DNA of 64,000 nt from Ectocarpus siliculosus (lineage: Eukaryota; Sar; Phaeophyceae; Ectocarpales; Ectocarpaceae), in the NCBI GenBank assembly GCA_000310025.1, contig FN649734.1:711762-775761 (forward strand), given 5' to 3'. Under the pieces are notes generated by a model. It ran no database searches. It saw nothing but the letters and a program-made list of their open reading frames with translations, and was not told the DNA's origin. Every line of letters starts with the position of its first letter. The first letter of the stretch is position 1. Below, in pieces: positions 1 through 64,000 of this stretch. Made by a program: the position numbers and the translations under genes.

Positions 1-466
1 AAAAAGGGGGGGGGGGGGGGGAGAAAGGGGGGGTTGTCAACGACCGCAGTTGTCAAGCTATACGGAGGATGTAAAGAGAGGTCGGAGCGTAGGGAAAGCC
101 AATCGTGAAGGGAAAACCGGGCATCGTGCCTGTATCACAAGCACCCCAGGTGGATGAAAAGCACCAACGACCAAGGAATACAATGTTTGAGGTGTTTGAT
201 TTGATTTGCTTATGTTATATATTGAAGGTTTTGGTTATGGGCAGGGAAACAAGTTCATCGAGCATGCCGCCACCGTATGCATACACAACCGTACCATATC
301 GTGCCGTACCGTCCCACGTTATAAACCCGCAAGCCGGAAGGTGCTGAAGCGAACCTCACCACCAGCACCACACCATGCGACACCACGATCAGCACAACAA
401 ACCCGTACCATACCACGCCATATACCGTCCCACTTCCTCAACCCATCCATACAGAAACTGGCTCAC

Positions 467-3400
467 CCTGAGAGGAGTGGCCTCGGCCAGGAGGAAGGCG
501 CTGAAGCAGACCACCACGGTGCACGTGATCTCGCTCAGGTGGTCTTCCAGGATGTAGCCGATGGCGAAAGACCTGCGCACGTCCCGTCCACCCCAAGAGT
601 CCCGGCACCACACCCGCAGGCAGGGTCACGGTCAGGAGCAAGGGGTCGCGTTTGAGGGGAGGGGAGGGGAAACAAGCGAGATCGCCACCTGGCTAGGGTG
701 GTCATGAAGGGTGCGACCAAAAAGAAGGGTAATCCTTGCATTTAGTCCAATTCGGGAAAGGAGATATAGATATGGGGAGGGATTCAGGAGAAGAAAGGCG
801 ATCACGATGGCGTCGTGGGATAGCGTGGAGGCGGGGGGAAAGCTTCAGGCGTCGTCGTATGCCATCGTCGATTTATGGAGGCGTCGTCAACCCCGGTAAC
901 GCGGCAACCAAGAGGTCTCTGGGCCCTCTTACTGTTGCGTACCATACTCCCGAATCGAATTCACAATTCCCCCTCAGGATTACAGATTGTTCACTTCCGA
1001 GAGGGAGAATCGAACCTTCAACCAGTTGCTATCGTAAGGTTGCGATTATAACCGTAAGGTCACCTGGATGAGCGGCGAACACAAACCTAGAGGAACTCGT
1101 GCTCCAGGAAAAAACACAAAACAACGGGCGTCCTCACACTGGTGGGAAAACATAAGCGCTGGAGGGAAAACACCAGCACTGGTGGAAATGGAAACATCCG
1201 GCTGCAAGCTCGCGGGACTCACGGTGGAGAAAGACACCCGAGGTCGGGAAGTCTCCGGGTTGGGATAGGGGCATATCGTTCTTGTTGTCGGCGATTTCGA
1301 CCGAAAACACGCGGAAGCCACCAAAAAAGGGGGTCGAAGCCAGCGTCGGCTAGCTTCAAAGCACCACAGAACTAAAGGGCTGAAGCGAAGAGGGTGGGGC
1401 TATTGGCAGCGGGAATCACACCAATAGACCGGTGAGCGGTGACGGTGTAGTAGTATGCTTTCGGCTGCGAAAGACTCATGTCGCGATAAAAGTGGAAGAC
1501 AAAACAACCGCAGGAAGGGTGGGTAGGGGGGCTCAGGGGGAGCAACCCTGCTGTGTGACCACGGATTGGACATTGCTCCTACCCAGCAGACATGCTGTGA
1601 CTCGTGAGCACTGATTGAAAGTGACGAAAAGAAGAAAAAAAAAGGCTTGAGCAGGGTCCCGATGACAGGAAATCTTAAACGCGTGTTTTATCCCGCTCGT
1701 AAGACTGGTACCCTTTCATCGGTCGCCCGGTAAGCGCGGTCGACAGCCAATCACATCGAGAACCAAAAACGTGCAGTATCAGCACGGACTCACCCGATCA
1801 TGCCCGTGAAGAAGCCAACCGCGGGGCCCCCAAGACCCAGGCGCACGAACTGAGTCACAACGTGGCCCACGGACGTCGAGCCTATCCCCGTAGACGCGTC
1901 GAAGAAGACGGAGAACACCACGATGGAGGTTCCGTCGTTGAGCAACGACTCCCCCTCGATCAGGACGGCCAGTCGCTCCGACACACCGAGTTCCTGGTCA
2001 AAAATGCAAGCGCAGGGTGGGAGGTATTCGTGTAAACGCACGCCGTAGTGGGTAGACCATGGACCTCGCATCTCTACAATGCCGGGATGGAGTGATATGC
2101 CGGGTTTTCGCCGGCCCACGACACTTTTCATAAGGATGAACCAGAAGCTGGTCATTTTTCATGCGTTTCGGGTAGACTCAGATATTGACCTGCTAGTGGC
2201 TCCTGTGCTCAAAAATTCTAAATCCCACAGCACTCGAAGACAGGGGGAGGGTGCTAGGGGGCACTCAGAAAAAAAAGTCAATGGCTCCGATGCCAAAATG
2301 CTGCTGAAGCCTGCTGCACTCAAGGAGAGGCAGTGAGGGAAGATTATCTGGATCGGCCGAGTTGGTTTTGGCTCGGAAAAACGCGGTCCCAGTGCGGCCA
2401 CACGCACGAAAAAATGGTGGCGGTAGTGGTGGGTTGGTGCAACGGAATGGTCAACGTACCCGGCAAAATAGGTTAGACCAATGATACTAGTGCACCGAAT
2501 TTACGCTTCTCGAAATGACTCTACAGTCTCGTGTAGCTTCGTTCGCCAACCTCCCGGCAGGCGTCGCCAACATCTCCCACGGCGCCTTTCAATGCGAAAA
2601 AGCAGCAGGGGCACCAGCAGCACCATCTCAACCGAAAACACCACCAAAAGCAAACTGCCACACATGGAAGCACGCGCTGGTACCTTCATGAGCGCGACCA
2701 CAGCTACCGGATCGGTTGCACTGGTCATGGCTCCGAAGAAGAGGCAGGTGTTCCAGTCCCAGTCGTAAGGGAACACATACTTTGAGAAGACGGCCATCAT
2801 GATCGTCGCCGCCAATACCCCTGGGCCGGCAAGCACGAGCACCTGCATCGGGCGTCCCAGACAACAAGGAACATGGATAAGCATCGAGCATGAGACTGAA
2901 TAGATGAGACCTTGTAGTGATTAGAGGAAGTAAACTATTCCAATAACCTCAAGTATTCGTTTCGGGCTGTATGCAGATTCGTGATTTGTGATTCTTCCTG
3001 GTTAGTTGAGGTTCGCTGGGCTCGTCGAGTCAACAACACGTCAGCTGTTGTGAGCTGTTCGAGCTTGGGAAACGTCGCCGATGGCAGCTGCCAGTCGATT
3101 CACACCAACACATGGTTTACACTTGCATCTTGCATCACGCCTTGGTGACATTATTCACTACTATCCTCTGATGAGCCCACTCCGGAGGTGTGCCTTGTAT
3201 AAATAAATAGTAACTTTGGCAGTTTCAGGGGGGGAAGAAGCTGTCCAAAATAGAGGGGGTTTGTCGCAACGGGCAAGGGGCTGGTTCAGCAGGCACAGCA
3301 TCCCTCTTTCAACCAGCCACCATCAACCCAAACTCATATCCCACCATACCACACCACATCCACATCTCTCTTGTCTCTTTCTCTTGCTCTGTGCCTGTGT

Positions 3401-6400
3401 CTGTGTCTTTCTCTCTTTCTCTTTCTCTCTCCAGATGCCACTATTATATCAATCGACACTCATTTGCCCTCCCCTTCTCACTGAATATCTCACGGCGTTT
3501 GGCGCTTGGTGATGTCCTATTACAGCTTGGTCCGGTGAAAACCCGGCGGGTTCCGTCCCGGTTTAGTAGGGATGCGAGGTTAATGGTAAAAAAACTACGG
3601 CATGCACGGCTGTGAGTACACCCCCCCCCCCCCCCCTCCCCTTCTCCGCGTCACCTGCCACATCTCTCTCAGGAAAATGTGCACGTCCGTGAAGAACGCC
3701 GACTCGAAGATCAGGATCGGCAGCAGCGCGTAAAAGATTATCTCGGGGTTCATGAACCGGATCGTGTCGAGGGAGGTGGACAGGTCCGACCCCAGGGTGG
3801 ACTGATCCGTGAACTCCAAGATCAACCCGATCACGATGCCGACCTGCGACAAGCATGTGGCGAGAGTTAGGTGTGTCTCATTTGCGTGTGCGCGTACCTA
3901 CCGAAGTAGCGGGTGCGAACGCACAGGAGCGCGATCGAGCAGATAAATTTCCGGTTCAGCGACCAAGAGGGTGCGAGACTAGACCGTGAAGATAGCTCTC
4001 GGAAGAGATATTTCCAACAACGAGATATTTCCGAATCCGCCCATGTCAGCATTGGTAGCCTCCTGGCTGTGGAGAGACTGGAGCTTTTCAATCATCGATT
4101 GACCGCACGCCCGTGCGCTAGCCCGCACCATCACGATGTTTGTCTACGTAGGGTCGGCGGCGCTAACCGTCTCCGAGTAAACTACACTGTATGAAGGACG
4201 GGTCAACTCCGCGGATCTATACCGTGCAGTATCTATGACAGCTTGATATTATACGCGACCCAGCAGGATAAACACTCTGTAAGAGCCCGGATCGGACTTC
4301 TTCAGGTAGAGAAAGGCAAGACCGTAGGGCAGCAAGAGACAGCGACGTATTGGGTACAATCTGGAGCTCTTCGGGTAGATAAAAAGGCCGAGGCCGTAGG
4401 GTCGCAAGCAGCAGCAAGCGACGGTGACAATATGACAGCAGCATAAAAATCAGGAACAAAACAAAAAAGAAGACGGATCGTGGATACTTTACCCACGAAC
4501 ATCGCGACATTCTACCCGCGATCACTATTCTACTCGCGATCACTGTGCCGACAAGGGAAAACAACACAAAGGACGGCCGCGCTCACCACGAGGATCTGGA
4601 CGGTGTACGGCAGCCGGATGTAGTGCATGACGTAGGCCCGGAACACCACGCCTATCGCCAGGGCGAACACGATCGCCCCTACCCCCTGGTCGGTCACCTT
4701 CGGAAAAATCGATAAATCATTCGGAACCAAACGGTTAGCGTGCGTGTCGAGGGGGGGGGGGCGTGAAGGACAGAAGCGAGCGAGTACAGGCGGGGGTGGG
4801 TACGCGGGGGAGCCTGAAGTATTGGCCAAACCAAGCAAGACCGAAGTGGTCGGTCATCGTACATGCCCGCCGATCGTCACAATTGCAAGGTTTGATAGGA
4901 ACATTTCTCTTCGGCGATGAGGAAAACGGCTACCCTCTTGCATGGTCTATGGCTGCATGGAGGAACTCGAGGGGGTCACGATGGCGAAATGGACCGAGCA
5001 CGGCGATGACGTCAATGTAGACGGGTTTTGCGCTCCAAGATCTCACATCCTTGCGTTTGTTCTCAGCGGCGGAAAGGAAACTAAATATGTATATGGGAGA
5101 TCGATTGTTCGTCGTTTCGTTCTACAACCTCGTAGAAGGGGTGCTACTTCCTCTCGCCCTGAAGCGAAAACACAAACAAAACACCTGCACCAACGACCAC
5201 CTCTTGTTGCTTCACATCCCCGGTTACTTGCCCATCCCGTTCAAACCACGCACGGATGGTGCAGTACATGAACCAACCCAGCAAGTGCCAATGCTCCGGT
5301 CTCAATGTATCGGTGCTGTCGCACGCGTTGTGCATCACCGGAGAGCCTGTTGAGTGAGTATGTGCTGCCCTTGCGCTACCGAACGCGGAATCACTGAAGA
5401 GCCTGGGAGTTAAGAACTTGACTGTCAAAAAGATAGAAGTAGAAACTTATAAAAAACTTGACTATGAGAACACGTGCTCGAAACAAGAACCCCCGTGCAA
5501 AATCCATTGGTCGCTGTTGGGCTACCGGTACCCCACACAGGGATTAGGAAACGAGCCTCAGCAAAACAACGAGGTTCCTGAGAGCGGCGGCGCCTGTCGT
5601 GTGAAAAAGAGTCAGTCTGGCCAGCCAACGGACGGCTTCGTCCCTCGGTACGTACAATCGTACAACGCCTGTGCAGGCACCCTTGCGCGTATGTATGTAT
5701 GCGTACCGTATCCCACTCAAGATAACACGCCCGGTGATAGACATCATTGGCGTCCAACAGGAGTATGTCCAGCGGGCGGTGCGCTATTCTAGAGAGTTTT
5801 GAGTGGTATCTTGATCTGACAGCGTGGGACAAATTTTACCTTGGGCTCAGTTGAGCCGCAAAAATATAAAAACATCATCGCCTGATGGCGTGGTAATCTA
5901 ATCTGTAGGGGAGCGGTTTCTATTGTAGTGTTATCTTGTGTAGAAATGGAAGGAATATGCACACCACAACAATTTGCACCTATGCATAGGAATATACATG
6001 GTGTGAAACAAGCGATCGTGTCACATATGCGTACTGTATGGATAGCATACATGACATATTCCTTGCGTCACGCGCACCTGTTGTAGGTAGTAGGTACACA
6101 TGTCGTGAGAAAAAAGTATTGTCAAGCGCAACATGTGTCATTTGGAAAGTGAACATATATAGCCCTTCCTTTCTGGCGAAAACCACAATGGACCGACTGC
6201 TGTACTGCTTGCAGATGGCCGCCCGTTGGTGATGTACGCCACCACACCGATGTCTTAACCCTTACGTGACTGAGCTATCACAATCTGACTCTCGTCTTTC
6301 CTTACATAGTTCTCGAGAACTTGTTCTTGGAAAACTAACTCAAAAACCATTAGACCAGTCAGCGTAGAAGCCAATCAAACCATTAGCTAGTCAGCCCAAT

Positions 6401-7668
6401 CAGCGCTGACAGTCTGTACATAGAACTGAGGTGGATAGCTTGTAGAAACACACATGATCACGCCGGTGAGGACGACGATGATCACGCCGGTGAGGACGAC
6501 GATACAGCAACGAAGAGACGTTGGGTGTGTTCGCGATCTTTCTGGAGACAAAAGTAATCGGTGGTTGCGATCTTTCTGGAGACAAAAGTAATCGGAACTG
6601 CAATCAGCACTGTATTCACATACGGGTTAACCACCGTGCGTAGTGTAACCACAGAGTGAATAAACACATAAACACGCTTTGGTGCCTTGGGTTGGTTTTC
6701 GGAATCGTTTGAAAATGGAAAATGGCGGCGGGATTCTTCGCAACGAAAACGCTGTGACTGCTACTGGGGTTGGTTGTTGCACAACAACAGCAGTATGAGT
6801 GCGTGTTAGTTAGTATCTCTCATCAACATTAGAACCTCAACAGCGACAGCAATGGAATTGCAGCAGTTGCATGCACCACCGCCAGGGGGGCGCGTGGGCG
6901 CGGGCGTGTGCGCGCAGCGGTGCCAATATCGCAAAGCAGCGTTAGCGATGAGGCAACGCCTTTACGCAAGGTACAAGGAGTGCCGAGTGCTGAGGCTTGT
7001 CGGGCCTCTAAATATAGCTCCATATGGGGAGATTGTGGTTTGCGTTTCAATCAATGCCAGCCCTCCAGCAGGATTGCACTCTACCGCGGGTTGCCTACAT
7101 AGTGCATGCCATCCTGCGAACTTGTGTCCCGCTGTAGTCAATTGTCGGTGTGACAAAAGAAACGGTCGCAACAGGATGATCGATCAATCTTGGATAGGAT
7201 TTCAGCAGGGCCCCTATGCAGATACAAAAAGAGAAGAGCAGCCTGCCGCTGCACCTCATCGGTACATCGGTGAATACACTGCGACCCATCCTCCCTTTTT
7301 TCGCCAAGAAACCGTCAGAGCTTTCTAGTCTCCCGCCAAATTGATCTACGGGAGAGTCAAGCCGACGTGCCGCACAAGAGCCCGCAACGGGGTTGGCAAC
7401 CTCGAGACAAAAACAAATAAAAACGTACATCGTGGTGCGCCTCCCCCTCCGCGTGCGTGCTGTCGTCGTGAGTTGAGGTTACGCTGTCGACTGCCTCCCC
7501 TGTGCTAGACAGCAGCCTCGCGCCCGCAGAGGACGTCCAGCTTGCCAGCATCTCCGCCATCGCTTCTTGTCTGACAACGGTAGGGAAGGCGCCTCGCTGT
7601 TGATCGTCATCCGCGACAGTGCTGCTGTAAGTGATGCTCGCAGCAAGCAGCTTCACAGCCTGCGGCAT
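467..7668 (-). CDS. CPA1 Na+/H+ exchanger, SOS1/SLC9C-like (3' end beyond window)
   Basis: Integral membrane cation/proton antiporter that exchanges Na+ (or K+) for H+. Six exons were found, transcribed right to left: 7668-7429, 4697-4587, 3843-3655, 2842-2684, 1993-1794, 572-467; all junctions are GT-AG and phases agree. Together they give about 335 residues. The family core is clear: RLPYTVQIL, FMNPEIIFYALLPILIFES, LAGPGVL, then SATDPVAVVALMK split from ELGVSERL by an intron, and IEGESLLNDGTSIVVF. The ND and ATDP motifs belong to the ion-binding region. The order LAGPGVL / FPYDWDW / ATDPVAVVALMKELG resembles plant SOS1 and sperm SLC9C rather than animal plasma-membrane NHEs. The last visible exon ends at ATPLR, so the remaining helices and any cytoplasmic regulatory tail lie left of base 1; 1-466 reads as intron. 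The first exon (ATG at 7668, soluble ~80-residue leader) is the weakest part: it is supported by a strong GTACGT donor and matching phase only. Intron 1 (4698-7428) holds no other gene I can see. Confidence 0.85.
6456..6595. repeat. Two short tandem/direct duplications in exchanger intron 1
   Basis: A 24-bp unit beginning gatcacgccggtgagg occurs twice head to tail at 6456-6479 and 6480-6503. A second 29-bp unit containing tctttctggagacaaaag occurs at 6533-6561 and 6567-6595. Both pairs are essentially identical, so the duplications look recent. No function is apparent. Confidence 0.8.
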
Positions 7669-7904
7669 CAAGCGGCATTACACAGGGTCTCCGCGAACTG
7701 GACCAAACGAACTGCCGTAGGGGGTAGCCCTCCGGGACTGTCAGTCAGTGCAGCACCGACAGCAAGACAATACAATCTGTTTATGTGATTGCATGACCTG
7801 CAGCCTGTTTCTGGTCTCGAGCGCGAAGGAAGGAGAGCCAGTACGCCAAGTACAGAGATCGGAGGACCTCTTGCCTGCTGACGTCTGTGGTTGGAGCTTG
7901 AGCC
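7669..7904. promoter_or_regulatory. Probable bidirectional promoter gap between exchanger and helicase genes
   Basis: If the exchanger starts at 7668 (minus) and the helicase at 7905 (plus), only about 236 bp separate the two start codons, so both promoters and 5' UTRs would share this stretch. I see no clear TATA box or other core element. The call depends entirely on the two tentative first exons. Confidence 0.3.
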
Positions 7905-10900
7905 ATGCAACGGTGGCGGAGAGGCCGAGGCAGCGGCGGCAGCAGCAACGTGGCCGCCGGTTTGGTGTCTTGGCTCCTGTTGATATCTGACAGCACCAGG
8001 TCTCGCTCTCGCGCTACCGCAGCGGCAACAGCAGCGCCCAAAGGCGTTGTCGCGTTTACCACTGGCGCTACTGGGAGCTCTTTTCTGACGAGGAGGAGAA
8101 GGAGTGGTGGCATCAATGGTTTGCCCAGCACCTTGTCCGCAGGTGCTGCTTCGCGGTTTGAAATGCGAAGCGGGGCCTGCGGCGGCGACCGAGCTGCTGC
8201 TTCTGCCGGCGGCGGCCTGCGGCTGCCATCATCCTCATGGGGCGCAGCAAGACCGGTGGCGTTCGATCAGCAGCATCAGGTGTGCTGATCCAGAGCAGTT
8301 CATCCTTCTCAAACTGCAACCCTGCGATGTTGGTGTTACGTATGTGTGCGCTTTTCCTACGGTTGACCCACCAACAGATGGGTTGAACGTCAACGCAACT
8401 GCAGCCTTAAATAGGGTTGTTGCCGGGGGTGCTACTTGCGGGGGTGGCGTTGAACACCGAAGTACGCCTACACATCCTGCTTGTTGGCAAATGCAACAGA
8501 GAAAGTCCTTGGAAATTGAAAACAGATAACATCTCGACACGTGCAGAGCACGGTAAATAGCACCCCCACCACCACCCCCACGAGTGACTTAAGGACGGTG
8601 GCCATCCAAGCTGTAAAGCGACTCATCCATCGCCTAGTAGCACAAGATTGCGCCGTCCCTGCAGACACCAACCTGGGCGATATTTTTCTAAACTCTGAAA
8701 CTTTTCCCGCGGGGCGTGGCATCTTCCGAAGCGGTGGTAGCGGTTTGAAGAGCCAACTGCCCAATCGCACTCGGTGTACGACTATTTACGTGTTGGGGGG
8801 AGTTGTATCCATAGGGAGGCTGTTGCGCCTCTCAAAAGCACCACCAGCGTACGAGAGACTATTGCCAAACTGCGGTACACTCGGTCATGAGCAAACTCTA
8901 GGTTGGGCCTGCTGCCGGGCGACCTTGGTTCGGTACCAGGTACTACGACGGTAAATACAGAAGGACCTTTTTTTCGGAAGGTTTTGACGACGGCTGAAGC
9001 AACCGTAGATGGCTGCCACAGTGCACAGCATACGCGCAGGAACTCAATCGGAAATGTTGGCCCCCTATCCTGTTGCTCGCCTGCTGTAGTCGTTAACGCC
9101 CCTAGCCTTTTCCCTATTTCGTCGACGGCTCTCGTGGACAGCGACTTGATAAGTATTTCGCGCTTTCCCGGTACTCGACCTCAACGAAGTTAACAACAAC
9201 AACAATAACAACAACGACAACGACATGCTGCCCTCGCCTTGCACACACAAGGAACAATACGATTGGCCATCGGTGATCGGTCCTTCGGGAATGATGCTCC
9301 GTCCTCCCGAGGACGTGGCGTGGTCAATGGTCTAACGGCTAAGGCATGCAAAACACAAGAGTACGCCTCCTCTATACACATACAATCCCGCCCTTTTTTT
9401 TCTTCACGAAACCAGCTTGCGCCGCCGCTTCATGCCGGCAAAAAGGATGCCTTCTTCGATGAAGAGGACGAACCACTCCCGTCCCCTTCGAATAGCCTGT
9501 CCGACGTTGACATCGACCAGCTCTTGTCTGAGCTAGCCGGAATGGACGGCGGGCCAACTCCCGAGGCCCGCTCCGGCGAGGCACAGGTTGACGAGGAGGG
9601 GTGGGGAGAAGAGAGGGGGGGCGATGGTTTTGACGACGACGACGGTTTTGGTGGCGGCGGCGGCGGCAAGAAGGAGAGAACGACGTGGAAGAAGAAGGGG
9701 AAGAGGAGACGTGGTTGGGGTCGGGAGTCCGAGGTGAGAGCGACAGCAAAGTGCAGGGAGAAGATGTTGCGGTGGTACAAGTACACAATAAAGTGCCTTG
9801 CCCGGTGCTTTGTGGTTCTGGCACCTTGTTAGGGAGAGTGTCAGAAGTGTGTTCTTTTTGCAGACGCGCCCTGTGTGTTTGGGGGAGAGGTGAAGGCGTG
9901 ATGGTACGTCGTACATCGTTCGTCGTTCATGGCCTGTTGTCATGATTTTTTTAAATCGTTCCATGTGTTGTGTTTCTGCGTTCATTGTGGTTCATTTTAA
10001 CCCTTACGTAACTAAAGGCCGATTCAGCTCCGTTCTCACCTCCGATCACTTTGCGTGCCGAAAGATCGCCGTTGTGCCTCGGCTAAGAGCAAAACACATA
10101 CCTGGTACATAGAGAGCAGGAGGGACACACAGGCAGCCCACCCCAAAAGCACGCTTATCAGCAATGCGCAAAGACTCACATACTACAATACTATTCACCC
10201 ATGCCTAATCTCTCTGACGTGGAGCAGATACCCTTTCCAGATCCAATCTACTGCCTACCGGCACTGTAAGATTCACACGCAAAATACCACCGGAGGGTAC
10301 ATACAACACCCTGAACATGTGATCAACCCGGTGCCGCATCCGCGGGGGAGAGCAGAGAAAGCGCACACCGGAGCCGATGCTAACGTACTGCCTCGGTGCT
10401 TGATGTTGTTGTGATTGCGGTGCGTGTGGTTCCCAGTATTGAGAGTGAAGGGTGGTTCGTCTGCTGTATGCAAAATTTCGCTCAAAGGCAAGGGTTTTCG
10501 GGACTACAGCTCCGATCACAGCTCTCTATTTGTAGTACAGAATAGTAAAGTTTATCACGATTTTTATGTATTTTGTGCGGTAGTGGATGATGGTCTCGAT
10601 TCTCTGATGAGCTGGCCGTTTTTTCGTCGATCTGGCGCTTCTGTGAGGCGGTTTCCCGTCAGCGTTTTCGCATCTCGCGCCGCTAGCATGTGCGCTTGCC
10701 GTATGCTCTGTCCAAGGATGAGGTGGAGAAGATGTGCCAACAGGTATTATTTGCACGGGTTCATCCTCTGTGCGGACGGCTGCTGTCGGAGACAGGCATG
10801 CACACCTGCTCAGAAACTATTGCTGCTGTACAGTCTATTTCTCTTCGCATAGCAGTAGTACTACTGTACTCCTGTTCGTCACCCTGACATATACCGCATG

Positions 10901-12649
10901 CCCATCCCTGTGAGCCCCACACATGGACCCACTGCTGCACCATCCTTGCCGCCGTGATTTATGGGTGTACACGCATGTTTGGAAGATCTTTGACCGCAGA
11001 GAGCCAGTTGTGGGAAAAAAAAATAAAAATAACCCAGTCACGTAAGGGTTAAGGTGTGCGGTGCGCAACACGCTACTGTTGTACCAAACTGTGGTCGTTG
11101 TGTGTAAGGCTTGAATAGGCTATTCCCTCAGTGTGTACCGAGGACTACAAGTTGTAGTCGCTATGCCATGCATTGCTGTCTTTCTCAGTACCCAACCGCC
11201 GTACGCCTTGCCCTCTCCTCCCATTAAAACAGAAACAGAGACAGATCCAAACCGATGGAAGATTCATCCGTGACATTATTGAATCAAAGTTCTAGCAAGC
11301 GTGAGCTACTGCAGCCGCTGCTTGTCCTCCGAATGACTTCCTCAGCGCTCAGAATTTATCTTCGCGATGCAGCCACCCTTCGAGAATCCTCGCTCCGCTT
11401 GTGTAATTGTACGCCAAAGTCGAGCCCCCGTTACCGAACGCTCCCACCGCAGGAAACCCCACCCCCGCCGGCTTCCATCGGAAGCCTAGAGCAGGAGCTC
11501 CTGGGCATGTGGCATGATTCCGACGAGGGGGGCAGAGGCAACGACTACATCAAGCCGGGAGATAAGCGAAGCGGCATCGAGGGGAGACGGGCGCGGCGGG
11601 GGAGGGACTACCGTCGTCGTCGGGCTGGCGTCGCCGGCGAAGGATTGCTACAGGACGGTGGTGGTGGTGGTGGGGGGGGGGGGGGGGCGATCTCCAGAGC
11701 CGTTTCCGATGAGGATCTGTTCGAGAGCTTGTTCGGGGACCAGAGGGGGGCCCGTGTTGACGTCGGGGGGGGGGCTACGGAGCTAGCAGGTGAGGATGCT
11801 GCCGGCAGTGTACCTCTCTCATCCCCACGACCTGCTCATGTGGAGAGGTTGAACTTGCTCTCCCGGATCGTGCAGGGAGTTCGCGCGAACGGGGGGCGGT
11901 TTATGTCGAGGGGGGATGAAGGTGCTGCATCCTGCTGTGGTATTCCGTAAATGTCACTATTATAGCATTCGGCCCAATACGGCCTTGCCTCCTGGAGTGG
12001 ATTTTCGGCATTCGGGGGGGGGTCGGGGTTCATTTCTGTCGGAGACTGGGGGGGTGGCGGGGTTGTCTATGTTTCTTTGTCCCTGCTTCGTAGACTGTGG
12101 CTCTGTAGGATGTGGTCCTTGTTGTGGCCCCCTTCCGGCAGCTCTTTTATGGGGACCGGAGGTTGATGTTCTATGGCATGTGCGCTGCCACCAAGCTCGC
12201 CTGTAATAGGGAATCGCATCAGGCGGAGGCCATCCATGCTCTGCAGAAAAGAGGGATGTGTGTGGTTTGTGCTTCTGTCGTTCAGTGTGGCCCGAACGAG
12301 CTCGGCGGGATTCGTTTGTGTATCCGTTTACCAACCCCTCCGCTTCTTATTGTCGTTTCAATCGTTTTCTGTGTCCGGCGCTTTCGCTCCGCTTTCGCCA
12401 AGCGAGCAGCTCGGGAAGTATAGGTCACTCGCTCAACACTGTCTCAACCGCTTGCCTGTTCTCACTCGCTTTCCTAGTGTTTTTTGTTTTGTTTCGATGC
12501 TTGGCCCCGACCAAAACCCGATCGCTGTTCTAGATGCTTACACCGACCTGCTGCTTGGGGAGACGGCGGCAGACGCCGGGAGCAGGAAGAGCAGGGGCAG
12601 GGGTAGAGGCAAACGGGGCTCTCAGAGGCAAGGGGAGTCTTTTCTGCTG

Positions 12650-12702
<53 letters not shown>

Positions 12703-15302
12703 AACCGAGGTGATGCACAGATCATACTTTCCGCTTATATATCTCCTTGCTTTCTACTGCATGCAGCTGTTATTTTGTTGGCTAGCTGTACCGCTTGTGT
12801 GAGGGCTGGACCGTACGGTGAGCTGCCAGAGATGAAGTGCTTTGACAATTTCAGGTAGTGGCAGGTCTAGTTGGAGACAATTTCCCCAATTTTATCTTGC
12901 GCGGACGCCGTCCTGTGCTTGAATACCCTTTGTCCCTGGTAGAGTTTACTTGAGTTTTTTTGCTCCAAGGACGCGATAGGTGCCCGCTTCGAGTCGTTTT
13001 TACCCGCGTGGGATAGATACTTCTTTGCTTCTTTCGAACAGCTTTCGCGGTACGCCTCACATCGAAGATTAGCGTTCGCGTCACGTCTTTTTGATTGGGT
13101 CGGATTGGCGCGTTTTCTCACGTTGTATTCCCTTGTTTCGGCGCTTTTTATCGCCTCACAACGACCACTCCAGGAGGAGGCTTTGGTGGAGCAGGAGCCG
13201 CCCCCCAGGCCTACCCGGGAGGTTTACGAGGAGGCAATGGCCGCACTCACGCCTGAGCTACGTGCTATGTGAGTCAGCCAGCCGCCTTGTTGATGTTGCT
13301 GTTGTCGTTTCTCCCGCTGTTGTTCAGCTGTGGTGGTTGTTGTTGCTGATGCAGCTGCTATTGTTGTTCTTGTCCGTGTGCAGCTGTTGTTGTTGTTTTT
13401 GTTGATTTCGTAGCTGTGTTGGTTTTTTCAGTTGTGGTCGGGGCTACTGCTGCTGCTGCTGCAGTTGGCGTTGATTTCGTGGCTGTAGTTTTGGTTGTTG
13501 GTGTTGTTGGTGTTGGTGTTGCTACCGCTGTTCTTGCGGTTGAACTGTAGCCGCAGATTACCTGCCTTCTTGTTTCATGTGTGGCGATTGTTTGTGGAGT
13601 ATTTCTTCGAGCGATTTTCTTCCGTGCATCACACACAGCAGACTTATTGGTGGATGTCACCGCAGTTTCCCCTTGACCACTGTTGCTTGGCAGTTTCTCT
13701 CTATTCAAATAGATAGGCCAGCCATGTGGATCGAACCCCAGGTCGTAGAGTCGTTCCTGGATTTTTTTGTGTTTCATCCGTGCGTTCTTCTTTTGATTTA
13801 CCCCCCTTTTTTTTTGGTAAGTGGCCTGCCAGCTCGGTTCGGTCGGCTTCCAGATCTCATTTGTATTCCTGCAGTGAGTGTTTCCCGCCCTCCTTCAGCT
13901 CCCGTGTATTTATTGCGAACATTCTACGTTTCGGTGTCGTCATGATTTCTTTTATGATCGGGTCGAACAGGTGGACCGAGCTTCAGGAGGTCGCCGGTAG
14001 CGCTTCTGCGGTGCCCCTCCTCCAGAGCATCGTCAACGCCACACCGGATGGAGCGGTGAGCGCGACCGTCGAAAGTTTTTTTGGGGTTTGGGGGGGCGCC
14101 GTGAGTTGGGAATGGGGGTGGAGGCGCTGTTGTTGAGGTATACGGTGTCGGCACGCGTTAGGCATTGCTCATTTTGTCTTATTCTTCGGAGAGACGTTCA
14201 AAGTGCTTGTTTTATTTGAATGCAACCAATCAACATTAATCGTAACGGGCAGGAGAAAACTTTTGGCAATATATATGGGGTATGTACTTCGGAGTACATT
14301 TTCCAGCTACTTCACACAAGTAGGAACTTGTTTTTCTTCTTATCTCATGTTTGTTTGTTTTTTTGTCTTCACTTCAAATCAGCGCTCACAGCACTGGCGC
14401 CGTTTACTCCAACCCGTGGTCACACAGAAGAGCCCCTCTCTACCCTCCCCTCCTGCGGTACTTTGCCTTCGATTTTTAATGCGAGAAGAGTTCAGCACTC
14501 TCTTCCCTCTGTGTACACACCATGTACAGGTGCAACCGGAACTGTTCCAAGCCCTCTTCCCGTTCGAGCTGGACCCCTTCCAGACAGAGGCCTTGAGAGG
14601 CCTCGCAGGCAGGAACAACGTCATCGTGTCGGCCCCCACGGGCAGCGGGAAGACGGTAGTGGGGGAGCTGGCCGTGTACTACGCGCTAGCATTAAATCTC
14701 AGGCAAGCAGAACACAGTCAATCTAGCATGCTGTCGTAATTTTTGTTGTCGGTGTGTATGTTTTTTTGTGTGTTGGCTTCCTATGTGAAAGGGCAGAGTA
14801 TCACACAGAGAATATTTTCACGGATTTTTTTTTTTTTGGCTGGTTGTTGAGAAAATGTCAAGGGCAAGGGTTTGATAACCCGGATCGGCCGCGGAATGGA
14901 GTGGCGGAGGAACCCACGCCGTCTTCCGTGCCCTAAGACTCGTACAAAACTATCCAGTCACGCACGCCTGAAGATTCACTTCGGGTGCACCGTCGTGAAT
15001 GCGGTATGGGGGGTGTTCCGTAAGCTCCGTTTGTATCCGTTTGTATCCGTGATTTCGTGATGATAAGAACAAGCACGGTGAAATCTGGCGCTGAAGGCTG
15101 GCCGCCTGCTCCGGTCTTTCTGGAGAGTTTTTCAAGGCACGGAGTGAAAAACATTGCTTGTACCACAGATGCAAGGCGGGGATACCCCAGGACCGCTTGC
15201 TCCCCCATATCCTCTGGCGATCTTGTCTGACGTCGGTTGCTGGGCCCCAGTTTGAGACGTTGCCTATCCCAAAGGTGGCGGACATTCTGAGTCAACTCTC
15301 TC

Positions 15303-15344
<42 letters not shown>

Positions 15345-18300
15345 GACGTTTTGTCTGTTTTGCAGGGTTTTCTACACGACTCCTCTGAAGGCGTTGTCGA
15401 ACCAGAAGTTTCAGGACTTCAGGAGGCAGTTCGGGGAGGACAAAGTCGGTCTGCTCACGGGTGACAGCAGCTTTAATCGCGACGCACAGGTAAGTAATGT
15501 CGTTCTTGTTGCTGTTGGTCTTGTGGAGTCTTGTTGTTGATAATAGTACCAAGATGCTGTGAACAACTAAATACGGGATCACTTCGCATCTCGCCACAGA
15601 GATACGAGCGAAGCCATGGATGGTAGGGCCGACGGTATCCTGGCCGAATGTGTAGCATCTCAGGGCTCTGGTATCGAGTCCCTCGCCGTTGCTGCTGTTG
15701 GTGCTATCGTCGCGGCAGGTGGCGGTGATGACGACGGAGGTGTTCCGCAACATGCTGTACGACAGCGAGGAGACCGGGGAGCTGGACGACGTGTTCGCCG
15801 TCGTCTTCGACGAGTTCCACTACATGAACGACCGGGACAGGGGCACGGTACGCACAACACAACCAGCCCGCGGCAGCAGCAGCAAGAGATGATGTCGCTC
15901 TTGTTCTTGCCTTGCAACAACCGATGATCACTGTTCTTGGCTTGCGCTGGGATTTTAGCGAGATGCGCTCCTGATTGCTGCGAACGTGGTGCCTGATGGT
16001 ATTTTTTTTCTTTCAGTGGGACTTCTTCGTGGTAAATCGAAAAATGGTACGGTGCGGTTTTCCGGTGCTGGTACGGAAATCAAGGTCCAGGACCGATGCA
16101 CGCACTGCTGTAGGCGTTGCTATTGGCCCATATGGGTGCGTGTCACACACGGATGTGTGTGTGTGTGTGTATTTATTGCTAGCATCGACCGCGCTAACCG
16201 GCTGACCAATGAAAAGACGTCAGTCTTAGTGCGGTTGAAAACACAAAACACTTCTATCTGCCATGTGTGTGTTTGTGTGTGTGTGTGTGTGTATGTTTGG
16301 TGCGTGATTTTGATGCGTCTTCCCTTCAAAATTTTGAAGTGAAACGATCTATTGTAGACGCACACACATACGTGTATTGGGAGATCTCGTGTGCCCATCA
16401 CACGTTGGTGGCGGTGGCGTCGATCAGAGAATGGCGCTCGCTGCGTCAACAAATATGACTTTGCGCAACCGCCTAGTGCCGCTCTTTCTTTGTTTGATGG
16501 CGACCGAAGTCGGTCGAACAAGCATTTGAAGGCTGGGAAATAGTGTTCTCTTCCTTGGGAGCCTCTCTGCTCCTAGAGAGCGGACAAGTTGCTGCGGTCT
16601 CGTAGTCATGCCCTAGTTTCCGTATTGGTCCAACTGACTGCCTTCCATGGTCACGTGGTAAAGGGAAAAGGAGGGCTTGGTTCAACGGTATACCGTCGTG
16701 TGTGTATGTACGGAGTTGTATATACTGCTCTGCTGTTGTACCAGGTCTGCACCCCCGCCCTTTCATTGCCTATATGGTTTCCTCGCGAAGGACGAGTCGG
16801 TCACAGCCAACACCCACCACTAGTTGTGCTGCTGTCATGCTGGCCGATTTTGCCCATCCAGGCATGCGGTAAAAAAACGCAGCTATTCCATGAAACCGGT
16901 GTCATGTTTGCTGGGTGATCATGTCGTTGCTCCTCCGTATGTCCTAACTCCCGCCCCTTGTCATCCAAACGTGCTCGGCGGCTTGGTATCAGGTGTGGGA
17001 AGAGTCGGTGATCAACTGTCCCAAGACGGTGCTGATGGTGGCGCTCTCCGCCACGATGAGCAACGTCGGCGAGATCAAGGACTGGGTGGAGCACACGCAC
17101 GGGGCGTCTTCCCTTGTCGTGAGCGACTTCCGCCCGGTGCCACTCTCGTGAGTTTCGCTCTTTGTGGTTCTGTATGCATAGTCGTGTGTCTTGCGTCTTG
17201 CTTTTGTCCCATCTACTGCTGCGCGCCAGTCTATTACACCACTTTCGGTGCACCTTGTTCGACGCACCAGGAGGAAGGTAACCCAGGGACGTTTTTATGG
17301 CGTTGTTTTTCCCTTGTGTTTTGTAATGTTTGCTGTGTCTAGCGATTTGTTGTGGCGTTTCAAAGCGCGACGATGAAACGTCCAGGTGCTGCTGGTGTGC
17401 CTGGCTTCGCGCGCTTGTGTGTTGATGTCGTGACGCTTGGCGGTTGATGGAGTGACCACTTCAGGATTTCACGGGCTAGACGCGGGCAGCACGCGCACAT
17501 GCCATCTCCAAATGGTGTGTCGGTTTGGGGCTGTAAATCTCCCACAATAAGGAAGTTATCTTCCATTTTTTGTTCTTTCGTAGAATCTCAACACTTCAGT
17601 CATCCTTCGATCGTCAATCCTTGAATTGTAGTGACTGCTCCGCCCCGCTTGTGTGAATGTGTACGTGCTCTGGCGCTGGATTGCCGAACCCCCGCGTGAA
17701 TGGAGGCGTGCATGTTTTGGGGGGGTCTCCTTGCTGTTCGGTGTCGACACAACTGTTTTGACTCGATGGCTCCCTTTCGAGTTTCCTTGTCCCACCGCTT
17801 ACCGGGGTTTTTGCGTGTTGTGTTGATTCCTTGCATGCTTTGGAAAGCCACTTTGTCTCTTTCGTTTTCCTCGTTTTTGCATTGTTGGCAACCCTTTTTC
17901 TCTTTCTGCAGGCACACATTGTACTTGCCCCCCTCCCCGTTTTGTTCTACCCATATGTCTTCATTCATTTGCGGTGAAACATTCTCCAGACCCACCCCCG
18001 ACCGAATATCCATATATCACCCCCACCTTCTACAATACATTTGTATTGACTGGTCTTGTCTCACTTCGAAATCCGAACCTCTCAAGGCATCCCACGTCCT
18101 TTGCTCCTCCCAATAACCCCCGATCACAATGTCAGACATTGTCTCACCACGAAATTGGAACCTCTCCAGGCAATTCCACCTCTTTCCCGTCCCTCCACTT
18201 CTTTTTCTTGCTGTTTGACACCCCACCCTGCCCCTTTGAATGCCGCATCCCAGGTACTGGTTCGCCATGAAGGACGGCCTGTACAACCTTTTCCGCGACC

Positions 18301-21300
18301 CGGACTCTGGTCCCGGTGCTCCTAACGGGGGCAGGAGGAAGGGGGAAGGCTCCGGGGAGGATGACCCGCTGGTAGGCGACAGCAATAGCAACATACCCAC
18401 AATGACAAGAACGCTGCTCTGCCGTAGTCCTTCGTAATAGTCCTCTAGCGGCAGCAACAGCAGCCATAACAGCAAACCAACACCAACAACGTCGCACCTC
18501 TGATGTTTGTTTCTCCAACAACAACGACAACAACAACGACAACAACAACGACAGCAACAGCATGGTACCTCTGGTGGACGCCTTGATATTTCCCCATCAT
18601 CCACGACAACGACAACAACAACGTCGTACCTCTGGTGTATTCCTCAACCTTTCTCCAGTACCAAGAACACTGTCCCACCTTCGTCGCATGCGCTATTCTC
18701 TCTGGCGGCGTTTGTGCCCCACCCTCCCTCTGTCTCGTCTTGCATCTCGTTCCATCGTCCTCCAACACCGCTCGCCTGCCCGTGGAGTACCTCATATCGT
18801 ATCCTCGCCCTCTGTATAATACCCATTTTTTTGGGGGTGCTGAACGAACCCTTTCTCGAGTCGTTGCAGTGCCATGCTCTTCTCGCCTTGTGTACAACTG
18901 GCATGCTGTACCTGCTCTTTCGTTGTCCTTGCTTGCAATGAAGGCCGAACTCGGTGGGAGCGGCTTCGGCGCGAAGCCGGTGCCCAAGCGCTTGCGAAGG
19001 AGGCGGAGTCGTCTCCCCAACAGGTACGCACAACACGTTTTAGTGTACGTCCGCGAGGACGCGAGCATAAGGGTTGTCATGCTGCACACAGCCGCCGTCA
19101 TGTACGAACACCCCCATTCCTCCCTGTCTCGATATATCTAGACGCACCGCTCCTTTCCCGCTTGGTCGTCCTCGTCATGTTTAAGACTGAACGCGTCTCA
19201 TATTCCTTTCTGCGTGCCCCCCCCCACCCCCCGTTTGGCTCGGCGGTGGTTGAAAGCAGGTTGCGAATCAACGTGGAACTGCTAGAGTCCCACGAAAACG
19301 ACCTCCTAGCGGCGAAACGATACTCGCAGCGAAACGACGACGATGGCAGAGGGGGCTCCGGCAGATCATCAAAGTATGGACGGGGGGGCGGTGGCGGCGG
19401 CAGCCGCGGGTACAGGTACGCGCGAGCCGGGTCGATATGTTGTTCTCTGTCTTGTTTCCACCACAGCGATATCGAACCACTTTCTCTTGTTTCCACCACA
19501 GTGATGTCGAGCCACTTTCTCTCTCTTGCGTCCACCACAGTGGTGTTGCACCACTCTCTCTTCTATTTCGAGAGATAACCATCTTGGAAATGGCGTCGAG
19601 GGGGATTGAATCGAAGGCCGATGAGAGCGCACGTGCTGATATCGCGCGAAGACTTGATGCAACATCCCACCGGAGTGCGTGCTCCAACTTGATGCAACGT
19701 TCGATCGGTGCTCCTTCGGGCTTGCGTTGACAGGGGCGGGGGCGGAGACAGGCGTGGCAGACGAGATCGAGGTTCATACCAAGGTAGGCAGGACGACGAT
19801 AGAGGGGGGAGCTACGGCGGCGGCAACAGGAGAGAAGCCAGGAAGAACATGCGGAACGCGGCTTATCGGGCTGTGCCGAGCTTTCCGGTGAGAATTTTCG
19901 AAATACTTTCTTGAGGCTGAATCAGGTTGTTGGGGTGTTTTTTGGTTTGGTTGTAGGCAAGTTGGTTTCGAAGATTTTATTGTTTCCGGTTCGGGGACGC
20001 GTTTGGATTTTATTTACGATGGGTTGGGTGTGTGTTTTCGTTATTATTATTATTTTTTGGTTTGGGGACGAAATACATCGCACAACGGATATTGGCACGA
20101 TTCTCTCGAATGAGTTGTGAAAATCTTGCACTTTTTTTAGGTCCATCCCGTGGGATGCACTGCTGTCTTCATCCTCACCGATGGGAGTTCCAAGAGCTCC
20201 TCTTTGGAGGGGTTCGGGGGTCACAAGTCGTGCCCTTTCGACGGAATAGCGTTACGTACGATCTGTCGTAACAGAGGGTATCATGGTATTTTTCTGGATG
20301 CCGTATGATGCGCTGCCCTCATCCACACCCGGTGGGAGATCCAAACGCTGTTGCTGTGAGGCGCCACTAGAAGTTTCGTGATGGCACCAGGAACGTCAAG
20401 GACGTGCGCTGTACGGTGCTGGTATCGTCTCCTTTGTTGTTGCCTGCGGAGGCTCGATCCACTGCCGTTCTTGACACGTCCGCCAAGAAACATGTTCCAA
20501 GACCGAGGCATACGAGGACCACCAGGGGCAATGTCTCACTCCCAGTTGGAAGTATCCATGTTGGATATGCTTGCTCGGGCTGTTGGGTGACCCTCGTAGA
20601 AGCTCATCGATCTTGTTCGGGGTCCATTGGCCCGAAGATTACGTCATCTTGCAGCTTCGAATTGGCCTTAGAATGTGTGAAATTTCGTGTGTGAAGATTC
20701 ATCCAAACCTGTCTCCTCCAGAACATTTTCGTGTTGCTCCGTTCTTGGTTCGCGGGAGCAACCTTTTTTTGGGGTGCCGCGCCAAATCATTGCAATCCGT
20801 ATACTATGCGACTGGTATGTAGTGTGCTGAAGAGACGGGGAATGAGTAGAAATACAGGTGTGGGTCGAAGAAGTGCCAATACTATGAACGAATTAATCGC
20901 GGGTTTGTCCTGACCTCTCCTCGGATGATGTTTTGTTGTTTTTCTTGAGACGAACCAAATGAGAAAATAATTATTTTTTTCCCGTCGGTAGGTGCGCCTT
21001 CTTTTCTCTGTCCGCGATCGCGCCGCTTCTCCCTCCCCCCGCCCTCTCGCTCATGCCGTACTTGCTCTGCCTTGCTCTGCCTTTGTGACGTACGCACTTC
21101 CCCCTTGTCCCTTCCGCCTGATTCCGCACCAACCTCGACAGTATCTGGTGCGGTGCTTGGGGCGTAAGGACCTGCTTCCGGCGATCGTGTTCATCTTTAG
21201 TCGCGTGGGGTGCGACCAGGCGGCCAAGCAGGTGACCACTTCCGTCGGGGTGCAGTTTTTTTGGCCTTGCATTCTTGACACGGTTGTCGATCACTTTTTA

Positions 21301-24300
21301 CAAGCATTGGACTGGATGCGGCCTGCCCGTCAAGGACAGCGACCTTGCCACCCTACGCTGCTGCGGCGGACAGCGACCTAAACCACGGATATCCCTCCTC
21401 CGCTCCTCGGTCGCCACCAAAGAAGGTCTAGGTTTCCTGCCCCCCCCCCCCCCCTCCTGGCAGACCTACCCAAACTCTCCTTGTAAGAAACGAACATCGG
21501 CCAAAAAAAGCTCACAAGTACGGGCGCGTTCTGTGCCTCACATTTTCCTTGAATCTACCGCCGGGTGTACTGGGCGCAGGCGCCGACAATCGTCGAGTAT
21601 GTTGTCATCTGCCTACAACGAGAGCATGGCATGTGTTCTTTCAGCGGGTACATGCTTTGAGGATTGCTTCGTGTTGTTGTTGCGGTCCGCTGACGCAATG
21701 CTGTTCATGGACGTGTCTCGGTCTGTTTGTTGACCCAGGTGGGGCAAGACTCCACCGCCCTCTTGAACGTTGTGGAGCAGAGAACGGTCGACGAGCGTCT
21801 CACAGCGTTCCAGGAAGCCAACCCCCAGGCGAGAATCGGAGGCGAACAGGGAGAAGATGGTGTTGTTGCTTGGTTGGTTGGTTTGTAGCTGATGCTGGTG
21901 GTGCCGGACGCTCACGGAAAGCAGAAGAGAGAGAGACACACACACAGACAGGGAGAGGAGGGGGGGGGGGGGGGGGGNNNNNNNNNNNNNNNNNNNNNNN
22001 NNNNNNNNNNNNNNNNNNNNNNNNNNNNNNNNNNNNNNNNNNNNNNNNNNNNNNNNNNNNNNNNNNNNNNNNNNNNNCCCCCCCCCCCCCCCCTTCTTGG
22101 CAGACTTACCAAAATTTTCTTTAAAAAAAAGAAACTTGGGCAAAAAAAAGTTCAAAAGTAGGGGCGGGTTTTGTCCCTACCATTTTCTTGAATTTTCCCC
22201 CGGGGTGTATTGGGGGCAGGCGCGGACATTGTTGGGTTATTTTTTATTTGCCTTAAAAGGAGAGCAGGGCATGGTTTTTTTAAGGGGGTACATGTTTTGG
22301 GGATTGTTTGGTTTTGTTTTTGGGTTCGGTTGACCAAATGTTTTTAAGGGAGGTTTTTGGTTTTTTTTTTTGACCCAGGGGGGCCAAGATTCCCCCCCCT
22401 TTTTGAACGTTGGGGAGCAGAGAACGTTGGAGGAGGTTTTCAAAGGTTTCCGGAAACCCAACCCCCGGGGGAAATTGGGGGGGAAACAGGGAAAAGAGGG
22501 TGTTTTTGTTGGGTTGGTTGTTTTGAAGTTGATGTTGGGGGTCCGGGCCGTTCAGGGAAAGCGGAGGGGAGGGAGACCCCCCCCCAGCCAGGGAGGGGGG
22601 GGGGTGTGGGGGGGGGGAGACAGAGAGAGAAAGAGAGGACACAGAGAGAGACAGAGGGAGACAGAGAGACACAGAGAGACAGAGAGAGAGGCAGAGAGAG
22701 ACAGGGAGAGAGAGGGAGGGGTACAGAGAGGGCTGTCGGCAGGCAGACGCATCATTGTCAGTGTATCGCGTACTGGAACGTATCTGGCAACCCCCCCTCT
22801 CTAAACTCACCCGCGTTTATTTGTTTCACGCACCCGCTTTCTTCAATCTATTTTCGTGCTCTTATGTCAAGTCAAGTCAGTTCTTTGTGTCTCACGAAAA
22901 AAAATTTCTTCACTTTACGTTTTTTTTCAGGTTCCGATCCCCGAATCCTGGCGGCAGCTCCTCCTGCTGGGCATTTCCACTCACCACGCAGGTACACGGT
23001 GCCTCCCCCCCCTCCCCCTCCAGCTACGATTTCGGGGCGTACGCTCTACGTTGCCTCCGTAGATAACTCCCCCCCCCAAGCCGTGCTGAAAGCAAGCGAT
23101 TTGAGACACCCGGTTTCGACTCACTGACAACGGTACCGAGTCGAGGAGCAGTGTTCCGTTGGAATTGGACACCATGGGACGTTCCAGGTAGTGGGGCACG
23201 ACCCTATAGTAGCGCCTCCCCCTATCGAGCTCCGCACTATTTTTTTGCGCGACTTGGTGTTACGTATCGTGCATGCACTGTCTATATAGTTTCAATTGTA
23301 TACCGCCACTGATTGTGTGACCTGGCGCCTTGTCTTGGCCGTATTTCTTGCTGCCACTGATTGTGTGACCTGGCGGTGTAAACACCCTTGTCTTTAGCCG
23401 TATTTCTTGCTGCTCCTGTGTGGTGTGCCACGAGACAGGTCTGCTTCCGGTGTTTAAGTCTTTCGTCGAGGAGCTCTTCGCCGAAGCACTTGTGAAGGTG
23501 ACAACTAGTGGTGAATCCACGGACCCCCCCCCCTTTGTGATCACCCCTCTCGTTTTGGTGCGGTGTGGCGTAGTGATGTTCTCGGCGTTTTTGGTGGCCT
23601 GGCGTTTAGCTCGGTGACTTCGTGTTACGCGTTCGCCTACGGAGTGTCTTGAGAGTTTAAGTCGGCGAGGATGCCCTCAATTCAGGCGAGGGTGCCGTAC
23701 GGTGCCGCAAAAGTCCCCCTCCCTGAGACGTGGAGGAACCGTTTGGCTGAATACTTGACAAAGGTTTCCATTTCCTTTTCGCCCTTTTCTGAGAAAACAT
23801 ACACAGAGTGTTTCCCCTTGTTTATGACCATCCTTTCCACGTTGACCTGCCTTTTTTTTCGAGTGAAAACGAGTTGAGACGGTTATTGGATACAGTCCTG
23901 TTCCTGCGCCACCCGCTTTTTCTCTTAGCCGGAAAGCTCCCCATCCATGTGGGCGCGACCATCGTGTGCACTTCGCAATGTCAACCGTGGATGTCATAAC
24001 GCAAGCGATTACTGCCGGAGCGGTCAGGCACTCTTCAAAGGTTACGTTGTCGCCTTACTAAAATATGTTGCGCGTTCAATTTGTTCGTGCTTCGGAACTA
24101 ACTACTATTTATTTTCGTCCTGGGGTTACTTAGGTGGTGTTTGCGACGGAGACGCTGGCCGCCGGCGTCAACATGCCCGCAAGGGCCACCGTCATAACGA
24201 CCCTCTCCAAACGCATCGACACGGGTATCGTGAAGCTCAACCCCTCCCAGCTGCTGCAGATGGGCGGCCGGTACGCACCGAACGCATTCGTCTTTTAGAA

Positions 24301-27300
24301 CTCTTGAATGTCTCTATACGCCAATCGAGGCTCAAGCGACAGATTCTCAAGCAGCACCCATCTCTTAACAGCTATTGTACCGTATACGACGCAAGATAAC
24401 GCACCCCCTGGACCGATTTTCAAAGCTCGATTTGTCAACAGCAGAAAGAGTCGAAGCGCCGAAAACGGCGGCGTTGAAGCCGTCTCTCCGAATACGTATC
24501 GTTTCGTTCATGCATCCTCTTCGCCGTGGCGTAATCGAGCTTTCAAACTTGGTCCAGGGGGTGTGTTATCTTGCGTCGTATACGGTGGGTGGGCGAGCTT
24601 CTTGGCACGTACGTTGGCGGGGAATGTTTTTCGAAGGGACCGAGTAAGAGTAAAATTCTACGTTGCTATGGCGGAATATCGCCTCAATTCGATTTCCGTC
24701 TCAGGCGGTTGTTGGTGTTGTGCGGGGCCTTTCGTTGCGAAGTCGGAAACCTTGTCCTTGAGGATGCGTTTGGTAGAAAAGGCGCGGGTGCAGGTTGAAC
24801 ACTCACAGCCGTGTTGGCAGGACTTGAGGGGGGGACAACAACTGCAATGGAAACCGTCAATGTCAAACGCCAACACCATCAACGACATGTCGAAAAAATG
24901 GGACTGAAACAAACGTACCGCCTGAACAACACCAAAGGCAGCGAATATTTAACAGCAAACATATCATACAACGAACGTCAGGCAACGAGCAATCAGCTCA
25001 CACCAAACAACAAACAAACTATGACAACGTCAATGAGAAACGAGTAACAAGGACAACATCAACACTTGGACTGCAATGCAATGCAGGGCTGGGCGAAGGG
25101 GGAAAGACTCTTCCGGGTCGGTGGTGCTCATGCGCTCTCGCTTCGAGGACTGCATCGAGGCGCACCGCCTGCTGTTGTCGCCCATGGACGGCATCGAGTC
25201 CCAATTCAAGTGAGAAGTGAGGGTCGTCTTGTGGTTGTGATGGTGGAACGGCACGCGATTGTTCATGGAGGTGCCGCCTCAGGTGATTATTTTCGAGAGC
25301 ACGGGTCTCTGTGAGACGGCTGCTGTCACCGATGAACTCCCTCCTCGATAATCCAGGGGGGGGGGGGGGGGGGTTCTTTTACTGCCACTCTCGCTGCAAA
25401 CAAGCAGTGATATACCCTAATGGCAACGTCATCATGTCACCCGAGCTGCTATGTTGTTCCCCTGAAATGCTGATGTTCTCAAATAAGGCAGGGGGAGCGT
25501 CCGTTGGGGGCAGTTTTCTGTCTTCCTTGAGCCACAGGTTATGCGGCCTTGATAAGGGAGCTCTACTACTGTTTCGGCGTCCTGATCGCCTTGCCGACCC
25601 CGCCCCTCTCCGTTTGTTGCCACAATGTGCCGTTGTTGGGCTGAGCCGCTATCGTGATTGCGGTCCAGTTCGCCGTTTCCCTCGCCCATCTCGTTTGCCA
25701 TTACCTATAGCCGTCATCTTCGTCGCCTTCCCTCCGTTTCTAGGCCTCAAAGGTGGTGTCCTTGTTGCTCTGCCCTTTTTGCGCTGATGTTGCGTTCCAA
25801 CGTCGGTTAGGTCGAGCTACGGGATGGCTGTCGGTGTGCTCCGTACTCGGGACATGGCTTCTGCCAGGGTGCTGGTGGAGAAGAGCTTCGGGAACTTCGT
25901 GCGGCGGAAGAGGGTCGGCCCTGCTCAGGTAGCTAGCTATTTAGCGTTAGTGGCTTGTGTTCGTGGTGCCATCTCGCCCTGAAGCCTTCGTCGCGGGTCT
26001 ATCATAGCTTTGGGTGTTTGTTTGGCCGTTGTCATGCACCAAGGATGCTGTTGCCGTTGTTGTTTTTTTTGTTGTTTCGTTGCTTGCTGCTCCTTGTTGG
26101 TTGTTATTTTTTTGTTTGATGTCGTCGTTGTTGTCATCGTCGTCGTCGTTGCTGCTGCTCTTTTTGGCTCCTCTCATTTTTCGTCTCAGGTACAGCTCAT
26201 TGATTTTGGTCCGTGTTATCCCCTCCCTCCCCGTTTTCTTGACACCAATAGTCTCGAGCTTCTGAGGCCCAGGAAAAGCTGGACGAGCTAAAGGACCAAC
26301 TCCAGGGGACCACACTGGCGGAGGTACACGACAACAACGTTGCTTTTTTCTGCGCTGACGTAGACGGTCGCACTCACGCGCACGGTTGATACCACGGGGT
26401 TCAGTGATTGCCTGCCCTGTAGTATTTCAGGGTTGTTTGATTGTGCGATCAGATGGAAGAAATATCGAAACGAAAGATTGCGCGGGGCCTTGATTTCGAG
26501 GACTTTGCGGAGTCAGGCGGCCCAATTTGTACCGTTGAGGTGACCTGCAAGGCTTGTTCATCTCCGACCCGTGTCCACAGGCCAAGTTCTACCGCAAGCT
26601 GTGGGAGAGGATGGAGTCGGAGAAGGGGATCCTGGCTTATCTCCAGGCACAGGTATGGTGCACGACGACGTAGTGACCCCCACCCCAAGTTCTCCAGCGG
26701 TTATGTATTTATTGACGAAGACGTAGAAGCACCCCCCCCCGGGTCATCCCAGTACTATCGCCTGCTTCTCACAAGCTTGCACGTGCTTTGCTCTCTTTGT
26801 AGTATTATTATAGTTCCGCGTCTCTGTCTCCTTCCGTCACTACACCCATTTGGCTCCTTTCCACCTCCCGAAGCCGAGACCGGCCCCACCACACAACCTC
26901 GATCAACGTGCGTTATTATCTTCTTCTTTTTTTCTCTTTGTTTCTCAGGATCTGGAGGCGGAGCAAGAGGTCGTGGAGACCATCTTGCCGCTGGCCCGCC
27001 TAGGCTCCGCCATCACCCTCGCGGACGGGCGAACCTCTGCACTGCTCGGGGAGATGGCGCCCGTCGGCGCGACCGCGCAGCTCCTGGACCGCCAGAGGTG
27101 ACGATCGTCGTCAACATAGATTGATTGGCGGTTTCAGGGTTTGCGTGTTGGCGAACTGGCTGATGCTGCACGCCAGCGTTAGGTTGCGATGGTGTAGTTG
27201 TGCAGGCGTTGATCGAGTTTGCCGGCTGTGGTGACCACGAAGCGAACGGCTATGTTTTCTGGACCGTTGAGAACCCAGATCTCTCCTGTTGAGGGTGCAT

Positions 27301-30300
27301 CGCATGGAAAAGTTCTACGGTTGCTTTCCTCTGTCACGTATCTCGCACAGAAATTGCTTGGTTGGTTGCTGCTGTTGGCTTTTTCGTCTGTTCTTGTGCG
27401 GTAGCACGTTCGTCGCGGTACCCAAGGCAGGAAGTAGTTCGATTTATGGCACGTAGGATACCACCCTCCCTGGACCAACTTTTCACTTCTCCACGAAGAG
27501 GGTGCCAAGTGCCAATTTCGAGTTATACGTTTCCGGCAAGCTCTCGACACGACGGTTTCAACGCCACCGTTTTGGGCAGCGCCGCCGTTTCCGCGGCAGA
27601 GAAATCGAACTTCAAAAATCAGTCCATTGGGTGTGGTATCTTTTTGCTACCCAAGGCATCAAGACGGCAAGGAGTGCGCAAAGATATCGCCTCTTTCTCG
27701 CTCCTTCCTCCTGTTTGTTCCGTTTTTTTAGATAATAAGAAGTGGCGTCGTTTTTCTCGCTCTGGTGTCATGTGTTGACCGGGGCGCGCTCTTCGTTTTG
27801 CCATCCCCCCCTTTTTGTTGTTCCATTTTTTTTTTTTCGCACTTTTCGCTCTGTGTTTGCAGTAGCGATGGAGGCGTCTCCGAGGGGGGGGCTGGCGGGG
27901 AGCGTTGCTCTTCGGCGGGGCGGTACCTGATACTGGACCGTTCCGGGAACGTGGAAGCGGTTCTTCCGTCCCAGGTACAGTACGGTAGCATTGGCGGTGC
28001 GGCAGTAGCGGTCCGTGTATGAGGCCGCACATATGTTGGTTCGTTTCATCCTGCTGATGAGGCAGATGTGGTTAAGGTGCGTTTTCAGTCCTCGACTCTT
28101 GCAATTGTATCGGCCACCCCCTTTCGTTTTTTTTTTCTGCAGATTAGGCAGACTTAGTACTGGTTGTCACAAACCTACGTTCCACCCTGTTTCGTTTTTT
28201 CGCGTCAAGATGAGGCAGATATCAGAGCCGTTTTTTGTCCTTACCTCTGTCAATCCTACCTGCCACCCCGTCATTTTTCTCTTGTGCACATGAGGTACAT
28301 GTAAGAGCGATTTGTAGTCCCTAGCTGTGGCAATCGTTTGCCAGCCACCCCCTTCCATTTTTTTCCGTGCAGATGAGGAAGATCTAGGAGGTTTGCACAG
28401 TCTCTAACTCTAGCAATTCCACCTGCCACCCCCGTATGTATTTTTCCAACAGATGAGGCAGATGTTGTTAGTTCTCAACTCTGGCAATCCTACCTGCCAC
28501 CCCCTGTCGCGATTTTCTCCTGCAGATGAGGCAGATCGACTGCGGGCACGAGGCGGGAATCAGCGCGACACTGGCCGCAGAACTAGCCACCATGGTCTCT
28601 CCCAGGTCGGCATGGTCCTGTTCCACCAACAAAGAAGAATCGCAAGGGCAAGCTCAAGCCGCAGCGCCGCCGGCTAGGGCAGGATTGGTGGCTGTTTTGG
28701 AGGACCGCTTCCCCCGAGAGCCTCCGGGTACGTGTGTACCCCCCCCCCCCGCCTGCCCTTGCCCCCTTGTTGCCGAGTGGGCATGTTTTTATGTTTTTGA
28801 AGAGGTGCCAATCAATTTACAGTCGTACCCACCCCTTTTGCCTGCCCAAGGCTATGACACCGGGCCTGTTTATTTCTACACGAGTTTCCATGTCTCATGC
28901 CATCTCGGCCCCTCGTCCACGCGCCGTGCCGAGCAGCATTGGCAGAGGAGGGTTTGCCTGCGAACGGCCAGGCGATCTCCCTGATTCCGTCCGAGGAGGA
29001 GACGAAGGGGTGGGACGCAAGCGCGCTCGTCAACGCCGGGTTGTGCATTTTGGAGGATGAGGAGGGGACAGCTACCCGTGTCCCCGGCCACATCCAGAGA
29101 CAGCTCTCGGTGAGCAACAAAAATAATGCAGTCGTTTAGTGCAGGTTGAATAGTGCCAGGTGCCCGGTGTGGTGCCGGTAAAATCTCTGGACACAGGCGG
29201 AGCTCTTAATGGTGCCAGACCGGCACTATTGAGAGCTTGCCCGGAATAGTGCCGGTTGGGCGCCGTTGTAACCCCCAATAGTGCCGCTTCACCCTCGCGC
29301 GCACACACACACGAGCACACGAGCCGGTTAGCGCGGTCGATGGTAATAAATACGCACACACACAAACACACACGACGAAACAGCCTTGCTTCACCTGAAG
29401 GCTTATGATACCAACAGGATTCGGAGACGGTTTACCTTCGAGCTGGCTCGTTCTCGTGATGTTTTCAAACGTCATGGACTTCTGATCGATAGTATTTCCA
29501 CCACGGCTTTTAGTAGCTACAGTGCAGATAGGACGATGATGATGGCAATGGGGAATTCATTTGGTAGATGAAGGAGGAGGAGATGGAACGGGAGGATAAG
29601 AGAACGACCAAGACAGCAATTGAGGAGGGAATCATGGGCGTGGAACAGAGCGAGAGCTTCGAGCCAGATGACCTTCCCCACAACAAACGGTGCAGGGCTA
29701 GAGAAGAACTGCCGAGAAAAAGCTGTAAAATAATGACGATGAGAGTGATGGTAGTGAAAGCAAGGAGGATGATGATGAAAGCACTCCAAAACGAACTCGA
29801 GTGCAAGGTAGCAGCCTTGGTAGACACGTGCAGTGTTCTTCTGTTGCTACCGTTTCTGTCTTTAATCCGGGGAATATCTTGGCCTCCCCCATGCCGCCAC
29901 CTCACGGGGTCCCAGTTAAAGTCATTTAGAAGTGTTTTGTGTTGTGAACCGCACTGAGACTGACTTCTTTTCATTGGTCAGCCTGTGAACGCGGTCGATG
30001 CTGGTTGAAAACACACACACACACACAACCAGGTAGAAGACAGACTCCACACAGAGAAGTAGGGTACACGTGCTGCTGCAGAACCGAAAAGCTCTGTACG
30101 AACTGGAGGTTTTCAAGCAGTTTTTGACGTCACCGATTAATTGGGTGCATGACTCGTGTCTTCCTTTCGCCGTCGACTAGTGCTCGTGAGGTAATACAGC
30201 TTGTAGCCCGAAATGCAACTAGTAATATTGTCAACAAACTCTTGTGGGTTCGACAGGTTGGAGAAAGTCTACCCACACCCACGTTGGAACTTCACGAAAT

Positions 30301-33300
30301 ATGTCGATCCATTTCGTACTCTGTTGGCCCCGCAAGCATGAGCGCCACACCATAAATCAAACACGTCCTCAGTAGTGCCAGACCGGCACTAATGAGGGAT
30401 TGGGCAGCCCTCAACAGGGCCGTTTTGGCACATTTCGCAGTAGTGCCGGGTGCCCGGTTTGGTGCCGGTGCAACGTTCCGTGCACGCACTGGCACTATAC
30501 AGATCCCTCGACTGTATCCGTTTGAAACGAAAGTTAAGGCTTGGGACAAGACAGGTTAAAGCAGGCGTGTGCCTGCCAGAAACAGCTCTGGGAGAGGCAA
30601 ATACCACAATGTCCGTTCGAAAAGTCAGATTGGGATTTGGGACAAATAAAAAAAAAGAGTACAGCAAGTCGTGCGGTTGGATACTCCATGTTTCCTAGCT
30701 GCAGTGGAGAGGTGGGTCGGGACTGTAGGGAGAATCGGTGGTGAGCTGATGGGATCACCGGCTTGAGGCGAGGAGTGATTCCGTACGGCGGGCAACGGGG
30801 TGACAGCGGGGGAGTTACGCTCAGAGGTAGATAGATCCGGGGCAAGAAGTTTGGTTCATTGGAATTGCTGGCGTTACGGTGCATGCTCCTGTGGGACGAC
30901 CGGATCTTGCAGTTTATATGCAGAAGCGGAATGCTAGATGAAGTAGCTTCTGCGGTAGCTTTTTGCTCGATGTTTCAGGCGAAAGTCTTCCAGAATCCGG
31001 CCATCATCTGTCGTCCATATTGTTCCGAGGAAGTGGTAACATCGATCGGTGCCTGTCACCTTTCCGTGTGCTGGATTCAATGCTGCTGCTGCTGCTGCTG
31101 CTGCTACGGCCGTTGCTGCTGCCGATCCATTTCCTTGGCGTTGTTGTGGCTTGCTTGGCGGTCATCCTATCCGAATATCGTTTTGGGTGCCCCCTACACC
31201 ACTTGCCAGTCATGCACCACGCCAGGTTATGAATCGTACCCCCACGTAGCTGCGGGGTACCCTAGTTTCCCCGTGCGTTCGCGCTGATCCTGCGATACGG
31301 AACGCGTTCTTGCTGCCTCGAACGCTTTGACGGCGGTGACTCCGCCAGGTGATGAGTCGTGTGGCGGAGCAGATGGAGAACCACCCGGTGCATCAGGTGG
31401 AGGACCCAGAGTCCGTGGCCAGACTCAGCAAGGAGATCATATCTTTGGAGGAGCAGGTGCGTTTTTAATTTCGGCATGCCGTCGGTCGATGGCCTTACGT
31501 GCAGCCGTGATTTTTCTTCGCGTTTGCGTATTTTTTTTCTTTTTTTCTTTGTGTTATGTTTTTTTCGGCAAGCTCTCGATGCTGGCTCGCGTGCTCGTGT
31601 ATTCGTAAGCAGGGACCACGCGAACAGGAATTTTTCTGCCCAGGTTGGTTCAGGTCGTTGTCGGTGTCACAGCTGACGGATGCTATCGCTAGGGGAGTTG
31701 CTGCCAAGACTATGCAATCGGGCGGTCGTGCACGATATGGGGCGTGCTCGCCGGTGGATAATTTTGAACAATTTCTCAGGAGAGTAGCGAAGTGTGCCCT
31801 CCCTTCCCTCCACCAACAAGGAGGAGCCGATGTGAGCCCATGTTGAAGCCCATCTGCAGAAACCGCTCGGGCGCCCCCCCCTTGAACGTTTACGCTTCCC
31901 GCCCATGATTTCCTTGCCCCCCACGATTCCCCCTACACATTAACCCCGGAACCCCGGACACATGCGCGCTTCCGGCATGCGTACGCCGTTTATTTCCGGT
32001 GTTTCTGTTGCGGGTAGGTCCGGCAGGGGTGGAAGACGGAGCAGAAGCTCAAGCAGCCCGCCTGGGACGAGTTCCTCGCCGTGTGCCGGGTCCTGAAGAG
32101 ATACGACGCGCTCAAGGACGCAGAAGTATCAACGGTGCGCGTAACGGAGGGGGGCATTCGTTTGCGACAACATCACCAGGGATTAGGCACAGGGTTAGGA
32201 ATCGTCATCCCTTATTGGTTGCTACATGTAACCGTCGAATTTGTTTTTCTTTCTCTGAATATGACAAAACGGATCCATCTCTATCTACAGAAAGGAGTCT
32301 ATGGTAAATTGGCCATCAATTCATAGCCTCAGCGAAAGCTTCCTATATGTCTACCGTTTCCCGAGCAGCATACAGCGTTATGTATCTGCCCCTGTGGGTA
32401 ACAGGCTCAACAAGACAGTTTGGTAGACCGCTGTGTATCTCTCTGTACGTTTTGCTGGGAAGGTGTAGAAGGAAGGCGTTGGGATGGTGTGTGTTTTCCC
32501 GGCGGCTTGAGTCGCTGTCACGGTGCGGTGTCATTTCTGTCGATTCAGGACGCGTCAGGGTCAGAGGACGGCGCCGCGGCTTCCGGTGCAGCAGCAGAGA
32601 GCGGCGGCGACAAGAAGGCGGACAGCAAGAGGGGGAAGAAAAAGTGGGGCGAACCGAAGCCCACCGCCTTCGGGAGGATGGTGGGCTCGATCAACGCCGA
32701 GAACGAGCTGTGGATGGCGCTCGTGCTAACGAGGTAGGCCACGAAGTATCAAGAGTAACTCATGCATTTTTTAAGGCATATGTGACCGGAAAATATGCCT
32801 GTCAAAACACGAATGGAGGTGGGATGTCATCGTGGTTGATTTGTCTGTTTTGCAGCAGCTACTTCGCTTGACGCTTGAACGGGTATCTAGGAGGTTGGGG
32901 GGGTTGTCGCCACAAGGACTGGCCGACGTCCGATCCGGGACGATGTGTGTTGACTCCCCTCACGAAACCCTGGGAGAGAGCCCCTCGGGAGGGATGGCGT
33001 CTGTTGGCAAGGACGCTGTGGAACACGCACTGATGCCTCCCTCGCTACGTGAAACTCGAAAACCTGTATTGGATCCAATAGTGCCAAGGGATTTGGCCTG
33101 CCTTGTTGCGGGCACCCGGTGCTCTTGACGGGATTTTACGGACTTTTACAGGTCGACCGTGGCACTTCTGTGTGCCTTATTTGCGGCGACCATGAATGGT
33201 GGCCGAGTCGGATCACTTGACAGGGGCGGAGAACCGCATCCATTCAAAACCGGAGATGATCGTCCCACGTAGCGTGGAAGTGGGAAGTGGTAGCACGCCC

Positions 33301-36300
33301 ATCGGGAAGCAACGCGGTACATCTATGACTGTCTCTGAAGTGGCGCGACCAGAAAAAGAAAATTAGTCCGAAAGCTTCATCCGTCTGCAAGGGTGGAGAG
33401 GAACGATGTCGAACACCGTTGGCAGGATGCACCTCACCCGTTCAAACGAATCGTTGAACGCATCACGTCGCTGCCCGCTTTGGCGAAAAGGCGTTTCAGC
33501 ATTGCCCAGCCAATGGCACCACGAAAGGCGTGCTCCGCCCCGGCACGGCAAGGCCAGTGGTCTCATGACTACGGCTTGCATGACCGTGAGTATGCATCCT
33601 CGGCGAGACACTTACTTGAAGTTTTCTTCCCTCGTATCATGTCTCGTTCTGCTCCCGGTAGGAAGAGCATCCTCCAGCTTGGGTACACCGAGCTCGCGTC
33701 GCTGATGCCGGCCATCCTCAACGAGTACACCAGGCCCGATCTCTTCACCCTCTACGGGCCGTCGGAGGTGAGTGAGCCGAGCCGGCTGGCACTTCCTGTT
33801 TTGTGAGCTGCCTTTCTGCGTGGTGTTGGTTTCATGCTCCTAGTCTATGGTCAATGTCTTCGTTGAATTTTGATCCTCGGGATTTCCACCGGCGATTGGT
33901 GTTTTCTTCTGATTCACTTTCGTGCTGGCGGTTTTAGAATATGTACGTACAACACAGAAAGACTATTGCGATGTGAAGTCTTGACGTGTGGGTGCTTGTA
34001 GTTGTCCGGGAAGCCATGTTCCAGCGCATTGTTCCGCAGGTGTTGCGGCAGTGGCGATGCTTACAGCAACAAACATACGCCGATGACCGCGGCCGGAGAG
34101 AGCATCGGTCGAACGAGCAATGATAATCAGCGTCAAGAGCTCCAATCTGCCGGTACCAGCACGGACGGCTGTGTTTTGATGGCCCATCACTCCCTCCCAT
34201 GAAAATTTCAGTTTGTTGTACCTTACTATCGCTCTCACGACGATTCAGTCAGTCTCTTCGCAATCGTTTTGCGGTTTCTCTTGCTGGACATGGTTTCCTG
34301 TTGAGTTCATTTTTCGATCGGCTTTTCCACAACGTCTTGCTCTTTGTCGTTGGCGGCGTGTTTCCCCGTGTGTCAAGTTGGTGTTGTTTGTTTCAATCCA
34401 TTTTCCTGGCGTTGTTTCCGTGTTTCCCAGGGTGTGTCGGCATTCCTCGAAGAGCTCGCCCCCGTCGCGTCGGAGCTTTCGGAGATCCAGATGCTGGAAC
34501 AGGTGAGAGCCCTCAAAACTAGCCAGCCCAACACTTTCCCCAGTAGTGATGCCACCCGCGTGTTGGAGCGGCTTCATTTCAGCCTTGCGAAACACTGCCA
34601 CGAGGTACCCCGCCCACCGTCCATTTTCGATGTACTTGAAGCAGCGCAGTGTTTTGCCCCTTTTCTGGCATGCAGCAACGCGACAGGCCGCGTAGCGACC
34701 CGGCTAGATTCATGGGGACATCCAACCTCGAGGTTCTCTCCTCCCGAAACAACTCCTGTCTTTGGCCAAACGTAACCGCTGTAAACCTGCACGGTTTTAA
34801 ACCTTTCACAGGTGGAGCAGCCCGTTCGATTAGACGGCAAGCTGTGCGGGCTTGTGGAGGGCTGGGCCAACGGGTGTGACTGGAGCGAGCTCGTCGCGAG
34901 CACGTCGTTAGACCAGGGCGACCTCTGTCGAATACTGAGAAGAGCCATGGAGATGCTCCGACAGATCCCCGTCCTGGTGAGGATAGAGGCTGCAAGCTCT
35001 TGGCCCCCATTATCCCTGTTGTGGTTGTTGTTGTTGTTGCTGTTGTTGTTGTAGAAGTCGCAATCATGATACACTGGTTCACGCCTTGTACGTAGTCCGT
35101 ATGGTCATTGGAGGCACGTTCCCGATTGTTCATCCGGCAAATTTTACGTACAATTCGGCGCGCGTATGAAAACAGTCTTGCCGTCCCAGTAAGTCGCGCG
35201 CGAGTAGTTCCAAGCTTTCCAAAGCGTCCATCGCTGTTCGGCTGGTTGTACCCGACCCGTACCCGCATTTAGCGTTCGAACAGCGCCGTACCAGGTACCT
35301 GGACTATTTGCCGGGACTGAGAATATATATTTTCCCGGTCAACTCGTCGATTATCGGTATGGGATTCCGTACCAAGGTGTCCAAAGTGTTTGACATGGCT
35401 TTCGCCTGGTGTGTATGCCCCAAGTTGCACTTAGTGCGTACTGCTTGGCGAGCACAGCCTTTGATATCGAATGTCCCTTAAAAATTTGTCTCGTTTTCAT
35501 TTCTATAAGTCGACTCAGTTCAAGCACAATCCTTGTCGGATGTGTCGAGCAATAAACACCGTTCACCGAGGCCTTCCATCTGGCATAAGCCCTCCTGCGT
35601 GAAGCACTGCATTCTCGACACTCTACACATTTTAGGACGCCCGTACCTACTGCCAACATGTTACCCGCGGCAGGGGTATTCATTCAGCCGGAACCTATGT
35701 GCTTCCCCCAAAGACTTTCATAGTGGCTGAATCGGGAAGCATCGTGTCTAATAATGTCTTTCAACTGTCAATTTTCCTTGGGTGCTCGTTTCCAACATTT
35801 TCGCAAACAATGTCCTCTGTGCGTACCCCCCCCATATTCCGTGTTTGGATCGCCATGTCTCTCTTCGTGCCGTTGATTCCGCCGCACCATGTGTCTCTTC
35901 GTGTGGTTGATTGTGCCGCAGCCCGGGCTTCCGGCGGTGCTCAAGGACCGCGCGAGGCTGGCGGCTGACTCTCTCGACCGCTTCCCCGTGTCCGACGACA
36001 CGTCATACCTACTCAGGGCTAGCACCACCGAGGTGAACAATTTTTTCGCAGCGCAACCGGTGCTTTGTTGGTCGCTGTTGCCGGAGTGAGGGGATTTGAT
36101 TGGTTGGCTTGTGGTGTGTGAGTGGTTGGCTTTGTTCTCGGACGCCTTGTGGGTTTGTTTTGGTGTCCTGGGAGGCTTTTAGCCCGAATTCGTCCCTTGT
36201 TTCGATTCTGCGTGCCCTAGCTTGACGAAGTATTTCTACTCCCGCGGAACAAGTTTACACGAGGGCGGCTAGAGTTGGCGGCTATTGCAATATAAATATT

Positions 36301-37234
36301 TTGCAGGAGAATGAATAAGTTTGGCGTTCTGACCCGCTGTTTTGGGGGCCTTGGTCGGGAAATGTAGGGGATCGGTGCTGTGTCAAGCTTATTTTTTTTC
36401 TGTTTGTGAAATCTCGGCCGATTCACTCTGTGCCTCCTCAAGGGACATGAGCGCGATCGAGGAGAGGTATGTGGTCCACTCGATAAGCTACGCGGTATAG
36501 TCGACGCTTGGCAAGTTTTCGCATTTCTTTTTTTTTTTTTCTGTTTCGTTCTCTTCCTTAGTGAATTACCGTTTGAAGACCTCTAATGTTGAGGGCTATC
36601 GATCTTTTTCCGGCCCCCCAAAATGTTTTGTTCGACAGCTTCTCACCGCACCCTTCTGGCCATACATCTATTCACCGAGACCACGTTTCTTGTCGTTGCT
36701 CTGGATGGGCACACGCCAGACCGAGCGAACTACGGTGACCTCTATTCAGTGTGCTCACGGCCAACTGAAAAACGAAGACTGCACGCTAGTCGACCGATGA
36801 CCACACGTAAAAATACGCCTACTATCGCACGTTCATGCTTCGTATGTGCGGATGTGGTGTAACGGTTCACTACTGTAGGTGTGTTTTTCAGAGTATGTCC
36901 TCCGGTTCAGCAATCTACCTCTAGGCCTCTGCTCCGTCTCCTCTTTTGTCGGGATGTCAGGCGTTTTTATTGATATGGTCGAACATGCCGTCACCCGAAG
37001 CGACGCCCGCTCCCCCCCACCCCCACCCCCTTTTTCGGCGAGAAGGTGGGCGAGGAAGACGGAGACGTCGTAGGAGACGAGGACGAAGAAGAGCTTGTGC
37101 TGATGTCGGGGGCGGCGGCTGACGATGGTGACGTCATCGTGTCTGATGGAAGGAACATGGAGGACTTCCTGGACGAGGATGAGATCGCGGCTTGGGAGGC
37201 CGGCGGGGAGGCGGCGACAACACTGGAAGCATGA
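7905..37234 (+). CDS. Ski2-like DExH RNA helicase, ISE2-like, about 35 exons
   Basis: ATP-dependent RNA helicase of about 1,700 residues. Core exons: 14530-14702, 15366-15489, 15719-15847, 16993-17147, 18254-18371, 18944-19023, 19260-19415, 19734-19887, 21142-21231, 21739-21828, 22931-22991, 23439-23497, 24134-24270, 25087-25209, 25811-25928, 26252-26323, 26581-26652, 26949-27097, 27863-27974, 28526-28727, 28946-29109, 31349-31456, 32018-32134, 32549-32733, 33662-33767, 34431-34502, 34812-34976, 35922-36032, 37046-37234. Motifs in order: APTGSGKT (I), [11 protein letters not shown] (Ia), GLLTGD (Ib), DEFH (II), SAT (III), [10 protein letters not shown] (IV), [14 protein letters not shown] (V), QMGGRAGRRG (VI). 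A DSHCT-type C-terminus follows, with [13 protein letters not shown] and [11 protein letters not shown], ending in an acidic tail. Upstream exons 7905-8279, 9416-9733, 11453-11921, 12534-12709, 13174-13268 and 13971-14055 agree in phase and are acidic, with repeated LL-containing short helices. The 7905 start gives a hydrophobic then Ser/Thr/Arg/Ala-rich leader, compatible with the bipartite plastid presequences of stramenopiles. Plant ISE2 is a plastid RNA helicase; plastid location here is inference. Core very secure, first exon tentative. Confidence 0.88.
9997..11052. mobile_element. Possible piggyBac-like non-autonomous element with TTAA ends
   Basis: Inverted ends TTAACCCTTACGTAACT (9997-10013) and, on the opposite strand, TTAACCCTTACGTGACT (11052-11036) differ at one base and bound about 1,056 bp inside the intron 9734-11452. 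A TTAA target followed by a CCC-starting inverted repeat is the piggyBac pattern. A third copy of the end, matching the right end over 18 bases, stands alone at 6255-6272 in the exchanger intron. No transposase is visible inside. Similarity beyond the first 17 bases of the ends is poor. Confidence 0.4.
12650..12700 (+). repeat. In-frame (GACGAT)n repeat encoding 17 aspartates
   Basis: A perfect GAC/GAT alternation inside helicase exon 12534-12709 encodes an uninterrupted run of 17 Asp, preceded by a basic RGRGRGKRG segment. The hexanucleotide purity suggests slippage-driven length variation within an unstructured N-terminal region. Confidence 0.95.
16130..16290 (+). mobile_element. Dispersed GT-microsatellite-linked repeat, copy 1
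   Basis: A (GT)n tract followed by a unique-looking module containing catcgaccgcgctaaccggc and ccaatgaaaagacgtcagtc, ending near aacacttcta. The module recurs on the minus strand at 29945-30035 and partly at 29305-29375. All copies are intronic in the helicase gene. The structure suggests a short dispersed element carrying a GT tail; no terminal repeats or coding capacity were seen. Confidence 0.6.
18480..18645. repeat. Degenerate ACAACG microsatellite and duplicated flank in helicase intron
   Basis: An (ACAACAACG)-type tract lies between repeated short modules of the form cgtcg(t/c)acctctggtg, seen about three times across the stretch. It lies in the intron between exons 18254-18371 and 18944-19023. 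It is low-complexity DNA with no coding signal. Confidence 0.6.
19452..19563 (+). repeat. Tandem ~38-bp repeat with splice-acceptor-like ends
   Basis: Three tandem units, each with ccaccacag followed by a variable tail and ccactttctct, lie in the helicase intron 19416-19733. Each unit carries a pyrimidine run and a CAG that resembles a 3' splice site, although the genuine acceptor used by the protein-consistent model is at 19733/19734. Confidence 0.65.
21440..22620. other. Assembly gap flanked by a degraded duplicate (probable artefact)
   Basis: Bases 21440-21977 and 22078-22620 are two versions of the same sequence around a 100-N gap (21978-22077). Both run from a poly-C tract, through the ggcaggcgc region and helicase exon 21739-21828, to a poly-G/GA-rich end. 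The right copy differs mainly by smearing into homopolymers (ggg, ttt, ccc), which looks like low-quality read ends rather than biological divergence. The exon copy near 22376-22490 is therefore not annotated as coding. Confidence 0.85.
22618..22730. repeat. GA-rich simple repeat (GACAGAGA-like)
   Basis: About 110 bp of purine repeat built from gacagaga, with no coding signal, directly follows the degraded duplicate. A short gagagacacacacagacag tract precedes the gap near 21930-21950, so this repeat probably caused the assembly break. Confidence 0.85.
24379..24586. mobile_element. MITE family, copy A (208 bp, long terminal inverted repeats)
   Basis: Both ends read inward ACCGTATACGACGCAAGATA, and the inverted similarity continues for about 54 bp through a CACCCCCTGGACC block and aAAGCTCGATT with a few mismatches. 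The ~100-bp centre contains an aaaacggcggcgttga core. It lies in helicase intron 24271-25086. Two diverged relatives are at 27447-27650 and 49092-49306. No coding capacity, so a non-autonomous DNA transposon is the best explanation. No convincing target-site duplication was seen for this copy. Confidence 0.8.
27447..27650. mobile_element. MITE family, copy C
   Basis: Diverged copy in helicase intron 27098-27862. The left arm has ggataccaccctccctggac and the right arm, inverted, agataccacacccaatggac. The centre has caacgccaccgttttgggc, the reverse complement of the copy A core. An 11-bp direct repeat, tacccaaggca, lies just outside both ends (near 27419 and 27647) and may be the target-site duplication. 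Confidence 0.65.
28057..28536 (+). repeat. Tandem duplication of a 3' splice junction, seven copies
   Basis: The junction motif atgaggcagat or a close variant occurs at 28057, 28143, 28210, 28290, 28373, 28453 and 28526, 67-86 bp apart. Each is preceded by a pyrimidine run ending in ctgcag-like sequence and a tgccaccccc block. Only the last copy is followed by a long open exon (28526-28727) that fits the helicase reading frame. The array therefore consists of repeated copies of the intron end plus the first bases of the exon. Confidence 0.85.
29305..29375 (-). mobile_element. Dispersed GT-microsatellite-linked repeat, copy 2 (partial)
   Basis: On the minus strand this reads a GT-rich tract, then tattta, then catcgaccgcgctaaccggc, matching the left half of the copy at 16130-16290. 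The right half is missing or replaced by further CA repeat. Confidence 0.5.
29945..30035 (-). mobile_element. Dispersed GT-microsatellite-linked repeat, copy 3
   Basis: The minus strand reads a (GT)n tract, then agcatcgaccgcg, caggctgaccaatgaaaag, gtcagtct and gtgcggtt, and ends aacacttcta. The order and spacing are as in the copy at 16130-16290, with a modest number of substitutions. Lies in helicase intron 29110-31348. Confidence 0.6.
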
Positions 37235-40088
37235 GTGTTGTTGAGGGGTCGTGGCCGTTCGCGCGCGTACTTGTCACGAAAATGTAGGGAACACGTGGCA
37301 TGTACATGCACCGCCTCGGCGGAGATCAGGCACGGCGCGTTGCTCGTTTGCAGCGCACGAAGGGTCGGGGCTTGATTGATTAGACCAATCCCACGGAGGT
37401 GTGCGGTATGGTTAGGGGGAAGCACCCAACTTTCAAATGGAACGCCTTGTCGACATGGCAGGCCAAGGTGGGCACCGCTGAATTTTTCAGCTTTCAGCAC
37501 ACGTGTGCTTCGCCCTAGACTGAGACAAGAAGACTCGTGCTTACTTATCTTTTCGACGCTGTGATGTAGCGTCGAGGCGTTCGCTACATAGTTTTCCTTC
37601 GTGTGCAGCAAGCCACGTCCCCTGTCAATGAACTGTGACGGAAAGAGAGGCTCTGATTTGGGATGGATCTCGTGACTTGAGTGGGTCTATCTAGGCATGT
37701 GCTTGTGGCCATTCGTGGCCACAAGTCCAGGGTTGTGTGTATAGGAAGGGAGTCACGCTTTCCGGAATGATTACCAAAAGCTACCGACCTGATGGTAGCA
37801 GCCTCTCGATCAGTACCAAGTTCGAAGATGCGCGCTTGAACAGCGGTAGAGGAAGCCTAGCCTAGATGAAGGCTTGTGCTATGTAACCGTAACAGAACCC
37901 CGCTGCAGTACCCGAAGCAATCCGACCTCATGAAGAAACACACCATCATGGCGTGCCGTGCTAAGGAATTGCGTGCGACGCAGCGGTGTGTGTGGAGTCA
38001 GCACATTGGTACGCCGTCGGTTGCAAGCACAGCGACGGGAGGTGCCTCTTCTCCCTTCTCCGGATTCTTTCTTACGCGCGACCCGACAAGTGGAAAATGC
38101 AATGGGTTAGCCGATGTTCTTTGCCGGAGTCTACTGTCAGCACATGGACAATTACTGGCGAGACAACAACTTTGGTATGAAACACTTGAACCCGAGCTTG
38201 TGCGTGTGTGGTGGCAAGGGCGGCGTGCACCGCTCCATGTCGAGCTTTTCGTCTTATTTTTTCTTTCGCGAAACACAACAAATTCATCTTCCACAGAAAA
38301 CAGTTCGGGATTTGATTCCCCGCTTGAAGATTGAGTTTTATGGAAGCGAACGGAGTCGCCGATGCTTTGTCACGATGACCCGTGGTGTGCTCCCTTGCTA
38401 CTCACCGCCCGCCGTCGTACTTTCTTACCGCTCTACGCCCATCGGTGTTCACTCTCGTCGCCATTCCTTGCCTTTGCAGAGGATGCACTGTGTATTGAAT
38501 AATTCGACAACCAAAAGCGATCCCCACCTCGCCGCATTAGCGGGTGTATGTATAAATGGGTGTTCAAGTTTACACACGATCTCCCCGAGAGAACAACCCC
38601 GCCCCAAACCCATGCCACCAGTCTGTTTGCGTCTGTTTCGCTTTGGTTCGTTGCTGGATGGGGGTGGCGATTTTTTGTCAGACTCTCCCTCTGGACATCG
38701 CTCATGTACGGTGCGGATTGTTCTGGCCTACCCTTTGGACATACGTTGCCCTGGCGGCGTTTGTCTCTACTGAACATGGACAATTTGATATGAGGTCGCA
38801 CATAACTTTCCCCCGGCAAGCGATGCGTTTGTAGATGTATCATTGATTTAGCATCATTATCTCGCGACATCGAGTCTTGTCTCATTCTCCTTTCTCAGGA
38901 GCACGCGAAGGGGAGTCGTCGATACATTGCAGCCCATGCCTGAGTACCGTCAGCGATCCGTGGCACGTGCAATGGTTGCCTAAAGTCGCCGCGACTGTCT
39001 CTATTTCGCGGGGAGCAATCCCGAACGAAAACGTTGTCGTAAGGAATACAAAAACATCCTCTGTTGCACGCACACCCGGAACACCTTGGACGCCTACGCA
39101 ACACACACACACGTTCCCACACACCATGCACAGCACCTGATATACATAGAGGGCATGGGCAACACCGTGATACAAACATATATAATAGCGGGATAAAGAG
39201 CAGCGGCTTTCAGTGGGGCCTGCGACAATGACACCGCGCTAGACTCTACCAGGTGTCAAGCACTCAATATAACACACACACACCAAGGGTCACGGCGAGA
39301 AAAAGAAGAGGTTTTCAGCAGGATGCGATTTCTTTCTGCAGGCGACATACACACCGCGTCGACAAAAATGAAAAAGAACGATCGGGGAGCTGTCACCACA
39401 TATCCACGCAACGCCAAGCAAAAGCCATACTGTACAGCGCAAAGCTGTAGACTCGTCTAGACTAACATCATGTTTTCCACACAGTAGACACGCAACGCCA
39501 ACCAAAGGACATACGGAGTACCAGGTACAACGCAACATATCTTATGCTTCTATTTGACTAGGCAAGGATCATACTTTCCCTACAAGTCCGATTCACCACA
39601 AAGTTCCGCACCACGTTCCCCATCTGTCTCTGGTGATCGAGGTCAACTGTGGACACAGGGCCAACCTCCCCCCTGTTTTCGCGCACTCACGAACAACCGA
39701 ACGACTTCATTTACGAAGCTCGACGCACGACATTCTTCACTAAAAATATCACGAGTGACCATACATACATCCCATGGGACTGGCGAGCACAGCAGATATA
39801 ACAGTGCACCACGTACGAAAAAAGATGGGTGCCAGGAATCGTCCTTCATGGCCCGCCATGTCAATGTGTGTGCGTCCGGTGCCACATCGACCGAGCAAGC
39901 TACAAAATATCTTCCAAAAAAACGCAGACCACACAATACAAGTAGAATGCAGATCAGAAAAAATCTGGACGCGTGTTTCCATTCACAGAATCGACGGTCG
40001 AGCAAATCCGAGAAATGCTGCGGAAGGCTCTAGGCTCGGATATTCATCTTGCTTCCAGCCTCAAGCCCTGCGTCGAGCACCAGCCTTT
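37235..40088. other. Convergent intergenic spacer
   Basis: Lies between the stop of the helicase gene (plus) and the stop of the aminotransferase gene (minus), so it should hold both 3' UTRs. I found no exon matching a known family and no phase-consistent exon chain. Short CA-rich patches occur near 39100-39130 and 39270-39290. Open frames here are short and lack features. Confidence 0.6.
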
Positions 40089-43000
40089 TTAAAAGTAGCA
40101 CGAATCACCCAGGTCGGCTAGCCCGACAGATTTCGATCCACCGGTCTTGACGCCCGCATCGCCAACGCGTTCAGGTTCCGATCCACCACAAGTCTCGACG
40201 CCCAGATCGGCAAGCCGTACAGGTTTGGATCCGGTAGTAGTCTCGACCCTACCTCGAGCCACATCGAAGCCTGTGACGGGCTGTTGCTGTACCGGTTGCT
40301 TCTGTGGCCTGGGCGGCCTCTGCTGCAGAGTCGGCTTCTGCTGCCACGACTGCTGGTGCGCTTGCTGCTCTGGCCGCTGCCTCGGCTGTTGTTGCATTTT
40401 CTTCTCTGACTGCTGCGCAAGCTCCGCCTCCAGGCTTTGAAGTCTGGCCATGAGAGCGCGGACCTGCGGGTTTTCTTCGTCTTCATCGTCGTTGGGACCG
40501 GAACGCCTCTGCGGGGTCGCCGCGCTGAGTGCCTTCTTCCCCCCGAAAATCCTGGCGAACCATGGCGATTCCCGCTAGCCCGGCACAAACATATCAATCG
40601 GTGAGGCAGAAATTGTTGTTAGAGACGTGAGTAGGTCAAGTGAATGGGGGAGAACAGACGTTTTGTCTATTTCAACGTTTATTTCAAGGAACTGTTTCCT
40701 TAAAATTGTATTCCGAGATACAGCGGGTGAGGTGGATAAGAAAATGTTGGTTTGCTGCGTGAAACATTTAGTACCTGCTCATGCTCCAGCACTCACCGTC
40801 TGGTATTCGGGGGCCCGCTGTTGCTGTTGCCCGTTGTTGTAAAGCCTCGGCATGATGACGAGGGGCCGCACAACCTGCGTCGACACGGTTTCGTTGGGGA
40901 AGTAGAACCAGCGCAGGGCCTCGCCTTCCCTGTCGAGCGTCAGCCTCGGGCCGCTGACGTTCACCGTCCCCTGCCGGGCGACTTCCGCGGCGAGGTTGAA
41001 GGCCTCATCGACGAGGCCTGTGAACATCGCCGACTCCCCGTCCGTGGACAGGGCCGTTCCCGAGCTGACGTCATTTCCCGCCGGCGGCGGGGCGTCGAGG
41101 AGGCGGCGGTTGGAGAACCCGTAGCGCGCTTCGTCGAGGGTCGGCCTGCCGCGAAAGCGCGCAAGACAAGCCCGAAACAGACGAAATCGGTCATCATGAC
41201 ACCTCGACAAGAACACGCCGAAGACGGCACGCTGTCCTTTCTCGGCCAAACGAAGATTGTTTTCCTTCTACTGACGCTAGAGGGTGCCAGGAACGTCCAT
41301 GGCCCCAGCTCAAAATCGTGGTACCTGAGGAGGAGCACGCTGAATAATTGGTACTTTCAGTGCGATTTTATTCCAAATTTCAGCAACAGTTGCGATGGTT
41401 CACCTTTTCCTGCTGTCGGTCGGCGCAGCGGACGGCGCGAAAAACTTCCACTCTGATGACTTGATGTCCGGCTGGTAGAGAGGGAGGAAGGTCGCACCAT
41501 GGTCTGCCACGAACATAACCGCATCGAGAATGTACCTCGCCTGTTGTCACGTTCAGAGCAAGGAGACATTTAGTAGTCTAGACCCAGAAAGGAAGAGACA
41601 ACGGCGGGTATCTGCTCCTGCAACACACGCGATAGCCTTTCTTAGTGCTACCGGGGACGTTCCATGCCTTCACCAAGGCCAATTTTTCCGCTCTAGACTT
41701 TCACCACACCAATGCCCGTTCGGTGCGGCTCTTGCAGTCGGTATGAATTCCCCGGAATTAGGGCACATCGAACCACAACACGTTGCCGAATGAACCAGTT
41801 TGAGTTAGGCACGGGCAACCCCGACACAGCTGGAGAAACAAGCCCGGCGGAACTTCAAGAGACACCGATGCTGGGGCACCAAAACGCATGAAGTGTTGCC
41901 AATACACGCTAGACTTGCCTCGGCATCAGACATGAAGAACGTCAGGCTCAGGCGGCAGAAGCCCGGCTTCATGATCCCGACGTCAGCCTCGACCTGCCTC
42001 TTCATCTTAGGGAGGGAGCTGTCCGACATCGACAGCAGCCGCACCCCGTACGGCCCCGCGCACTGACACCCGGCCCTGGCTTGGACCCCGAAGAGGTCGT
42101 TCAGGAGTGCGCACACGAAATTGTGGTGGAGGTACCTGCGAGAAAAAAGCGAAAAGTGAGAAACAAAAAAAAAGTGAGTCAACACACAAGACGGGGGGGG
42201 GGGGGGGGGGGTCATCTTCTGGATGGTAGCGTAACGGGAGTAGAACATACACCGAGGTACAAAAGGAATGGATGCACGAGTGTCACATTTTGGACGGTAA
42301 AAAATAATCGATGATCAAGTCTACGGCAACAGTGCAGAGGGACTTGGAGCGGGGTAGTTTTGCCGTGCTCCCCTGTTGCCGTGCCGTACCAAGAAGCTGA
42401 AGATGGGGAGGCGCTCCCGGCCGGTGTCTCCTAGAAAAAAGATCCGGGGGTTCGACCTGAGGGCTGTCAACCCCATGTGGGTCAGCCGTTCTTCTTTTTC
42501 CTGTGGAGGACGGAAAAGCGGCAGGGTGTGGGTAAACAAAACAGCAGCACCAGGTAATGGGCCAGTGAGCCGGCCATCGACACACAAAACGAACACGCTC
42601 GAGAGGCGCATCGTCATTCCTCCAAGCAAGCGAATTTGGTCGTTCCGTCCGGCTGTGGTACGGTAGCCAAAGTATTTTTCTACCTGTGTGTTGCGCCCTA
42701 CCTCAACGCTTCCCAGCTTCTCCTTCATCTGGAACACCAGACCGAGCCTGATGGAGCCGAGAATGTCGGGGGTACCGCCTTCCTCGCGCTCCTCGATGTT
42801 GCTGGTGGAAGAGCGTTAGGCGCGAACGGCAATGCCAGCCAGGGAAGATTGTTCTAGTTAGATTAATGGTTAGGGTTAAGGAACGATGAGCCAACCACGT
42901 GTTAGCCTGGGTTGGAGGGTGTCCATCGAACACGGGGATTGTTGCCACAGAGATGATGAGAGTAGAGACAACATTTCCTCAGAACTAGATGCGGGAGTTC

Positions 43001-46000
43001 GAGGACCATGGATTGACAAGTACCCGAAAGTTTTGATCAGTTCGAGGTTTGCCTTGTAGTCCCGTTCGGTGCATGAAACATACGCAGAGAAGCTTGAAAG
43101 CTTCCGTTATGAGCTCTCGGCGTACGACAGCGAAGCGAACATCGGGGCAATCGTAGAATCGCTTACCTGAGGTACGTGTGACCCTTGTGGGTCACGAAGA
43201 GGACCGTGCCGCCGCCTTTTACCACCGGCGTCTTGCTCATGGTGAAGAGCTTCTTCTTGCACACCAACAGCCCGGGCGTTCCTGCGCCGCCGAGAAACTT
43301 GTGCCCCGAGATGAACACCGCGTCTTTGGCGGCTAGGGCCTGGAAGAGCAAGTGTTGACCGCACGAGTTCGCGTGTCTCTCAGGACGGAGTACCGATAGT
43401 TGGCCTCAGCATGGATACAGACTTAGCGCCTGGTTCTACGATCGTTTCGGACAAAACAAGTGGCGTGCGCTCTCCAGTAGTACTAGCAGGCAAGACGATC
43501 CACAAACACTTCGCCGAAAAGCTCGAAAACCGTCCACCGGAGAGGTCGACAGTTGGGAAAAGTGGGCAAGCTGTTCACGGGGCGAGGGAACGCATGTTTG
43601 ACACACGCCTCACCTCATCGGCATCGTTGAATCCCTTGGGGTTCATGTCGATGTTCACGTACGGTGCGGCGGTGGCGTAGTCCCAAAACGACAAAGCTCC
43701 TCCGCTGATGAACGTCACGGGCGAAGGAAATTCGACAAAGGTTAGTCATGTGGCCGCCCAACCAGATGCGCTCAAACAGGAAAATCACTGCGGCGTGCGT
43801 CAGGCGCTTGGCCAAGGTTTCTGAAGCGGGAAAAGGGAGGTTTCTACGATGCGAGGGCTAGGCGGGGTACCACATCAAAATTCAGCTTGCTTCAGTCGTA
43901 GATTTGGGAGAACTCACCTGTGAAGGATCCTCGTGATCTTCTCCGTGTCTTCCATGGCACCAGTCACGTTCGATGCAGCGGCGAAGGAACCTACATACGG
44001 AAAGTACATCGACGTTCGGCGGGGTTTCGTTAATCTTTGGCATGTTCAAAGGATCACGGTGCGGTTAGGGAGCAACGAGGGGCGGCAAACAGCGGAGAGC
44101 ACATGGGGAGAATCGTGCTCAATACTTACACGCTGGTGTCCATGCTACATCACGCTGATGTATGTGCACAAGGCGAGTTTGTTGCCAACGTCGACGACGG
44201 GAAAACCAATGACTTTGGGACACGATCTGGTGCATGGTTCGAGACTGAGGTCTCACTTACAACACACCGAACACCACGAACTACAGAAATCCTGCACGGT
44301 TTGCTCTCCCAGGGGCCGGCAATTGCTCACCGATCTTCAGGCGGCGGCGGGAGTACGCCTTGAGGTTTCGCTCCAGGTCTTCGAGATCGAGACCGCCGGC
44401 GGCGTTCTCGCGGATCTGACGGAAGACAACGGGGGGGTGCCAGCGAAAGGTCGTGGAAAACCAACGCCAAGAATGGGCCAAGGGCACAGTTCTGCGGCGA
44501 CACTCAAAACTCGCTGGTCGATTGAGTGTGATCTTTCTACCGGGGTGTTGGGCAACCGTGGTTGTTGGCTGTCGACTTGGCCTCCTGCGGTAGGTACAGG
44601 GCAACGCCGGTAGGTATTGTGCCCGGCGCATCGATCCGGGCTATTCAGAGGGACCGGCGCCGTTCAACATCCAGAATGGCTTGGTGATTCAGCCTTGCCC
44701 AGCAATTTCACAAGCGCTAATCCACCGGCGTTATTGACGCCTCCTCTCACTCCGTACACCCATCAGCATTCGTGTTGGCTAAAAAAGAAATTCAAGTACG
44801 GTCGACGTAGAAGATGGCTTCACAAACTCGCTTACCATTACGTTATCAGTCGGGAAAAGTACCACCATAGAACGTCAAGAGCGTTAGACACCACCTACAC
44901 GTGATCTTACCTGGACGACGTCGGCGCACGATTCCCTCCACGGCAGGATGTTGGAGTGGTGCTCGAAGGGCCCGATGAACACCACCGGCCTGCGGATACC
45001 AGCATATGCATCGCCCACGGCAACAGGTCGTTAAGCCACCAAACCTCCACACAGAGCAAACTAAACCTATTTCTACCAACAAGGTGCCCGCCAGGTACCA
45101 CGAAATCGAACTCCATCTTCAATCAGAGCTAAATACACCGGTTTCAACGATGGGGTGCACGTCGTCTTTGGTGGTGACCTCCATGTCACCGCCGCCGCCC
45201 CGTACCTGCTGTCCGCCCTCCACGTGCGGGTCTTCTTGGTGTCGAGGTTGAGAGCGGACACCACCTTCGCAACGGCCGCGGTCGTGCCAGAGCCAGCGAA
45301 AATCACGACGTCGCCGCCGTCGTCTTTGCTGCTCCCGCCGTGCGACGATCCGCACTGAACACCCGGGATGACAAAGAGGTAGGAACAAAACAACAAAGGC
45401 AAGACACACACAAATGTTCGTCATCTTGTTACAAACCGCAGCAGCCAACGTTTTTCGTCACACCGCCAAAGGTGAATGGTGCACGCTCGCAATTACAGGT
45501 CTACACCTCCCATTTGTTGTTGTTGCGCGCTTACAAATTAGTAGCCGGACAACCCCTGGGCATGTGAGTCATGGCGGGCACACACGTACCTTGGCGTTGA
45601 GGCACCGCGCTATGATCTTTCGGGCCTCTTCGCGGAAAGCTGTCGTCTGGGCGCCGGTCTCGCTAGACGTGGTGTGAGTGTTGCCGTACCGAGGAAGGAC
45701 CTCCCGGTTCATGAAGTCTTCGATCGATTTCACGGGGCGCCCGCTCGCCGTCCAGTCGGCGTCTACAACCAAGCGACGACGGAGGCGGGAAATGGTTCGG
45801 GGGGACGGAGAATGGCTCATCCGTCAATGAATATCGGTGGTATTCGTGGGGCTCGAGAGGGTTGTGCATGCGGTTGACAACACCGAGAAAAGGGGTCCGA
45901 GAACAAGAAAGCAGGAATGGGATGGCGAAGCTAGCTCGACAAAGGTAGAAAGCCCCCCGGAAAGCCTTGCCGACTGTTCTGCAACGGAAACAAGCCTATT

Positions 46001-48343
46001 TTCCAGGACACAGCCGAAGACAAGCGTTGCCGTCATGTTCCAAGTAATTTGGCAGTACTGTACACATTCAAACACTGTTGCGCAGACTACACCTCTCCCT
46101 TCTGCGCCGCTTTGCACCCAGCCAACATCCTTTCTTCTGCTCACGCAATTGTGTAACCTGTCGTCACCCTCTCCGGTGACATATACGGCAGGGCGTGTTC
46201 TTGCTATCTTACGGTACGCTGGAGAGAGGACATCGACTTCTGGCTTATTGCCGCAATACCATGCCGGTTTGCAAACAAAAACAAACGTCGGTTTGTCAAG
46301 ATCTATACCACAGATGAATTCTTAATCGGGTGAACCTGTGGGGTCAACTCACAGACAAGTGGCTTTGAGCCGAACGGCGTTTGAACCGGGGCGAGCCTCC
46401 CGATGAGGTTGTTCCGGAGGGCACCGCAGGCCGTGTCGAGGGTGGGGGTGCCGCCGTTGTTGAGCGATGAATGCGCGGGGACTCGAGCGACGGGGTTGGC
46501 GTGCTGCCGAAAGCCAGCTGCCGGAAGGCGTTGGGTGTGGCTCGGCTGCGCCCCCCGCTGATTGCTCGTTCGCAGCCCGGAACCATTGTCACTGTTTCCA
46601 GCACCCTCTGAGCAGCTGTTACTGGTGTCGGTGGCGTCAACATCGGCAAGGGTACATTCATTCGTGGTGCTCAGCGGCAGAACGTTCTACAATAATATAT
46701 CCAACGGTGCAACATGAGGTGGACCGAGACATCGCAAAACACAATTTTTCCACACATAGACTACGCATGAATAGGACAGATCAGATCCCAAGAAGATCGA
46801 GCTAGCTCTTTCGGACGGCGTGTCCCTTGTGTATGATATCCCGAGGTGCTCTAAAGGACATTGGCGATACGAGATGTTTGCTCCCTGGTGATCTGAAGGA
46901 CGTACTGTAATCGGTGATCAGTATTATTTATTTCCGAGGTGGTTTGTGAGACATCGATGATCTGAGTATGTTTTCTCCGAGTAAGTAGGTGAATCTGAGC
47001 ATGTCTGCTCCTACACTGCTGATCTGTAGTGACGTAGATGAGCTATGTCGCCTATTGTATGACCTGTCCCCCATGTGAAAATACATGTAACCAAACAAAA
47101 TCCCCTTCGCCAAGTAATTTTATACCCGCCTGCGGACCTGTGCCCCTGTGTCAGGGAAAATCGATGGAGATGATCTGTAAAATCTTAATATTCTAGCGGC
47201 CATAGACTACCGCTGTACCATGGCAGGAATATCTTTCATCTCCACCTCAACAGGGAGGCGCCAAAGCGCAACAAGTTGGTTTCTTGTTGCTCCTCTTACA
47301 AAACACGCGAAATGGCATGTAAATATGTACCAGAAGGATATCTTTGGGTACGCTGTGGTTGTGCGACACATCGCAAAGCCTGTTTGTAAGGTTCGTGGAA
47401 GAAGAAGTATGTACAATACGGTGCAGGAGTACCTGTACAGGATGAGTGATACGGAGAACATACCTTATTATCATACAGCGTCCCCGCACACGAGAAATAA
47501 ATGCGCGTAAAACGCGAGGTACGCCCCCTCGCGGGACGCGTGCGACAGGCGGAAGCATGTGATGATCGCCGGGTGATTGTCATCATACTTTTGACCCACC
47601 AACCTGGTGTGTCCGCGTTCGCTATTGAGTATGACTACTGCTACACAGAAAAGGTTTTGCTGCTGCTGTTGTTGTTGGGATGCGGCAGTTCTTTACGCGT
47701 GGGTCTCCTGTAGCTGCTTCGATAGAGTGCGCATTTGCATGATGTAGACAAACAAGGATGCGTGGGGTTGTTGCTGGTGTCTGTCACATTTGATGCACGA
47801 AAGCAACAACGGGACGCCGCGCTGGCACATTCGCTAAGACGAGATTATTACTACTGCTGTAACGAATAGCGACATCATCGTCGACTACAGTATGTAGTGG
47901 TGACGGCTCTGGTCCTCTACAGCAGCAGTACAAATATTTGTCGACTGAGCCAACGGAGCGTGTGCTTTTTTTCTGGGATATTTTTTTAGCGCACGAGATG
48001 TCGTTACGACACAAGTAAAAATTACATATTTCAACCAAAACCGTGATCGCGCGGCGGCCTTGGCGCATGTTGACGTTGTGGGCGTTTTAGCACACTGCTG
48101 TAGATATCAAGATCCCTGTTCGAGACAAGCATCCGCTTGTAGTACTCGCACTGGAAGGACCCACCACAACCCTTTGTCACCATTAGTTCTTGCCTACCTG
48201 AAGCCGGATCCTGTTGGGGAAGGCGAAGCGGACGCCGTGCGTGGGTCGAACATAGTCGATGCAAAGCCTTGTCGCGGACCGACCTTAGCGGAGTAGTTCG
48301 TTGGCGGCGGTGCCTCCAGGTTCCTACTGAAAGAGCTTGTCAT
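40089..48343 (-). CDS. Class-V PLP aminotransferase / cysteine desulfurase-like protein with Gln-rich tail
   Basis: Exons in transcript order: 48343-48198 (tentative start), 46669-46353, 45762-45590, 45354-45206, 44989-44911, 44415-44331, 43990-43918, 43704-43614, 43339-43167, 42801-42702, 42500-42373, 42135-41919, 41540-41404, 41145-40797, 40574-40089; about 900 residues. The PLP-dependent fold-type I core runs from ADWTASGR and EVLPRYGNTHT through VVIFAGSGTTAAVAK, PFEHHSNILPW, AASNVTG and FWDYATAAPYVNIDMNP to the PLP-lysine segment FISGHKFLGG. It then continues through NIEEREEGGTPDILGSIR, ERLPIFSF and LHHNFVCALLNDLFG. RAGCQCAGP fits the R-x-G-x-x-C-A pattern around the catalytic Cys of SufS-type desulfurases, so sulfur mobilisation is possible, but the subfamily is not settled. 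About 280 residues follow the domain, the last part Gln-rich with three degenerate repeats of a GSKPVRLADLG type. Intron after 41919 has a GC donor and intron after 42373 an apparent GG donor. An alternative N-terminus starts upstream in frame near 48490. Confidence 0.85.
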
Positions 48344-49091
48344 GGCCACCGCTGCAAGGGATATCCTGCGCCACCGGAGCACCTGTTTCAGCAAGGAAAC
48401 ACGGGTGTATCTATGGGAATTGAGGGTGCAACTCTGAGTTGCACAGGAACGTGCACGGCCTGCTGTCGAAACATTGAAAAATTGCTGCACCGCGAGTTAA
48501 GACGAAACTTCGGGGCGTTCCCCAGAGAATAAGTAACAACAGCAGTGTAGGCGAGGAATCTACACACGGACGGGTGGTGATAACTGTCGGGGTGTGCTCG
48601 ATCAACTTGTGGGTGGTATACGCGAGACTTCAATTCGAGGTCTCGGTCAGCCATGTGGCTGTCCTCCATCAAGTTATCCTCTCACACACCTTCTCCGCAG
48701 CATGTGTACAGCAGCAGCAGTACAGCAGTAAACCACACCAACCAAGACAACAGAATTTAGGGACCGCGTCCGGGTTTTGGGAACGCGCTTCCGGCGAGCT
48801 ACGCAGGATTGACGATGGTTGTGTGGTTGATCTACTCTCATTCACTCACGTGCTGCTGCTTGCTGCTGAATGATCGCGTTGGTCCAAGAGCCTAGGCGCT
48901 TCAGACCTCTTCGAACGGGATGAGATGGCTAGTGGGACGGCTCTCGTGGGCGCTGGTGCGCCGAGAAAGACTCAACAAGCTACGATTGCACGGTATTTAA
49001 AGAAGATTTTTACGATCGGCTTCTGGTGGTACGAAAAGGTTTCCAGCACTTGGAACATGCGGGATAACCATCCGGATTGGGTGATTGGGTG

Positions 49092-49306
49092 CGGCACGTA
49101 AGATATCATATCCCCCGCCGGACTGATTTTAAAAGCCCGATTACTCCACAGGGGTGAGAACGATTGCTTCAAATACGGTGGCGTTGGAATTGTCTTGCCG
49201 AGGGATTCCTCAAACGTATCCTTTTGATTCGTATATATATATCCTCTTGGTCGTGGAAATATCGAGCGATGCGAATCGGTCGAGGGGGTGTGATATCTTG
49301 CGTCGG
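49092..49306. mobile_element. MITE family, copy B
   Basis: Left arm cacgtaagatatcatatccc, with gactgattttaaaagcccga following. The inverted right arm reads cgacgcaagatatcacaccc, with cgaccgatt and gctcgata following. The interior retains an acggtggcgttg core. Same architecture and length as the copy at 24379-24586, but more diverged and intergenic. Confidence 0.65.
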
Positions 49307-51245
49307 GAGGTACAAGAGTCGCCCACTGCTGTCCACAAACGCGGGGTGTCATCACATCACTTTTTTCAGAGAATAATAATTCTGGTCGGGCCAATGGTCG
49401 GGCATGACCATGGAACTCGATGAGAAGAATCCATTGGGTGCTGTGTTGGTCGCTGATTGTGGTAGGTTCGCAAGTTCGTGGTCTGCACATCAAGCACACA
49501 AAGGGCGCGTTTGCACGCAGTTTTTCGACGATCGATCACAAGTAGTTCGAGCACACCCACGCCTTACCGTCGGTCGCGGATTGTAGCGCCTGCTAGTAGT
49601 AGTCCGTTCCCACGAGGTCCTTGCTTCCAGGTCCTCCACTCAAGAGCCAGCCGCAACCAGCGCTTGACGTGTCGGGCGAACGCCGGGAGTGGCACCACCG
49701 GAACCACCGCTGTTGCCAGGTATGTAGAGCACGCAATTTTTTTGTCCCGCTCGGCTCAATCAAAAAGGTACGATGGCGCCGTGGTTGGAGTCGCAATGGT
49801 ACATACAGCAGTACAATAATTTTCTGGTTACCAGGCCCATGGACACCTCTGTCTACCAGGTACAGCACGGTCGGCTGCGGCCAGAATGAAGAAGAGAAAT
49901 GGAGAGAACGACGGACATGCTCCGTTTTATCATGCGCGAACGACCAGCAAACGGCAAAATAATAGTGCTGATGAAGAGACCGTCCTAGACTATGTCAAAA
50001 GCCATAGCATAGTCTAAAGAGTAGATATGCGTGCAAACAAATCATTTTATCTTCAGCCTTTGATATTTCTACGGCTGCAATGGGTCGTGTCCAACAGCTG
50101 CCCGCCAGCCGCAAGAAATGTGTGCTGCTATCTTCAGCGTCTGTTTGATCATACCTCTGCCGGGCATGCCGCTCGCTGTTGTGTTCGGATATGTCTGCCT
50201 GTTGAACTACACACAGACCATGTACTCGAATGCTTCTGATATTTATACATGATTCTTCCGTGTAAGTATCGCGTTTGCGGAGCTGGTGAAACAAAACCGC
50301 AGGGGAGCAAACTCGAGCTTGTATGCGCGCCCACCCGTCCGTCCGTGTCGCACACACAGACCTCACCGTAACTCCGCCCCATAATAATGCCATCACTGTG
50401 TACATGTTCCCGTCGATACGCCGACAAATAAAACGTTCACGTTTTTCATCACATTGTAGTCATCACGGACATCCTCTCCCGCGCGAGTGAGTCTACATGT
50501 AGGATCGTCTGTGCATAAAACCGCCTGAAACCCCGCTGGAATTGGTACAACCGAGACGAAAGTACGTGCATCCTAATGTTTGTCGCTTTCGCCCTAGAAA
50601 TATACCAGGAACCCCCGGATCATTTGTTGTGCCCAGCGCTATCATCTTTCTCTTTGGTGCACTCGAGAGACACGAATAGTATCATCGCCTTTGCGTGCTG
50701 ATGATGACGAGGTTAATTAATTTAATCCTTCATACGGAGTACAGTAGTATTCACCAGCAGGTTCGTTGATTTTTCTGCATCATTTATTTTTGGTGGACGA
50801 AGAGACACGACACGCATTTACAAGTAAATACGTCCCGTAAAGAACTCCCCGTTGGGAGTGCGCTGGCTTACCGGCCGGGGACGACGCAAGAGGACATGGC
50901 CAATGTCGTCACACCTTCATTTCGTTGCGTCTCAACGTTCGGCAGTGAGTGCCGGTTTTTTTCCCATACAACTACCAGAGTTTTCGTCAGATGTAGTGTG
51001 CGGTCACAGATTGTGGGGGTCATGTCGGGGTATTTTTCTCGCGTGCGCGATGTGTGTGTGCTTTTTGGCTCGCGGCATTTTTGCGACAGGTCCTACTGCG
51101 GGAACCCGCTGCGTTTGATCGCTCGCTCTTGTTGTTTGTACCGTGTTGCTCATGGTCATTTTTTCTTTTGTTTTCTCCCATCATTGGACTCTATCGTCTG
51201 CCCCTCTGGCCCCCATCCTCCACTTCCACTAGTTTGACGACCCAA

Positions 51246-51427
51246 NNNNNNNNNNNNNNNNNNNNNNNNNNNNNNNNNNNNNNNNNNNNNNNNNNNNNNN
51301 NNNNNNNNNNNNNNNNNNNNNNNNNNNNNNNNNNNNNNNNNNNNNNNNNNNNNNNNNNNNNNNNNNNNNNNNNNNNNNNNNNNNNNNNNNNNNNNNNNNN
51401 NNNNNNNNNNNNNNNNNNNNNNNNNNN
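51246..51427. other. Assembly gap (182 N)
   Basis: Run of undetermined bases. Unlike the 100-N gap at 21978-22077, its odd length suggests an estimated gap size. A perfect palindrome begins 36 bp to its right, so hairpin-forming repeat DNA may have blocked sequencing. Confidence 0.95.
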
Positions 51428-51462
51428 CGCTATACGATAGCTTGTCCGTAGTGGATTCTAGT

Positions 51463-51494
51463 CTATACGATAGTTTGGCCAAACTATCGTATAG
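51463..51494. repeat. Perfect 32-bp palindrome next to assembly gap
   Basis: CTATACGATAGTTTGG is followed immediately by its exact reverse complement. The 11-base half CTATACGATAG also occurs at 51429-51439, just inside the gap edge. This looks like the ends of an inverted element or a strong hairpin, partly lost in the gap. Confidence 0.9.
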
Positions 51495-51859
51495 CATCTC
51501 CTACGGATTCTCCATAGGGATTCTTACTTTTGCTCACATGGATTGACATTTCTCAGCACACACAGACCCCACAGCACCACTATTATAGCTTCAAAGACGC
51601 CTACAGGTGTGGTGCGTACAGCCTTCAAGTTTTGGTGACGATCCGATCATCATGGAGGGAGAACTCTGTGGTGATGTGGTGAGAGGTCTGTCTCTTGGTC
51701 GAATCCGTGGCAAATCCGGGGGGTGGAGGTATGCCAGTCCAAAAAAATCCGTCGGGCCAACTTTCGGTTGCCATAAAGAGTCAGCCTAACAACGAGCTTT
51801 CTTCTGCAGCGCGTCGCTTCCAACTTAGACCAGGATTTATTCAGTGAGAGTAAGAAGCC

Positions 51860-51935
51860 ACGTTGCCGGGACTCGAACCCATGACCTCGCCCTTGATGGA
51901 CTGCGAGGGTACGTACTAGACCACCGGGGCGACCG
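51860..51935 (-). repeat. tRNA-related (SINE-like or pseudo-tRNA) sequence
   Basis: The minus strand has an A-box-like TGGTCTAGTACG and, about 45 bases on, a perfect B-box GGTTCGAGTCC with a short T-arm stem. The 3' bases after the T arm (GCAACGTGG) do not pair with the 5' acceptor candidate GCCCCGG, so a functional tRNA is unlikely. A tRNA-derived SINE head or decayed tRNA gene fits better. Confidence 0.45.
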
Positions 51936-52313
51936 TGTCTGTGGGAACGCGTTTGTACTTTGCACAGGGGAATCAAAAGTCTTCCTTGTAAATGCGAAGG
52001 AGTTTGATATTTCCGAAGGCTTTTTTCGTTTAGAATGCCTCCTTCCCTAGAAATAGAGCCAGTCGGGGCGACTTTTGGTGCCGATTGCACGTGCCACGGG
52101 TGCCTGGCGGTCCCCGGGCACACGCGGTAGGTTACCGACGAGCCTCCTGCGTGCCCCTGAGAAGGAAAACATGTTGTGACGAAGCACGAAAAACATGGTA
52201 TAACATACGTGTATGTGTGTACATGCATACGCTGGCCCCTCCCTCACCGGATCCCGTGCGTGCGCCCTTTGGCTGATATTTTTTTGCGATCTCGACAGGA
52301 AGGGTGACGCGCC

Positions 52314-55300
52314 ATGTCGTACCCCACGAAGAAGCCGCACGGGAGGTCCTCAGGTTGGAGCCAGCCTCGGGCAGATTTGCAGCCTCGCCCCTCCGTACGG
52401 CTGAATACCAATGGTACAGCAGAGGATGTTTGGCTAGAGCCGGTGGCGACTGACCAGGGCTCGACTGACCAGGGCTCGACTGACCACAGCTCAACTGACC
52501 AGGGGTCGTCTGAGCAGGTCTCGAGTGCTTCCGCGGAGGTGAGAAACTAATTGCTGTGAGGCACAAAAAAATAATGAATACGGCGGTACATGGTATTTTG
52601 GAGACTATCGAAAGAACATTGTTTGGGGGTTGGTTGTTTTAGCCCTATTTGTGAGGACCTCAGCGTCATGTGAGTACTGCGTGGAGTAATCGCCTCCATC
52701 CCCGACATGTGCTTTTGCGGCTCCGGCCATTTCGCACAACATAAACCCACCGTCTCCTTCCTTCCCATTGCACTTCATTTTTTGATAGAGATTCGTAGAG
52801 GACGTTGGCGGCCTTGGCCCGAGGGCGGAAATCCAGGACATGATCGCCCAAAGGGGTAGCGTGAAGTCCGGGCTCCAGGGAATGATCGACACCAATCCCG
52901 TGTTGGTCATCGCTACCAGCACCTGCCCCTTCTGCGTTGAGGTACGACACGACGCCTTCGGTTGTTGAGGCTCTTCAGTCGCGATTTTTGTGTAGTCGCT
53001 TGTTACTCATTGTGATTCCCTCGACCGCGGAACTCTGAAATGTTTGAGTTTTTTTCTCCACCTTGCTGCTGCTGCTACAGTTGATTATACATGGCTGCAT
53101 CGTCCGTGGTGTCCTCGCAGCACGCACGCGCTTGCTTTTGTTTTTTTCATTTAACGATTTCGCCAACATCTTCCCGCATATCCATTTTTTGCAGGCCAAG
53201 CGTGCCCTCGCCGGCCACGGCATCACCGACCAGTTCGTTTACATCGATCAGGTAAGCAGCCGTTGACTCTTCTACACGAGCTGGTTCCTTGGTGCAGGGA
53301 AAACGATCCAACTGATGGCCAACGCTGCTCCCTCGAAGCGCGCTTGAAATCTCGTTGTTTGCCCTGCCTACCTCCCCTATGCATGCACTAGTGGAGGGTA
53401 TCATGAGCTATCCCGTGCCCTATCTCTCTCCCTTGCCGTGTCCGTATAGATTTTGTCCAAGCATTGGGCAGTCGATTGTGATCACACGAGCCAGACCCCA
53501 CAGAGTTACGGTCCCGCGTCCCTCAACGTTAGAGTCGTTCTTGGTTACGAAACAAAAACTGTTTTTCGGGGTGTTGCACAAGTATGTAGAGAGCAACAAC
53601 GTGTACAAACCGACTTCGATGCAGACAGCCCTAACTCTTTCGAGCACAGGTGGAATCGCCGTACCTGCGCCCCGACCGTCGCGGTGCTACCCCGTGCTTT
53701 GTGATCCCACTCGACCGTGACGAGACGAGCCATTCGACTTATCGTAGTTACAACCTCCACGTTGTTGGTTTGTGTGTGCTTCGCCTCATGTATTCTGGTG
53801 CCAGTGTACACAATGCGGAGCATAATTGGGGGCATCACCTGGGGTCACAAATTTTCCAGTTCATGGTGAAATATAGTGTTACCTTCCTGTTTACCGTCCA
53901 CCTGCTATCTGTTCGCATATTGACTTCAGGAGCCCAACACCGCCGAGATTCGGAAGGCCATGACCGCCCTTGCAGCCAACCGCACTTCGGTGCCCCAAAT
54001 CTGGATCAACCAGAAGCACGTCGGGGGTTGTGATGACCTCAAGGTACTTGAGAAACTCGGTTGTTGGGAACAGTCAAGGTCAAGTCACTATAATAGCATT
54101 TGAGCACCTACCAGGGTATATCTCCTATGGAGTATTTCCGGAAAACTCGTCAGTGGTCGGATCATTGTACAAGTACACACCTACGGGCGTGCTATAAACC
54201 ATGACGAGTAGGTATACATCGGAGCTTTGTCCTGCAGGATATTCTTGCAACGTTACATGGATATTCTTGTAACATGACGGTAAACCGATCACGGTAAACC
54301 GATGGTTCATTACAATGATATTCTGATACCGTGATCGGTGCGTTACAATACAATAACACATGTGTGTTTCCTTTCCGGGATGAGGATGGATGGCTCGCCC
54401 CCGGACCCGCCGCCCTGCCGCGCCCGCAGAAGGAACAACGCACGTGCCTCCATGACCTGTTTCTTCATGCCGTACATGATGCGGTCGCGGTGGTGGTGGT
54501 ACTCGCCCCCCTTCTCTCACTCTCCCTTTCATTTCTTCCATGCGTCTGTCAAGGCCCCTTGGTTCTTTCAAGGTCCTTCGTGACTCTTGCGAGTCTCGGG
54601 ACTCTCTCTTTTCGTTTCCTCTCGGCCAACGAAGCGCCCATTCAAACAAAAAACTGTACTTTTGTCCCTCTGTGGGCCTCTGCACACTGTTCGACACAGT
54701 GACCTTTGCTAGATACAACTAAGCAAGGTTTCCATATGTACCAAGATACAAGTTCAGTCCAAAGGTTCTGAGCCTTTCAGGTTGTACTGTACTGTATACC
54801 AACAAACGGTAGGAGGGGTTCCCCTTGTTGACAAGCGTATCATCAAAGTTCGATGAGCAATGCTGCCGTCATGGCGCAGCTTGCTTTTAAAACAGAAACG
54901 CCGAGCATTTGCAACTTATTTTTCACGTTGATTGCTCCACGTTTATGTTCAGTCCGAGTCGGAACATTAACATTTGTCAAGGCCGCGACCTTTATTTTCG
55001 TGGTGCTCTCGGAGCAGCTAGTCAGTGTAGCCATGAGCGACGTCGTGGGAAGTCACTATTCGGGTAACACCTACGATATTCTCAGCTCTCCATCTAGTAA
55101 CCGTTGTTCTAGAAGCTGTCGGGTCTTCCTGCTAATGTGGTCGCCTCTGGTTTTGTAATGCGCGCGACAGGCTCTTGATAAGACAGGTGACCTGGGAGTT
55201 GCTCTGGAAGGGATACCCCGCCCTGCTCCGGCGTTCGATATTGAGTCCGGCCCGGGCCCCGAAAAGGTATTAAAGTATTGTTTAAGAGAGCCAGTCGAAC

Positions 55301-55347
55301 TGTACGCCAACAAGGCCATGGAGGCGATTCTCTTGGATGATTCGTGA
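52314..55347 (+). CDS. Dithiol glutaredoxin with N-terminal repeat extension
   Basis: Glutathione-dependent disulfide oxidoreductase. Five exons, 52314-52538, 52789-52941, 53195-53251, 53930-54043 and 55171-55347, all phase 0, give 241 residues. Start is ATG at 52314 (MSYPTKK). Residues 1-75 are a polar extension with five TDQGS-type repeats. The glutaredoxin fold begins near residue 110 with NPVLVIATSTCPFCVE (active site C-P-F-C, variant of CPYC), then ALAGHGITDQFVYID, TSVPQIWINQKHVGGCDDL (TVP-type glutathione-binding segment and GGCDDL), and ALDKTGDL. A ~45-residue tail after the fold is unusual. Two alternative ends exist. Reading through the 54043 donor would stop at 54103 and lose ALDKTGDL, so it is disfavoured. 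A donor at 55266/55267 is phase-compatible with the DUF4395 exon at 55627, which would fuse this protein to the next gene. Confidence 0.88.
52449..52523 (+). repeat. Five 15-bp coding repeats (TDQGS) in the glutaredoxin leader
   Basis: Units at 52449, 52464, 52479, 52494 and 52509 encode TDQGS, TDQGS, TDHSS, TDQGS and SEQVS. The first two are identical at the DNA level; later ones have drifted. The segment is polar and probably disordered. Confidence 0.9.
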
Positions 55348-55483
55348 TGTGTATCTTCACAGCAGAGAGTTGCGAGCATATGAACACGCGAGAGGACAAC
55401 GGTGACTGCTGTACGTTTTTACGTGTTTCTTACCGTGCAGTCGAACTTGGCGGCACAGTCACTTGCTCTGAGCTCATTTCACG

Positions 55484-56454
55484 ATGGATCAGTCCATTCG
55501 AAGCGTTCTGGATCCATGCGGCACTGTACGACATTCTCGACGTAAGGTCTTGTTCTGATCGTCGACGTGCTTTGCCCGGGGTCCCCGCCGTCCGTTGTGC
55601 TGTTACGCGCACGTTTCCCCGTGCAGTCGCCTGCAGACGTGGATGCCGCGGTCAGTACGTACCCCGGCCCCACCGCGGCCTACTTTCCCATGTTCCACGC
55701 ACCCATCTCCGTCGACAACCGCGCGGTGAGGCTGGGCGGGAGCCTGACATCCATCTACGCGGCCGCGTGCGTGGTCTTCGCCGAGCGCTACGTGACGTCA
55801 TGGGTGGTGAGCTGAGCTGTAGCTCCCGATGCGCTGACCGTCTGGGATGCGTACGGTTTGAAAGTGTTAGTTCACTGAATGTTAATCGAGGGATAAGGAT
55901 TTCACACGCGAAAAGCGACAAGCCTCCGAACGGGGTCTACCGTTGTTCCGTCAGCTGCAACCCTACCCTCGGAGTCGGCACAATTGAACCGCGGGGGGGG
56001 GGAGGGAGGGGAGGGGTAGATGCCAGAACGCTTGAGAGGTTGGAGCTGCCGAGCTTCCCTGGGGTTGTGGGGAGGGGGGGGGGCTGCGTCAGTAACCTCC
56101 ATCATTATCCAGGTGATGTTGTTTATCCAGGTGATTTTGATCAAGTCTTTTTCTGCGGGCCATGTCACTCGACGTGTTCTTGTTGGATGTGCTACTCAAG
56201 GTGCCATCCTCCCCTCAACTTGCCTCCAATGCCTGACGCAGCTGTATGCGCATTCCTTCATAGTTTTAACACCCACCCACCTATCCCGCGTCCCAGGTAT
56301 TGGGCATGTTCGTCAGCAAAACCCTGGACATGACGGGCTTGCCCGGCCCTTACGCCTTGCTCGTCAAGCTTCCTTTCGCGGGAACGAAGCCGAGGCTCCA
56401 GTGAGTGTTCCCCCTAGCAATCGCCGTTCCACAAGCTTTGATATTTATCATGCC

Positions 56455-56501
<47 letters not shown>

Positions 56502-59500
56502 CACTCCCGATACTTGAAACGTTCATCCTTCGGCGACGCACAACTTGATCGTCCCATATAAGCTTGGTGATGTGCTCGGCCCACTAAGTTGTGCCATGCC
56601 CCCGGAAGCAGGCGCCGAAAACTCCTGCATTTGAGTGCATGTTCTTTGTCGTTGTGGTGTTTAAGGGCCTTTCGCAGTTCGGGTGTGTTGAGCCTATTGA
56701 GCAGCCCCTGGCAAGGAATGCGGTATACCGTACATTGTGAGGAAGTACCGCAAAAACCTGAAATGTTGGTAGCCCAAGAAACATTCGGCCCATGCTGTGG
56801 CCACAACAACAATGGGGATAACCAGGAACATTGTGGTATGTACGTTGGGGGTACGAACGTTCGGATCGCCCGGTTCTCTACCTGTTGCAGGGGACGGCAT
56901 GCGTGTCGACCACGATGGCAGGCACAGAACGAATCCCCGTCGCCCCCTCTCCCATTTCGCCTCTCACGCATTGTACGACGCTTTAATTCCTTCACACGTT
57001 GTCCGGTGATGGTGGCCTAGGTCCGGACCCGCGAGGCAATTCGCCAACTTGTGTGGCATGATATTCTCTGGCGTCGCGTATGCAAGCCTCCTCTGTGGAA
57101 AACCCACGGGAGCCCGGGTCATGATGGTGAGCTTCCCGGTCCGCCCACGCGGGAATGTACCTCCTCCAAGCATGGCGTTCCCGCCCGATCAAACAAATCG
57201 ACCAGCCACTTCGTCGTGCCTTCGAAATTGAACCGAACACCTCTGGGGAGGAAAAATTCCACGACACGGATGGGTCACGGGAACTAGAAATTGACGGGGC
57301 AAACGCCACCTTACGCCGCCGATGCGAAGATCCTGTGCGGGACACGCTGTTGTAGAACTGCAGCATATGTACACAAGTATAGACACTGAGGCCCCGTTTA
57401 GCCAGCGTCGTCAAGACCCCGTTCAGTCAGCGTCCTCAATTTCCGCACGCTTGCGATTGGTCCGGAACTCGCCGCAGGGTATCCTGAGCGTCGCGGCGTT
57501 CCTTCAGGGTGCGTTCAACTGGTGCGGCGGCTGTTTCGTGTTCGGATACATGTTCAAGTTCAACCTTGTCTCCGGTGCCATCTACCGTCTCCACGTCAAC
57601 ACTCGGTATGTGTGGTTGTTCGTGCTGTTTTTTTTGTTGTTTCATGGCTGTGGCTGTGACTGTGGCCTGCTGATCTTGTTGCTACCTTTGCTGATTGTCA
57701 GGTAGACGTACTGAGTTGAAACCTTTTAGAGAGCTTTTCGTCGCGATCGTATCGATTTTCTCTCTTCCATCAATGCGTGTCGAACCTTGGCACTCTTCCT
57801 CCAAGCCTAACTTCAATTAAATTAAGGGTTTGTAGATGTTCGGCAGCAAACCTGTTTCTCCCCGCACTGGCAAGATTTCAGGCCATTCTGCATGACCCTA
57901 CAATACTCTGAATAAAGGCTGGATTACCTAGCTTGCAGGAGCAACCAACTACTTCCTAGTATCGACTGACGCTGAACTGCATCCTAAGAGAAAGTACCAA
58001 AGCGTCTAGTTACAGCGGGCGGGCGAGAGCCTCCATGCACCAGTCCCAATCGTAATCCCCGTCTGAGTCGAACTTCGCGCTTGGGCAGTTGACTCAGAAA
58101 TTGATCTAGCATAAGGAAAGCCCCCCCTCCCTCCGTGAAACTTGGCATTCGCCGCCTCCGCCATTTCAGGGCGGACACTCTCTACGCGTGGGATGAAGCA
58201 AATCTCCGAACCGGGAAGGATGTCGCCCCGGAATCCATCACGTACCGGACCAAGGTTAGACTTTGGTTTGATGTTGAAATACACGCCTTTTTTTTGCTTT
58301 AACGTTTCTTTTCTGTTTCTTGCTTCCTGGACAGAATCCAGGTTTTGAAGCTTGATGATTCTGCACGTCTGCTCCACGCCAGACATCAAACATTTTTCAC
58401 GAGTACCAATCACCCTACTTCCGAACATGCGTGTCCGACGTTCTATCGATGAAAAAACACCATATAACAAAGGGAGCAATGTACCTCATTTGACGATTCC
58501 TGTCGCCATTCGTGGTGGCGCAGGGACTTCCTCCCAACCCGACCGATCTTCGCGCCAGGCCGTACGACTCCAAGGACAAGTGGCAGCAGTTCCACATCAT
58601 CAAGTGTGAGTTAACCTCCCCGCCTTTTCGGCCCGACCTTATTGGGTGCTTCTCTTCGTCGCCACGAGCCGAAGGGCAACCCAACACCGCAACCCGAAAC
58701 CATTTCTGAGACAGCATGTGTTCTTATTGAACCGATGAAGAGTACTTGGTCCTCCGTGCGAAGCACTTCCCATGCCTCGAGAACCGCGCGTACCACTGTT
58801 TCGGATCCGCACTCATTTTGCTGTCGTCGTAGTCCGCGTGTTTCTAGCCGCGCCAGGAGAAAAAACGTGTATCCGGAAAATCTTGAGTATCCCGGTTTCC
58901 AGCGATCGGGGCCAGAGATACCGCCGACTTGCACTTGGTATTTTCATCCGGCGGCATGTCGTAGATTCGAGGACTTCCTAATATTCCGAGCAGATCATGT
59001 TTTCTCTGCATGTCACACAAGACGCGGGTTCCTGGATATATTCCGGCAGGACTTGACGCCTTTGAGATTCCTGTGTAGGCTCTGATTACTGTAACAATGG
59101 CGAAATTGAAGAAAAGCATCTATCTCTCGGCTGACCGATATGCGTGCCTTTCTTTGCCGTTACACTCTTCGATTCTACCACTTTCTTTCCCACCGAGCAG
59201 ACGTCCACATTACACTTTTCATGGCGCCTCTAGCCATTCTGGGACTCGCGCTCCCTTGGGCAAAGCTGCACGACACGGTCGGCACGTCTCCCCTCGTCTG
59301 GCAGGTATCAAGCTCGGACATGCGCCGCAAAGCGCTTTCGTTCACTTTCGTGTTGCCGGCATTGCTCTCTTTAGACTCATGAATATTTTGGTTGTGGAGG
59401 AGCTGTTGATGCTCCTAAGATATTGGCAGTGTAACAATAGTGAAGAAACTGCCACGATTTCAGTCGCGTCTGTGTCTTGGGGGTTCTGCGCTCTGGAGCA

Positions 59501-62500
59501 CAGACCCGGTTTCTTTTGGTGCGCCAACATCAAAAACATCAAATTCGTGGAGTCCTTGGGGGGGGGGGAAACTCCGCATGGCGTGGACGCCATCTGTTGC
59601 AAGCTAATCGCGACACCGACTTTGATTTTTGCCCGAAATCGGGGTTTCAAATGCGCAGGTGCTAGCTTGGACGGGTGTTGCCCTTCAAGCCGTACTCGGG
59701 ACTCTGTACTTCACCAAGTGCGCTCTGTACCCGAAGAAGGTATGAAGCAGGTGTTGCACCGCGTTGAGGTCGTCAAAATGATCTAGAAACCCCACCGTCT
59801 ACCACAGCCCGCGTTGAAAAAATGCAATTGTGCCTTCTCTGGATGCCCGTAGTACCGATGAGAAAAACTTTGCTTCATGTCGTTCGTGGAACCAGGTGAG
59901 GAAGGAGTGGTGCCACCCCATCAAACACAACATGTTTGCGGTCCCGTTCATCAGCTTCATCATCATGTCCTTCCTGGCCACCAGATGGTCCAGCGTCAGC
60001 GGAGACCTGGCGCGGGCCTTGTTTTGGATCGGCAGCGCTCCTCTCAACGCTCTTGCTCTTTACACCGTCGCCAGGTATTCGAGTTTAATAATTAGGATCG
60101 TTTCTATATATGTATACCCTGGATTGCATGCGAAGGTTCAGTTGCAGGCGAAATCCCAAGCGTCTCATTCAATGCCTGTGGTGCATTGGTTTTGGGATGT
60201 GGTTCATTTCCGCGTGATTGCCGGCGGAGTATGTAGCATCGATAACTTCAGATTCAAGCGAACGTCCAAGTTCGTTTCTCCTCTACCCCCGCCTCAAACC
60301 CTCAGATTGGCTTCTCTGCCCCCCCTCCGGCCCCACCAATCGCATTTGTCACACGTGCGCGTCCGTTCCAATCAATCAGCTGGATCGCCATCCGCCGCGA
60401 CCAAGAGTTCGTCAACCCGACGTGGATCCTTATGCCCGTGGGAAACCTGGTGGGAGCCATGGCCGCCAGGGCAGTGGACGGGGACTATGCAGAGTGGGGC
60501 TGGTACCTGTTTGGGGTGGGCGCCTTGCTGTGGCTGGCGCTGTGGCCGATCACCTTCCTCATGGTGCGAACTACAATACTACAGGCTTCGGTCCTAACAC
60601 AGACTATGTTTTTCGGCATGAGGCTTTCGGGCACCGCCGGCAGAGTGCCGTGCTTTGGGTTGGATCTTCTCTTGCCTAGGGTAGCTGCTGTGAATCTGGC
60701 TTCCACGATCCTCTGCGTTTTGCGCTCTCCCTTAGAAATTCACGGTATTCATGCCCTCCCTCTACCCTTCCTCCGGCCTGGGTCTGTCTCTTTCTGCGAT
60801 TTTATATATGTCTGGAAAAGACCCACGGGACGATCCTCATGCCCTTTTCCCGTTCCCTCCGTTGCTTGTTTTCTGGTTCCCTTGTCTGCCCGATTCGTGT
60901 ATATTTGCACCAGTCTATCGACAACCACCACAGCGACCCTAACCGCCGCAACTTCTACGGTATTTGGGTGGCACCTCCGGCAGTTGCGATGATGGCGTAT
61001 GCTAACCTTAGCGGTCTCAGCTCCATCGACAACGTACAGCGCATCTTGTTCTGTGAGTACGAGTGGAATCCCAATCATCCGTTACTGTTCGGAGCCTCGC
61101 GGGGTTCCCTGTGTATCTACGCGTATCAGCATGAACCAGTTTCCTTTCTCTCCGTCGGCCGAGCCACAAACTATCGATGTCGCCTAAATTGACCAAAACT
61201 CCGCAGAAACATGCACGGCAATTGTGTCTCACCCATCAACTAGTCGGCATGACCCAGGAGTGTCTCGGGGTTCAACGCAACACATTTTACCGTAGCAGGA
61301 CACGCTCCTAGACGTAAGCCTATCCCTGGCGAATATTGTTGCACCTTAAGCCCAACTCGGACACCCTTGTGCACCCTCGACACCTGACGACAAGCCTTGC
61401 CTCCGTGTGTCCGTCTCTCTCTCTCTCTTTCAGACGCTTCACTTTCGATGGCCATGGTCCTGGCAATGTCCACGTGGCCTCTGAACTTCTTCGTGGGGGG
61501 CAAGTTCGACATGTCCTTGTTCGCCTTCGCCTTCCCCCTCGACGTGCTCGCTTCCGCCGCAATCACCGTGTACGGCTATACCCAGACCGACACCATGCAG
61601 GCAAGGATAGGAGCATTACCTCCCGCAGGGACCCTGGGTGCATTGCCTTCCACCAAGTCTTGACAAATCACGATTACCTCACCCTGAAGAAATCATTTAC
61701 CGATGTAGGACGTGTTTTCCGTCGACCAAATTGGCTAAACTCTACCTACTTGCACCGCGCGAACATCGTAAGTTGTGGCTTAGCCACGGGTCTTTGTTGC
61801 CCCGACACCATGGGTACATGGGAACCCTTTATTTTCCATGTTGACGATCCTGTCCCTCTGTTCGACCTTGCCGTGGCCGTACATACCTCCCACAGGTCAT
61901 CAGCATCGTGGCGATCACAGTTGCATCCATGGTCAACGCCGTGAACGTGCTCCTGCTGCTGGGGGCCGTGAAGGGAAAGCACGTCTTCACGCCCGAGGCT
62001 AAGTTTTCGCCGATGTCCTTCACGAAGCTCACGCACGAGGTACGAGACGACGTGGGGTTAGGTAATTTTCTCGTGAATTGGCAGCCGAGTTAGGCGGTTC
62101 CATCGCACCAATGTCTTCGGTTTTAGCCTGTGAACACAAAATACGCCCCCATCAGTTGGACCAGAATAGGTTTTAGAAGCCACGATTCAGCTTCGATATG
62201 AAGACAAATCGCCGAAACCCGCACCACCTCGGTGTCTTACTCACGTTGTTCAAACTAACCACGGAAAACAACCAACACCCTCTGCGACGGGTAATCTCCA
62301 GGCGTTCCGCGAAGCTCTGCCGAGGTTGGAAAAGCTGGCAGCCCAGGTCAAACCGGGCGCGGCGGGCGCGTCTAAGCTCAGGGAGGTTGCCTCCGCGTGG
62401 GAGGCCATATCGAAAGCCCACGACGTCCACTCCAGGCACGAGGACGAGGTCATCTTCCCGACCCTCGAGACGTACTTCCCCGGCCAGGTGGGTGAAGTGA

Positions 62501-64000
62501 TGCCCGAGCGAAAAGGCTCCCCATCGCTTCGTGAGAGAAGCGTGCTTGCAACTTGGACGAGGAGACACTTGACGACAAGCACAGACGCCCCTCTTTATCG
62601 AACGACACGACTGGGTTGGGATTTCATGTGGGACATCCCGTGCGGCGTTCAAATGTTCCATGGGACGCGTGGGACGCCCCCACGGGCGGGTCAGAGGCGG
62701 ACAGTTCGTGGAACGCGTACAATCAATCCCCTCTTTTGGCTCCCTTTCTCTGAATGACGGCGCAGAACTGAGGATGTCATTGCGCATTTCATTGAAAATA
62801 GTTGGGCATAGATGCGCGAAGGTGGTACCGCGAACCACAGCAAGCCGGCATTGCAACAAGTTGCGTCGTTCGTGTCGGGGATTTTGGGTAAGGGGAGGGG
62901 TGAGTGTGCCTTCTATGGATACGTACCCATCCCCAATCGATTGTGCCCTTCCGTGCTTCATTCTTCTCAATCTCGCCCCCCACATTCCGATCCTCCATGT
63001 ACTGTTTTCGGGTACGACCAGACTAGCACCGTCGGTGACGACCACAAGGAGCACGAGGAGCTGATCCACGCTGTACAGTCGGGTTTGAACTCTCTGCTCG
63101 GCAGTGACGGCCTGGGAAAGAAGACTGAAGCAGTATCTGCCAACCTCCTGGAAGAGCTCAAGGCCAACATTAGGAAGTTCGGAAAGGAAGTGCGCGAACA
63201 CATGGACAACGAGGAGCACTTTTACTCCACTCCCGTGACCCGCAAGGTAAGGCATATCGTTGGTGTTGCGGGAGAGCTATGTGGTTCCTTGCGCATAGAC
63301 ATTTTTCATTGTTCTGGGTGCTTATAATGTACCACGTGATTCTCCAAAACTTGACAACGTATGGGATGTTGCTAAGGGTTATCGATAGGTATTTCTCTCT
63401 CCCTCTCCCGCCAGCTCGCCACCTGCCTTACCATCTTCCCCCTTTCCTTTCTCGACTCTTTGCAAACAATGCTGCCGCCCATTCTCTAGTTCCTGAATGT
63501 CACGATTGCTAAGGATCTGGCCCGCAGGAGCTGGGATGTCACCCCCAACCCGGAGATGTCGGAGTTCCTGCGCTGGGTTATGTCCTCGCTACGAATTCGG
63601 GGCCAGAGGGTAAGTCGTAGCAGGCATTGGTTGTTGGAATAGAGTTTCCTCAAATATAATAGTTTGCTGAGCTGGTACAGATATACGTGCTTCCAACGTG
63701 GTTCTATACGTTCTACCGCAGTCTTTTTCGCAGCTCCGTAAATGCCAAGTTTGTCTGACGACGGCCCGGACGCAGAGAAGGACTTCCACACGAAGGGAAG
63801 GGCGTGGATAGTTGTGGCAGACTACTGCACTCACGGTGCAAACCCCCCCGATGCCCCTCCTGCCCCTGACACCGGTTCTCGCTCCCACACCAGACAAAGT
63901 TCCTGAAAACCTGGGTTTGGGCCATGCCGGAACGCGCTCAGCTCGTGGGTTTGATGGTGTATCGCGTCGTCGATGACGTCACGTGGGTTCAGCTGGCCTA
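55484..64000 (+). CDS. DUF4395 - TDT/SLAC1/TehA anion channel - hemerythrin (HHE) fusion (3' end beyond window)
   Basis: Eighteen exons: 55484-55541, 55637-55806, 56297-56400, 57021-57126, 57478-57605, 58170-58254, 58524-58605, 59201-59304, 59659-59739, 59896-60074, 60380-60563, 60914-61052, 61434-61600, 61896-62039, 62302-62487, 63022-63246, 63490-63609, 63894-64000; about 790 residues, every junction phase-matched. Residues ~20-190: DUF4395, four hydrophobic segments, with NRAVRLGGSL and FNWCGGCF (C-x-x-C). A polar ~60-residue linker follows. Residues ~250-590: about ten membrane helices of the TDT family (TehA, SLAC1, yeast sulfite exporter SSU1), e.g. KEWCHPIKHNMFAVPFIS, NPTWILMPVGNLVGAMAA, FYGIWVAPPAVAMMAYANL and FAFPLDVLA. 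Residues ~620 on: HHE domain with the four metal-ligand helices LTHEAFREAL, HDVHSRHEDEVIFP, DDHKEHEELIH and EHMDNEEHFYSTPV, then the WAMPERAQLVGLMVYRVVDD extension seen in bacterial HHE proteins. The channel domain predicts anion (sulfite, nitrate, malate or chloride) transport; an O2, NO or iron sensing role for HHE is inference. The ATG at 55484 is tentative. Confidence 0.85.
56455..56501. repeat. (CT)n(CA)n compound microsatellite in fusion-gene intron
   Basis: About 22 bases of CT repeat followed by about 24 bases of CA repeat, in the intron between exons 56297-56400 and 57021-57126. Confidence 0.95.

Follow-up and report, generated by a model that had tools for sequence, protein, structure and literature searches.

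Gene structure of the locus

The window, a 64,000-nucleotide stretch of Ectocarpus siliculosus DNA, carries toward its 3′ end a chain of 18 forward-strand exons (55441-64055) which, by splice-site and frame reading, encodes in consistent phases a DUF4395 domain, a TDT/SLAC1 domain and an HHE hemerythrin domain. A dithiol glutaredoxin is encoded by five upstream exons (52314-55266), which are probably part of the same gene. The most likely architecture predicted from the sequence is Grx-DUF4395-TDT-HHE, with approximately 1,013 residues (Table 1); a description of this architecture was not found in the open-licence literature searched.

Table 1 Exons of the predicted Grx-DUF4395-TDT-HHE gene (positions in the window).
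Exon	Position	Strand	Content
1	52314-52538	+	ATG start, serine/threonine-rich N-terminal extension; in-frame TGA 9 bases 5′; donor GCGGAG/gtgaga
2	52789-52941	+	Glutaredoxin, active site CPFC
3	53195-53251	+	Glutaredoxin
4	53930-54043	+	Glutaredoxin, TSVP and GGCDD motifs
5	55171-55266	+	Glutaredoxin C-terminal helix and linker; alternative donor 55186 gives a shorter form
6	55441-55541	+	Joins on to the membrane part in the frame ...ELISRWISPFEAFWIHAALYDILD; precise 5′ limit uncertain
7-10	55627-55806, 56297-56400, 57021-57126, 57478-57605	+	DUF4395, membrane CxxC (CGGC, 368-371)
11-12	58170-58254, 58524-58605	+	Cysteine-free linker
13-16	59201-59304, 59659-59739, 59896-60074, 60380-60563	+	TDT/SLAC1 domain, Pfam PF03595
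17-19	60914-61052, 61434-61600, 61896-62039	+	TDT/SLAC1 domain; GC donor at 61600
20-21	62302-62487, 63022-63246	+	HHE hemerythrin domain, PF01814
22-23	63490-63609, 63894-64055	+	C-terminal tail, stop outside window

The initial annotation had proposed a three-domain fusion encoded by an in-phase chain of 18 exons; both the domains and the chain were upheld by the phases, the splice sites and a Pfam scan run on the spliced 824-residue part. From 55441 to the stop codon, acceptors are AG throughout and donors GT, with the GC donor after 61600 (gcaagg) as the one exception. The frame is continuous across the junctions 57605/59201 and 62039/62302, which have ordinary splice sites and no break. 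The assigned frame has the best codon usage in all 17 exons from 55627 on, a consistency check only, with a codon-usage model trained on the very exons scored.

The ends of the gene had to be redrawn. Translation had been taken to start at the ATG at 55484, which lies in the wrong frame: its product (MDQSIRSVLDP...) has a coding score of -1.07, below the mean for introns (-0.62), while in another frame the same bases read WISPFEAFWIHAALYDILD and reach 0.08, which exceeds the 99% point for introns (-0.02). The annotated span had stopped at 64000; the last exon runs to 64055, with the stop codon at 64053-64055, 55 bases beyond the window end. The upstream glutaredoxin, and hence the thiol side of the fusion, had been missed. 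Exon 1 has a coding score of 0.00, barely over the intron 99% point.

The channel and hemerythrin domains

The TDT/SLAC1 domain matches nearly the whole of PF03595 (E 6.8e-33, 114.6 bits, cut-off 27.9, profile positions 2-327 of 331), and is predicted to form a putative anion channel of SLAC1 type. Its best solved relative is SLAH3 (1.6e-21), with SLAC1 and TehA also matched. A crude hydropathy scan finds eight hydrophobic segments where ten helices had been described. A Phe-Pro pair at F713-P714 occurs in every one of the 10 sequences aligned; we take F713 to be the counterpart of TehA F262 and SLAC1 F450, and the Phe before Pro to be the gating residue. The fold over the full Pfam model and the conserved Phe-Pro are shared with TehA and the plant SLAC1/SLAH S-type anion channels, the latter controlled by kinases via cytosolic tails; the Ectocarpus protein differs in its fused DUF4395 and HHE domains and its probably fused glutaredoxin, and does not reach the cut-off for the NCBI tdt subfamily TIGR00816 (89.9 bits against 237.25). 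Two further TDT loci in the same genome, both on C30, resemble ordinary genes of SLAC1 type on inspection and in tblastn, with no significant match there to the other domains. Among plasmids, 26 records match the TDT part only, none spanning 80% of the query, and no match was found to the DUF4395 part. Single-protein patterns, which reach close relatives only, found no full-length relative in viral contigs. An open frame of 682 residues enclosing a Millisia TDT contains SLAC1 alone.

The HHE domain (PF01814, E 6.8e-12, 46.4 bits, cut-off 25.3, profile positions 7-121 of 127) had been described as a complete metal-binding domain, and indeed retains four His and two Glu in order: H782, H826-x3-E830, H853 and H905-x3-E909. 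We take these residues to be the di-iron ligands, and the domain is a predicted di-iron module. It is the sole HHE match in the 189-Mb genome by an exon-by-exon search, from which weak matches can escape. HHE domains occur in sensors and repair proteins such as FBXL5, BRUTUS and RIC/YtfE, and the full ligand pattern is common to these and the protein here; Pfam finds here no F-box, RING or ScdA_N, and the HHE domain is attached to a channel. The score against the RIC/YtfE iron-sulfur repair family TIGR03652 (22.7 bits) lies far below its cut-off of 204.7, which argues that this is not a RIC repair protein.

DUF4395 and a probable second dithiol

The DUF4395 domain (PF14340, E 2.3e-15, 57.5 bits, cut-off 24.5, profile positions 1-128 of 130) has three hydrophobic segments by a crude hydropathy scan, and the cysteine list confirms the CxxC that had been placed in its membrane part. 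No cysteine occurs between residues 371 and 506, and hence the domain has no tail CxxC. An exon-wise search of the genome returned two DUF4395 exons above the cut-off on C479, together with two lower-scoring ones (C8 and C25); it does not return the gene studied here, which indicates that exon-wise searches miss split domains. With a predicted model of a bacterial member (pLDDT 84.1), no PDB match was found at E up to 0.001, and a second fold comparison gave generic four-helix bundles only (best Z 8.6). VKOR, CcdA and DoxX-like folds are absent from the match lists, an absence that excludes nothing, and neither fold nor sequence searches found a solved relative.

DUF4395 had fairly been called uncharacterised, but bacterial loci offer a testable role for it, that of a membrane dithiol protein with thioredoxin as its partner. 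Across 90 DUF4395 loci from two phyla, Actinomycetota and Chloroflexota, counted in a repeat with a better landmark, 55 have only a thioredoxin partner (neighbouring or fused), 29 have only a second CxxC in DUF4395's own tail, none has both and six have neither. The membrane CxxC is present in all 90, nine of them read by eye from printed ends. Six apparent double cases in Actinomycetota were discarded: in five, the motif counted as a tail CxxC was the active site of a fused thioredoxin, and the sixth was a misreading. Another 80 loci carry a tail CxxC in every case (80/80) with no thioredoxin match (0/80), and the same thioredoxin profile matched none of 20 TDT control loci. A first neighbour scan (47 of 54 candidate ORFs, 26 of the 80 loci) had found no thioredoxin among 25 of 28 families because those loci all carry the tail CxxC.

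The Ectocarpus domain, which lacks the tail cysteine and has glutaredoxin exons upstream, probably fits this tail-or-thioredoxin pattern. It shares with the bacterial thioredoxin-paired forms, whether neighbours or one open frame, the membrane CxxC and the missing tail CxxC, and probably a thioredoxin-fold partner; it differs in that this partner would be a glutaredoxin and N-terminal. These comparisons suggest that DUF4395 probably acts as a dithiol relay in the membrane, together with a partner of thioredoxin fold. The bacterial loci scanned showed neither a channel nor a hemerythrin next to DUF4395, and in the bacterial sample DUF4395 was not found adjoining TDT; the two lie approximately 36-47 kb apart in the three genomes whose positions were compared on one contig.

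One gene or two

The glutaredoxin exons match the entire PF00462 profile (E 3.6e-15, 56.3 bits, positions 1-60 of 60). The CPFC, TSVP and GGCDD motifs are those of dithiol glutaredoxin 3 and eukaryotic glutaredoxins, from which the protein here differs by its N-terminal extension, its probable membrane fusion and scores under both equivalog cut-offs (TIGR02181, glutaredoxin 3, 73.8-75.8 bits against 90; TIGR02180, 66.5 bits against 87.25). A search of the genome itself also picks up exon 4, though weakly (C9:765703-765783).

Whether the glutaredoxin is joined to the membrane part turns on exon 5. Its acceptor is weak (score 1.1, rank 251 of 568), the intron before it is the longest of 22 (1,127 bases against 85-678), and an ATTAAA lies directly 3′ of it at 55269, so the glutaredoxin could be a gene of its own. 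The locus would then comprise a small glutaredoxin gene, from 52314 to ~54103 or 55347, followed by a DUF4395-TDT-HHE gene starting near 55347-55441, where an in-frame ATG at 55347 precedes exon 6; a plausible glutaredoxin end also results from read-through at the donor of exon 4. We consider this division unlikely. The read-through adds 4.1 bits with an intron-like coding score of -0.55, whereas exon 5 raises the TIGR02181 score by 9.0 bits (from 66.8 to 75.8) and, read in the frame of the glutaredoxin, looks like coding sequence (0.16, with 0.22 for its later part). Whichever frame is taken, the stretch 55347-55440 scores like intron (-0.61 to -0.63). Only 174 bases separate exon 5 from exon 6, a tight space for one gene to finish and the next to begin, and at least three in-frame joins are possible across this gap. 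Moreover, where DUF4395 lacks a tail CxxC, the bacterial rule leads one to expect a partner of thioredoxin fold.

Gene neighbourhoods and candidate anions

Sulfite, which the initial annotation had named as a possibility, stands as one of two candidate anions, the other being nitrate/nitrite. Sulfur-related genes neighbour DUF4395 and one plasmid TDT gene, but the only TDT-HHE cluster found adjoins a nitrate-reductase-like gene and an ScdA-type hemerythrin. In that cluster, from one actinobacterial lineage (G125), the TDT gene has HHE genes on one side and a gene for a NarG-like molybdopterin oxidoreductase on the other, and the same 10 kb encode an ScdA_N-HHE protein, an Fe-S assembly protein and ferredoxins. 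G103 has the same ORF sizes and HHE/TDT positions, and in G135 the TDT gene lies at a contig end. A nitrate/nitrite channel watched by an NO-reacting di-iron domain would suit this arrangement, and SLAC1 and SLAH3 conduct nitrate. We regard this nitrogen-oxide version as rather unlikely: the cluster belongs to a single lineage, in two (perhaps three) of the 19 genomes with TDT above the cut-off, and the HHE domain here, at 22.7 against 204.7, is not a RIC repair protein. In Actinomycetota, TDT neighbours are mixed (LysR 5, Rrf2 2, Prismane 1), and no common partner was found among 103 of 113 candidate ORFs at 20 loci, in a scan with crude gene calling that took the antisense frame at some TDT loci.

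A model for the proposed fusion protein

Our best reading is an anion channel to which a thiol relay and a di-iron module are physically joined. The gene would encode a single membrane protein in which a cytosolic glutaredoxin is followed by a DUF4395 dithiol domain of four helices, a TDT/SLAC1-type channel and a C-terminal di-iron HHE domain; the glutaredoxin, the linker and the HHE domain would lie on the cytosolic side. Glutathione-fed electrons would pass from the glutaredoxin, replacing the tail CxxC or thioredoxin that serves as second dithiol in bacteria, to the membrane CxxC of DUF4395. The states of the relay and of the di-iron centre (responding to O2, NO, iron or peroxide) would set the amount of sulfite, or nitrate/nitrite, moving through the channel. 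We infer this regulation of the channel by the two modules, and give an even chance to the whole, one gene whose thiol relay and di-iron centre set anion flow. A stricter form, in which the intramembrane DUF4395 dithiol contacts the TDT pore, the di-iron domain reads O2, NO or iron, and together they gate anion efflux as a redox switch in one chain, is tentative and on balance doubtful.

The modules may instead be tethered in one protein without mutual gating, the glutaredoxin-DUF4395 part and the channel sharing a pathway such as sulfite production and export. Besides thioredoxin, ORFs neighbouring DUF4395 include TusA (three), TauE (one) and rhodanese (one) among 144 ORFs in two scans, as raw counts. 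Of ten plasmid TDT loci viewed, one is unannotated and one lies in a sulfur setting, with TauE/SafE, DsbA and DsbD. In oomycetes, a glutaredoxin is reported to be fused to PAPS reductase, a sulfite-making enzyme (PMC2705460). Tethering leaves the HHE domain unexplained, however, and the sole TDT-HHE cluster found is of nitrate-respiration type; we hold it possible but not the probable case.

If the four domains form one protein, as we prefer, thiol-redox and di-iron inputs would converge on one anion channel, and direct redox control of a SLAC1-type pore would become testable. The bacterial comparison makes DUF4395 a concrete hypothesis, that of a membrane dithiol protein needing a second dithiol, either its own or that of thioredoxin. 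More tentatively, were DUF4395 to act generally as a transmembrane dithiol relay linked to thioredoxin, it would join DsbD/CcdA and VKOR as a new type of thiol conductor.

Gene model of the fusion

The window (G000:C9:711762-775761 in the 189-Mb Ectocarpus siliculosus genome) was supplemented with 8.9 kb of sequence past its end, and the gene model of the fusion was assembled by hand. The initial annotation had placed three domains on one exon chain, and the model bears this out: 18 exons of consistent phase, one with a GC donor, yield a spliced translation with Pfam matches to DUF4395 (2.3e-15), SLAC1/TDT (6.8e-33) and Hemerythrin (6.8e-12). The first exon had been misread, because the frame claimed from ATG 55484 scores -1.07, below the intron mean of -0.62, versus 0.08 for the WISPFEAFWIHAALYDILD frame, above the intron 99% point of -0.02; that start was rejected.

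A dithiol glutaredoxin (PF00462, 3.6e-15; active site CPFC) is spread over five phase-0 exons upstream. Exon 5 furnishes its C-terminal helix, with TIGR02181 scoring 66.8 bits without this exon and 75.8 with it; a short exon 5 spliced to exon 6 gives 72.8 bits, and read-through of the exon 4 donor gives 70.9. The coding score lies in the coding range for exon 5 (0.16; 0.22 for its later part) but not for the read-through (-0.55). Only 174 bases separate exons 5 and 6, and at least three in-frame joins are available; residue numbering follows the first of those tabulated, which gives a protein of 1,013 residues. Standing against one gene are the weak exon 5 acceptor (score 1.1, rank 251/568), intron 4, at 1,127 bases the longest of the 22 introns, and an ATTAAA sequence. 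We consider it probable that the glutaredoxin exons and the downstream DUF4395-TDT-HHE part share one transcript.

Coordinates of features (window positions unless a locus or contig is named)
Feature	Coordinates	Remarks
Glutaredoxin, exons 1-5	52314-55266	ATG at 52314, in-frame TGA 9 bases ahead
Exons 6-23	55441 to 64053-64055	ends with stop codon, which lies beyond the window
In-frame join	55186 to 55441	donor 6.2, acceptor 8.4
In-frame join	55301 to 55493	donor 4.5, acceptor 7.3
In-frame join	55266 to 55473	donor 7.0, acceptor -1.1
ATTAAA	55269	
N run	51246-51427	~0.9 kb upstream of exon 1
N run	21978-22077	
Tandem array, downstream stretch L001	3438-4530	111-base unit, ~9.5 copies, ~2.4 kb past the stop
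Long open stretch, L001	from ~5990	begins MPKTSSQKRRDLRDEV...; retroelement gag-like by eye
DUF4395 exon, L004	G000:C479:337997-338197	FCxxC membrane motif
DUF4395 exon, L005	G000:C479:354716-354931	FCxxC membrane motif; 17 kb from L004
Regulator-DUF4395-thioredoxin, L126	1453-2378	bacterial
Regulator-DUF4395-thioredoxin, L138	1414-2438	bacterial
HHE-TDT cluster, L140	G125:C3, 2422-9999	Actinomycetota

Channel and hemerythrin domains

By sequence, the solved relatives of the TDT part are SLAH3 (1.6e-21), SLAC1 and TehA. F713-P714 aligns with the Phe-Pro at the gate of TehA/SLAC1 and is invariant in all ten sequences of the TDT alignment A2. The NCBI tdt subfamily model scores 89.9 bits, below its cut-off of 237.25. 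Two further TDT loci of the genome, on contig C30, displayed no trace of the fusion by eye and tblastn.

The hemerythrin domain had been called a complete metal-binding domain, and the translated protein agrees, with every residue of the predicted ligand pattern present (H782, H826-x3-E830, H853, H905-x3-E909). It is the sole HHE match that an exon-wise search found in the 189-Mb genome. RIC/YtfE identity was rejected by score (22.7 versus a cut-off of 204.7), and no related solved structure was found by sequence at E < 0.1.

In the portions covered of open-licence PMC papers on hemerythrin, SLAC1, DUF4395, glutaredoxin, algae and stramenopiles, in various combinations, no description of the fusion architecture was found; two papers mention DUF4395, once each, with no function given. 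Coverage being of open-licence papers, a protein-database entry with this architecture possibly exists already. Algal TDT proteins are treated in PMC3509319, the retrieved part of which mentions no fusion. Excerpts of two other papers describe a diatom hemerythrin that carries a CHY zinc finger and is induced when iron is low (PMC5156380), and an oomycete glutaredoxin fused to PAPS reductase (PMC2705460).

A second dithiol accompanies DUF4395 in most bacterial loci

Scanning with an alignment headed by a Tsukamurella protein yielded a first set of 80 bacterial DUF4395 loci. Among Actinomycetota, DUF4395 occurs in 48/149 genomes (52 matches), and 40 loci were examined, comprising the top 20 matches and 20 from the remaining 32. 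Pfam detected thioredoxin in 2/66 (79 called) and 9/78 (84 called) neighbour ORFs in two scans. A thioredoxin profile derived from the same 40 loci matched within ~1.5 kb of DUF4395 in 28/40, in a separate frame in 22 and the same frame in six, and in 0/20 TDT loci of 5-10 kb searched alongside; of the same-frame cases L122 and L123, Pfam confirmed one and not the other. Since the profile was trained on these Actinomycetota loci, the search was repeated in Chloroflexota (DUF4395 in 88/201 genomes), where 50 of the 100 matches listed were examined.

The membrane CxxC is present in all 90 loci (81 by script, nine read from sequence ends). A tail CxxC, defined as a second CxxC 8-30 residues past it, occurs in 29 and a thioredoxin match in 55, never together; six have neither (L127, L129, L193, L198, L205 and L206, with L198 lying on a short fragment of a contig). 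The counts for thioredoxin only, tail only and neither are 28, 10 and 2 in Actinomycetota and 27, 19 and 4 in Chloroflexota. The other 80 loci, near relatives found with tail-type patterns, all possess the tail CxxC (80/80) and lack a thioredoxin match (0/80). These counts support the pairing of DUF4395 with a second dithiol, and the simplest reading is that it needs one, its own or a partner's; we assign this rule no probability because the loci share descent, some being nearly identical (L125, L126). At two loci a winged-helix regulator, DUF4395 and thioredoxin lie in that order, which suggests a regulated redox operon.

The Ectocarpus protein carries CGGC at 368-371, its next cysteine only at 506, and probably a dithiol glutaredoxin at the N-terminus; as read from sequence, it would fit the rule, which in turn supports the glutaredoxin as part of the protein. 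Structural comparison of the DUF4395 fold gave no informative relative. Elsewhere in the genome, L004 and L005 represent an ordinary DUF4395 gene duplicated in tandem.

Candidate anion and proposed mechanism

For sulfur, bacterial DUF4395 neighbours besides thioredoxin include TusA (3), TauE (1) and rhodanese (1), as raw counts, and one of ten plasmid TDT loci viewed (Thioclava) has TauE/SafE, DsbA and DsbD beside TDT. For nitrogen oxides, the L140 cluster is ordered ScdA_N-HHE, Fe-S assembly protein, ferredoxins, HHE, TDT and NarG-like oxidoreductase; G103 matches G125 in ORF sizes and HHE/TDT positions, and the two genomes represent one actinobacterial lineage. TDT scored above cut-off in 19/149 Actinomycetota genomes, and most other TDT loci viewed, on plasmids and in Actinomycetota, had neither setting.

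The analysis demonstrates the domains, motifs and reading frame of the protein. In the mechanism that we propose, electrons would pass from glutaredoxin to DUF4395, the modules having a presumed sidedness relative to the membrane; the thiol modules may be coupled to the TDT pore, and the HHE di-iron centre would act in sensing.
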